This document shows, one piece after another, positions 1-39,692 of a stretch of DNA of 39,692 nt (within the stretch, counting starts at the first letter, position 1; each line of letters opens with the position of its first letter). The DNA is from an uncultured Clostridia bacterium (GTDB taxonomy: Bacteria; Bacillota; Clostridia; Oscillospirales; Acutalibacteraceae): assembly GCA_947628665.1 (NCBI GenBank), contig CANRAU010000017.1, positions 1 to 39,692 on the forward strand. Reading direction: 5' to 3'. A program made the position numbers and the translations under genes. The notes beneath the pieces were generated by a model. It made no database searches and was not told the DNA's origin. It worked only from the letters and a program-made list of their open reading frames with translations.

Positions 1-2
1 CG

Positions 3-704
3 CAGGATGTGCTGGGCGAGTATGTGCGGCGCGGATGCGTGGGCGAAGCTCCCACGCTCGTGGATTTCTATAACCGTTTACGAGCGCAGGATGACGGTGA
101 CGCCGGAGAGCTTGCCCTCGCACTGGAGGCTTACGCGACGGGACGCCTTTCCACATTCGCCAAGCAGACGAATATCAACCTGAACAGCCGCGTGATTTGC
201 TTTGACATTCACCAGCTTGGTCGCTCTCTAATGAGCCTCGGTATGCTCGTGCTGTTCGATCATATTCAGCAACGCATGATCCGCTCCCGTGCTACGGGCA
301 TAACGACGTCAGTGATCAACGACGAATTTTATCTCATGCTCGACAAGCGCTTCACCTCGGATTTCTTTTTCCAAATGTGGAAGCGCGGCAGGAAGTACGA
401 TTGCGACTATTCCGGCATTACGCAAAACGTCGAAGACCTTTTGCGCAGTGAGAACGGACGTGCAATTATCAACACGTCCGAGTTGGTCGTGATGCTCAAC
501 CAATCCGCACTGGATGCGGCGCAGCTCTCGGAAATGCTCGATATTTCGCCCGTCCTGCGCGGCTATCTAAAAGACGCAAAGGAGGGTTCGGGGCTTCTCA
601 AATTCGGCGGTGAGATCGTGCCTTTCGAGAATGACATTCCGGCCAAATCGAAGATTTATAGGCTTCTCACGACGAAACCCAGCGAGGCAATCTACGACGC
701 TTAG
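3..704 (+). CDS. VirB4-like conjugal transfer ATPase, C-terminal part
   Basis: The reading frame is open to the left window edge, so only the last 233 residues are visible and the start is unknown. VirB4-type ATPases power type IV secretion and DNA transfer and sit on the cytoplasmic face of the mating channel. The visible part fits the C-terminal half of the ATPase domain. A hydrophobic strand followed by Asp-Glu (VINDEFYLML, about 105 residues in) matches a Walker B box. A following stretch of the kind GITQNVEDLL...ALIINTS, here GITQNVEDLLRSENGRAIIN, is typical of the TraE/TrsE/VirB4 group. The Walker A box must lie upstream. A weak stem-loop follows the stop. The assignment to VirB4-like proteins of Firmicutes conjugative elements is from motif reading; exact subfamily is uncertain. 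Confidence 0.85.
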   Translation, partial: QDVLGEYVRRGCVGEAPTLVDFYNRLRAQDDGDAGELALALEAYATGRLSTFAKQTNINLNSRVICFDIHQLGRSLMSLGMLVLFDHIQQRMIRSRATGITTSVINDEFYLMLDKRFTSDFFFQMWKRGRKYDCDYSGITQNVEDLLRSENGRAIINTSELVVMLNQSALDAAQLSEMLDISPVLRGYLKDAKEGSGLLKFGGEIVPFENDIPAKSKIYRLLTTKPSEAIYDA

Positions 705-721
705 ACCTGATGTAAATCTGC

Positions 722-750
722 AGGGGGCGCTTTTACGGCGTCCCCTTCTT
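722..750 (+). terminator. Weak stem-loop after the VirB4-like gene
   Basis: A 9-bp stem (722-730 with 738-746, one G-U pair) and a 7-nt loop are followed by only a short, broken T run. It could partly end the conjugation-gene transcript. Confidence 0.45.
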
Positions 751-761
751 AACGAAATCAC

Positions 762-789
762 TTGTTTTTTTCGTGCAATCGTGTATACT
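762..789 (+). promoter_or_regulatory. Putative promoter of the periodic hairpin RNA
   Basis: TTGTTT (762-767), 16 bp, then TATACT (784-789). The expected start is near 796, at the edge of the first repeat unit. The -35 box is imperfect. Confidence 0.5.
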
Positions 790-795
790 TACCAA

Positions 796-953
796 AAGCG
801 GAGAATCCGAGCCGCAAAGCAAGTCGGAACGCAAAAAAGCGGAAAGTCTGCGCCGAAAAGCAGACCTTAAAAAAGCGGAGATCCCTTGCCGTTAAGTAGG
901 GCTTAAAAAAGCGTCGGGATAGGCAACCAAAATGTGCGCCTATCCCGTTTTTT
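796..953 (+). ncRNA. Candidate small RNA made of four periodic hairpins
   Basis: No protein with a ribosome binding site fits here. The stretch divides into four units beginning at 794, 833, 869 and 905, so spacings are 39, 36 and 36 nt. Each starts with an A-rich linker; the first three read A(4-6)GCGGA and the last A6GCG. Each linker is followed by a hairpin whose stem sequence differs while pairing is kept: 806-810 with 824-828, 846-851 with 860-865, 883-886 with 898-901, and the terminator stem 915-924 with 938-947. Loops one to three all contain GCCG. Changing stems between constant linkers argue for selection on RNA structure. Repeated exposed GCGGA motifs between hairpins recall protein-titrating RNAs such as CsrB/RsmY, but that role is only an inference. 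Confidence 0.6.
915..953 (+). terminator. Rho-independent terminator
   Basis: A 10-bp perfect stem (915-924 with 938-947) and a 13-nt loop are followed by six T (948-953). It ends the hairpin RNA. Confidence 0.85.
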
Positions 954-964
954 GGGGAAAAATC

Positions 965-991
965 AGCAGCCGTGGATCGGCTGCTTTTTTT
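965..991 (+). terminator. Second terminator or attenuator just before the next ribosome binding site
   Basis: A 7-bp stem (965-971 with 979-985) and a 7-nt loop are followed by seven or more T. It ends about 13 bp upstream of the AGGAGG of the next gene, so that gene is shielded by two terminators in a row and must be reached by read-through, antitermination or a promoter I did not find. Confidence 0.75.
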
Positions 992-1016
992 ATACATATC
1001 AAAAGGAGGAAACATC

Positions 1017-3254
1017 ATGGCAGAGCATAAAATCACGCCCGTCCCTAAAGAGGTCAAGTCCGCCAGTGGTGCGATTGATCATTACGCAGATCAGCGCACC
1101 GCCGAAGTTATAAAGACTGCTCCTACAAGGTCGGAATCGGCGCAAATCCCGCCGCCTTTGCATTCTGCGGCGGCGCAATCTGATAATATCGAGGCTACAC
1201 ATCTGCAGCCCGAGCCGTCCGAGCCGATCAAAACCGCAGAATTTGCGCGCATAGGCGCGGAAATCCCGCTTTCGGGGCAGTCCGCGCTATCCCTACAACC
1301 TGCGGCGGTAATACGTGCCGAGGGCGTCGCTGCTCTCGGACAGTCTGAGCCGTCCGAGCCAAACCAAGCACCAAAAAGCGCGCGCACGAGCGCGGCCACC
1401 CCGCAAGCGGAGCAGTCCACGCCACCTTTGCAACCTGCGGCGTCGCGAGCTGAAGGTATCGCTACCGAACAGCCCGAACCGCACATCAAGACTTTTAAAC
1501 CGACGTTGAAGACCGCAGCATCGGTATCGATCAAAGCCGCCAAAAGCACGCTCGCCGCCGAGGCCAGAGCCTTCGCGGCGCAGTCTGCTTCGAGTGAAAA
1601 CGAAGGACAGGCTGCGACCGCAGCCGTGGGTATGCTGTCCGCGCCGCCAAAGGCGGTTGCCGGAACGGCAGCGAAAATTCTTAAAAAGACGGGTCACAAC
1701 ACACTTGCACGAACCGCGAAAGGTGTAGCTATTGCCGCCTCAGCAGCTGACGCGCTCGGCGCACAGGCACAGGGTGACAATGCCGATGGCGCTCCTGCGG
1801 ACGTGGTGGCGCTTTCTGTACAGCGCGTGGTCGGCGCAGGTGGAAAACATACCTTGAAAAAAGTTCTGCGCCCGATCCGCACGGTGCGGGAAGCAAAGGC
1901 GGCCACAAAAAAGGCCAAAAACGCCGTAAAGGCATTCAAGCCGACCGCCAAAAGCACCATCAATATAACCAAGACGGGTGCGGCCAATATTAAGGTATCT
2001 TTTCAGTCTGCCCGCGCTGCATTGAAAGCGACGGCACAGACTGTGAAGACGGCAGGTGTTGCATCCCAAGCCACAGCTGCGGCAGCGAGACGTTCCGCGA
2101 TTGCTATTAAAGATGTAGTGACCGCATCCGCAAGAGCGACGGTGCGGTCGGTGAAAGCCGCCATTGCCGCCGTGAAAGCTACGGTGCAGACGACAGGCTC
2201 TCTGATCGGCGCTGTGGCGGCGGGCGGCTGGGTTGCCGTTGTGGCAATTATTCTCGTTGTGGTTCTTGTGGCCACTTGCGCATCTGCCTTTTCCATTTTT
2301 GCCAATTCCTCCAACCGCGCGTCAATCCGTTCGGTTGAAAATGAAATCATCGATGAATACTGCGACAAAGAACAGGATATTTTGCAGCGTGCAGGGAATC
2401 CCGAATGGGCGATTTCTGAGGGTACGCCGCCCGATATGCGAGATGTTCTCGCGGTTTACGCCGTAAAAGTGACGACCGATCCGACCAACCCCGATGAAGT
2501 GGCCACCATGACCGATGTGAAAGCGCGCACCCTGAAATCGATCTATTGGGATATGTGCTCACTGTCCTCGTACACAGAAACACGCGCTGTTGTGGAACAC
2601 TTGAGCAGCTACGACGGCACGCTCGACGCGTGGGTGCAGTACGATCAAGTAGTGCAAAAACCGATTTTGTGCGTAAAGACGGTTGCGAAAACCGCAGCAC
2701 AAGCTGCCGATTTGTACGGCTTTTCCGCCGATCAGCGGGCAATGCTTGCCGCGCTGTTGGATTCTAATACAGCAGATCAATGGGATGCCTTGCTTGCCAA
2801 CGACACCACATCGGATCGCGAAGCCTTTTTGAATGTGGCTCGTTCCCAACTCGGCAATGTGGGTGGCGAGGCATATCTTTCCCGTCTCGGCATTGGCTAC
2901 GAAATGCGGATGGACTGGTCAACGTGTTTCGTTTCCTATTGCGCTAACGAATGTGGGTACGTCGCCGCAGGGAAGCTCCCCGATGAATGGTGGGCGCCTA
3001 ATCTGCAAGAGTTCCTCGTCCTGCGCGGTCGCTTCCGTCTGCCCTTGCTTTACAGACCCGCACCCGGTGATATAGTGCTTTTCGACCGTGCCGATGCAAG
3101 CGGCAGTCGGGATGGATGGGTCGATGCCGCAGGAATCGTGGAATCCGTTGAGGACCAAAACATTTGCGTGATTGAGGGCGATTCCTCAAATGTGTGCTGC
3201 CGCAATCATTATAACCTCTCATCGCCCGATATAGTGGGCTATGGGACATATTAA
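1017..3254 (+). CDS. Large membrane-anchored conjugation protein with degenerate CHAP/NlpC-like domain
   Basis: 745 residues from ATG 1017, chosen because AAAGGAGGA precedes it by about 7 nt; an in-frame GTG at 972 lies inside a terminator stem and is unlikely. Residues 1-390 are Ala/Lys/Thr/Pro-rich and low-complexity, probably extended. One strong membrane segment follows at about 393-425. Residues about 600-745 resemble the CHAP/NlpC-P60 cell-wall hydrolase domain seen in conjugation proteins of Gram-positive elements (compare CD1108-type proteins), which open peptidoglycan for the mating channel. The expected catalytic positions look changed: the WCA-type motif reads WST (Ser635), and the DHVGIVE-type motif reads DAAGIVE (Ala704). 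It may therefore be structural rather than enzymatic. The methyltransferase ribosome binding site overlaps its end. Confidence 0.75.
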   Translation: MAEHKITPVPKEVKSASGAIDHYADQRTAEVIKTAPTRSESAQIPPPLHSAAAQSDNIEATHLQPEPSEPIKTAEFARIGAEIPLSGQSALSLQPAAVIRAEGVAALGQSEPSEPNQAPKSARTSAATPQAEQSTPPLQPAASRAEGIATEQPEPHIKTFKPTLKTAASVSIKAAKSTLAAEARAFAAQSASSENEGQAATAAVGMLSAPPKAVAGTAAKILKKTGHNTLARTAKGVAIAASAADALGAQAQGDNADGAPADVVALSVQRVVGAGGKHTLKKVLRPIRTVREAKAATKKAKNAVKAFKPTAKSTINITKTGAANIKVSFQSARAALKATAQTVKTAGVASQATAAAARRSAIAIKDVVTASARATVRSVKAAIAAVKATVQTTGSLIGAVAAGGWVAVVAIILVVVLVATCASAFSIFANSSNRASIRSVENEIIDEYCDKEQDILQRAGNPEWAISEGTPPDMRDVLAVYAVKVTTDPTNPDEVATMTDVKARTLKSIYWDMCSLSSYTETRAVVEHLSSYDGTLDAWVQYDQVVQKPILCVKTVAKTAAQAADLYGFSADQRAMLAALLDSNTADQWDALLANDTTSDREAFLNVARSQLGNVGGEAYLSRLGIGYEMRMDWSTCFVSYCANECGYVAAGKLPDEWWAPNLQEFLVLRGRFRLPLLYRPAPGDIVLFDRADASGSRDGWVDAAGIVESVEDQNICVIEGDSSNVCCRNHYNLSSPDIVGYGTY

Positions 3255-3271
3255 GGAAAGGAAAAATGCAT

Positions 3272-4318
3272 ATGGCACAGGAGAATATTATTATTGTCGC
3301 CGACGCTTTGCAAGCGCTCCAAAGAATTGTGAATAACACAATCGACTGCTGCATCACTTCCCCGCCATATTATGGGTTGCGAGACTATGGGGTAGCTGGG
3401 CAGATCGGCCTTGAAAATTCCCCGCAGGAATACATAGAAAAATTGGTCGAGGTTTTTAGAGAGGTACACCGTGTACTAAAGCCGGATGGGACGCTGTGGT
3501 TGAATATATCGGACAGCTACGCGGGATCCGGCAAGGGAGCGGCGAAGTACCCAGTGAACGCCACAAAGTACAAACAAGGGACGAACCACGGCATGATGGG
3601 AGCGGTAGCCACGACCCAGACGAAGACGCCGGGGATAAAGCCGAAGGACATGATCGGGATCCCGTGGATGCTTGCCTTCGCCCTACGCGCAGACGGTTGG
3701 TTCCTACGGCAAGACATCATATGGTACAAGCCGAACTGCATGCCGGAAAGTGTAAAAGATCGATGCACAAAAAGTCATGAGTATATTTTTTTGCTCTCCA
3801 AATCCAAGCGTTACTATTTTGACGCCGCCGCGATCAAAGAACCCGCAGTCGGATTTGACAATTGTCCACCTGCAGGGAGCATCGGGACTTTGCGACCAAA
3901 TTCTCGCAGGAGGAAGGGAAATGCGAGGTCATTCAGGGGCGGCGGCGCTTATACATCCAACATGGCGTATGATAACTCTGCCATTGTTGAGCGAAAGGCG
4001 CACGGGAATGTAGAGAACACTACAGGACTGCGGAATAAGCGCGACGTATGGTCTGTTTCGACACGAGGATTCAATGGCGCACACTTCGCGACATTTCCCG
4101 AAAAGCTCATTGAACCGTGCGTGCTTGCCGGATGCAGAGAGGGCGGCGTGATCCTCGACCCATTCTTCGGTAGCGGCACGGCAGGAAAGGTCGCGCAAGA
4201 CAATGGCCGCGCATTCATCGGCATTGAGATTAACCCTGAATACGGCGAGCTGGCGGCCAAGAGAACGGGCGGCAATCTTTTTATAAACTATGGGCGTGCA
4301 AAAAAACATGAATGGTAA
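3272..4318 (+). CDS. Site-specific DNA methyltransferase (beta class, N4-cytosine or N6-adenine)
   Basis: About 348 residues. The catalytic motif IV TSPPYYG lies near residue 30 and the AdoMet-binding motif LDPFFGSGTAG near residue 295, the order of beta-class amino-methyltransferases. An SPPY box is more frequent in N4-cytosine than N6-adenine enzymes, so base choice is unresolved. AAGGAAAGG (3253-3261) is 10 nt from ATG 3272 and only 4 nt from ATG 3266, so 3272 is preferred; the difference is two residues. It follows the previous stop within 20 nt and is probably co-transcribed. No cognate restriction gene lies next to it. On a mobile element a solo methyltransferase usually protects against host restriction, which is inference here. 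A strong terminator ends the unit at 4361-4398. Confidence 0.9.
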   Translation: MAQENIIIVADALQALQRIVNNTIDCCITSPPYYGLRDYGVAGQIGLENSPQEYIEKLVEVFREVHRVLKPDGTLWLNISDSYAGSGKGAAKYPVNATKYKQGTNHGMMGAVATTQTKTPGIKPKDMIGIPWMLAFALRADGWFLRQDIIWYKPNCMPESVKDRCTKSHEYIFLLSKSKRYYFDAAAIKEPAVGFDNCPPAGSIGTLRPNSRRRKGNARSFRGGGAYTSNMAYDNSAIVERKAHGNVENTTGLRNKRDVWSVSTRGFNGAHFATFPEKLIEPCVLAGCREGGVILDPFFGSGTAGKVAQDNGRAFIGIEINPEYGELAAKRTGGNLFINYGRAKKHEW

Positions 4319-4360
4319 CAGGGACGCACCCGCCCCTGATAATGACCTTGACCGCGACCA

Positions 4361-4398
4361 ATCCCCCGCAGGGCTTCGGCTCTGCGGGGGATTTTTTT
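4361..4398 (+). terminator. Rho-independent terminator after the methyltransferase
   Basis: An 11-bp GC-rich perfect stem (4361-4371 with 4382-4392) is followed by seven T. It isolates the downstream small RNA from the conjugation/methylase transcript. Confidence 0.9.
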
Positions 4399-4421
4399 AT
4401 TTTCAAAAGCCTTAAAAAGTA

Positions 4422-4450
4422 TTGACATTCCCGTGATCCGGCGATAGAAT
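4422..4450 (+). promoter_or_regulatory. Strong sigma-70 type promoter of the Cas12a-repeat RNA
   Basis: TTGACA (4422-4427), exactly 17 bp, TAGAAT (4445-4450). The expected start is at about 4457, the first base of a long RNA stem. Confidence 0.85.
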
Positions 4451-4471
4451 AACCAATGACGGGTGCGGCTC

Positions 4472-4501
4472 GGTTGAGATTGAATTTCTACTTTTGTAGA
4501 T
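4472..4501 (+). repeat. Single Cas12a-type direct repeat
   Basis: Positions 4483-4501 read AATTTCTACTTTTGTAGAT, which has every fixed base of the Cas12a crRNA 5' handle: AATTTCTAC, a T-rich 4-nt loop, then GTAGAT. The stem is TCTAC/GTAGA. Bases 4472-4482 would be the variable upstream half of a 36-nt-class repeat. It occurs once, so this is not an array. A chance match of about 16 fixed bases in 40 kb is very unlikely. Confidence 0.85.
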
Positions 4502-4582
4502 GAAAAAACGCGCTTGAGTGTAGTGTCTCATAAGGTGACGAACCGCACCTGTCGCCTATTGGTTGAAATTGAAAAGAAAAAG

Positions 4583-4609
4583 CGCCTTGCTTTGCAAGGT
4601 GTTTTTTTT
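4583..4609 (+). terminator. Rho-independent terminator of the Cas12a-repeat RNA
   Basis: An 8-bp stem (4583-4590 with 4594-4601, one G-U) and a TTT loop are followed by eight T. Confidence 0.85.
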
Positions 4610-4662
4610 GCCTTTTTTGCCTATACCACACGAAAAAAGCGAAAAAACTTTATAAAAAAGCA

Positions 4663-4691
4663 TTGACAAAACGCCAAAATTGGAGTACAAT
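4663..4691 (+). promoter_or_regulatory. Strong promoter of the ribozyme-led operon
   Basis: TTGACA (4663-4668), 17 bp, TACAAT (4686-4691). The expected start near 4698 puts the hammerhead ribozyme within about 12 nt of the mRNA 5' end. Confidence 0.85.
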
Positions 4692-4709
4692 GTAAATGTA
4701 ATCAAGAGA

Positions 4710-4778
4710 GGCGCAACCCCTGATGAGTCGCTGAGGATTGCGACGAAACACCCTGCAAAGGGCGTCGGGCTTAAAGCC
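4710..4778 (+). ncRNA. Type I hammerhead ribozyme in a 5' leader
   Basis: All core elements are present in order: CTGATGA (4720-4726), stem II of 5 perfect bp (4727-4731 with 4740-4744, G10.1-C11.1 kept), GAAA (4745-4748), stem III (4749-4754 with 4759-4764, one A-C mismatch) capped by a GCAA tetraloop (4755-4758), and the cleavage triplet GTC (4764-4766). Stem I joins 4717-4719 with 4767-4769, then AA/TT beyond a bulged C, then GGC (4710-4712) with GCC (4776-4778). Both ends leave through stem I, which makes it type I. Cleavage is expected after C4766. It would leave a 5'-hydroxyl leader of about 35 nt before the start codon, with the ribosome binding site (4786-4793) intact. Confidence 0.9.
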
Positions 4779-4801
4779 AAATAGCGAGAGGAGAAAAAGC
4801 T

Positions 4802-5572
4802 ATGACAAACGAAAAGTATGAAGGTGGGTATAGCGGACATAGTATGAGCAATAGGGCGATAAATGCGTATAGTGCGGGTCAAATGCCTTATAGCAAGTGG
4901 ACAAAGCAGAACATTATAGAGGGTATTCAAGAGTATGCGGAAGCTAACGATATTGATATTAAAAGCCTTGGAATAGAGCGACTGACTGCTCGTGAGCTAA
5001 AAAATATATTTTTAGAGTATGCTGCATGGCATCATACAGGAAAGTTTTATAGTGCCACCGACTTTTATGAGCTGCGCGCAGAAAAAATCGAGGATCTGTC
5101 AAAAGAAGAAATCGATGCCATAATACAATCTCGAAAGACAAGGAATTTGTCCGAGGAAGAACGCCGAGAGCGGAGAGAAAACAAAGAAAACCTTGAATCT
5201 GCCAAAGACCTTTATCGCCATTTAGAAATTATATTTTATTCCGGCATTACAAACCTGAAAACATTTCAGGGTGTGATAGATAGGTTTACCTCCGGCCGTA
5301 TGAACCTTGCCGCCGCATACCAAGAAGCATTGGAAGCGATAAAAAAGACAAGCGCTCCGAAAGTTGAGCAATGGTCAAAACTGCCGAAAGACCATTGGAG
5401 GCAGAATTTCGTGTGCGCATATAATAATGACATCGAAAAATATGCTAATATGCTTTTTTGCAAAACCGACCTTGATCACAAGGGCAACCTGCACACATTA
5501 CAACGGCTGAAAAAATATATTGCCGACCAACGAGCGAAAGAAGAAACCGCCACAAAGGAGGAAGATGTTTAA
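4802..5572 (+). CDS. Unrecognised 256-residue element protein with a self-cleaving leader
   Basis: I do not recognise this protein. GAGAGGAG (4786-4793) sits 8 nt before ATG 4802. It is charged and soluble with no signal peptide or membrane segment. A short conserved-looking N-terminal patch (SNRAINAYSAGQMPYSKWTK, residues 18-37) precedes a mostly helical, Glu/Lys/Arg-rich body with a predicted coiled stretch at about 100-140. The gene is directly followed by, and touches, an HTH gene. It also lies just downstream of the Cas12a-repeat RNA. A protein plus a small HTH repressor in one operon is the usual layout of anti-CRISPR/aca loci, so an anti-defence role is a reasonable guess, but nothing in the sequence proves it. 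An alternative start at the second Met (residue 17) would remove 16 residues. Confidence 0.75.
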   Translation: MTNEKYEGGYSGHSMSNRAINAYSAGQMPYSKWTKQNIIEGIQEYAEANDIDIKSLGIERLTARELKNIFLEYAAWHHTGKFYSATDFYELRAEKIEDLSKEEIDAIIQSRKTRNLSEEERRERRENKENLESAKDLYRHLEIIFYSGITNLKTFQGVIDRFTSGRMNLAAAYQEALEAIKKTSAPKVEQWSKLPKDHWRQNFVCAYNNDIEKYANMLFCKTDLDHKGNLHTLQRLKKYIADQRAKEETATKEEDV

Positions 5573-5896
5573 ATGAGACGACGTTACGGAGATTGTGTGC
5601 GGCAGGACGGGAACTGCACACTTTGCAATCGTGTAAATCATGGACGAGACTGTCACGACCGCAAGATAAACCACTTTGTCTGGACGCGTATGGCGGCAGG
5701 ATTAGATCAGCCGACGCTCGCAAAAGCAGCAGGGGTAAACATCAGCCAAATCCAAAAACTTGAGCGCGGAGAAATCAAGATCGAAAATCTAACCGCCAAA
5801 AATCTATTTGCCCTCGCTGACGCGCTTGGTTGCGATCCGAAAGAGTTGGTATATGGCGTCACAGAGCCAAGCAATTCCGAGGTAGAAGCGCCCTAA
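5573..5896 (+). CDS. Small Cys-rich HTH (XRE family) regulator
   Basis: 107 residues. The ATG follows the stop of the previous gene with no gap, and GGAGGAAG lies 8-10 nt upstream inside that gene, so translation is probably coupled. Residues about 38-95 form a Cro/CI-type helix-turn-helix domain (LDQPTLAKAAGVNISQIQKLERGE). Residues 8-28 hold a cluster of Cys and His (CTLC...HGRDCH) that could bind zinc or be redox-active; this is unusual for so small a repressor. By position it probably regulates its own operon, as Aca proteins do for anti-CRISPR genes. Candidate operators are the inverted repeat just downstream (5916-5950). Confidence 0.8.
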   Translation: MRRRYGDCVRQDGNCTLCNRVNHGRDCHDRKINHFVWTRMAAGLDQPTLAKAAGVNISQIQKLERGEIKIENLTAKNLFALADALGCDPKELVYGVTEPSNSEVEAP

Positions 5897-5915
5897 AAGG
5901 GCATTTCCCCTCTTG

Positions 5916-5950
5916 ATGTGCGATTTTTCTAAAAAAAATCAATCGCACAT
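5916..5950. repeat. 10-bp inverted repeat next to a promoter
   Basis: ATGTGCGATT (5916-5925) and AATCGCACAT (5941-5950) are perfectly complementary around a 15-nt A/T-rich spacer and directly abut the -35 box at 5951. It may be an operator, or a terminator-like hairpin for the HTH gene, although no T run follows. The core GTGCGAT/ATCGCAC recurs at 6064-6070 and 6172-6178. Confidence 0.6.
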
Positions 5951-5979
5951 TTGCAGCGCCCTATTCTGTATTGTATAAT
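5951..5979 (+). promoter_or_regulatory. Promoter for the folded leader and transposase
   Basis: TTGCAG (5951-5956), 17 bp, TATAAT (5974-5979). The start is expected near 5985-5986, the first base of a perfect 8-bp RNA stem. Confidence 0.7.
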
Positions 5980-5984
5980 ATAGG

Positions 5985-6340
5985 TGATGTGGGCGGAAGC
6001 TCATGTCGTCGCCATTAAAACCGATGGCGAGGCACTCCTTAGCGACCAACCACATCAACATATATCGCACCTTGAAAATTGAATCCCATCGCGTTAGGTA
6101 CGGCGACGGTCGTGCCGTAACTCATGATACGACGCTCGGAAAGAATAAACCGCGAAAGCGGCGAAAAAGTTGTGCGATGATACGAGCCAACCGAGAGCAG
6201 GAAGAAACCGCGAACTAAGTGGGTTAAGCGCATTTGCGTTGGATGAACAAGGAGCGCGATGAGCGTTGCTTGCCGCGAGGAACGGGGTCACGATGGGGGA
6301 ACAAAATCACAACGGAGCAAAGCTCAAACAGTCTAAGGGG
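5985..6340 (+). ncRNA. Long structured leader or non-coding RNA upstream of the transposase
   Basis: About 360 nt lie between the promoter and the transposase start and hold no convincing gene. Visible helices: TGATGTGG (5985-5992) with CCACATCA (6050-6057), enclosing TCGCCAT/ATGGCGA at about 6010-6030; ATCGCAC (6064-6070) with GTGCGAT (6172-6178), enclosing GCGT (6091-6094) with ACGC (6132-6135), TACGGC (6099-6104) with GCCGTA (6114-6119), and CCGC-GAAA-GCGG (6150-6161). It fits no riboswitch or ribozyme family I know. It could be a regulatory leader of the transposase, a guide-like RNA, or a separate RNA gene. Covariation would decide. Confidence 0.45.
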
Positions 6341-6348
6341 ATATTCTT

Positions 6349-7707
6349 GTGGTTAGGATGATTGACAGAGAACTCGCAAAATTAAGGCAAAAACTGATTC
6401 TTTTTTGTGATGCTGAAAATATCAGCATCGACTCCGCCGAGCGGCAGATCGCCCCCGCGCTATTAGAAACGGCGGAAAACATCTTAGGGGCATTATATGA
6501 GGAAAAAGATCGAGAAATATTTAACGACAAAGCCCTGCGCAAGCAGTTAGGGCTAAAATCACAACAAAGAAATCAAAAACGCTGCCTTCTCACAATGCTT
6601 GGTAGCGTTTCTTATCATAGAACATCTTATCGGGACGCATCAGGTGCGTATGTTTATCCGGTCGATCAGCTGATTGGTGTGGAAAGCCGCCAGCGGATCA
6701 GTAACAATGTGTGCGAGGCACTCGTGAGTGAATCCACGAAGAACTCGTATCACGCTGCAGCAATGGCAATCACCGGTGGGCGCGTGAGCCGCGCCACCGT
6801 CTTGCACAAGATTAGAGAGGCCGAGCCAAAAACCGCTTGTGTCCAAAAAAAGAGCGTCCCCATCCTTCACATAGACGCGGATGAGGATCACATCAAACTT
6901 CAGAACGGAAAAAGTAAAAACGTACCGCTGATCAGCGTATACGAAGGCATAGACCGTGCGAATGGTCGCGGTTCTTGCAGAAACGTATTCCACATCGCTG
7001 AATATGGGAAAAATCCCGAAGCGCTATGGGAACAAGCCCTCGAAGAGACAGAACGGCGATACGATCTATCTAAAACAAAAGTGTATTTGCATGGTGACGG
7101 TGCTGCATGGATTAAGACAGGCACTGAATGGTTTTCCGACTGCACCTTTGTTTTAGATAGATACCACGCAAACAAAGCGTTAAAACAATCCGTGAGCGGT
7201 ATTTCCGCCGAAGATGGAAGAATGTATCAACGCCAGCTGCGCAAGGCGCTCTACAATGGCGACGAACAGGCATTCAGCGAGGTGCAGCAAGATATGCTGT
7301 ATAGATACACCGATCACGCTGAAAATATTTGGAAAAACACGGAATACTTGCGAGCTAACATGGACGCGATCAGCGTGTACAGTCGGGACAGCGAAGCTTT
7401 TAACGGCGGCGCTACAGAGCCGCACGTTAGTCACAAGCTCTCGTCGAGGCTTAGCACACGCCCCATGGCGTGGAGCGAAACGACCCTAAAAAAATTCGTC
7501 CCGATCATCGCTGCGGGCGGCTGTACCTTCGAGCCCAAGGGAACGACGGCCGACGCCCGCGCGGCCAAAAATGTTTTTGGCCGCGCGAAGCCTACAAGCA
7601 AGCCATTTGCGGCCAATTCTTTAGGCGCACCAAATCCTGATTTTGCTTCCAATCTACTCGGTGGCAAGATCACACCGCTCTACAGAATCTTGAGAAACTA
7701 CGTCTGA
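6349..7707 (+). CDS. ISLre2-family (UPF0236) DDE transposase
   Basis: 452 residues from GTG 6349, chosen because TAAGGGG (6334-6340) lies 8 nt upstream; ATG 6358 is an alternative. Family features: a helical N-terminal region, the LGSVSYHRTSYRD strand at about 84-96, and acidic positions D176/D178 (HIDADEDH), D250 (HGDGAAW) and E357 before HVSHKLSSRLSTRPMAWS, which fit a DDE nuclease core. The C-terminus GGKITPLYRILRNYV also looks native, and length is normal, so it is probably functional. Terminal inverted repeats and target duplications were not found by eye, so the ends of the insertion are undefined. A 30-bp hairpin sequence lies in its C-terminal linker (7558-7587). Confidence 0.85.
   Translation: MVRMIDRELAKLRQKLILFCDAENISIDSAERQIAPALLETAENILGALYEEKDREIFNDKALRKQLGLKSQQRNQKRCLLTMLGSVSYHRTSYRDASGAYVYPVDQLIGVESRQRISNNVCEALVSESTKNSYHAAAMAITGGRVSRATVLHKIREAEPKTACVQKKSVPILHIDADEDHIKLQNGKSKNVPLISVYEGIDRANGRGSCRNVFHIAEYGKNPEALWEQALEETERRYDLSKTKVYLHGDGAAWIKTGTEWFSDCTFVLDRYHANKALKQSVSGISAEDGRMYQRQLRKALYNGDEQAFSEVQQDMLYRYTDHAENIWKNTEYLRANMDAISVYSRDSEAFNGGATEPHVSHKLSSRLSTRPMAWSETTLKKFVPIIAAGGCTFEPKGTTADARAAKNVFGRAKPTSKPFAANSLGAPNPDFASNLLGGKITPLYRILRNYV
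7558..7587. repeat. Long inverted repeat inside the transposase gene
   Basis: CGCGCGGCCAAAAA (7558-7571) and TTTTTGGCCGCGCG (7574-7587) are perfect 14-bp complements separated by TG. The repeat encodes part of a linker between the DDE core and the C-terminal motif. It may be an inserted palindromic element, a transcription roadblock or a transposition-control hairpin. Confidence 0.85.
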
Positions 7708-8008
7708 ATCTATGCTTTTTAAAAAGTCAAAAGAAATTAAACACCGAGTTCAAGGAATCCGAGAATCCGACGAAACGAACGACGCGTCGTTCGCCAGATA
7801 AAAACAGAACTGCACACAGCAGGGTACGGTTTCGTCTCCGCTTGATGTAGTTTGTGTTAAATTGCAATAAGAGAATTGCCCGTTATTTAACGTGCCAAAC
7901 GCGGTATGAACCATGAGAGCAATCGGCGGTGACTATTCCGCACTGATTATAGAAAAAATGCAATCCGCCACCATAGTGGCGGCGGAAATCTTGCCTATGC
8001 TATAAGCT
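7708..8008. other. Intergenic region with a perfect palindrome, between transposase and DGQHR gene
   Basis: This convergent region of about 300 bp holds no gene I can support. It contains the perfect 18-bp palindrome CGAACGACGCGTCGTTCG at 7776-7793 and, near its right end, a terminator for the minus-strand cassette. The right end of the insertion element may lie here. Confidence 0.5.
7951..7982 (-). terminator. Terminator of the DGQHR/HNH cassette
   Basis: On the minus strand, a 7-bp stem (7965-7971 with 7976-7982) and a 4-nt loop are followed after seven bases by six T (complement of 7952-7957). Confidence 0.6.
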
Positions 8009-9112
8009 TTATGCCAACGGGTCAAAGCTTTGTTCGGAAGTTCCTTTCAATACAGCAGCGTGTTCTTTCGCCAATTCCAAAGTAGCCGTTTCAGAGGAAA
8101 ACGGGTTTTCCGTTTTTTCCTTGTTAAAGTCGCTGTTGCGGTCAAAGAATTCCCGCGGCGTAATATCAGCAAGTTCGCTATACAATCGTTCCACCTTGGC
8201 GCACACATATTCCGTATTGAATTTCTTTCGTTCCTCAATGGCAAGGCTGTAAAATGTCGGGAGCAAATTCAGCATATAACGTAAACCCGCCATTTTAGAA
8301 AAAGAGCCCAAATCATTTTCCCGTTGTGCCATTTTTGAGCCGACCGCTTGTTCCCAGCCGATCAGATAATTAGAAATCAAAGCCAAAAGTTTTTCATCGT
8401 CCAAAGGCGGTTGTGTGATGGATTTAATAGCAGCTTTGTGCATCACTTGGATAAGCTGACTGGCCTTAATCCCACCGATAATTCGTTCCGCGCCCATGAT
8501 GATTCGCCCTCTCAGAGGCGAGCAAGATTCTTCATTTAATAAACTAACCACACGATGATAGGCTCTTTCACGATCAGTCAGCAATCCTAACTTATCTCGA
8601 AACCACATTAAAAGGTTTGGTGCGACCGATTTTTGCTTTTCATTTGTATTTTTGAATATCAGTCTTTTTTCGCGCATTGTGGGCGTTAAATACAGTTCAA
8701 ATGAAACAGCATAGGGCGTGTCTTTGGCAATCTTACAATATTCCGGCAAAAAGGAAAACAGCCGATGCTGACCGTCCATTAATTCAAAAACATTCTGCAT
8801 TTTTGCAAACTCCGGCTCAGTTTCGGGAAACTCGGTATAATACAGTTCCCCCGCCTCAGGAAATTCCTCTATCAGGCACACTCGTATGCGATCGTCAGTC
8901 GTACCAAGCACCAAAGAAGTGGACAGCGTACCCCCGCTTTGTACAAAGGAGGAAATTTCCTCCAGACGCTTGGGTTCAATTGGACGTTGTGCGTCTTGCA
9001 CAGCGTTCATTTCTGCCTTTTTAGACATTCGAACTAAGGTACGGGGATCTGCACATCCCAAATAATGCACACTGTTGTCTTGCACAACCTTTAATAAGTA
9101 TATTTTTTTCAT
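8009..9112 (-). CDS. DGQHR-domain (DndB-like) protein
   Basis: 367 residues; AGAAAGGA lies about 7 nt before ATG. The signature FELMDGQHRLFSF is at residues 109-121. It is the mark of the DGQHR/DndB family, whose members occur in phosphorothioate (Dnd) and 7-deazaguanine DNA-modification loci and as stand-alone genes on mobile elements. DndB itself acts as a transcriptional regulator; a DNA-binding or nucleotide-binding role is therefore likely here. Further family-like patches are FKNTNEKQKSV (about 152-163) and the N-terminal SKKAEMN...RPIEPKRLEEI block. No dndCDE or dpd genes are near. It follows the HNH gene by 14 bp, so the two form an operon. Function as a two-gene defence or regulatory module is inference. 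Confidence 0.8.
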   Translation of the reverse strand: MKKIYLLKVVQDNSVHYLGCADPRTLVRMSKKAEMNAVQDAQRPIEPKRLEEISSFVQSGGTLSTSLVLGTTDDRIRVCLIEEFPEAGELYYTEFPETEPEFAKMQNVFELMDGQHRLFSFLPEYCKIAKDTPYAVSFELYLTPTMREKRLIFKNTNEKQKSVAPNLLMWFRDKLGLLTDRERAYHRVVSLLNEESCSPLRGRIIMGAERIIGGIKASQLIQVMHKAAIKSITQPPLDDEKLLALISNYLIGWEQAVGSKMAQRENDLGSFSKMAGLRYMLNLLPTFYSLAIEERKKFNTEYVCAKVERLYSELADITPREFFDRNSDFNKEKTENPFSSETATLELAKEHAAVLKGTSEQSFDPLA

Positions 9113-9126
9113 AATAATAATCCTTT

Positions 9127-9609
9127 CTAAACTAATTGTAATAAAAACCGAATTTGATAATCCATTCTTGCATTTTTGCGGGAATTACAAAGGCTACAAA
9201 GCACCTGATAATTATCCTGCAATTCGTCTCCCACGTATTTAAACGGCACAATATGATCTACCGGATCATGATCGCCCACATCACAGCCACAGAAAGCACA
9301 TTTATTTCCCTGCTGATCCAGAAGTTGCAGCCGTACCGTCTGTGGAATCGGTAAACGATAAGATTTCTTGCTAAAAAATGCTTCGACAAGCTCCAACATG
9401 CGCTCTGCCTGCTGCGGCGAAAGAGAAAACTGAAAACGGTCTTCAAATATGCGCATGATTGTTCTTGTGCGATCTGTGCTGCGGTGTAAAAGGCTTCTGA
9501 TATTTTGCGCATAAACGGGATTCTTTGTCAAATGGTCACAAAATTTTTTGAAAGCACCCAATAGCCCTGCCGTTTCAGCCGCATCGGTAATTTTCTGTAT
9601 TTTGATCAT
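9127..9609 (-). CDS. HNH endonuclease
   Basis: 160 residues; AAAGGAGGAG lies 5-6 nt before ATG. Residues 1-90 are helical and unrecognised, perhaps a recognition domain. The C-terminal HNH fold shows C104-x2-C107, the catalytic VDHI (His119), and a second zinc pair C138-x2-C141 followed by NSRKN (Asn142, Asn146). This is a complete zinc-stabilised HNH site, so the enzyme should be able to cut DNA. It is the first gene of a two-gene operon with the DGQHR protein. Such a pair recalls modification-linked restriction, in which the nuclease would act on or be held back by DNA modification; no modification enzyme is adjacent, other than the solo methyltransferase 5 kb away. Confidence 0.85.
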   Translation of the reverse strand: MIKIQKITDAAETAGLLGAFKKFCDHLTKNPVYAQNIRSLLHRSTDRTRTIMRIFEDRFQFSLSPQQAERMLELVEAFFSKKSYRLPIPQTVRLQLLDQQGNKCAFCGCDVGDHDPVDHIVPFKYVGDELQDNYQVLCSLCNSRKNARMDYQIRFLLQLV

Positions 9610-9631
9610 TTGTACTCCTCCTTTCTTTTAA

Positions 9632-9678
9632 ATTGTACTATAAATAGATCTAAATTTCAATACTTTTGTATAAGATCT
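9632..9678 (-). promoter_or_regulatory. Promoter of the HNH/DGQHR operon with two AGATCT boxes
   Basis: On the minus strand TTGAAA (complement of 9655-9660), 17 bp, TACAAT (complement of 9632-9637). Two AGATCT palindromes, at 9646-9651 between the -10 and -35 boxes and at 9673-9678 upstream of -35, are 27 bp apart centre to centre. They are suitable repressor sites, possibly for the DGQHR protein. Confidence 0.7.
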
Positions 9679-9810
9679 AATTATAAATTCCGAAATGCTC
9701 GCTGGGGTTCAAATTTCTGAATCGCAATAGGATACAGAAGGTATTGATCGAGTCATCTCATACAACAAGTATACATTTCAGATTTTTTCAAAGTGTAGAT
9801 TTACTGTGTA

Positions 9811-9850
9811 AATAAAATAAAGCCTGCCTCCATTTTTCGAGACAGGCTTT
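9811..9850 (-). terminator. Terminator of cysK
   Basis: AAAGCCTG (9819-9826) pairs with CAGGCTTT (9843-9850), with further CTC/GAG pairing inside. On the minus strand it is followed by ATTTTATT. Confidence 0.85.
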
Positions 9851-9908
9851 GGATTGAATATACTCCATCGATCCCTGCCCTATGCAGGGGTTCACTTCGG
9901 GCAAGGAA

Positions 9909-10838
9909 TTATTCCGAGAACATCGGTGTCGAAAGATAGCGTTCGCCGGTATCGGGTAGCAGCGCGACAATCGTTTTGCCCTTGTTTTCGGGGCGCGCCG
10001 CCAATTGCGCGGCAGCCCAGACTGCCGCTCCGGAGGAGATACCCACAAGCAGCCCCTCTTTATGCGCAAGGGTTCGACCCGTTTCAAACGCGTCCTCGCT
10101 TTCCACGGGGATAATCTCATCGTACACGCTCGTATCCAAAGTATCCGGCACGAAGCCCGCGCCGATCCCCTGAATTTTGTGCGGTCCCGAAATGCCTTTG
10201 GACAGCACGGGAGAGTCTGTCGGTTCTACGGCCACGACTTTGATATTCGGATTTTGGCTCTTGAGATATTTGCCCACGCCCGAAAGCGTGCCGCCCGTGC
10301 CCACGCCCGCGACAAAAATATCGACCGTGCCGTCGGTATCTTTCCAAATTTCAGGGCCTGTCGTGGCAACATGCGCGGCGGGATTCGCGGGATTGGTAAA
10401 CTGGCCGGGAATAAAGCTGCCGGGCAGTTCTGCGGCAAGCTCCTCCGCTTTGGCGATCGCGCCTTTCATCCCCTTCGCCCCGTCGGTCAGAACCAACTGC
10501 GCGCCATACGCCTTCAAAAGATTGCGGCGTTCCACGCTCATGGTTTCGGGCATGGTCAAAATCACCTTGTACCCGCGCGCGGCGGCCACCGCGGCAAGAC
10601 CGATCCCCGTATTGCCGCTGGTCGGTTCGATAATCACGGAATCAGGCTTCAGAATACCCTTTTTCTCCGCGTCGTCGATCATGGCTTTGGCGATCCTGTC
10701 CTTTACGCTGCCGGCGGGATTGAAATACTCCAGCTTGCCGTAAACGAATGCGCCCAAATTTTTCTCCTTGGCGTAGTTCGTCAGCTTTAAAAGCGGCGTT
10801 CCGCCGATCAGATCGGTAATGCTCTCATACACGTTCAT
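9909..10838 (-). CDS. cysK: Cysteine synthase A (O-acetylserine sulfhydrylase)
   Basis: 309 residues, the usual length. It makes cysteine from O-acetylserine and sulfide in the cytoplasm with PLP. The PLP lysine is Lys46 in NPAGSVKDR; the substrate loop TSGNTG lies near residue 75, the phosphate-binding GTGGTLSG near 178, and the C-terminal [10 protein letters not shown] is complete. The start ATG has GGGAGC about 8 nt upstream. It is transcribed alone from a strong promoter with a palindromic site over the start, and ends at the terminator 9811-9850. Confidence 0.95.
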
Positions 10839-10918
10839 CGTCTATCGCTCCCTTTTGATTCGGTCAGGTTCATACAAAACCGCAAGCCCGTGTTTTTGCG
10901 CGCTTCCTTTTGTATTTG

Positions 10919-10976
10919 TCCTATACCCTATAGGTTTTGTAGGAAATAGTGTAGCACCACGGTTTTCTTTTGTCAA
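10919..10976 (-). promoter_or_regulatory. cysK promoter with a palindromic operator
   Basis: On the minus strand TTGACA (complement of 10971-10976), 17 bp, TACACT (complement of 10948-10953). Around the expected start, TCCTA (10919-10923) and TAGGA (10940-10944) flank the palindrome CCTATAGG (10927-10934). A CymR/IscR-type Rrf2 regulator is a plausible binder, which I infer from the sulfur role of cysK. Confidence 0.65.
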
Positions 10977-11031
10977 CCCCTATTTGTAAAAAATTTGCGG
11001 CCTCCCGTAACTGCTTGAATAAGCGCACGGC

Positions 11032-11060
11032 TTGACAGCCTGTGCAAAAGAAAATATACT
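11032..11060 (+). promoter_or_regulatory. Promoter of the TtcA-like gene
   Basis: TTGACA (11032-11037), 17 bp, TATACT (11055-11060). It leaves a leader of about 80 nt before ATG 11148. Confidence 0.85.
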
Positions 11061-11147
11061 GATTCTATACAAGGTATGTACAAGCCCTCTCCGTCTTTAC
11101 AGGACGCACACACTTTTTCGAGATCGCCGTCATAAGGAGTTCCCCGT

Positions 11148-12002
11148 ATGCAAAAGGATTGGACACCCTGTCAAAAAATCGAGCGCAGCATCCTCAAAAA
11201 ATACAGAGACGAGCTGTGGAATCCGTTCATCGGCGCAATCAAGCGATATGCGCTGATCGAGTCCGGCGACAAAATCGCCGTTTGCATTTCCGGCGGCAAG
11301 GATTCCATGCTTTTGGCGAAGCTCATGCAGCTGCTGCACCGTTTCACCGAAGTCCCGTTCGACCTTGTCTTTTTGGTGATGGATCCGGGCTACAGCGCAC
11401 AGAATCGGCAAAAGATCGAAAGCAACGCGGCGCTTTTGGATATTCCGATCACGGTGTTTGAATCCGATATTTTTTCCGTTGCCGAAAGCGCCGAAAAATC
11501 GCCCTGCTATTTATGCGCGCGGATGCGGCGCGGCTATCTTTACAGCGAGGCGCAGGCGCTCGGATGCAACAAGATCGCACTCGGTCACCACTTGAACGAC
11601 GTAATCGAAACAACGGTCATGGGGATGTTTTACGGCGCGCAGCTGCAGGCGATGCTTCCAAAGCTCCACAGCCAAAATTTTGCGGGCATGGAGCTGATTC
11701 GTCCGCTTTATCGCGTGCGCGAGGCCGATATTTTGGCATGGGTACGGTACAATCGCCTGGAGTTTATTCAATGTGCCTGCCGTTTCACCGAAGCAAGCGC
11801 GGCGTGCGCGGGCGATACGAACCCTTCCAAACGCCAAGAGATCAAAATGCTGCTGGAGCATTTAAGGCAGGAGAACCCGAATATAGAAATGAACATTTTC
11901 AACAGCATTCACACGGTGGCCTTGGATACCTTCCCCGGCTACAAGACCGACGGCGTGCGGCACACCTTTTTGGAGGGGTACGCCCCGACGAAGCCGGAAT
12001 AA
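11148..12002 (+). CDS. TtcA-like PP-loop tRNA thiolation protein
   Basis: 284 residues; AAGGAG is 8 nt before ATG. The PP-loop ATP-binding motif SGGKDS is at residues 48-53. Cys120 and Cys123 (PCYLCARMRRG) match the CxxC that binds the Fe-S cluster or persulfide in TtcA-group enzymes. GHHLNDVIET (about 146-155) is the second conserved ATP-site motif. TtcA adds sulfur to cytidine 32 of tRNA; related family members use other tRNA positions, so the exact target is uncertain. It is a single-gene unit. Its sulfur would come from the NifS desulfurase encoded at 23041-24222. Confidence 0.85.
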   Translation: MQKDWTPCQKIERSILKKYRDELWNPFIGAIKRYALIESGDKIAVCISGGKDSMLLAKLMQLLHRFTEVPFDLVFLVMDPGYSAQNRQKIESNAALLDIPITVFESDIFSVAESAEKSPCYLCARMRRGYLYSEAQALGCNKIALGHHLNDVIETTVMGMFYGAQLQAMLPKLHSQNFAGMELIRPLYRVREADILAWVRYNRLEFIQCACRFTEASAACAGDTNPSKRQEIKMLLEHLRQENPNIEMNIFNSIHTVALDTFPGYKTDGVRHTFLEGYAPTKPE

Positions 12003-12533
12003 GTTCGATCCTGCCAAAAAAGGGCAGACGGCGGGAAGTCCGCCGAAAGAAAAGCATAGAAAAAGCTCGGCAGCTGCTTTCCAAATAGGGGGATTGGAAT
12101 GTTCGCTGCCGAGCCTGTTTAGGCGCACAACAAAGATCTTTAAAATGCCTGCCGCAATTCTTCGATATGCGCCGCCGCGTCTTTTTTGGGCAAGGGGACA
12201 CGGCTCAAATATTGTTACCCTCTGCGTCAGCGTATCGCATCTTTCTGACATCCTGCAAGCGATTTTTACAAATTGCAAAAAAATCATACACAATTGCAAT
12301 TGGGGTTTTTGCCGCGCATTTCGGCGCACGGGTACATACGCTTTTGGAAAATTCGGTAGTCCTAAGGTGCGTGCGAATTTTTCGCATTTTGGTTTTATGC
12401 GAAACCAAAAGCCAATATAAATCCTTTCGCTTGCAGAGACCAGACGAAATAATCGGATACGTTCCGGATGGGCACGTAAAAATCGGTTTTCCCAAAGGAC
12501 GGCGTATAAAGCCGCAGAGGAAGGAGAAGCAAA
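12003..12533. other. Long intergenic region with possible decayed minus-strand gene
   Basis: About 530 bp without a clear gene. On the minus strand ATG at 12240 reads MRYADAEGNNI and stops; shifting frame soon after gives SRVPLPKKDAAAHIEELRQAF ending near 12141. The two pieces look like the C-terminal end of one small protein broken by a stop and a frameshift. The stem-loop at 12058-12114 would terminate minus-strand transcripts. No promoter for the TetR gene could be fixed. Confidence 0.3.
12058..12114 (-). terminator. Stem-loop with T tail on the minus strand (possibly bidirectional)
   Basis: A perfect 10-bp stem, GCTCGGCAGC (12065-12074) with GCTGCCGAGC (12105-12114), has a 30-nt loop. 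The minus strand continues with TTTTTCT; the plus strand only with CTGTTT. It can serve the TtcA-like gene weakly and a minus-strand unit better. Confidence 0.55.
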
Positions 12534-13091
12534 ATGGCAAATTTCACAAAAAAAGCAATTGAGGCATCCTTTTTAAAATTGCTGACGGAACGGCCTCTTT
12601 CCCAAATCACGGTAAAAGACATTGTGGCGGACTGCGGAATCAACCGCAACACCTTTTATTATCACTTTGAAGATATTCCGAAGCTGATTGAGGATATGGT
12701 TGAGGAGGACGCGGAAGCGATCATCCGAGCGTATCCTACCATAGAAAAGTTTGAGGATTGCTTGGGAGCGGTTCTGGATACGGCTCTGTCTAAGAAACGC
12801 GCGGTATTGCATATCTATCATTCGGCAAGCCGCGATATTTATGAACTGTATCTTTGGAAGGTCTGCGACCATGTGATCGACGTGTATCTGGCAACTGCCC
12901 TGAACGGGCGAAGAATCAAGGACGAGGATTTGTGCGTCATCCAAAAGTATCTTTCCAGTTTGGCTTTCGGCATCATTTCCAACTGGCTGAAAGACGGTAT
13001 GCCCGACAATATTCGCGCCGTGTTTGCACGCCTTTCGGAAATCAAAAAAGGGATGATCCAAGAGATGATTTCCCGCTGTGAGGAACAATAG
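12534..13091 (+). CDS. TetR/AcrR-family transcriptional regulator
   Basis: 185 residues; AAGGAG is 8 nt before ATG. Residues 5-50 form a TetR-type helix-turn-helix, with the hallmark GINRNTFYYHFEDIPKL (about 37-53). The rest is the helical ligand/dimer domain of the short Firmicutes type related to DhaS-like regulators. A terminator follows, then the DUF308 membrane protein gene in the same direction; that gene is a likely target but is not proven. Confidence 0.9.
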   Translation: MANFTKKAIEASFLKLLTERPLSQITVKDIVADCGINRNTFYYHFEDIPKLIEDMVEEDAEAIIRAYPTIEKFEDCLGAVLDTALSKKRAVLHIYHSASRDIYELYLWKVCDHVIDVYLATALNGRRIKDEDLCVIQKYLSSLAFGIISNWLKDGMPDNIRAVFARLSEIKKGMIQEMISRCEEQ

Positions 13092-13138
13092 AACCGAGTA
13101 AATCGCGTATATGCGCCCAAAAATCAGACACACCGATA

Positions 13139-13172
13139 CCCCATGCCTAAAAATCAGGCATGGGGCATTTTA
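13139..13172 (+). terminator. Terminator between TetR and DUF308 genes
   Basis: A 10-bp perfect stem (13139-13148 with 13156-13165) and a 7-nt loop are followed by CATTTTA. Confidence 0.8.
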
Positions 13173-13237
13173 TGTCCGTATACAAAGGAGAAGCAAAATA
13201 TTATACTGTTGCAGAACCCTAAAGGAGGTTTATAACT

Positions 13238-13849
13238 ATGAAAATGCGTTCTGTCACACCGATGCGCATTGCCAAAATCGGATACATAATCATGTCCATC
13301 CTGTTTTGCGTTGCCGGCATTCTGTTTATTGTACGACCGGAGATGTCTACGAAAATCATGGGCATTTGCATCGGCGTCGCCATGATTCTATTCGGCGTTG
13401 TAAAGCTGGTCGGCTATTTTTCAAAGGATTTATTTCGGCTGGCGTTCCAATTCGATTTGGAGTTCGGAATTCTCATGGCCGTATTGGGCATCATTGTGCT
13501 TTTAGATGCCGAAAATCTGATGGCTTTTATCAGTGTAGCCCTTGGGATTTCCATTTTGCTCGACGGTCTGTTTAAAATCCGAATCGCCATGGATGCAAAG
13601 CAATTCGGAATCGGAAGCTGGTGGCTGATTCTTGCTTTGGCGATTGTCACCGGCGCTGTCGGCGCGGTTTTGGTCTTTGATTCGGTATTCGGCGCCAAGG
13701 TGTTATCGGTTCTTTTGGGCATTTCCTTCCTTTCCGAGGGAATTTTGAACCTCTGCACGGTCATCAGCACCGTTCTGATCGTCAAAAACCAACTGCCGGA
13801 CGTCATCATTGAGGCGGAAGGCTTCGAGACCACCGAACAGGACGAGTGA
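13238..13849 (+). CDS. DUF308 (HdeD-like) integral membrane protein
   Basis: 203 residues; AAAGGAGG is about 9 nt before ATG. Six hydrophobic segments are visible at about 11-30, 36-57, 71-90, 94-110, 125-145 and 152-177, in the paired pattern of DUF308/HdeD proteins. HdeD of enterobacteria is linked to acid tolerance; in Firmicutes the role is unknown. A second ribosome-binding-like AAAGGAGAAGCAAAA just upstream (about 13182-13197) copies the one before the TetR gene but has no start codon after it, perhaps a duplication remnant. Confidence 0.85.
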   Translation: MKMRSVTPMRIAKIGYIIMSILFCVAGILFIVRPEMSTKIMGICIGVAMILFGVVKLVGYFSKDLFRLAFQFDLEFGILMAVLGIIVLLDAENLMAFISVALGISILLDGLFKIRIAMDAKQFGIGSWWLILALAIVTGAVGAVLVFDSVFGAKVLSVLLGISFLSEGILNLCTVISTVLIVKNQLPDVIIEAEGFETTEQDE

Positions 13850-13852
13850 AGA

Positions 13853-14011
13853 TCATTCGTCCCGTTCGCACGGGCAGTCGCCGTTCCCCGCTTCGCCTTG
13901 GTGCAAAGCGTTTGTCAGCCGCTCCAAAATTTTTGCCTTGTCCGCTTCGGTACACAGGCGAAAACGCGCGATCAACATTTTTTCATCGTCCGATAAGTTT
14001 TGAAGCTCCAT
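13853..14011 (-). CDS. Small conserved-looking acidic protein
   Basis: 52 residues from ATG at 14011, chosen because GGGGGAG lies 5-6 nt upstream; the longer frame to 14050 lacks a ribosome binding site. The sequence MELQNLSDDEKMLIARFRLC is amphipathic and helical; the tail is Gly/Cys/Glu-rich. No family recognised. It faces the DUF308 gene tail to tail with a 3-bp gap. Confidence 0.6.
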   Translation of the reverse strand: MELQNLSDDEKMLIARFRLCTEADKAKILERLTNALHQGEAGNGDCPCERDE

Positions 14012-14144
14012 ATGCACTCCCCCAAACTTTCCCCTTTGTTTATACAACAAAATCGATTTTTTTGCAAGAAATAGTCCAATTCGCCATACTTTGCGAAATT
14101 GATTTTTTTCTTAGAAAAATTATTCGGAAAAAGCGGGAAAAAAT

Positions 14145-14173
14145 TTGAAATATCTCCCATTTTATGATATATT
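14145..14173 (+). promoter_or_regulatory. Promoter of the V-type ATPase operon
   Basis: TTGAAA (14145-14150), 17 bp, TATATT (14168-14173), with the first ATG 52 bp downstream. Confidence 0.75.
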
Positions 14174-14224
14174 ATAAATTGTATTGGTTTACGAGGTTTA
14201 TCGCGTTAAGGAGGACGCTTTTTT

Positions 14225-14530
14225 ATGGATATGCTCACTGAAATCAAGGCCGCCGAAGAAAAGGCCGAGAGCGTAAAGGCCGACGCGCGCGAACAGGCGA
14301 AAGCGCTTTCCCGCACTTCGCAGGAGGAAGCGCAGAAGCTCGCTTCGCAATGGCTCGAAAAGGCCAAGGCGGACGCGGCAGAAGCGCTCGAACAGGCAAA
14401 AGCGAAAGCCGCAGCGATCTCGGCGGACGCCCGTGCCGAAGCCGAGGAGGAAAAGCAGGCGCTCAGCGACCGTGCCGACCGCAATCGGGCGCAGACCGTA
14501 CAGTGCATTCTTGCGATGCTCAAAGCATAA
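14225..14530 (+). CDS. ntpF: V/A-type ATPase peripheral stalk subunit (G/H type)
   Basis: 101 residues, almost wholly a charged Ala/Glu/Lys coiled coil (residues 5-95), as expected for the stator subunit that pairs with subunit E. AAGGAGG lies 11 nt before ATG. It is the first gene of a nine-gene operon in the order F-I-K-E-C-G-A-B-D known from Enterococcus hirae ntp, so the assignment rests on position plus composition more than on sequence motifs. Confidence 0.8.
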   Translation: MDMLTEIKAAEEKAESVKADAREQAKALSRTSQEEAQKLASQWLEKAKADAAEALEQAKAKAAAISADARAEAEEEKQALSDRADRNRAQTVQCILAMLKA

Positions 14531-14558
14531 AGCGTGTCTTTAAAGGGAGTGAAATAAT

Positions 14559-16412
14559 TTGATTGCCCCTATGAAATTCGTCACGCTCGTTGTGCTGCGT
14601 GACGACCGCGAGCAGGTGTTGCAGGCGCTGCAAAAAAGCGGCTGTCTGATGCTTTGCGAGCGTGAGGGCGCTGTTCGCGCGGACGCCGAAGCGGCGGAAG
14701 CCCTGCGCCGCATGGAAAAGCTGATCGCGGACATCAAGCCCTACAAGCCGAAAAAAGGGCTGTTTGCGGAAAATCCGCAGGTCGAATCGGCAACTTTCGA
14801 TACGCCGCAGGCGGAGGATCTGCAAACGGCGGAGAAGCTGGAAGAACTGCTCTCGGCGCTTGCGCAGAACACGCAGCGATGTAAGCAGCTTGCGGATACG
14901 ATCCGAACGTTAGAGCCTTGGGAAACGCTTTCCGAACCTGTGGAGGCGTTGCGCGACACCGTCTATACGCGGTTTACCATCGGCAGGATTCCAATCGCAA
15001 AACGCGCCGAGCTGCAAAGCCTGTGCGAGCAAAACGATGTGCATTTGCAAGCCGTATCGCAGGACGAAACAAGCGCCTATGTGATTTTGGCGCAGTTTGC
15101 GAGCGACCCGCCCGTCTCCCTTTCGGAGATCGGATTTGAGGCTGTCACCCTGCCGCTGCAAACGGGGCTTGTCTTCCGTGCGCTTGCGGACGCGCGCGGG
15201 CAGTTGGAGGAAACACAGGCGCTCGCCGACCGCCAAACAAAGGAATTGCAGACGCTCGCCGAAAGCACCGACGCGCCGTTCCTGCTCTGTGAGCAGTACC
15301 GTGCGCAAAGCGATTTGGAGGACGCGCCGTTCCTGCAAACGACCGAAACGGCGATCTTGGAGGGCTGGACGCCCGAAAAACGCCTGAAGGATCTCGAAAA
15401 GGCCGTGCAGAGCGTGACCGAAATTTACGATCTGTCCGCGCGCGACCCCGAAGAGGGCGAGGACGTCCCCATCGAGCTGCAAAACAATCATGTGGTCTCC
15501 CAGTTTGAGGGCATCACCAATATGTTCAGCGTGCCGCAGTACGGCGGATACGATCCGAACGCCGTCATGGCGCCGTGGTACTGGCTGATCTTCGGCATGA
15601 TGATGGGTGACGCGGGCTACGGGCTCTTAATGGCTGTGCTGATTCTGATCCTCAAAAAGCTGATGAAGCCCAAGGGCGAGACCGCGAAGCTCATGCAGGT
15701 GCTGTTGTATTCGTCCGTCACCACCATTCTGTGCGGCGTGCTGTTCGGCAGTTACTTCGGCGAAACATGGCATCCGATCTTATTCTCGCCGCTTGACGAC
15801 CCCGTCAAAATGCTGATCGTGACCTTGGGGATAGGCGTTGCGCATATTTTCACGGGTCTGATCGTGCAGATCGTCAATCAGTGCCGCGCACATCACTTTG
15901 CGGACGCGATTTTCGACCAGGTCTCCTGGATGCTGGTGATCGGCGGAATATGCCTGATCTTCCTGAAGCCCGCGCGCACCGTCGGCATCATTTTGGCTGC
16001 CGTTGGTGCGGGGATCATTCTGTGCACCGCAGGCCGCGCCAAAAAAGGCGTTGTCGGCAAGATCACAGGCGGCCTTGTGGGGCTTTACGGGATCACCAAT
16101 TATTTAAGCGACATCCTCTCCTATTCGCGTATTCTCGCGCTTAGCCTCGCGACGGGTGTCGTCGGCATGGTGATGAATATGCTCGCGGGGATGATCCAGG
16201 GCTCTGTGATCGGCTTCATCCTTTCCCTGCTCATCTACATCGTCGGCCATGTGTTTAATTTGGTATTGGGTCTGTTGTCCGCCTATGTGCATGACTGCCG
16301 ACTGCAATATATCGAATTCTACGGCAAGTTTTATGATGGCGGCGGCAGGCTCTTCAAGCCGCTCTCCATCAACCCCAAATATATCCAAATCAAAGAAAAC
16401 GGAGGAAATTAG
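14559..16412 (+). CDS. ntpI: V/A-type ATPase subunit I (a subunit)
   Basis: 617 residues from TTG 14559; AAGGGAG is 9-10 nt upstream, while the ATG at 14571 is too far from it. Residues 1-330 are the soluble, partly coiled-coil arm that holds the stalks. Residues about 340-600 carry seven or so membrane helices that form the ion path against the c ring, including YSRILALSLATG (about 525), with the arginine typical of the ion channel. It forms the stator with subunits E and F. Confidence 0.93.
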   Translation: MIAPMKFVTLVVLRDDREQVLQALQKSGCLMLCEREGAVRADAEAAEALRRMEKLIADIKPYKPKKGLFAENPQVESATFDTPQAEDLQTAEKLEELLSALAQNTQRCKQLADTIRTLEPWETLSEPVEALRDTVYTRFTIGRIPIAKRAELQSLCEQNDVHLQAVSQDETSAYVILAQFASDPPVSLSEIGFEAVTLPLQTGLVFRALADARGQLEETQALADRQTKELQTLAESTDAPFLLCEQYRAQSDLEDAPFLQTTETAILEGWTPEKRLKDLEKAVQSVTEIYDLSARDPEEGEDVPIELQNNHVVSQFEGITNMFSVPQYGGYDPNAVMAPWYWLIFGMMMGDAGYGLLMAVLILILKKLMKPKGETAKLMQVLLYSSVTTILCGVLFGSYFGETWHPILFSPLDDPVKMLIVTLGIGVAHIFTGLIVQIVNQCRAHHFADAIFDQVSWMLVIGGICLIFLKPARTVGIILAAVGAGIILCTAGRAKKGVVGKITGGLVGLYGITNYLSDILSYSRILALSLATGVVGMVMNMLAGMIQGSVIGFILSLLIYIVGHVFNLVLGLLSAYVHDCRLQYIEFYGKFYDGGGRLFKPLSINPKYIQIKENGGN

Positions 16413-16413
16413 T

Positions 16414-16884
16414 ATGTCAGGTATTTCTATTGCGATCATCGGCGCGGCGCTTTGCGCGGCACTTGCGGGCTGCGGCTCGGCCATCGGCGTTATGGCGGCG
16501 GGCAAAGCCGCTGCGGGCGTAACGGCGGAAAAGCCCGATCTGTTCGGTAAACTGCTGGTGCTGCAGGCACTGCCCGGCACACAGGGCATTTACGGCTTTC
16601 TGACCGCCATCCTGATCATGGTACGGATCGGCGTACTCGGCGGCAACGCGGCCGAGCTGACCGTTTGGCAGGGTTTGCAATTCTTCGGCGCGGCTATGCC
16701 GATGGCGATCACGGGTCTTGTCTCGGGCATCTGCCAGGGCAAAGCGGCTGTCGGCGCGATCCATATGACCGGCAAACAGCCCGACGCCTCCGGTAAAGGT
16801 ATCACCATGACCGCGCTCGTCGAAACCTACGCGATTTTGGCGCTTCTGACTTCCATTTTGTTGATTTACGGCATTCAGCTGTAA
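16414..16884 (+). CDS. ntpK: V/A-type ATPase c-ring subunit K, likely Na+-type
   Basis: 156 residues from ATG 16414 (GGAGG 9 nt upstream, one base after the ntpI stop). Four membrane helices form two hairpins, the duplicated 16-kDa type. The carboxylate is Glu137 (VETYAIL). Leu53-Pro-Gly-Thr56-Gln57 and Gln108 match the positions that bind Na+ in the E. hirae K ring (L61, T64, Q65, Q110, E139). The first hairpin lacks a carboxylate, as in that ring. The complete set suggests a Na+-coupled enzyme. Confidence 0.93.
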   Translation: MSGISIAIIGAALCAALAGCGSAIGVMAAGKAAAGVTAEKPDLFGKLLVLQALPGTQGIYGFLTAILIMVRIGVLGGNAAELTVWQGLQFFGAAMPMAITGLVSGICQGKAAVGAIHMTGKQPDASGKGITMTALVETYAILALLTSILLIYGIQL

Positions 16885-16919
16885 GCCACCGGCAATTCAA
16901 CAAGAAGGAGCAAAACGGT

Positions 16920-17516
16920 ATGAGCGCCAACACAGTCATACAAAAAATTGAAGAAAAGGCGAACGCACAGGCCAAAGAAATTTTGGAAAACGGCAAACAG
17001 CGCGCCGAGCAGCAAAAGCAGGAAATTTTGGACGCCGCAAAGGCGCGTGCGGATGCCATTCGCAAGCAGGCCGAAAAGGACAGCGAACAGTTGCTGCGCG
17101 CCGGTCGGCAGCAGGCGTCTTTGGACAATAAGATCGCGTTGCTCAACCATAAGCACGCGCTTTTAAAGGAAGCGCGCAAGGACGCCGAAACGGCGCTTCG
17201 CGCTTTGCCGCAATCCGAACTGCTGTCGCTCTATAAGCCCCTGCTCACCGAATATGTGACGAAAGAGGGCGCGACGATCCGGTGCAATGCCGCAGGGCTT
17301 GCGTCGGGCGCGGAAGCGTTGCTTGCTTCCGTTTTCGCAGGTACGGACGCGGTGTGGACGCTGTCGCAAACGCCTGCGGACATCAGCGGCGGATTTTTGG
17401 TAAGTACCCCGCAATATGACGTTGATCTCTCGTTTGACGCGCTGCTTTCGGAGCTGTTCGAGGAACACGAGAAAGAGATCGCCGACGTTCTGTTTGCCGA
17501 CGAGGTCAAGGTATGA
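16920..17516 (+). CDS. ntpE: V/A-type ATPase subunit E
   Basis: 198 residues; AAGAAGGAG is 9 nt before ATG. A long N-terminal coiled coil (about 5-90) precedes a globular C-terminal domain with GATIRCNAAG and the DVLF-rich end typical of subunit E. It forms the peripheral stalk with the G/H-type subunit at the operon start. The stop overlaps the next start (ATGA). Confidence 0.9.
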   Translation: MSANTVIQKIEEKANAQAKEILENGKQRAEQQKQEILDAAKARADAIRKQAEKDSEQLLRAGRQQASLDNKIALLNHKHALLKEARKDAETALRALPQSELLSLYKPLLTEYVTKEGATIRCNAAGLASGAEALLASVFAGTDAVWTLSQTPADISGGFLVSTPQYDVDLSFDALLSELFEEHEKEIADVLFADEVKV

Positions 17517-18376
17517 CGGAGTATAATGTCTACGGCAAAAAGTCGTATGCCTTTGCCATAGGGCGGCTAAGCGGCACAACGCACGCCGTGTTGCGGGAAG
17601 AGACGCTTGCGAGACTGCGCGAGGCGGACTTTGACACGGCGCAGAAGCTGCTCATCGACTGCGGATACCCCGCCGTCACAGACGGCAAAACGGTATACGA
17701 CGCCATCGAAGAAGAAAAGAACGCGGTTTCGGCGTTCGTGCGTGAAATTTCGCCGGACGAGGAATTGACGCAGCTTCTCTTTTTTGAAGAGGATGCGCTG
17801 AATTTAAAGTTGCTTTTGAAATCGGCGGCTTTGGAGCGCGAGGCGGACGATTCGCTTTTGTGCGAAGGGAGCTTTCCCACCGAGCTTTTGCGCGTCTGCG
17901 TGCAGGTGGGCGACTATTCCCTGCTTTCGGAAACGATTGGGCAGATGCTCGAAGGCATCGAGCAGGAAACCGACCCCGGCCGCATAAGCTGCCTTGTCGA
18001 TAACGCCATGTTTGCGCACGCGCTGCACACTGCCGAAAAAAAGCACTGCACGCCGCTCGTGCGGCTGTTCACGGTATACGGCGAGGGCAAAAACCGCCTG
18101 ACGGTGCTTCGCCTGCGGCGGCTGCAAATGCCGATTTCGGAGTACGGGTTTGCATTCCTGCCCGTCGGAACGCCCCCAAACGAGGAGGATCGGGATGAAG
18201 AGACGATCCTCTCGGAAACGCGCGCGCAGCTTGAAAACGTGCTGACCGATCTCGGCTATGACGAGGGCATCGGCGCAATCGCGCAATATTACTTTCGCAA
18301 AAAATCGGAAACGGCGGCGTTGCGTCTGCTGTTTGCCGAAAAGAGCGCGAAAGAGACAGGGGGAAGCACGTCTTGA
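17513..18376 (+). CDS. ntpC: V/A-type ATPase subunit C (d type)
   Basis: 287 residues, somewhat shorter than the roughly 330-350 usual for this funnel-shaped subunit, which joins the central shaft to the c ring. Recognisable are the opening YAFAIGRLSG and helical repeats with LLFFEEDALNLKLLLK (about 87-102), a pattern of this family. It overlaps both neighbours by 4 nt (ATGA before, TTGA after), so translation is coupled. Confidence 0.88.
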   Translation: MTEYNVYGKKSYAFAIGRLSGTTHAVLREETLARLREADFDTAQKLLIDCGYPAVTDGKTVYDAIEEEKNAVSAFVREISPDEELTQLLFFEEDALNLKLLLKSAALEREADDSLLCEGSFPTELLRVCVQVGDYSLLSETIGQMLEGIEQETDPGRISCLVDNAMFAHALHTAEKKHCTPLVRLFTVYGEGKNRLTVLRLRRLQMPISEYGFAFLPVGTPPNEEDRDEETILSETRAQLENVLTDLGYDEGIGAIAQYYFRKKSETAALRLLFAEKSAKETGGSTS

Positions 18377-18696
18377 CAAACGCAAAAATTGCCGCAGTCG
18401 GTCGGCATGAGTCCGTCCTCCTGTTTTCGGCGGCGGGTATCGAGACCGTATTCGTAAACGACAGCGCCGAGGCGCTTTCCGCCGTTCGGACGCTGGTCAA
18501 AAACGGGACACAGGTGATTTTCCTGACGGAGAATTTCGCCGCAGAGTTGGAGGACGCGCTCCGCAAATACAGGCAGAACGCCTACCCCATTGTACTGCCC
18601 ATCCCCGAAAAAAGCGGGCCGAGCGGCTACAGCATGGAAAAAATCAACGCCAATATGGAAAAAGCATTAGGCACAAATCTATTTAATAAGGAATAA
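18373..18696 (+). CDS. ntpG: V/A-type ATPase subunit F (ntpG)
   Basis: 107 residues from TTG 18373, which overlaps the ntpC stop by 4 nt. KIAAVGRHESVLLFSAAGIETVF is the opening strand-helix of the small Rossmann-like F subunit, and IVLPIPEKSG (about 74-83) is a conserved core patch. It binds the central shaft next to subunit D. Confidence 0.9.
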   Translation: MTNAKIAAVGRHESVLLFSAAGIETVFVNDSAEALSAVRTLVKNGTQVIFLTENFAAELEDALRKYRQNAYPIVLPIPEKSGPSGYSMEKINANMEKALGTNLFNKE

Positions 18697-18702
18697 AGGC
18701 AG

Positions 18703-20499
18703 GTGCCGGAATTGACAGAACAAAAAAGCGCCGGAACGATCCGAAAAGTCGCAGGGCCGCTGATCGTTGCGGACGGTATGCGCGACGTACAAATGCACGA
18801 CGTGGTACACGTCAGCGACAAGCGGCTGATCGGCGAAGTGATCGAGCTGCGCGGGGACAAAGCCTCCGTGCAGGTATACGAAGATACCGCGGGCATCGGC
18901 CCGGGCGAACCCGTGTATTTGACGGGCGAACCGCTGACCGCCGAATTGGCCCCAGGGCTGATCGAGAGCATTTACGACGGCATTCAGCGTCCGCTGACCG
19001 AAATTTACAAGGCGGAGGGCGACCGCATTTCACGTGGGGTCGAAGTCCCGAAGCTCGACCGTGAAAAGAAATGGCAGTTTGTCCCCGTTGCGGCGGTCGG
19101 CGATACGGTCTCGGCAGGCGATGTGCTCGGCACGGTCAAGGAGACCCCCGCCGTCACGCAAAAGATTTTGGTACCCTACGGTGTTTCGGGTACTGTGGAA
19201 TGGATCTTCGAGGGCGAGGCGACCATCGTTGAACCCATCGTGCGTCTGCGCGATGAAAAGGGCAACGAAAAAGAACTGCCCATGCTGCAAAAATGGCCTG
19301 TCCGCCGTCGCCGTCCGTATGCAAGCAAGCAAATCCCAAAAGATCCCATGATCACAGGGCAGCGCGTGATCGACGCTTTGTTCCCCATCGCCAAGGGCGG
19401 CGTCGCCTGCGTTCCCGGGCCGTTCGGCTCGGGCAAGACCGTTGTGCAGCATCAGCTTGCCAAGTGGTCGGATTCCGACATCATCGTCTATATCGGCTGC
19501 GGAGAACGCGGCAACGAAATGACCGACGTTTTAAAGGAATTTCCGGAGCTGCACGACCCGCGCACGGGGCTGCCGCTGATGAAGCGCACCGTTTTGATCG
19601 CCAACACCTCGGATATGCCCGTGGCGGCGCGCGAAGCCTCCATTTACACAGGCATCACCATTGCGGAATACTTCCGCGATATGGGGTACAAGGTCGCCAT
19701 CATTGCGGATTCTACCTCCCGTTGGGCGGAGGCTCTGCGTGAAATGAGTGGCCGTTTGGAGGAAATGCCCGGTGAAGAGGGCTACCCCGCCTACCTTTCC
19801 ACCCGTTTGGCGGAATTCTATGAGCGCGCGGGCAATGTCATTTGTTTGGGACGTGATCGCCGCGAGGGCGCAGTCACGGCCATCGGCGCGGTATCCCCAC
19901 CCGGCGGCGACACCAGCGAGCCGGTTTCGCAGGCGACGCTGCGCATTGTCAAGGTGTTTTGGGGCTTGAGCGCAGATCTTGCCTATCAGCGCCACTTCCC
20001 CTCGATTGACTGGCTGAAAAGCTATTCCCTTTACACAGATACGCTCAACAGCTATTTCAACACCCACATCGACGAAAACTGGTCCGCTTATATGGACCGC
20101 ATCCGCGCGCTTTTGCAGCAGGAATCGGAGCTTAACGAGATCGTGAGTCTGGTCGGCTTTGATTCTCTCGGCGAAAAAGACCGTCTGACGCTGGAATGCA
20201 CGCGTATGATCCGCGAGGACTTCTTACAGCAGAACGCTTTCCGCGAGGTCGACCGTTTCACCCCGCCCGAAAAGCAGGCGGATATGCTGCACATCATTTT
20301 GGAATGGTATGACCGCGCGCAGGTCGCCGTGCAAAACGGCGCGGACAGTGGGGAGGCCACGCCCGAATCGCTGCTGGTGCGCATTGCGGCCATGAAGTAT
20401 GAGCCGGATGAAACATGGCCGCAGTATAAAGAAGCGTTGCTTGCCGATATTCGAGCGACCTTTGCAGACAGCGTAAACGAAGGAGGCGCCGACATATGA
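18703..20499 (+). CDS. ntpA: V/A-type ATPase catalytic subunit A
   Basis: 598 residues from GTG 18703; TTG 18712 is an alternative with a better-placed AGGCAGGTG. It hydrolyses or makes ATP. The P-loop GPFGSGKT is at residues 239-246, the catalytic GERGNE follows near 268, the non-homologous insert expected in A subunits lies at about 120-190, and ISPPGGD-type [12 protein letters not shown] marks the C-terminal part. Full family length. The stop overlaps the ntpB start. Confidence 0.96.
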
Positions 20500-21875
20500 A
20501 AAAGGATTACAAAACCATTAAAGAGCTTGTCGGCCCTTTGATGCTGGTAGACTGCGTAGAAAACGTCAAGTACGACGAATTGGTCGAAATTCACGAAAAG
20601 GACGGCTCTGTGCGCCTCGGTAAGGTTTTGGAAGCGGAAGACAACAAAGCCCTTGTGCAGTTGTTTGAAAGCGCGGACGGCTTGCAGATTTCCGACGCCA
20701 AAGCGCGCTTTTTGGGACACGGGCAGGAGCTTGCGGTCTCGCCAGAGATCATCGGCCGCGTGTTTGACGGTATCGGCCGCCCCATCGACGGCGGCGCGCC
20801 CATCCTTTCCGATGAAAAGTTGGACATCAACGGCACGCCCATCAACCCCGCCGCGCGCGACTATCCCGCCGAGTTTATCCAAACGGGCGTTTCGGCCATC
20901 GACGGCTTAAATACCCTGGTGCGCGGGCAAAAGCTCCCGATCTTCTCCGGCTCCGGTTTGCCGCACGAACAGCTTGCGGCGCAGATCGCGCGGCAGGCCA
21001 AGGTGCGCGGTACGGACGACGAATTCGCGGTGGTATTCGCGGCGATCGGCATCACCTTTGAGCAGGCGGAATTTTTCCGCGAGGACTTCCGCCGCACCGG
21101 CTCGATCGAGCGCTCCGTGCTGTTTTTGAATTTGGCGGACGACCCCGCCGTAGAGCGTATCGCCACCCCGCGTATGGCCATTACCTGCGCGGAATACCTC
21201 GCCTACACGTTAGGGATGCACGTTCTGGTCATCATGACCGACATGACCAACTACGCCGAGGCGCTGCGCGAAATTTCGGCTTCGCGTAAGGAAGTTCCCG
21301 GGCGGCGTGGGTATCCGGGCTATTTGTACACCGACCTTGCCTCTTTGTATGAGCGCGCGGGGCGTATCAACGGCAAAAAAGGCTCGATCACGCAAATTCC
21401 GATCCTGACCATGCCCGAGGACGACAAGACCCACCCCATTCCCGACCTTACGGGCTATATCACCGAAGGACAGATCATTTTGTCGCGTGATTTGTATATG
21501 AAAGGCGTACAGCCGCCCATTAACGTACTCCCCTCTTTGTCGAGACTGAAAAACAAAGGTATCGGCGAGGGCAAAACGCGTGAAGATCACGCCGACACCA
21601 TGGATCAGCTGTTTGCCGCTTATGCGCGCGGCAAGCAGGCCGCGGAGCTTGCCGTGGTTTTGGGCGATTCGGCGCTTTCGGACATGGACAAAATCTATGC
21701 GAAATTCGCGACCGAATTCGAGCTTCGGTATGTTTCCCAAGGCTATGAGGCCGACCGCAGCATTGAGGAAACGCTCGCCATCGGCTGGGAGCTTTTATCC
21801 ATGCTGCCGAACACGGAACTCAAGCGAATCCACCCCGAATACATTGAAAAATATATGCCAAAGGGCGGTGCGTAA
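20496..21875 (+). CDS. ntpB: V/A-type ATPase regulatory subunit B
   Basis: 459 residues, start overlapping the ntpA stop (ATGA), AGGAGG upstream. It is homologous to subunit A but has no P-loop; the place reads [52 protein letters not shown]-type central segment is highly conserved in B subunits. It alternates with A in the catalytic hexamer. Confidence 0.96.
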
Positions 21876-21877
21876 GC

Positions 21878-22495
21878 GTGGCGACTGTCAACCCGACCCG
21901 CATGGAGCTGCAAAGGACGAAAAAACGCCTTTCTACCGCGTCCCGCGGGCATAAGCTGTTAAAAGACAAGCAGGATGAAATGGCGCGGCAGTTTATGGTT
22001 TATATTCGCCGTGACCGCGCGCTGCGCCGCGAGATCGAAGCGTTGCTCGGCTCTGCCATGGAAAAAATGACGCTGGCGGAGGCGCAAATGGGTACGGCGG
22101 CGCTCGAAGAAGCCTTGATGATCTCGGCGTCGGCCAAGAAACCCACCTGCGGGGAAACGCATATCATGAGCATGAAAGTGCCGCAGATCGAAGCCGCACC
22201 GCAGGGCGGCGGCACGATCTCCTACGGTTTCGCTTTTACTTCGGAAAAGCTGGACGCGGCGTATCTTGCGATCAACGCGCTCATCCCAAAGCTCTACGAG
22301 CTTGCGGCGGTCGAAAAGACCTGCGATATGCTTTCGGACGAAATGGAGCGCACGCGCAGACGCGTAAATGCGCTGGAATACGTGATGATCCCGCAAATGG
22401 AAAGCACGATCAAATATATCACCGCAAAGTTGGAGGATAACGAGCGCAGCAGCACGGTGCGTTTGATGAAAATCAAGGAAATGATGCGCACCTAA
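21878..22495 (+). CDS. ntpD: V/A-type ATPase central shaft subunit D
   Basis: 205 residues from GTG 21878. Opening NPTRMELQRTKKRLSTASRG followed by HKLLKDKQDEMAR is the D-subunit signature; the rest is two long antiparallel helices (about 10-85 and 120-200). It is the rotor shaft inside the A/B hexamer. It is the last gene of the operon; a strong terminator follows at 22525. Confidence 0.95.
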   Translation: MATVNPTRMELQRTKKRLSTASRGHKLLKDKQDEMARQFMVYIRRDRALRREIEALLGSAMEKMTLAEAQMGTAALEEALMISASAKKPTCGETHIMSMKVPQIEAAPQGGGTISYGFAFTSEKLDAAYLAINALIPKLYELAAVEKTCDMLSDEMERTRRRVNALEYVMIPQMESTIKYITAKLEDNERSSTVRLMKIKEMMRT

Positions 22496-22524
22496 CGTGC
22501 CGTTTGCAAAAATCTTGCAGTTAA

Positions 22525-22573
22525 AAGCATCCCCGCACACGGATTCAAAACGTGTGCGGGGATGCTTCTGTTT
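22525..22573. terminator. Bidirectional terminator between ntpD and iscU
   Basis: A perfect 17-bp stem (22525-22541 with 22551-22567) and a 9-nt loop are followed by CTGTTTTA on the plus strand and TTAA after the stem on the minus strand. It separates the convergent ATPase and nifS-iscU operons. Confidence 0.85.
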
Positions 22574-22606
22574 TATCGGAAACTATTCGCTTACAAGCCC
22601 TTTGCC

Positions 22607-23041
22607 TTACTGCGCATGGTGATGCTCGTAGTGGCAGGAATCCTCTTTAAAGAGGGCGGGGTCGTATTCGATACCGTTTTTGTCGTAATAATCCTTGACC
22701 GCCGCCTTGATGGCTTCCTCGGCAAGCACCGAACAGTGAATTTTGACCGCCGGCAGGCCGTCGAGCGCTTCCACGACCGCTTGATTCGTGAGTTTCAACG
22801 CCTCGGAAACGGGCTTGCCCTTGATCATATCGGTCGCCATGGAACTGGTGGCGATTGCGGACGCACAGCCGTAGGTGTTGAATTTTACGTCGGTGATGAT
22901 GCCGTCATCCACCTTGATATACATTTTCATAATATCGCCGCATTTGGCGTTGCCGACCTCGCCGACGCCGTCCGCGTCCTCGATTTTTCCGACGTTGTGC
23001 GGCCGCGCAAAATGCTCCATGACCTTCTCGCTGTATTCCAT
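22607..23041 (-). CDS. iscU: Fe-S cluster scaffold protein IscU/NifU N-terminal type
   Basis: 144 residues from ATG 23041, which shares one base with the nifS stop (TAATG); AGAGGGA lies upstream. The three cluster-ligand cysteines Cys34 (AKCGD), Cys59 (YGCAS) and Cys103 (HCS) and Asp36 are present. It assembles Fe-S clusters from sulfur handed over by NifS. The short His/Cys-rich tail (CHYEHHH) is common in Clostridia NifU-like scaffolds. A 12-residue upstream extension in frame has no ribosome binding site. Confidence 0.94.
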   Translation of the reverse strand: MEYSEKVMEHFARPHNVGKIEDADGVGEVGNAKCGDIMKMYIKVDDGIITDVKFNTYGCASAIATSSMATDMIKGKPVSEALKLTNQAVVEALDGLPAVKIHCSVLAEEAIKAAVKDYYDKNGIEYDPALFKEDSCHYEHHHAQ

Positions 23042-24222
23042 TACTGATTCCCTCTTTCCTTTTGGATTCGCTCCCACAGCGGGGACATACTGCGCAACCG
23101 TTCAATGATTTCGGGTACGCAGGCAATGATATAGTCTACTTCTTCTTCGGTATTGCTCTCGCACAGAGACAGCCGCAGCGAACCGTGCGCGATCTCATGC
23201 GGCAGGCCGATGGCGAGCAGCACATGGCTCGGGTCTAACGAGCCGGAGGTGCAGGCCGATCCGGAAGAAGCGGAAACGCCTTTCATATCGAGATACAGCA
23301 GCAGACTTTCGCCCTCGACGCCCTCAAAGCTGACATTCACATTGCCGGGCAGACGGTTTTGCCGGTCGCCGTTCAAATGCGAAGCCTCGATTTTTAACAG
23401 TCCGTCGATCAAACGGTCGCGCAGCTTCCGCATTTTCGCGGCATTCTCCTCCATATGCGCGCACGATTCCTCCAGCGCGGCGGCCATGCCCACCATGGCA
23501 TATACGCTCTCCGTCCCGGCGCGGCGGCCGCGTTCCTGCGCGCCGCCCTCGATGAGATTCGGCAGACGCACGCCCTGCTTGCAATACAGCGCGCCGATGC
23601 CCTTAGGCCCGTGGAATTTGTGCGCGGACATGGACAAAAGGTCGATGTTCTGCGCTTTGACGTCCAGCGGCACATGCCCCGCCGCCTGCACTGCGTCGGT
23701 ATGGAACAGCACGCCCTTTTCATGGCAAACCGCACCGATCTCAGGGATAGGCTGTATCGTGCCGATCTCGTTGTTGGCGTACATGATCGTCACCAAAGCC
23801 GTATCCTCGCGGATCGCGTCGCGCACGTCCTGCACATGCACAATGCCGTTCTCGTAAACAGGCAAATAGGTGATCTCGAAGCCCTGTTCCTCGAGCCTTT
23901 TCACCGTATGCAAAACCGCGTGATGCTCAAAGGAAGACGTGATGATGTGTTTTTTGCCCTTCTTCGCCATCAGCTCGGCAACGCCTTTGATCGCCCAGTT
24001 GTCCGCTTCGCTCCCGCCGGAAGTAAAGTAAATCTCACTCGTCTGCGCGTTCAGCGCTTTCGCGATCTTCTCGCGCGCCGCCTGCACGCCGTGGTGTGCC
24101 TCCTGCCCGATCCGGTAGAGGCTTGAGGCGTTGCCGTAAATGTCCGTTAAATACGGCATCATCGCATCCAGCGCGGTCTTAGACAGCTTGGTCGTCGCGG
24201 CATTATCCGCATATACCTGCAT
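23041..24222 (-). CDS. nifS: Cysteine desulfurase (NifS/IscS type)
   Basis: 393 residues. A PLP enzyme that takes sulfur from cysteine for Fe-S clusters and tRNA thiolation. The PLP lysine is Lys202 ([10 protein letters not shown]) and the persulfide cysteine is Cys324 in [11 protein letters not shown], in the long-loop form of the NifS/IscS group. [10 protein letters not shown] (66-75) and FHTDAVQA (173-180) complete the PLP site. It forms an operon with iscU behind a promoter with a palindromic operator. Confidence 0.95.
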
Positions 24223-24261
24223 ATGGAAACATCTCTTTTCTGAATTGTGGGATTCCGTTTA

Positions 24262-24319
24262 TTCATAGTATTTTCCTATGAATTGAATATATGATATAAC
24301 AAGGCAAACGGAATGTCAA
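24262..24319 (-). promoter_or_regulatory. nifS-iscU promoter and palindromic operator
   Basis: On the minus strand TTGACA (complement of 24314-24319), 17 bp, TATCAT (complement of 24291-24296). The perfect inverted repeat TTCATAG (24262-24268), 7 bp, CTATGAA (24276-24282) starts about 2 bases after the expected start. This placement fits repression by the Rrf2/IscR-like protein encoded at 27371-27805. Confidence 0.75.
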
Positions 24320-24343
24320 TACGGTCAGATGTCTAAATTTGCC

Positions 24344-26719
24344 TTATTCGGAAAAGCATTTTTCGGCATATCTGACAGAACCCATGGCGTCCTTGGAGTA
24401 GAAATCCGCGCCGATGCGGTCGGCATAGTCCTGCGTAAGCACCGCGCCGCCGACCATGATTTTGCACGCGGGATATTTCTCGCGAAACAGCGCGATGGTG
24501 CGTTCCATATTGGCGACGGTGGTGGTCATCAGCGCGCTCAAGCCCACCAGCCGCACCTGTTCGCGCACGGCCTTCTCCAAAATGACCTCGGGGTCGACGT
24601 CCTTGCCGAGATCGATCACGGAAAAGCCGTAGTTTTCCAAGAGAACCTTCACGATATTCTTGCCGATGTCGTGAATGTCCCCTTTGACCGTGGCAAGGAT
24701 GATTTTGTGCTTTTGGGCGGGTTCGGACGCATCCTGTGTACGCGCCAGCGCCTGCTTGATCTCCTCAAACGCCGCCTTTGCCGCGTCCGCGCTCATGAGC
24801 AGTTGCGGCAAAAACACCGTTCCCTTTTCAAAGCCCTGCCCGACCTCATCCAGCGCGGGAATGAGTTCTTGGTTGATAATCGCAAGCGGTTCTTCGGTCA
24901 AAAGCATTTGCCGCGCCTGTCTGCCCGCTTCTTCTTTTAAGCCCTTGAGCACCGCCGTTTTCAGGCTCGGTGCGGCGGCCGCTTCGGGTGCGGCGGCGTC
25001 GGTCACACTGCCGATATACTGCTCGAAATTCGGATCTAAGCCTTTCAGCGCACAAAACGCGTAATAGGCGTTGCGCATGGCGTCGCTTTTGGGGTTGATA
25101 ATGCCGGCGGAAAGCCCGCGCTCCATAGCCAGCGTGAAAAATGCGGCGTTGATGCTGTCTCGCTTCGGTAAGCCAAACGAGATATTGGAAACGCCCAGCA
25201 CCGTATGCACCCCCAGCGTATGGCGGATATAGTCCAAGGCCTCCAAGGTGATTTGGGCATTGTCCGCGCCCGTGCTGACGGTCATGGCGAGCGTGTCGAA
25301 CAGCAGATCCTTTTTTTCGATGCCGTACTTTGCGGCTGTTTCCAAAATTCGCTCGGCAATGCGAATACGCCCTTCGGCGCTTGCGGGTATGCCGCTTTCG
25401 TCGAGCGTCAGGCAGACCACCGCGCCGCCGTATTTTTTGGCGAGCGGGAAAACCGTTTCCATGGATTCGCGCTTGCCGTTGACGGAATTGATGAGCGGTT
25501 TGCCGTTGTAGATGCGCAGTGCGCGTTCCATGGCCGCAGGGTCGGAGGTATCGATCTGCAGGGGCAGGTCGGTGATCCCCTGCAAGCCCTGCACGGTGCT
25601 TTCCAGCACGGCGGGTTCATCGATGCCGGGCAAGCCTACATTGACGTCCAAAATATGTGCGCCCTTATCCGCCTGTGCGACCGCTTCGGCAAAAATATAG
25701 CTCGTTTCCCCCGCAAGCAGGGCTTCCTTCAGACGCTTTTTGCCCGTGGGATTGATGCGTTCGCCGATGAGGACGGGCGTGTCGCCGATGCGCACGGTTT
25801 TTCCGTAGGAGGTTACTGCTGTAAAGTCTTTTTTCTTTACAGGAACAGGCGAAATCGCCTTGCACACCCTGGCCGCCGCACCGATATGCGCGGGGGTCGT
25901 CCCGCAGCAGCCGCCGACGGCCTGCACGCCCGCACAGCTTGCGATTTTGAACAGTTCCTCGGCAAATGCTTCGGGTGTGACGTTATACGACGTGACGCCG
26001 TTAACGCAGACGGGCAGCCCCGCGTTCGGATTGACCGCCACGGGTGTGCTCGTATACCGCAGAAGCTCCTGCACAAACGGCAGCATCTGCCGCGGGCCGA
26101 GGCCGCAGTTGAAGCCGAGCATATCCACGCCCAGCGCTTCGAGCGTGACGAGCGCGGTTTCAATGTCCGCCCCCGTCAGGAGCTTCGCCTGCTCGTCAAA
26201 AATCATGGTGACGACCACGGGCAGATCGCTGTTTTCCTTGGCGGCAAGCACCGCCGCCTTGATCTCATACAGGTCGCCCATGGTTTCGATCAAAATCAAA
26301 TCGGCGTCCTGCGCGCCCGCAAGTACCTGTTCTTTGTAAAGCTCATATGCTTTACAAAATTCCAGTTCTCCGTAAGGCTTTAAGAGCTTGCCCGTCGGCC
26401 CCATATCGAGTGCGACCAGCACCTCGCGCGGTGCTTTTGCGGCGGCACGTTTGGCGATCCCAACCGCGCTTTGGACGATTTGCTCGACCGTATAGGGCGT
26501 GCCCTCGAATTTCAGCGCGTTTGCGCCGAAGGTATTGGTTTTTAGGATGTCACAGCCCGCCTGCACATAAGCGCTTTGAATATCCGCTACGTCGTCGGGG
26601 TGGGTCAAGTTCCACACCTCGGGCAGCTCCCCTGCCCCAAGGCCGCGCGCTTGCAGCTGCGTACCCATCGCGCCGTCAAACAGCAGCATTTCTTTGCCGA
26701 GTCTTTCAAGAAATCCCAT
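24344..26719 (-). CDS. metH: B12-dependent methionine synthase without the activation domain
   Basis: 791 residues from ATG 26719 (GGAGGAG 8 nt upstream). Domains in order: homocysteine-binding barrel (1-290) with the zinc cysteines Cys205, Cys271 and Cys272; methyltetrahydrofolate/pterin barrel (about 315-570) opening with GERINPTGKK; B12 cap and binding domains (about 590-791) with the cobalt-ligand motif GDIHDIGKN near residue 680 and GLSALMTTT. E. coli MetH has about 1227 residues; the missing reactivation domain is the separate gene just upstream. It makes methionine by methyl transfer from folate. Confidence 0.95.
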   Translation of the reverse strand: MGFLERLGKEMLLFDGAMGTQLQARGLGAGELPEVWNLTHPDDVADIQSAYVQAGCDILKTNTFGANALKFEGTPYTVEQIVQSAVGIAKRAAAKAPREVLVALDMGPTGKLLKPYGELEFCKAYELYKEQVLAGAQDADLILIETMGDLYEIKAAVLAAKENSDLPVVVTMIFDEQAKLLTGADIETALVTLEALGVDMLGFNCGLGPRQMLPFVQELLRYTSTPVAVNPNAGLPVCVNGVTSYNVTPEAFAEELFKIASCAGVQAVGGCCGTTPAHIGAAARVCKAISPVPVKKKDFTAVTSYGKTVRIGDTPVLIGERINPTGKKRLKEALLAGETSYIFAEAVAQADKGAHILDVNVGLPGIDEPAVLESTVQGLQGITDLPLQIDTSDPAAMERALRIYNGKPLINSVNGKRESMETVFPLAKKYGGAVVCLTLDESGIPASAEGRIRIAERILETAAKYGIEKKDLLFDTLAMTVSTGADNAQITLEALDYIRHTLGVHTVLGVSNISFGLPKRDSINAAFFTLAMERGLSAGIINPKSDAMRNAYYAFCALKGLDPNFEQYIGSVTDAAAPEAAAAPSLKTAVLKGLKEEAGRQARQMLLTEEPLAIINQELIPALDEVGQGFEKGTVFLPQLLMSADAAKAAFEEIKQALARTQDASEPAQKHKIILATVKGDIHDIGKNIVKVLLENYGFSVIDLGKDVDPEVILEKAVREQVRLVGLSALMTTTVANMERTIALFREKYPACKIMVGGAVLTQDYADRIGADFYSKDAMGSVRYAEKCFSE

Positions 26720-26723
26720 ATGC

Positions 26724-27368
26724 TTACTCCTCCGATCGATACGCGCATTCGCGTGCGTCACAGGCCGCACAGCCGCGTTCGGCGCAGCCCTTATCCCGCG
26801 TCAGGCCGATAAATGCCGTCACGGACTTGGTCGGCAGCATAAAACAGGCGTCATTGAGCGTCACGCCGATGCGCTTGGTGATCTCCAACAGAGAAAACAA
26901 CTCCCGCTGTGCCGTCAGCGGCAGATCCGCATACCCGGGGGAAAAGCGCGGGCGCAGAAAATAGCCGTTTTTCCCCTCTTCTTTTGCGATCTGCGCACAA
27001 ATTTCGTCGCAGTAGCCCTCGATCATGGCGGCAAGCACCGCCTGTGCCACGGCGGCTTTCGCCGCGTCGTCCGCCAAATACCGCCGCACCAGCCTGTCCG
27101 CCGAAATGCCGAGCGTGGCGGCAAACACCAAAATGCGGTCGCTTTGCTTTAAATGCGCGCGCAGTTTGCGGCTGTGAAACACCGTGCCGCCGATCTCGGT
27201 GCGCGCATCATCCAAATAGCGAAGAGACACTTCCCGATAGATGCTTTTCGGCTGGACGCACGCAAGCGCTTCTTTGGTGACAGCATCTATGAGCGCGTCG
27301 GTCGCTTCGTCGGGAGAAGCGGCGTGGAACCCCAAATAGCGCAGCACTTCTTTTTTCCGAATTTCCAT
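26724..27368 (-). CDS. MetH reactivation-domain protein
   Basis: 214 residues from ATG 27368 (AAGGG 7 nt upstream; a TTG at 27374 has no room for one). It matches the stand-alone B12-dependent methionine synthase activation domain that binds AdoMet and re-methylates oxidised cob(II)alamin: the LFFAATLGI-like LVFAATLGI (about 80-90), EGYCDEICAQIA (about 116-127) and FSPGYADLPL (about 141-151) are family blocks. The C-terminus has a cysteine cluster (CAERGCAACDAREC), as in many Clostridia members, possibly metal-binding. It lies 4 bp before metH and 2 bp after the Rrf2 gene, so all three form one operon. Confidence 0.88.
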   Translation of the reverse strand: MEIRKKEVLRYLGFHAASPDEATDALIDAVTKEALACVQPKSIYREVSLRYLDDARTEIGGTVFHSRKLRAHLKQSDRILVFAATLGISADRLVRRYLADDAAKAAVAQAVLAAMIEGYCDEICAQIAKEEGKNGYFLRPRFSPGYADLPLTAQRELFSLLEITKRIGVTLNDACFMLPTKSVTAFIGLTRDKGCAERGCAACDARECAYRSEE

Positions 27369-27370
27369 AC

Positions 27371-27805
27371 TCAACCCTTATTGCAGCAGGTTTTTTTGTT
27401 TTTCTGCCGTTCCGCGAGATAGGCGAGCGTGATGGAATCGACCACATCGTTGATGGCGTCCAGCACGTTCTGCCAAATTTCATAGGTCACGCAGTCGTCG
27501 CGGTTTTCGCAGAGGTGTTCTTCTTCCAAACACGACACGGGCGCAAGGCTTCCCTCGGTCACGCGCAGAATTTCGCCCACGGTATAGTTTTCCGGGGCGC
27601 GGGTCAGCTTATAGCCGCCCTGCTTGCCGCGCGTGCTTTCCACAAGCCCCGCCGCAGACAGCAGCTTGATGATCTGCTCCAGATATTTTTCGGATATGCC
27701 TTGTCTTGTCGCGATGGATTTCACGGAAACACAGCCGTCGTCGGCATACATGGCAAGGTCCAGCATCAGCCGCAGTGCGTATCTGCCTTTTGTGGATATT
27801 TTCAT
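27371..27805 (-). CDS. Rrf2-family regulator with Fe-S-type cysteines (IscR/CymR-like)
   Basis: 144 residues. The winged-helix N-terminus MKISTKGRYALRLMLDLA and GISEKYLEQI (37-46) are hallmarks of the family. Cys92, Cys99 and Cys105 match the three-cysteine arrangement that holds a 2Fe-2S cluster in IscR; CymR lacks it, so an Fe-S sensor is favoured. It heads the operon with the MetH activation protein and metH. Likely targets by position and palindromes are the nifS-iscU and perhaps cysK promoters, which is inference. Confidence 0.9.
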   Translation of the reverse strand: MKISTKGRYALRLMLDLAMYADDGCVSVKSIATRQGISEKYLEQIIKLLSAAGLVESTRGKQGGYKLTRAPENYTVGEILRVTEGSLAPVSCLEEEHLCENRDDCVTYEIWQNVLDAINDVVDSITLAYLAERQKNKKTCCNKG

Positions 27806-27874
27806 GGCTGTCTACCTTTCCCAAGCGAAGACGCGCTTTCCTTTGCACGCCTTCCGTTTTTTTTACGCAGGATT

Positions 27875-27903
27875 ATAATAATACAAAAACAGTAGGAATT
27901 CAA
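27875..27903 (-). promoter_or_regulatory. Promoter of the Rrf2/metH operon
   Basis: On the minus strand TTGAAT (complement of 27898-27903), 17 bp, TATTAT (complement of 27875-27880). It is divergent from the phosphorylase promoter. Confidence 0.65.
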
Positions 27904-27920
27904 TGCCCTTTCGGAAATTC

Positions 27921-27949
27921 TTGACGAAAGCGGCAAAAACAGCTACTAT
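27921..27949 (+). promoter_or_regulatory. Promoter of the nucleoside phosphorylase gene
   Basis: TTGACG (27921-27926), 17 bp, TACTAT (27944-27949); the start codon follows 24 bp later. Confidence 0.75.
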
Positions 27950-27973
27950 ACTCTTGAAGGGAGCGAACGTCTT

Positions 27974-29275
27974 ATGCGCATGGCGGATATTTTGGACAGG
28001 AAGCGAAACGGGGAGACGCTCACCCGCCAAGAGATCGAATATTTCGTAAACGGGTACACAAAAGCGCAAATTCCCGACTATCAAGCGTCTGCGCTGCTGA
28101 TGGCGATTTGTATTCGCGGCATGACGGATGCGGAGACCGCCGATCTCACCGACTGCATGGCGCGTTCGGGCGCGCAAATGGATCTGTCCGCCATCGACGG
28201 CATTACCGCCGACAAGCATTCCACGGGCGGCGTCGGGGATAAAACCACGTTGGTCGTCGTTCCTGTCTGTGCGGCGGCAGGTTTAAAAATGGCAAAAATG
28301 AGCGGGCGCGGGCTTGGGCATACGGGCGGCACGATCGACAAATTGGAAAGCATCCCGGGCTTTCGCACCGACCTTTCCATGGAAGCATTTTTTGAGCAGG
28401 TCAACCGAATCGGGCTTGCCATCACGGGGCAGACGGCCGAGCTTGCCCCTGCGGATCAAAAGCTCTATGCGCTGCGCGACGCAAGCGGCACGGTCAGTAG
28501 CATTCCGCTGATTGCCTCCAGTATTATGTCCAAAAAACTCGCCGCAGGCGCGCAAAACATCGCATTGGACGTAAAATGCGGCAGCGGCGCGCTGATGCCT
28601 TTGGAATCGGACGCGCGGCATTTGGCAAAACAAATGGTGGAGATCGGCAAACGCTGCGGCCGAAACGTCACGGCGGTCATCACCGATATGGACGCGCCTT
28701 TGGGAACGCATATCGGCAACGCCCTGGAGGTCACGGAGGCCTGCGCGGTTTTAAAGGGGCGGGGCGACCGCGATCTGCGCACCCTTTGCCTGATTTTGAG
28801 CGCGCACCTGATTGCCATGAGCCTGCAAAAATCGCAGGAAGAAGCTTTTGCGATCGCCGAACAGGCGCTCATGAGCGGCGCGGCGTTCCAAAAGTTGTGG
28901 GAAATGGTCGTTTGTCAGGGCGGGGACGCCGCTGTGTTGGAGCAGGAATCCTGCTTCTTACAGGCGAAATGCACCAAAACGGTCTTCTCCCCGCAAAGCG
29001 GGTATATCGCGCATACGCACGCAAAGCGCGTCGGGGAGTGCGCGTCGCTGCTGGGCGCGGGTCGGGAGACGAAAGCGGATCGCATCGACCCCGCGGCAGG
29101 CCTGATCTTAACCAAAAAGACAGGCGCGCACATAGAGCGCGGCGAACCGCTTGCCACGCTTTTCGCGGCAGACGAAGATCGACTGCAGGCGGGCGAAGCA
29201 CGGTTTTTGGCGTCCCTGACGTTCTCCCCGCAGCCGCCCGAAAAGCGGCCGCTGATTTTCGATACGATTTCTTAA
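27974..29275 (+). CDS. pdp: Pyrimidine-nucleoside / thymidine phosphorylase
   Basis: 433 residues, the normal length; GAAGGGAG is about 10 nt before ATG. It splits uridine, thymidine or deoxyuridine with phosphate for salvage. The family signature SGRGLGHTGGTIDKLESIPG (about 110-129) and the phosphate loop DKHSTGGVGDK (about 80-90) are intact. Residues 1-70 and 165-340 form the alpha and alpha/beta domains; the C-terminal barrel (about 345-433) carries the SGYI and GLILTKKTGAHIERGEPLATLFA lipoyl-like hammerhead fold. Whether it is Pdp-like (broad) or DeoA-like cannot be told by eye. Confidence 0.93.
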   Translation: MRMADILDRKRNGETLTRQEIEYFVNGYTKAQIPDYQASALLMAICIRGMTDAETADLTDCMARSGAQMDLSAIDGITADKHSTGGVGDKTTLVVVPVCAAAGLKMAKMSGRGLGHTGGTIDKLESIPGFRTDLSMEAFFEQVNRIGLAITGQTAELAPADQKLYALRDASGTVSSIPLIASSIMSKKLAAGAQNIALDVKCGSGALMPLESDARHLAKQMVEIGKRCGRNVTAVITDMDAPLGTHIGNALEVTEACAVLKGRGDRDLRTLCLILSAHLIAMSLQKSQEEAFAIAEQALMSGAAFQKLWEMVVCQGGDAAVLEQESCFLQAKCTKTVFSPQSGYIAHTHAKRVGECASLLGAGRETKADRIDPAAGLILTKKTGAHIERGEPLATLFAADEDRLQAGEARFLASLTFSPQPPEKRPLIFDTIS

Positions 29276-29365
29276 AAACAAACGCTCGGCCTTTTGTCGG
29301 GTATCCATAAGAAAGTTTTAACCCAAAATTTGATAACTGCGTCTGTCAGACAGGGTTTGGACAAT

Positions 29366-29411
29366 AAAAAAGTACGGCGTATAGGCTTGATTGCCTTACC
29401 CGTACTTTTTT
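29366..29411. terminator. Bidirectional terminator
   Basis: A 12-bp stem (29366-29377 with 29400-29411) with A6 on one flank and T6 on the other, plus inner GTA/TAC and AGGC/GCCT pairing. It terminates in both directions, about 90 bp after the phosphorylase gene. Confidence 0.85.
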
Positions 29412-29732
29412 GATGCAGGTGTTTGAATACTATGGATTTCAGCCGCCGTCATGGAGAAGCGTAAAGTCATGTGGAACAACCAAACCACGAATCTGCGGGA
29501 ACTGCACAATGGCGGACACCCTGTATATGAAAATAAACACACCCGGCAGGCTACCGAACATATGGAAGAATGGAACTCACATCAGGGGAACGAATCACAT
29601 AAAGAAGAACCGGAGATAAACCCGAAAGTCACTTTTCGATGAGAACCGGAACAACGATAGAACCGGGAGTAAGGATAGATGATCAAACGGAAAAATGATG
29701 AAAGCAAAAAAATGGATGATGTAAAATCATAG

Positions 29733-29754
29733 GCGGATCACCGATCTGCTTTTT
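29733..29754 (+). terminator. Small plus-strand terminator
   Basis: A 7-bp stem (29733-29739 with 29743-29749, one G-U) and an ACC loop are followed by five T. Confidence 0.6.
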
Positions 29755-29761
29755 CAAGTCT

Positions 29762-30934
29762 TTACAGTTCAAGTTGCTCCAACAGTTCCTTGATCTCGAT
29801 GTTTCCCGGGGTGGACTTCAGGCTCTTGATCTCGCCCACGGTTCGCTTCATGCGCCCGGTAGCGATCATATCGTACCAGCGCCGCAGCTGCATCACAGGC
29901 GTGAGCCATTTGTGTTTTTGCAGGATCGGATAGACATTTTTCAGCCGTTCATATGGCATAAAAAGTCTACGGAATATATAGTGAAGCCACCCGCCGTCCT
30001 GATTTTTCTGCACGGCGACCATATTTTCAATGTTCCCGTACATTCCACTGCTGAGCACATATTTTTCAAGGAGCCCTGTCAGCTCTGTCGGCTCCTTGTC
30101 GCCAAACCACACCTCCGAGAGCGTTTCGCAGGCTTCGGAAAATTTGAGAAGTCCTCCTTCCCGTAGGAGCGCGGTTTGCTTTTCCCGGTCAAAAGTCAGC
30201 CGATGATTCAGAATCCACAAATCGATGAAGGGACGCACCCCACAGCCGCCATTTTCAAAATGCTTCGCCATATGCGCAATGTGATAAAAATAAAACAGTT
30301 CGTCCGGCATAGTGTACCGGCAGGTTTTTTCTACTGCCTCGGCTTTTTCCCAAACGCCGGATAAGACGTCGGACGCCCTTGCCGCCCTGTTTGCTTCCAC
30401 AAGGCTGTGATGCAGTTCAATATGTACCTTTCTTTCCTGTGTTTCAAAAGAAATATCGTGGGGCGTTCTGCCGGTCAGCACATAGGAAAGTTTTTCCGTC
30501 AGAATATCCGATGCCCGCGTTGTATCCTCGGCGCGTATAAGAATATCCACGTCACAGCTTGTCCGCATCCACGGTTCCGGGTAATACTGCCTCATTTGCG
30601 CGCCCTTGAGAAGTATGTACGAGATTTTCTGCGCATCAAACACCTCGCGGATACACCGGATCTCGTAATCCATTTGCTCATAACGGGTAACGGCTATATA
30701 CAGAGATTTTCTAAAAAAAGTTTCAACAATACTGTCAGTTCTTAATGTATTATCCGCCAGCAATGCGGCAGCTGCAATTTGAGCTATATCATACTTCTTT
30801 GCAAAAACATATACCGATTGCAGCATTTCCGGCGATAATTTGTTTCTGCACGCATCAGGAAGAGGAGTGTCGGAAACAGCCGAGCGAAGTATTGGCAACG
30901 TAATAGTCCATATTTCGGATATCGTATTTCCCAT
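29762..30934 (-). CDS. Nucleotidyltransferase-fold protein of polysaccharide clusters
   Basis: 390 residues; AAGGGAG is about 11 nt before ATG. YILLKGAQMRQYYPEP (106-120) and RTSCDVDILI (124-133), with Asp128 and Asp130 as metal ligands, are the marks of the DUF/NTP_transf_5-type nucleotidyltransferases found in capsule and peptide-tailoring loci. The later HIELHHSLV and FIDLWILN blocks also fit this group. The true substrate is unknown. It is the last gene of the minus-strand cluster, 94 bp after the SDR gene. Confidence 0.8.
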   Translation of the reverse strand: MGNTISEIWTITLPILRSAVSDTPLPDACRNKLSPEMLQSVYVFAKKYDIAQIAAAALLADNTLRTDSIVETFFRKSLYIAVTRYEQMDYEIRCIREVFDAQKISYILLKGAQMRQYYPEPWMRTSCDVDILIRAEDTTRASDILTEKLSYVLTGRTPHDISFETQERKVHIELHHSLVEANRAARASDVLSGVWEKAEAVEKTCRYTMPDELFYFYHIAHMAKHFENGGCGVRPFIDLWILNHRLTFDREKQTALLREGGLLKFSEACETLSEVWFGDKEPTELTGLLEKYVLSSGMYGNIENMVAVQKNQDGGWLHYIFRRLFMPYERLKNVYPILQKHKWLTPVMQLRRWYDMIATGRMKRTVGEIKSLKSTPGNIEIKELLEQLEL

Positions 30935-31028
30935 TTTCGCACGCTCTCCCTTCTTCGGTTATGCTTGTTTGCAATAATTATATAGCCCTGCCTAAACAGC
31001 GCTAAGCAATTTGCGACAATGCAAAAGA

Positions 31029-32132
31029 TTATTTTTTCTTCAATATTAGCTTTATGTAATTTACTATATGATTCGGCAAATACCTCATTATGAGATATTT
31101 GCATTTTTGTTTTGTACCCGAAAACTCGGACAGCTTTGTCATTTCCCCCGTCAACTTATCCATCGCAGCAGACTGCGAAGAATCAGTTACCCTGAATACA
31201 GGCGTTTCCAGAAACTCTCTAAAGCACCTTTCCAGACCGATTTCGGGCGGTTCAAAATTACACTCGCCGGCTGCCTGTAAGAATTTACTGTTATCAAATC
31301 TGCGGTCAAACATTCTGTCGTAAATCATGTGATACTTATTTCCCATAGCCTCATAAATCGGCTTCGGATCATCGGCATACCTGACCTTTATCTCTTTACC
31401 GGTTACATCCCGGAAAACTCTCTTGTAGAGCGTAAGTACGTCGTCCCACTTGATTGCCTCGTCGGTCGTTATGTGAAATGCCTGTCCCATTGCATTTTCA
31501 TTGCCGATAAGGCTTGAAATTCCCCACGCAACATCCTTACCGAGCGTCATAGTCGTGTACTTCTCCGCTATTGCCTTCGGGAAAACAATCGTTTTATCAT
31601 GCAAAGCCCGATATAGCCAAAGTTCCTTTTCATACACGCCTAATTGCAAGCGCCGATTGCTGTAAGTTATATATGGACGAATAATTGTCCAGTTTGTTTT
31701 GCCTGATTCCCGGAGCAGATTTTCCTGCCTGGCTTTTGCAAGAGCATATTGGTCGGTTTTCAGATATTCCGCATCCGTTGTAACATCTAACAATCGAGGA
31801 GAATCTTCCGTGATCGGGGTCTTGGAATTGGCGTAGACACGGCTTGAACTCAAAAACAGGTATTGCTTCGTCGCGCCAAGAAGCAGGTCGCGCCTTGCTT
31901 TGAATTCATCGGTGTTGTAGAGCATAAAGTCCACGATGGCATCATATTTTTCGCACAGAAGCGACTGCATAAATGTCCTATCGTGTGCATCGCCACGAAC
32001 ATATTGAATGTTATTGCATTCGGATTTTCTTTCGGAGCGGCTCGTGACAGTCACATTTTCGCCACGCTCGCCCAGAATTTTTACCAAATCGACGCCCATT
32101 GCGCCGGTTCCGCCTAAGACAAGTATTTTCAT
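31029..32132 (-). CDS. NAD-dependent sugar epimerase/dehydratase (SDR)
   Basis: 367 residues from ATG 32132, chosen for AGAAAGGAAA 6 nt upstream and because KILVLGGTGAMG then opens the protein. The Rossmann GGTGAMG (8-14), the SSSRVYANSKTPITEDSP segment (about 96-113) and the catalytic Tyr-x3-Lys in YALAK (about 131-135) mark the extended SDR family. The C-terminal half resembles proteins acting on nucleotide-activated sugars; the precise sugar is not readable. Confidence 0.85.
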   Translation of the reverse strand: MKILVLGGTGAMGVDLVKILGERGENVTVTSRSERKSECNNIQYVRGDAHDRTFMQSLLCEKYDAIVDFMLYNTDEFKARRDLLLGATKQYLFLSSSRVYANSKTPITEDSPRLLDVTTDAEYLKTDQYALAKARQENLLRESGKTNWTIIRPYITYSNRRLQLGVYEKELWLYRALHDKTIVFPKAIAEKYTTMTLGKDVAWGISSLIGNENAMGQAFHITTDEAIKWDDVLTLYKRVFRDVTGKEIKVRYADDPKPIYEAMGNKYHMIYDRMFDRRFDNSKFLQAAGECNFEPPEIGLERCFREFLETPVFRVTDSSQSAAMDKLTGEMTKLSEFSGTKQKCKYLIMRYLPNHIVNYIKLILKKK

Positions 32133-32161
32133 GTCGGTTTCCTTTCTCACTTTTGCGTTGT

Positions 32162-33619
32162 TTATGTGTCAGTACCTTTTCTTTTTAAGAGCATATTTGT
32201 AATGACAGAAAACTTTTTTCTATTGATGACTGCAACAATCACCAGGAAGGCAGCAAAAGCGTACCGAATGTACCAAAGATCATAAAAAGGCAGGAAAGCG
32301 AAGCCAAGCATGAAAAAACCTGCTGAAATCCCCAAAATAGCCCTATGGCTGAACACTTTCGCGCCATCCATGCAATTTCTGCAAATCTTACACATAAATA
32401 AGTAATGCACCAGGGCATTAACGGCATAGCAGAACAAAGTTGTATAGCCGGCCGCATAATAGCCAAACTTGGGAATAAAAATATAATTCAGAATAATATT
32501 AAGAATGGAGGCAACAATGCTTGCAAGCATCATAAAACCTCTTTTTTCGTAATATAATTCAAAATCAACGAACAAGTTATAGGCATATATCGCATATACG
32601 CTCATAGATATAGGTGGAATCACCCAAATCGCATCGTAATATTCCTTCGGAGCAACAATTCTAATGACCTCTGGAGCAAAGGCAATCAGCAGGATATTGA
32701 CCACGGCTATAAAAATCAAAGTAACATATGCGACAGATTTTATATCGGACACCTTTTTTGCCTTGATTTTTTGAAGTATCCACGGAGTGATAGTTTGAAG
32801 CAACGCACTATTGAAGATGAGCATAACCTGAGATAACGAGTACGCCACGCTATAGATTCCGGCTTCTGAATCCCCGATCAATCTGCTGATCATAATTCTG
32901 TCAGCAGTATTTAATAAAGTCTGTGACAAGTAGTGCGGAATGAGCGGCAAATTAAATAAGATTGCATGTTTCCAGAAATGTGCATCAAAGAACCGCTTTC
33001 CGCGCTTCATTTGCGCGGCAAAGAGCCAAATATAACAAACCAATTCCACCAGTACGAGGCCAAGGATTCGTGCAGTGACCTTGTCTTCCGCAAAACTCAC
33101 AAATATGATCCCGACAATTGGCTTTGCCAGTGATGTCAAAACAGTAAGAATAACAAGTCCTTTGTACCGATATTTGACTCTTTGTTCCCCTGCCCAAAAA
33201 TTAAATACTGCGGTGGTCCATATCATCACCAACATCGCCAACATCTGAACCGTTGTCAAGGAAAACAGCGAATTCCAAAAATCGTGAAATAGCAGATATA
33301 CAACAGTCCAAGCCGACACCAGACTCAATACCAAACCTTGAAGCGAGGAGGAATACACTTCCTGCTGACCATCAAATTTTACAAGGCCTTGCGTATAGAC
33401 GCCTGCGTGCAGGTACAGTATGATAAAAATGGTCAGAATGCCCTGCCATGAGCTAAAGACATTTAAAAGACCGTATTCCTCTGTGGAAAGCAGTCTAGTA
33501 AAAATCGGCGTGGTAATAAATGATATCCCCTTCTGCAAAAAGGAGCATATCAAAAACCATGTTGAAGCCCTGAGTTGTACAGGAAGCGAATTATATTTTT
33601 TGATTAGTTCTTTAATCAT
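32162..33619 (-). CDS. Polysaccharide flippase (Wzx-like, MATE/MOP fold)
   Basis: 485 residues with 12-14 hydrophobic helices spread evenly. The opening YNSLPVQLRASTWFLICSFL, followed by FITTPIFTRLLSTEEYGLLNVF (about 33-54), is the classic N-terminus of oligosaccharide flippases of Gram-positive capsule loci. It would turn lipid-linked repeat units across the membrane. The start lies 6 bp after the stop of the PP-loop gene with only a weak ribosome binding site, so coupling is likely. Confidence 0.92.
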   Translation of the reverse strand: MIKELIKKYNSLPVQLRASTWFLICSFLQKGISFITTPIFTRLLSTEEYGLLNVFSSWQGILTIFIILYLHAGVYTQGLVKFDGQQEVYSSSLQGLVLSLVSAWTVVYLLFHDFWNSLFSLTTVQMLAMLVMIWTTAVFNFWAGEQRVKYRYKGLVILTVLTSLAKPIVGIIFVSFAEDKVTARILGLVLVELVCYIWLFAAQMKRGKRFFDAHFWKHAILFNLPLIPHYLSQTLLNTADRIMISRLIGDSEAGIYSVAYSLSQVMLIFNSALLQTITPWILQKIKAKKVSDIKSVAYVTLIFIAVVNILLIAFAPEVIRIVAPKEYYDAIWVIPPISMSVYAIYAYNLFVDFELYYEKRGFMMLASIVASILNIILNYIFIPKFGYYAAGYTTLFCYAVNALVHYLFMCKICRNCMDGAKVFSHRAILGISAGFFMLGFAFLPFYDLWYIRYAFAAFLVIVAVINRKKFSVITNMLLKRKGTDT

Positions 33620-33625
33620 AGTCTC

Positions 33626-34858
33626 TCATGTCCGTTGAAACTTAGCTTTGAGCCGTTTTGCGTTCTCTGCTCCGATCAGCCTGTTAACGGCTCTTTTCAG
33701 AAATACATACACATGAGCAAACCAAATCGGCGGTAATTTCATATTTCTTTCTTTTGCGAAAACAATATTATCCTTAGAAAGAGGAGCGTTTTTGCACTTA
33801 CATAAGGTATCACAGATATTTTTAAACCTAAGCTTTTGATACATCTGTAAATCAAACACGTCCGCGAACTCGTCCAATTTGCCTATTATATCTAAAGTAA
33901 AGCAAGTTCTTAAACATTTTTCACACGTCGTACAATTCTCAGCCGTGTCTTTTTCTTTCAGGCAAACATTCAGGTGTTTCTTTGCTATTTCCCAGTCAGC
34001 GATATTCATCACTTTTTCAGTTCTCCGATGCTGTGCACCGTCATATATCAGTTCCAGCGCATCTGTTTGGATCAGTGGCACTAAGTACATGCCGCAGAAT
34101 TCGTCAAGATCATGATCATGATAAATATTATGGAATGAGATTATTTCCTCATAGGACAGGCAACTGGCAATATAGTATCTCCGTACCTTTTTCTGTACGC
34201 TGATAACACATGACCAATTTGAAAGATACGTCAGCTTATATATCCCAAGCACCCCGGTAAATGCATGCAGATTGCTCTGAATTTGATAAAGAGGCAAACC
34301 CATTTCATCGGCAGCTTTTTTGTTTCTCTCGTAACGAGCCTGATAGAGCGCCTTCGTGCTTTCCTTATCAATATAGCCATTCCCTCCGCAGTTGAATAGA
34401 AACAGCGCGTTGATCTTATACTCGGGAATGGTTTCTTTTACAAACCGATCGTATACCGTAGACAAGCTGTCCACACCGCAGGAGAAGCCTGCCCCAACCA
34501 GTGCGCCGTCCTGTTCAACTGTGTCAAAGCCTTCAACATGTAGTTTGACGGGATGTAATTTATCGGAAAAATCCAAGAAAATGTGTTGAATATAGTTTGT
34601 AAGATTATGGTACAGCTTTGCAGAAACTTTTCCGCATATCTTCAAATCTTGACCATAATGCATTGCCACATAATAAGCAACCAACAGAAACGGATCATAG
34701 ACTCTCGTGCTGAAAAAGTCCTCGTTTTCCTTCTTCATCGAAAACCAAATCGTCTTCTCTGTAAAAGGATTCGGGGTATCTCCATTCCATTCGAAATCAC
34801 ATACAAGGCGAGTCCACTCTCCTGCTTGTTCTGTATGTAAGTTAGATAATATAATCAT
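33626..34858 (-). CDS. PP-loop ATP pyrophosphatase-like protein
   Basis: 410 residues from ATG 34858 (AAGGAG 10 nt upstream; the longer frame to 34909 has none). AGFSCGVDSLST (123-134) is a PP-loop like that of QueC and asparagine-synthase-type enzymes, which activate a substrate with ATP by adenylylation. CTTCEKCLRTC (about 325-335) is a probable zinc site, also reminiscent of QueC. In this surface-sugar cluster it may amidate or thiolate a sugar acid; the reaction is unknown. Confidence 0.7.
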   Translation of the reverse strand: MIILSNLHTEQAGEWTRLVCDFEWNGDTPNPFTEKTIWFSMKKENEDFFSTRVYDPFLLVAYYVAMHYGQDLKICGKVSAKLYHNLTNYIQHIFLDFSDKLHPVKLHVEGFDTVEQDGALVGAGFSCGVDSLSTVYDRFVKETIPEYKINALFLFNCGGNGYIDKESTKALYQARYERNKKAADEMGLPLYQIQSNLHAFTGVLGIYKLTYLSNWSCVISVQKKVRRYYIASCLSYEEIISFHNIYHDHDLDEFCGMYLVPLIQTDALELIYDGAQHRRTEKVMNIADWEIAKKHLNVCLKEKDTAENCTTCEKCLRTCFTLDIIGKLDEFADVFDLQMYQKLRFKNICDTLCKCKNAPLSKDNIVFAKERNMKLPPIWFAHVYVFLKRAVNRLIGAENAKRLKAKFQRT

Positions 34859-35100
34859 CTCTAATGACTCCTTCTCTGCAAACCACCTTGGCAAGTGCAC
34901 ACATAGCATCAGAAAACAAGAGGCTGATGATCACCCCTGCCCTCGGATACTTAGAAACAGTTGTTACGCAGAACATATTTTATCCTCTGTTTCTTTATTG
35001 TGAAAACGCAAGGTGTATCTGTTTTCTATAGTTTTTTAAGCTTTGGCTGATTAAATAATCACAATTATTTACTTCCTTTTTATTTTTCAAGCATCACTGC
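34859..35100. other. 240-bp A/T-rich gap inside the polysaccharide cluster
   Basis: This gap between the MenD-like gene and the PP-loop gene has no recognised gene. A 44-codon frame with GAGGAT upstream starts near 34976 on the minus strand and runs into the next gene in another frame; I cannot support it as real. Neither a terminator nor a promoter is clear. Confidence 0.4.
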
Positions 35101-36876
35101 TCACTTATTCAGGATTTTCTTTACCAGCCGTACGCCTTTGTCGCCAAGAACATCCTTAGCCATATCTTTAGCCATATTCTTTGCCGTGCCTAAAGGACTT
35201 TTTTTGAGATTATATATTATATTAAGCGCCTCACGCTCATCACTTGAATCTGTAAAGACCTCAAACAAAATCGGAGCATCTCCCATTTCCGGCGATACAA
35301 ATTGCTCGATGCATTTAAGGTATTCTTCTTTGTTCGATGCAGAAAGATAAGTAAATCCCAAATCCTCTGCATAGTGCTTTACAAGCTGCCGTGACTTTTT
35401 GCCGTAATGTCCCCATGCGGAAATATAATCAACCGCGCCGGGTTCAATGCCGGCTTTATAAGTAAAATTATCTTTAATCGTAAACTCTGTGCCGCGGCCA
35501 TTATTTACGAGCATGATTCGCAAATTCTTTCCAACATGTCTGTTCCCAAGCGAGTTCATATCGTAAAAGAAGGACAAATCGCCAACAATTCCAAAATACA
35601 ATTTCTCAGGGTGTGCTAACGAAGCGCCTATTAATGAGGAGACATTTCCATCTATGCCAAATCCGCCTACATTTGCATAACCGAGTACACTTTTAGGCGG
35701 TTCAAAAAAGCTCCAAGACCTGAGGGTATTGTAAATCCCAAAGTGAATGATTGATTCCTCCGGAATCCTCGGAAGCGTGTTCATGGCAATCCATGGATTG
35801 GAAAATGGGACTTCATCATTTCTTTCCAGCGCAATTTTATATAAACTGTCATACTCTGTACGCCATTCATTATAGAATGATGTCGAAGGCTTCGTCTCGA
35901 CCTTCTTTGTTAAATAGCGCTTGAAAAAGGACAGTTCATCCATTTCAAAGACATAGCGAAGCTTTTTAAACGAATCTCTCAGATCCCCGTCTTCACTGAC
36001 TCTCCATACTTCATTGGATTTAGCCGCTACACTTGAGCCGGACATATCACCAATATGAATCAATGTGCTGTGTATTTTACACGGCGCATCGTAAAGTTGC
36101 TGAAGTCCGACCAGCTTGTGCATTATGCCATATTTGCCTCGATAATTACTCGTTTGATCGCAATGTACTACGGCATTATATTTTTCACAAAAAGCATCTA
36201 CCGTCTCGGTAAGTTCTTTACTCCATTCCAAATGTGACGCCACAAATATACCGACGCGTCCTGGAACGAGCTCGGGAAGTTCATCTTTCCATGTGAATCT
36301 TTCTATTTTACGCACGGCAGGCAGTTCTTTAACCGTAAAATCGTTTGTATATTCGGTTCCTAAATTGATATGAACCGGTCCTCCGCCGTGATGTCGAAGC
36401 TCTAATATGGCTTTATTGGCATTTATTTCGCATGCCCAGCGTTCTTTTTCAGTATGGATAACCGGCAAATATACGCTTAACCGCACTGTGTCTTTGGGTT
36501 GGACACTTCTGTCGATGATCTGCTGTAATCCATGCCCTATTTCCTCTATCGGTTTTGTAGAAGTGATTGCTAAAATCGGCAGTTTTCTGTAGTATGCTTC
36601 TGTTAATGCCGAAAGATAATTGCGGGAGGCGGTTGCCTGTGTACAGCTTAATGCAACCGGCTCTCCCGTTTCGGCGGCCAAACCGCACGCGATATATGCG
36701 GCGGAACGCTCGTCAGCAGAGGAATATATTTCAAAATACGGGTCATGATGAACGCTTGCGACAAAGCATACGTTTGTTGTACCCGGGCTTACCACAATTT
36801 TCCTGACACCGTGTGCCTTCATTAAAGCGATTAAAATCTGTACGTTTTGCTCCGCCGAATAATATGTAGTAGACAT
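35101..36876 (-). CDS. MenD-like thiamine-diphosphate-dependent enzyme
   Basis: 591 residues; AAAGGAAG is 8 nt before ATG. N-terminal pyrimidine-binding domain with Glu56 in SSADERSAAYIACGLA (52-67), which would activate TPP. C-terminal pyrophosphate-binding domain with GDLSFFYDMNSLGN...LVNNGRG (about 445-470), the Gly-Asp...Asn-Asn metal motif. The overall layout and the SPGTTN opening match MenD, yet no other menaquinone gene is nearby and all neighbours are polysaccharide genes, so it probably joins a 2-oxoacid-derived unit to a sugar or to a sugar precursor. The residues after about 560 form a Lys-rich helical tail. Confidence 0.82.
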   Translation of the reverse strand: MSTTYYSAEQNVQILIALMKAHGVRKIVVSPGTTNVCFVASVHHDPYFEIYSSADERSAAYIACGLAAETGEPVALSCTQATASRNYLSALTEAYYRKLPILAITSTKPIEEIGHGLQQIIDRSVQPKDTVRLSVYLPVIHTEKERWACEINANKAILELRHHGGGPVHINLGTEYTNDFTVKELPAVRKIERFTWKDELPELVPGRVGIFVASHLEWSKELTETVDAFCEKYNAVVHCDQTSNYRGKYGIMHKLVGLQQLYDAPCKIHSTLIHIGDMSGSSVAAKSNEVWRVSEDGDLRDSFKKLRYVFEMDELSFFKRYLTKKVETKPSTSFYNEWRTEYDSLYKIALERNDEVPFSNPWIAMNTLPRIPEESIIHFGIYNTLRSWSFFEPPKSVLGYANVGGFGIDGNVSSLIGASLAHPEKLYFGIVGDLSFFYDMNSLGNRHVGKNLRIMLVNNGRGTEFTIKDNFTYKAGIEPGAVDYISAWGHYGKKSRQLVKHYAEDLGFTYLSASNKEEYLKCIEQFVSPEMGDAPILFEVFTDSSDEREALNIIYNLKKSPLGTAKNMAKDMAKDVLGDKGVRLVKKILNK

Positions 36877-36960
36877 TGTATTCTTCCTTTCCGTTTCACG
36901 CGGTTATTGTCGCGAAGAATCGCCGATAATTATTGAATTCTGAATTTTCCGAAAAATATT

Positions 36961-38124
36961 TTACTGTTCGTTTGAAAAATTGTTTTTTTCAGAGCTTGAA
37001 GAAGTCATCACAGCGTCCAAAGCTGTTTTTAAATAATCAACAGAATCGTTTACAAGGGCTTGTCTTGCTTTGTTTACCCGATCATACTCTATCTTTACAT
37101 CCATCATTTTTATATCTTCTGCTTTTCTGCATATCCTGTCGCTCAAATTCAGCTTGTCCGCAAGATTGTATATTCTTGAATTTTGATTAAAGCTATTATG
37201 ATTTTTGAACCGTTCAAACACCGTGAACTGTTTACCGAAATTTACGGAAAACGCCATGCCGTGAAAAGAATCTGTGCAGACATAAGCGGCGTTTTTAATA
37301 AGTGCAAGAAATTCGGCAGGGCCTATCGGATAAGTAATGCAGCCCTTACGCTCTATGTCATTTTGAAATACGGGAATAATTTTGGCGTCCAAGTTAAGCT
37401 TCTCGGCTATATCATATGTTTCCTTCCAATGGGATTCACTTCGGCCGAGCATATAAGCAATAAGATAAGGCGATGCGGGCAATTCACACTTTTGATCTAA
37501 AAGTTTATCCCAATCGTCCTCATATAAAAGAAGCGTCGGGTCAAGCACTGTCTTTACATCCCTGCCCGTCAGGTCGTGAATGATTTTCGAGCCGGATTCC
37601 TCGCGCGTGGAAAGATAGGCAAATGACGAACACAGTCTTGCAACTTCTTGCCCGACTCTTTTATCATCAATTTTCGGTCTTCCAATACTCGGCGCATACG
37701 CTATTTTTTTGCTGTCATCGTATACAAAGTCAAGAAAGTAATGCGGTTTAAAATAAGCCGTTCCCCAAATCTGGTCACTGCCGCAAACAAAGCAATCAAA
37801 TTTACCATTTAACGCTTCAAGCTCCGATTGCGTTCTGCACTCGTCGGAAAAGTGCAAATGTTTCATAAGGAACTCTTCAAACTTATTTTCCCTTTCCTCC
37901 GAGAAATACGGTGAATTTCCGATAGATTTCAGCCGATTAAACACTCTGTGAACAAAAACCTGAATTTTTTGTTTCTCATCATAAGGGTCTACTTTGCTAT
38001 AATAATATTGGATTACCGTAGGCGAGTATCCTATTTTCTTTATGATTTCCGACATCGCAACGGCTTGCAACGCTGTACCGTAATTGCGATGTTGGAACCA
38101 TGTCATGATTCCTACTTCAGGCAT
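36961..38124 (-). CDS. Polysaccharide pyruvyl transferase family protein
   Basis: 387 residues. Features of the family: MTWFQHRNYGTALQAVAM (7-24), the CFVCGSDQIWG segment (about 111-121), LDPTLLL (about 195-201) and the late CTDSFHGMAFSVNFGKQF (about 296-313). Such enzymes attach ketal pyruvate to sugars, giving surface polymers negative charge; some relatives have other roles. GAGG lies 9 nt before ATG. It is separated by only 36 bp from the cytidylyltransferase gene upstream. Confidence 0.9.
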   Translation of the reverse strand: MPEVGIMTWFQHRNYGTALQAVAMSEIIKKIGYSPTVIQYYYSKVDPYDEKQKIQVFVHRVFNRLKSIGNSPYFSEERENKFEEFLMKHLHFSDECRTQSELEALNGKFDCFVCGSDQIWGTAYFKPHYFLDFVYDDSKKIAYAPSIGRPKIDDKRVGQEVARLCSSFAYLSTREESGSKIIHDLTGRDVKTVLDPTLLLYEDDWDKLLDQKCELPASPYLIAYMLGRSESHWKETYDIAEKLNLDAKIIPVFQNDIERKGCITYPIGPAEFLALIKNAAYVCTDSFHGMAFSVNFGKQFTVFERFKNHNSFNQNSRIYNLADKLNLSDRICRKAEDIKMMDVKIEYDRVNKARQALVNDSVDYLKTALDAVMTSSSSEKNNFSNEQ

Positions 38125-38162
38125 TGATTGAACCTCGCTGTTATAATTTTTGCATCAAGCCA

Positions 38163-38837
38163 TTAGCTACCCGATTCGGATATTCCCCAATATTCCCTGC
38201 CGACTTTCTCCGCCAGCTTCAGGTCTTCCTCGGTATTGATATCTACCGCCTCAAATTTACTGACAAAGTGAATATAAGGCTTTGCGCCTATGCGGCAACG
38301 GTACTTTACGAGCGCCTCCCGAGCGATTCCGTACAGTCCTGTCGTTTCTTCAACCACCGGCAGCATATCCTGACTGCGTGGCAGAATACATGGGCGGTAA
38401 TTTATACTGGTATTGTTCAGCCAGAAAAAGCCCTGATGTTTGATTGCTGTAAAACACGAGTCATACTCGGTGCTGTTCGTCAGCTTATCAACGCACGCTT
38501 TGATTGACGAAGGCTGAAGATATGGCGCAGTCGCAAAAAGCTGAAAGTAGTAGTCATATTCGGGGAATTTTTCAAAGTGATAGTTTAAAAGATCATTGCC
38601 GTTTGCCGTATTTCGGGCAAGTTCCTCCCGACGCTCTATGACCTTGCAACCGAGTTTTTCGGCAAACTTCTTAATTTCGTCGCTGTTCGTGTCGATAATA
38701 ATATCGTCAAAAGCGTCGGCTTCGAGGGAATGCTCGATGATATATTCATAAAGTTTTTTACCGTTGAGTACGCGGAAATTCTTACCCGGTACACGCTCGG
38801 AATTGGCTTTTATAGGTATAAAGCATGCCGTGCTCAT
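38163..38837 (-). CDS. Acylneuraminate-type cytidylyltransferase (CMP-sugar synthetase)
   Basis: 224 residues from ATG 38837, sharing a base with the stop of the gene before (TGATG). The CTP-binding opening CFIPIKANSERVPGKNFR (5-22) is the hallmark of NeuA/KdsB-type enzymes, and DTNSDEIKKFAE (about 50-61) and FQLFATAPYLQ (about 98-108) fit too; the PTSPFR-type motif is changed to TAPYLQ. It probably activates a sialic-acid-like or related acid sugar with CTP. Its ribosome binding site is in a hairpin supplied by the repeat (38834-38910). Confidence 0.85.
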   Translation of the reverse strand: MSTACFIPIKANSERVPGKNFRVLNGKKLYEYIIEHSLEADAFDDIIIDTNSDEIKKFAEKLGCKVIERREELARNTANGNDLLNYHFEKFPEYDYYFQLFATAPYLQPSSIKACVDKLTNSTEYDSCFTAIKHQGFFWLNNTSINYRPCILPRSQDMLPVVEETTGLYGIAREALVKYRCRIGAKPYIHFVSKFEAVDINTEEDLKLAEKVGREYWGISESGS

Positions 38838-38910
38838 CACGCCGCCTCCTTTCGGAGGTCAGCGGTAAGGGTCAGCCTATAACTGTACCCCCCCCCCGCA
38901 GAATTTGCGG
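38834..38910 (-). repeat. Gene-junction repeat, copy 1
   Basis: Identical over 77 bp to 39616-39692, offset 782. Read on the minus strand it contains: an inverted repeat CCGCA-aattc-TGCGG; a run of ten G (complement of 38888-38897); the tail codons of the upstream gene; the hairpin with the Shine-Dalgarno sequence; and the TGATG stop-start overlap. The left edge is exact, since bases 38833 and 39615 differ. Confidence 0.95.
38835..38863 (-). promoter_or_regulatory. Sequestered ribosome binding site of the CMP-sugar synthetase gene
   Basis: In the mRNA, CCTCC-GAAA-GGAGG forms a 5-bp stem with a GNRA tetraloop, and GCUG/CGGC extends it by four pairs across one bulged A. The GGAGG is the Shine-Dalgarno sequence, 7 nt before ATG. 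Ribosomes finishing the upstream gene (TGATG) would open it, so expression should depend on translational coupling. Confidence 0.75.
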
Positions 38911-39619
38911 GCATGTTCGTCTTTATCCACTCTTTTGCAAGCAAAAGGTCAACCTCTTTATGTATATCTATCGACTCATCAATCTCGTAATAGCCGATGC
39001 TGTTGCCCATAAACGCCCACGGTTGCTGACCGTCAGATGCATTTTTCAAGAGGTTATCTACCCTCAACACCCAGAAATTATGCGACAGGAAATAGCATTT
39101 TGGCAGATCCTGACGATTGGTCGAAACCTTTCCGGTGATTCCTTTCTCATACATCTGCAAACGACCATTTTCGTCGACGGTTTTCGCGCGCAAAGGGTGG
39201 TGATCGTTGTCCTCATAGACCGGAACGACTGCCGTTAAATCGGAATTTTTCTCCATCATCTTCACGCAATCGTCAATCCATTCGGCCTTGATTGTTACGT
39301 TGTTCGCAAGCGTTACAACAAGCACGTCCGGCAGTTCGCACTGCTTTTCAATTTCGCCGAGCGCGTGCAAAATGCAGTCGACATGCTGACTGGTCGGCAG
39401 AGCAAGCTCCGCCGGGCGTTTGATTGGAGTGTGACCCAAGTTCTGCGCCTCGGCGAGAATTTTATCGTCATCGCTCGAACAGAACAGCTTGTCCACGGTT
39501 TTGGCCTGCAAGGCTGCGTTTGCCGGATAGTAAAGCACCGGGCGGCCGAGACAGTCAAGGATATTTTTATCCTTTAAAGTGTTATTGCCGCGACCGGTAA
39601 GCAGAGCATAAGCCTTCAT
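38837..39619 (-). CDS. Second cytidylyltransferase-like protein with repeat-encoded C-terminal tail
   Basis: 260 residues from ATG 39619 (AAAGGAGG 7 nt upstream). The opening YALLTGRGNNTLKDKNIL (3-20) with LGRPVLYYPANAA is a variant of the CTP-transferase N-terminus (GR-G in place of R-GS-K). Residues 207-236, IGYYEIDESIDIHKEVDLLLAKEW, look like the natural C-terminal end of this family. The last 24 residues (about 237-260, from PANSAGGG) are encoded wholly by the repeat, including Gly-Gly-Gly from a G10 tract. A paralogue follows directly, which suggests two different CMP-sugars or a paired complex. Confidence 0.8.
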   Translation of the reverse strand: MKAYALLTGRGNNTLKDKNILDCLGRPVLYYPANAALQAKTVDKLFCSSDDDKILAEAQNLGHTPIKRPAELALPTSQHVDCILHALGEIEKQCELPDVLVVTLANNVTIKAEWIDDCVKMMEKNSDLTAVVPVYEDNDHHPLRAKTVDENGRLQMYEKGITGKVSTNRQDLPKCYFLSHNFWVLRVDNLLKNASDGQQPWAFMGNSIGYYEIDESIDIHKEVDLLLAKEWIKTNMPANSAGGGYSYRLTLTADLRKEAA

Positions 39620-39692
39620 CACGCCGCCTCCTTTCGGAGGTCAGCGGTAAGGGTCAGCCTATAACTGTACCCCCCCCCCGCAGAATTTGCGG
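39616..39692 (-). repeat. Gene-junction repeat, copy 2 (cut by the window end)
   Basis: Same sequence as 38834-38910, again at a gene junction with TGATG and a hidden GGAGG (hairpin 39623-39645). The window ends in it, so its full length and copy number are unknown. Confidence 0.95.
39619..39692 (-). CDS. 3' end of an unseen upstream gene
   Basis: Only the last 23 codons and the stop are in the window, all inside the repeat (ANSAGGG through RKEAA). They are identical to the tail of the gene at 38837-39619. Nothing can be said about the product, beyond likely membership of the same polysaccharide operon. Confidence 0.6.
   Translation of the reverse strand, partial: ANSAGGGYSYRLTLTADLRKEAA

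Follow-up and report, generated by a model that had tools for sequence, protein, structure and literature searches.

The DNA analysed here, a stretch of 39,692 nucleotides from an uncultured Clostridia bacterium of the family Acutalibacteraceae (the window), carries at 4405-4643 a unit that is probably a stand-alone RNA anti-CRISPR of the Racr kind directed against type V-A systems and borne as a small cassette on a conjugative element. This reading was built from sequence comparison and predicted structure, from which we infer that the unit is expressed, binds Cas12a and inhibits it. The features on which it rests are collected in Table 1.

Central to the unit is the handle of the Cas12a crRNA. 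A pattern scan found the exact 19-nt sequence AATTTCTACTTTTGTAGAT at 4483-4501 on the forward strand, where the earlier note, made from the letters alone, had placed a perfect handle, and the pattern AATTTCTACTNNNGTAGAT has this single match in the window even with up to three mismatches tolerated. When the 16-base pattern TTTCTACTNNNGTAGA was run with at most one mismatch over both strands of the 2,000,547-base genome, one match was obtained, and two with the control read backwards. A second candidate in the genome (C11:63037), which fitted a pattern with a 4-base loop at two mismatches, was dismissed as chance, the controls giving one match each. The handle thus has one copy in the window and one in the genome, without companion repeat or array, and a Pfam scan of 30 proteins of the window recognised no cas gene among them, in agreement with the earlier view that the window has neither an array nor a cas gene. 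As no second handle was found in the window at three mismatches, there is also no spacer between two repeats, as a CRISPR mini-array would have.

Table 1. Positions of the features discussed in the text (window coordinates unless a locus is named).
Feature	Position	Strand	Basis or remark
TraG/VirB4-like conjugation ATPase	9..704	+	Pfam PF19044, E 1.7e-7
CHAP-domain-like protein	972..3254	+	Pfam CHAP, 21.3 bits (below cut-off 26); C32 copy 85% identical
N6/N4 DNA methylase	3266..4318	+	Pfam PF01555; final gene common to both elements ahead of the variable region
Left imperfect direct repeat (AAAAGCCTT...AAAAAGTATTGACA), supplies the cassette -35 box	4405..4427	+	Aligns to 4643-4668 and C32 5159-5183
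Sigma-70 type promoter, TTGACA-17-TAGAAT	4422..4450	+	11/12 consensus matches
5' arm of outer clamp helix (8 bp + 11 bp)	4450..4468	+	MFE and centroid structure
Inner helix, 5' arm TGAGAT, paired to 4525-4530	4475..4480	+	Fold
Cas12a (type V-A) crRNA handle AATTTCTACTTTTGTAGAT	4483..4501	+	Exact match; stem 4487-4491/4496-4500
Guide-position 23 nt: GAAAA + 7 variable nt + TTGAGTGTAGT	4502..4524	+	Hairpin 4508-4511/4518-4521 (4 bp)
3' arm of inner helix, GTCTCA	4525..4530	+	Fold
3' arm of outer clamp helix (4543-4553 and 4558-4565)	4543..4565	+	Fold
Intrinsic terminator, 16-pair stem, T8 end	4575..4609	+	Scan and fold
Right direct-repeat copy, contains the next promoter's -35 box	4643..4668	+	Scan, alignment
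Next promoter, TTGACA-17-TACAAT	4663..4691	+	Scan
Candidate dual units (IMG/VR contigs)	L002 9280-9432; L182 1043-1193; L184 2600-2752; L194 6492-6642		

The predicted signals of a separate transcription unit surround the handle. The consensus promoter with 17-bp spacing and the T8 terminator described in the earlier note were both recovered, the former deviating from consensus at a single position, and 4300-4820 contains three promoter-like sites against a shuffle mean of 0.5. The RNA 4440-4620 folds at -65.4 kcal/mol (z -6.4), a stability that was equalled in 0 of 200 shuffles, and its forward strand has no reading frame of at least 60 aa. Likewise predicted is the 11-bp closing helix of the earlier note (4458-4468/4543-4553), which is lengthened past a 4-nt bulge by a further 8 bp (4450-4457/4558-4565) to an interrupted outer helix of 19 bp, the first bases of whose 5' arm may lie upstream of the RNA start. 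Within it, the inner 6-bp helix TGAGAT/GTCTCA encloses the handle together with the next 23 nt, as much as a mature Cas12a crRNA comprises; the fold has a 3-bp helix in addition, and the pair probability of the handle stem within the larger RNA is 0.85-0.96.

The earlier note had seen in the long outer helix a specific design feature, a claim that stands in part. A flank duplex as strong as that of the window, formed between 45 nt upstream and 75 nt downstream, arose in 2 of 3000 shuffles, and in 0 of 3000 when 35 nt upstream were taken. However, of the 160 array handles that served as controls, five reached z -2.5 and one, at -4.95, surpassed the window, and in the microvirus discussed below the corresponding arm is coding. 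The unit gave no match to Rfam at gathering score, so that a known Rfam RNA was rejected; the sub-threshold matches to the cassette all had E 0.6 or worse. The better-scoring NsiR1 (E 0.002, 30.1 bits, cut-off 39) falls on the upstream terminator at 4313-4398 and not on the cassette.

As no Rfam family was matched and as Cas12a is rare in the genus, the unit might belong to a new family of structured small RNAs of the element, for instance a conjugation regulator, in which the handle would be due to chance or convergence. Against this, an exact match at 16 positions is expected about 2e-5 times per window (even base composition assumed), and AATTTCTACTNNNGTAGAT occurred exactly in 6 of 300 family genomes and in 6 of 391 class genomes (host counted in both), compared to 0/300 and 0/391 for the reversed handle. 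Four of the class-genome matches, each a single copy whose loop letters differ, may still be due to chance. Among viral contigs, AATTTCTACTNNNGTAGAT with a trailing G was present in 36 stretches and its reversed control in 2. We consider such an unrelated RNA rather improbable.

The contig opens inside the conjugative element, which was recognised by its TraG/VirB4-like ATPase, a weakly matching CHAP-like protein and the methylase (Table 1). The unit is intergenic, lying between the methylase gene and ORF 4802 of this element. Downstream of the methylase, the order is terminator, RNA unit, second promoter, ORF 4802-5572, an HTH protein and a UPF0236 protein, followed by housekeeping genes. ORF 4802-5572 had no PHROGs, Pfam or PADLOC match; of 299 other family genomes, two have a relative of it (E 6e-23 for the first, 3e-4 for the second), and the locus of the first showed no handle. 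In the leader of this ORF, at 4705-4754, there is a hammerhead-ribozyme-like sequence, CTGATGAG...CGACGAAAC, which scored 18.9 bits with the Rfam type III hammerhead (gathering score 48.5).

The same genome holds a sister conjugative element on contig C32, whose DNA is 84-92% identical over long shared stretches. One shared stretch stops at 4321, after the methylase. Thereafter, window 4337-4427 corresponds to C32 5090-5183 and window 4644-4720 to C32 5159-5235, two C32 stretches that overlap, and the segment between 4427 and 4644 is absent from C32, so both direct repeats correspond to one stretch there. As the sister is without the unit and has a single copy of the flanking repeat, we regard the RNA unit as a cassette of about 238 bp (4405-4643). 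The claim that a mobile element carries a self-contained RNA with a solitary Cas12a handle has held, with the cassette missing from the sister. C32 has a 203-aa reading frame between methylase and terminator and a 111-aa frame where the window has ORF 4802, neither with a Pfam match over cut-off or a PADLOC match, and because of these other frames the stretch after the methylase is seen as variable. The 203-aa frame (L283 4484-5095), of unassigned family, could be a protein counter-defence gene.

The profile TIGR04330, which detected Cas12a in other genomes, found none in the host genome. Of the 300 family genomes sampled, three (G123, G159, and G277) lie over the family cut-off of this profile and four reach E 0.001. 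G123 has an array with an identical TTTT-loop handle about 2 kb from its Cas12a, which is what the earlier note had proposed to look for in arrays of related Clostridia. Within the genus, the handle is present in 2 of 39 genomes, the host and G703, the other 37 having been searched by profile and handle (G098, G200, and G271) or by handle only (34 genomes). Contig C97 of G703 encodes a Cas12a of 1261 aa (TIGR04330, 1345.8 bits) directly before a two-spacer array, whose handle AATTTCTACTATTGTAGAT is one loop base off the window handle and is preceded in the repeat by AATAATAATCCCTTTA. The two spacers of this array matched the window and the sister contig with 7-9 mismatches at best. A relative of the CHAP protein of the element occurs in 77 of 300 family genomes, and G123, G159, and G277 are not among them; G154, which has a sub-threshold Cas12a match, has a weak relative of this protein. 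The objection that no host of the element has Cas12a is hence weakened, but not lifted, by the same-genus Cas12a of G703 with its near-identical handle; the host genome itself gave no Cas12a match. Another family member (G169) contains, at L123 1501-1519, a solitary handle AATTTCTACTATTGTAGAT outside long reading frames, in a genome without a Cas12a match.

The G703 repeat also bears on whether the handle is the remnant of an array. Its 5' half, AATAATAATCCCTTTA, has no counterpart ahead of the window handle, which as a solitary repeat unit matches the known subtype by the exact V-A handle only and not by the whole G703 repeat. Because this half is absent and the handle is single in the genome, we rejected the array-remnant reading, and the end of a true array, which the earlier note had named as a possible refutation, is excluded in the present assembly.

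The 23 nt that follow the handle occupy the position of a guide. The earlier note had proposed that this 'spacer' is specially tied up in secondary structure by TGAGA/TCTCA, which was not confirmed: that helix encloses the handle and the 23 nt instead, and the fold of the 36-nt guide was equalled by 18.9% of 970 array spacers (92 of 321 when matched for GC), so that an unusually structured guide was discarded. When the guide region was compared with phages and plasmids (word size 11), only a Capybara microvirus was found at E<1 among the matches listed; one of the weak matches is to a Salmonella phage (E 8; 86% of 29 nt). A search of nine genomes with up to three mismatches gave as the only other match a type IV pilin-like gene of the host's own genome (L223, C1 146519-146540, three mismatches), which is preceded by AGCTT and not by TTTV. 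As about 0.01 matches are expected per genome and the control matched in one of the nine genomes, we take it as chance. Conversely, 967 array spacers were compared with two microvirus loci and with the window; the two top alignments (16 exact of 30 nt, and 18/19 in a 27-nt spacer) fell on the microvirus Cap1_SP_223, the best for the window was 15 exact, and those to the window and to Cap1_SP_223 were taken as chance.

These searches bear on the alternative of a one-spacer crRNA gene, with which the element would borrow the Cas12a of a recipient and direct it by 4502-4524 against rival mobile elements. The handle and 23 nt do have the size of a mature crRNA, and passages of a review describe viral mini-arrays against relatives (PMC11656645). 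However, there is no convincing target among the listed phage and plasmid matches or in the nine genomes, the pilin match lacks TTTV, and the 3' end of the guide is undefined by any second repeat. A shared target would also not explain the pattern of identity with the microvirus, in which guide positions 1-5 and 13-23 are retained and 6-12 are not. We judge a one-spacer crRNA gene to be unlikely.

This microvirus, Cap1_SP_223 (MK496751.1), found in the search of the phage collection, has the same handle at 3006-3047, before its replication gene, followed as in the window by GAAAA, seven variable bases and TTGAGTGTAGT. Among 1140 distinct 24-nt sequences downstream of handles in the collected loci it was the best match, with 16/24 identical and an 11-nt run at the same offset (next-best run 8). 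An 11-bp helix and a 6-bp inner helix are predicted around its handle, and 45 of 3000 shuffles reached the duplex. Two bases separate the end of the 23-nt element from the annotated start codon of rep, with which the 3' arms of the two helices (L176 1545-1564) begin; these arms are rep codons, and the T-run is coding as well. A free-standing unit with its own terminator was consequently rejected for Cap1_SP_223, and we regard it as a handle in a gene leader, not as a free-standing copy of the window unit. By eye, a promoter (TTGACA, 17 nt, TATATA) can be read ahead of this handle, which the promoter scan did not report. In this position (L176 1501-1564), the rep leader could be a binding or cleavage site for Cas12a.

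In a second microvirus record, MG945527.1 (marked unverified), the handle lies in an unannotated gap within a helix of 14 bp that is accompanied by another hairpin; its duplex was not significant (22/300 and 169/3000 shuffles). In MT838534.1 the handle is broken, and there is no convincing clamp. MAFFT aligned the handles of three units but not the helix arms. When the whole unit was searched as DNA against plasmids, phages and the 300 family genomes, only short matches came up; viral contigs scanned for the exact unit and for its motif yielded none, and no relative of the Cap1_SP_223 Rep was confirmed in viral contigs. From these sequences, common origin and convergence of the window unit and Cap1_SP_223 cannot be told apart; the TTGAGTGTAGT element alone argues for a link.

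A two-handle locus was seen in the MAG TH-Jun18-244 (L006 1046-1264), where both handles lie in one predicted helix directly upstream of cas12a (start 1392), possibly an autoregulatory leader. With this locus and Cap1_SP_223 as examples, handles can sit in mRNA leaders, and the window unit might then be a regulatory crRNA-like RNA or a leader-type element by which Cas12a tunes a gene, for example cas12a itself. The unit of the window, however, has its own terminator and no cas12a downstream, and its guide matched the Cas12a contig of G703 with 8 mismatches in 23 at best, which makes a regulatory role rather improbable. A further locus, in the Succinivibrio MAG RUG13055 (L029 4964-5080), has a handle in a GCTTGAGCTC/GAGCTCAAG helix and then nearly back-to-back handles without spacers; no Cas12a match was found in its 8 kb.

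In all, 60 solitary handles were collected, after those within 700 nt of another handle-like stem or within 150 nt of a locus end had been dropped and most of loci L122-L175 left out as copies; the set includes the window (as L215) and some contigs that are near-identical. The 49 viral loci comprise 37 distinct solitary handles, four of which (L002, L182, L184, and L194; Table 1) have TGGATTGAAAC or TGGATTTAAAC at most 70 nt upstream, as against 0 of 1576 handle copies of other loci, overlapping loci being counted repeatedly. Type I-C repeats ending in GTGGATTGAAAC appear in passages of two publications (PMC9981886, PMC8406640). Read by eye, the four units have in common a hairpin, TGGATT-AAAC, a hairpin, the Cas12a handle, a hairpin and a terminator-like stem, with stem sequences that differ; RNAalifold recovered the handle but not the individually seen hairpins. 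In such a dual unit, one RNA may mimic both type I-C repeats (hairpin and TGGATTGAAAC) and type V-A repeats. As L002 and L182 are close relatives, we count about three independent cases, and the phage collection held no relative of the L182 unit.

That solitary repeat units can act as RNA anti-CRISPRs, which the earlier note took as known, is indeed published: passages of the original report (Camara-Wilpert et al., 2023; PMC10651486) describe RacrVA1-3, three type V-A Racrs that inhibited a Moraxella V-A system, and a survey that took in IMG/VR3, plasmids of PLSDB and prophages of GTDB. Like these, as far as the passages describe them, the window unit is a solitary V-A repeat sequence in an intergenic position on a mobile element, with no cas genes recognised, and would be expected to occupy Cas12a. 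It differs from the sources named for the survey by residing on an integrated conjugative element, and from RacrVA1-3, compared by description, by keeping only the 19-nt handle, clamped in a long helix. Passages of the review also set Racrs beside viral mini-arrays (PMC11656645). With the latter, the window unit has in common a host-type repeat on a mobile element, but it has one handle, no second repeat and no target that we found. In searches of openly accessible papers we found no report of a clamped Cas12a decoy, of a Cas12a decoy carried by a microvirus or an integrated conjugative element, or of a dual I-C/V-A unit. The clamp and the conjugative-element setting thus look new, whereas the class of RNA anti-CRISPRs is already published. 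The AcrVA families are protein anti-CRISPRs of Cas12a; the window unit likely shares their target enzyme and purpose, but unlike them it is an RNA, without a forward frame of 60 aa or more.

In the reading that we prefer, a Racr-like decoy, the promoter would make an RNA of about 150 nt in which a closed interior loop contains the handle and the 23 nt, while the inner 6-bp helix and the long outer helix fasten both ends. Cas12a would bind the decoy handle as if it were that of a crRNA, and even if Cas12a cut 5' of the handle, the clamp would keep the 3' part paired, and therefore a free guide of 20-23 nt would not be displayed. During entry of the element into a recipient, the enzyme would be tied up in a complex that does not target. 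A more far-reaching version, which we offer as tentative and on the whole doubtful, is that of a distinct decoy design: inner and outer helix would lock a crRNA-sized decoy to which TTGAGTGTAGT, as a second conserved element common to the window and an ssDNA microvirus, adds Cas12a contacts, so that the enzyme is trapped once it has bound, and beside it a phage design with Bacteroidota-type promoters, with an I-C-like repeat and the handle on one transcript, could disarm two CRISPR types at once.

If the unit is active, the range of RNA anti-CRISPRs would come to include integrated conjugative elements, and the unit would provide a built-in way of making a crRNA that Cas12a binds yet cannot use. 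The sister element without the cassette is a ready natural control, and an active unit would be a naturally occurring means of switching off an enzyme in wide use for genome editing.
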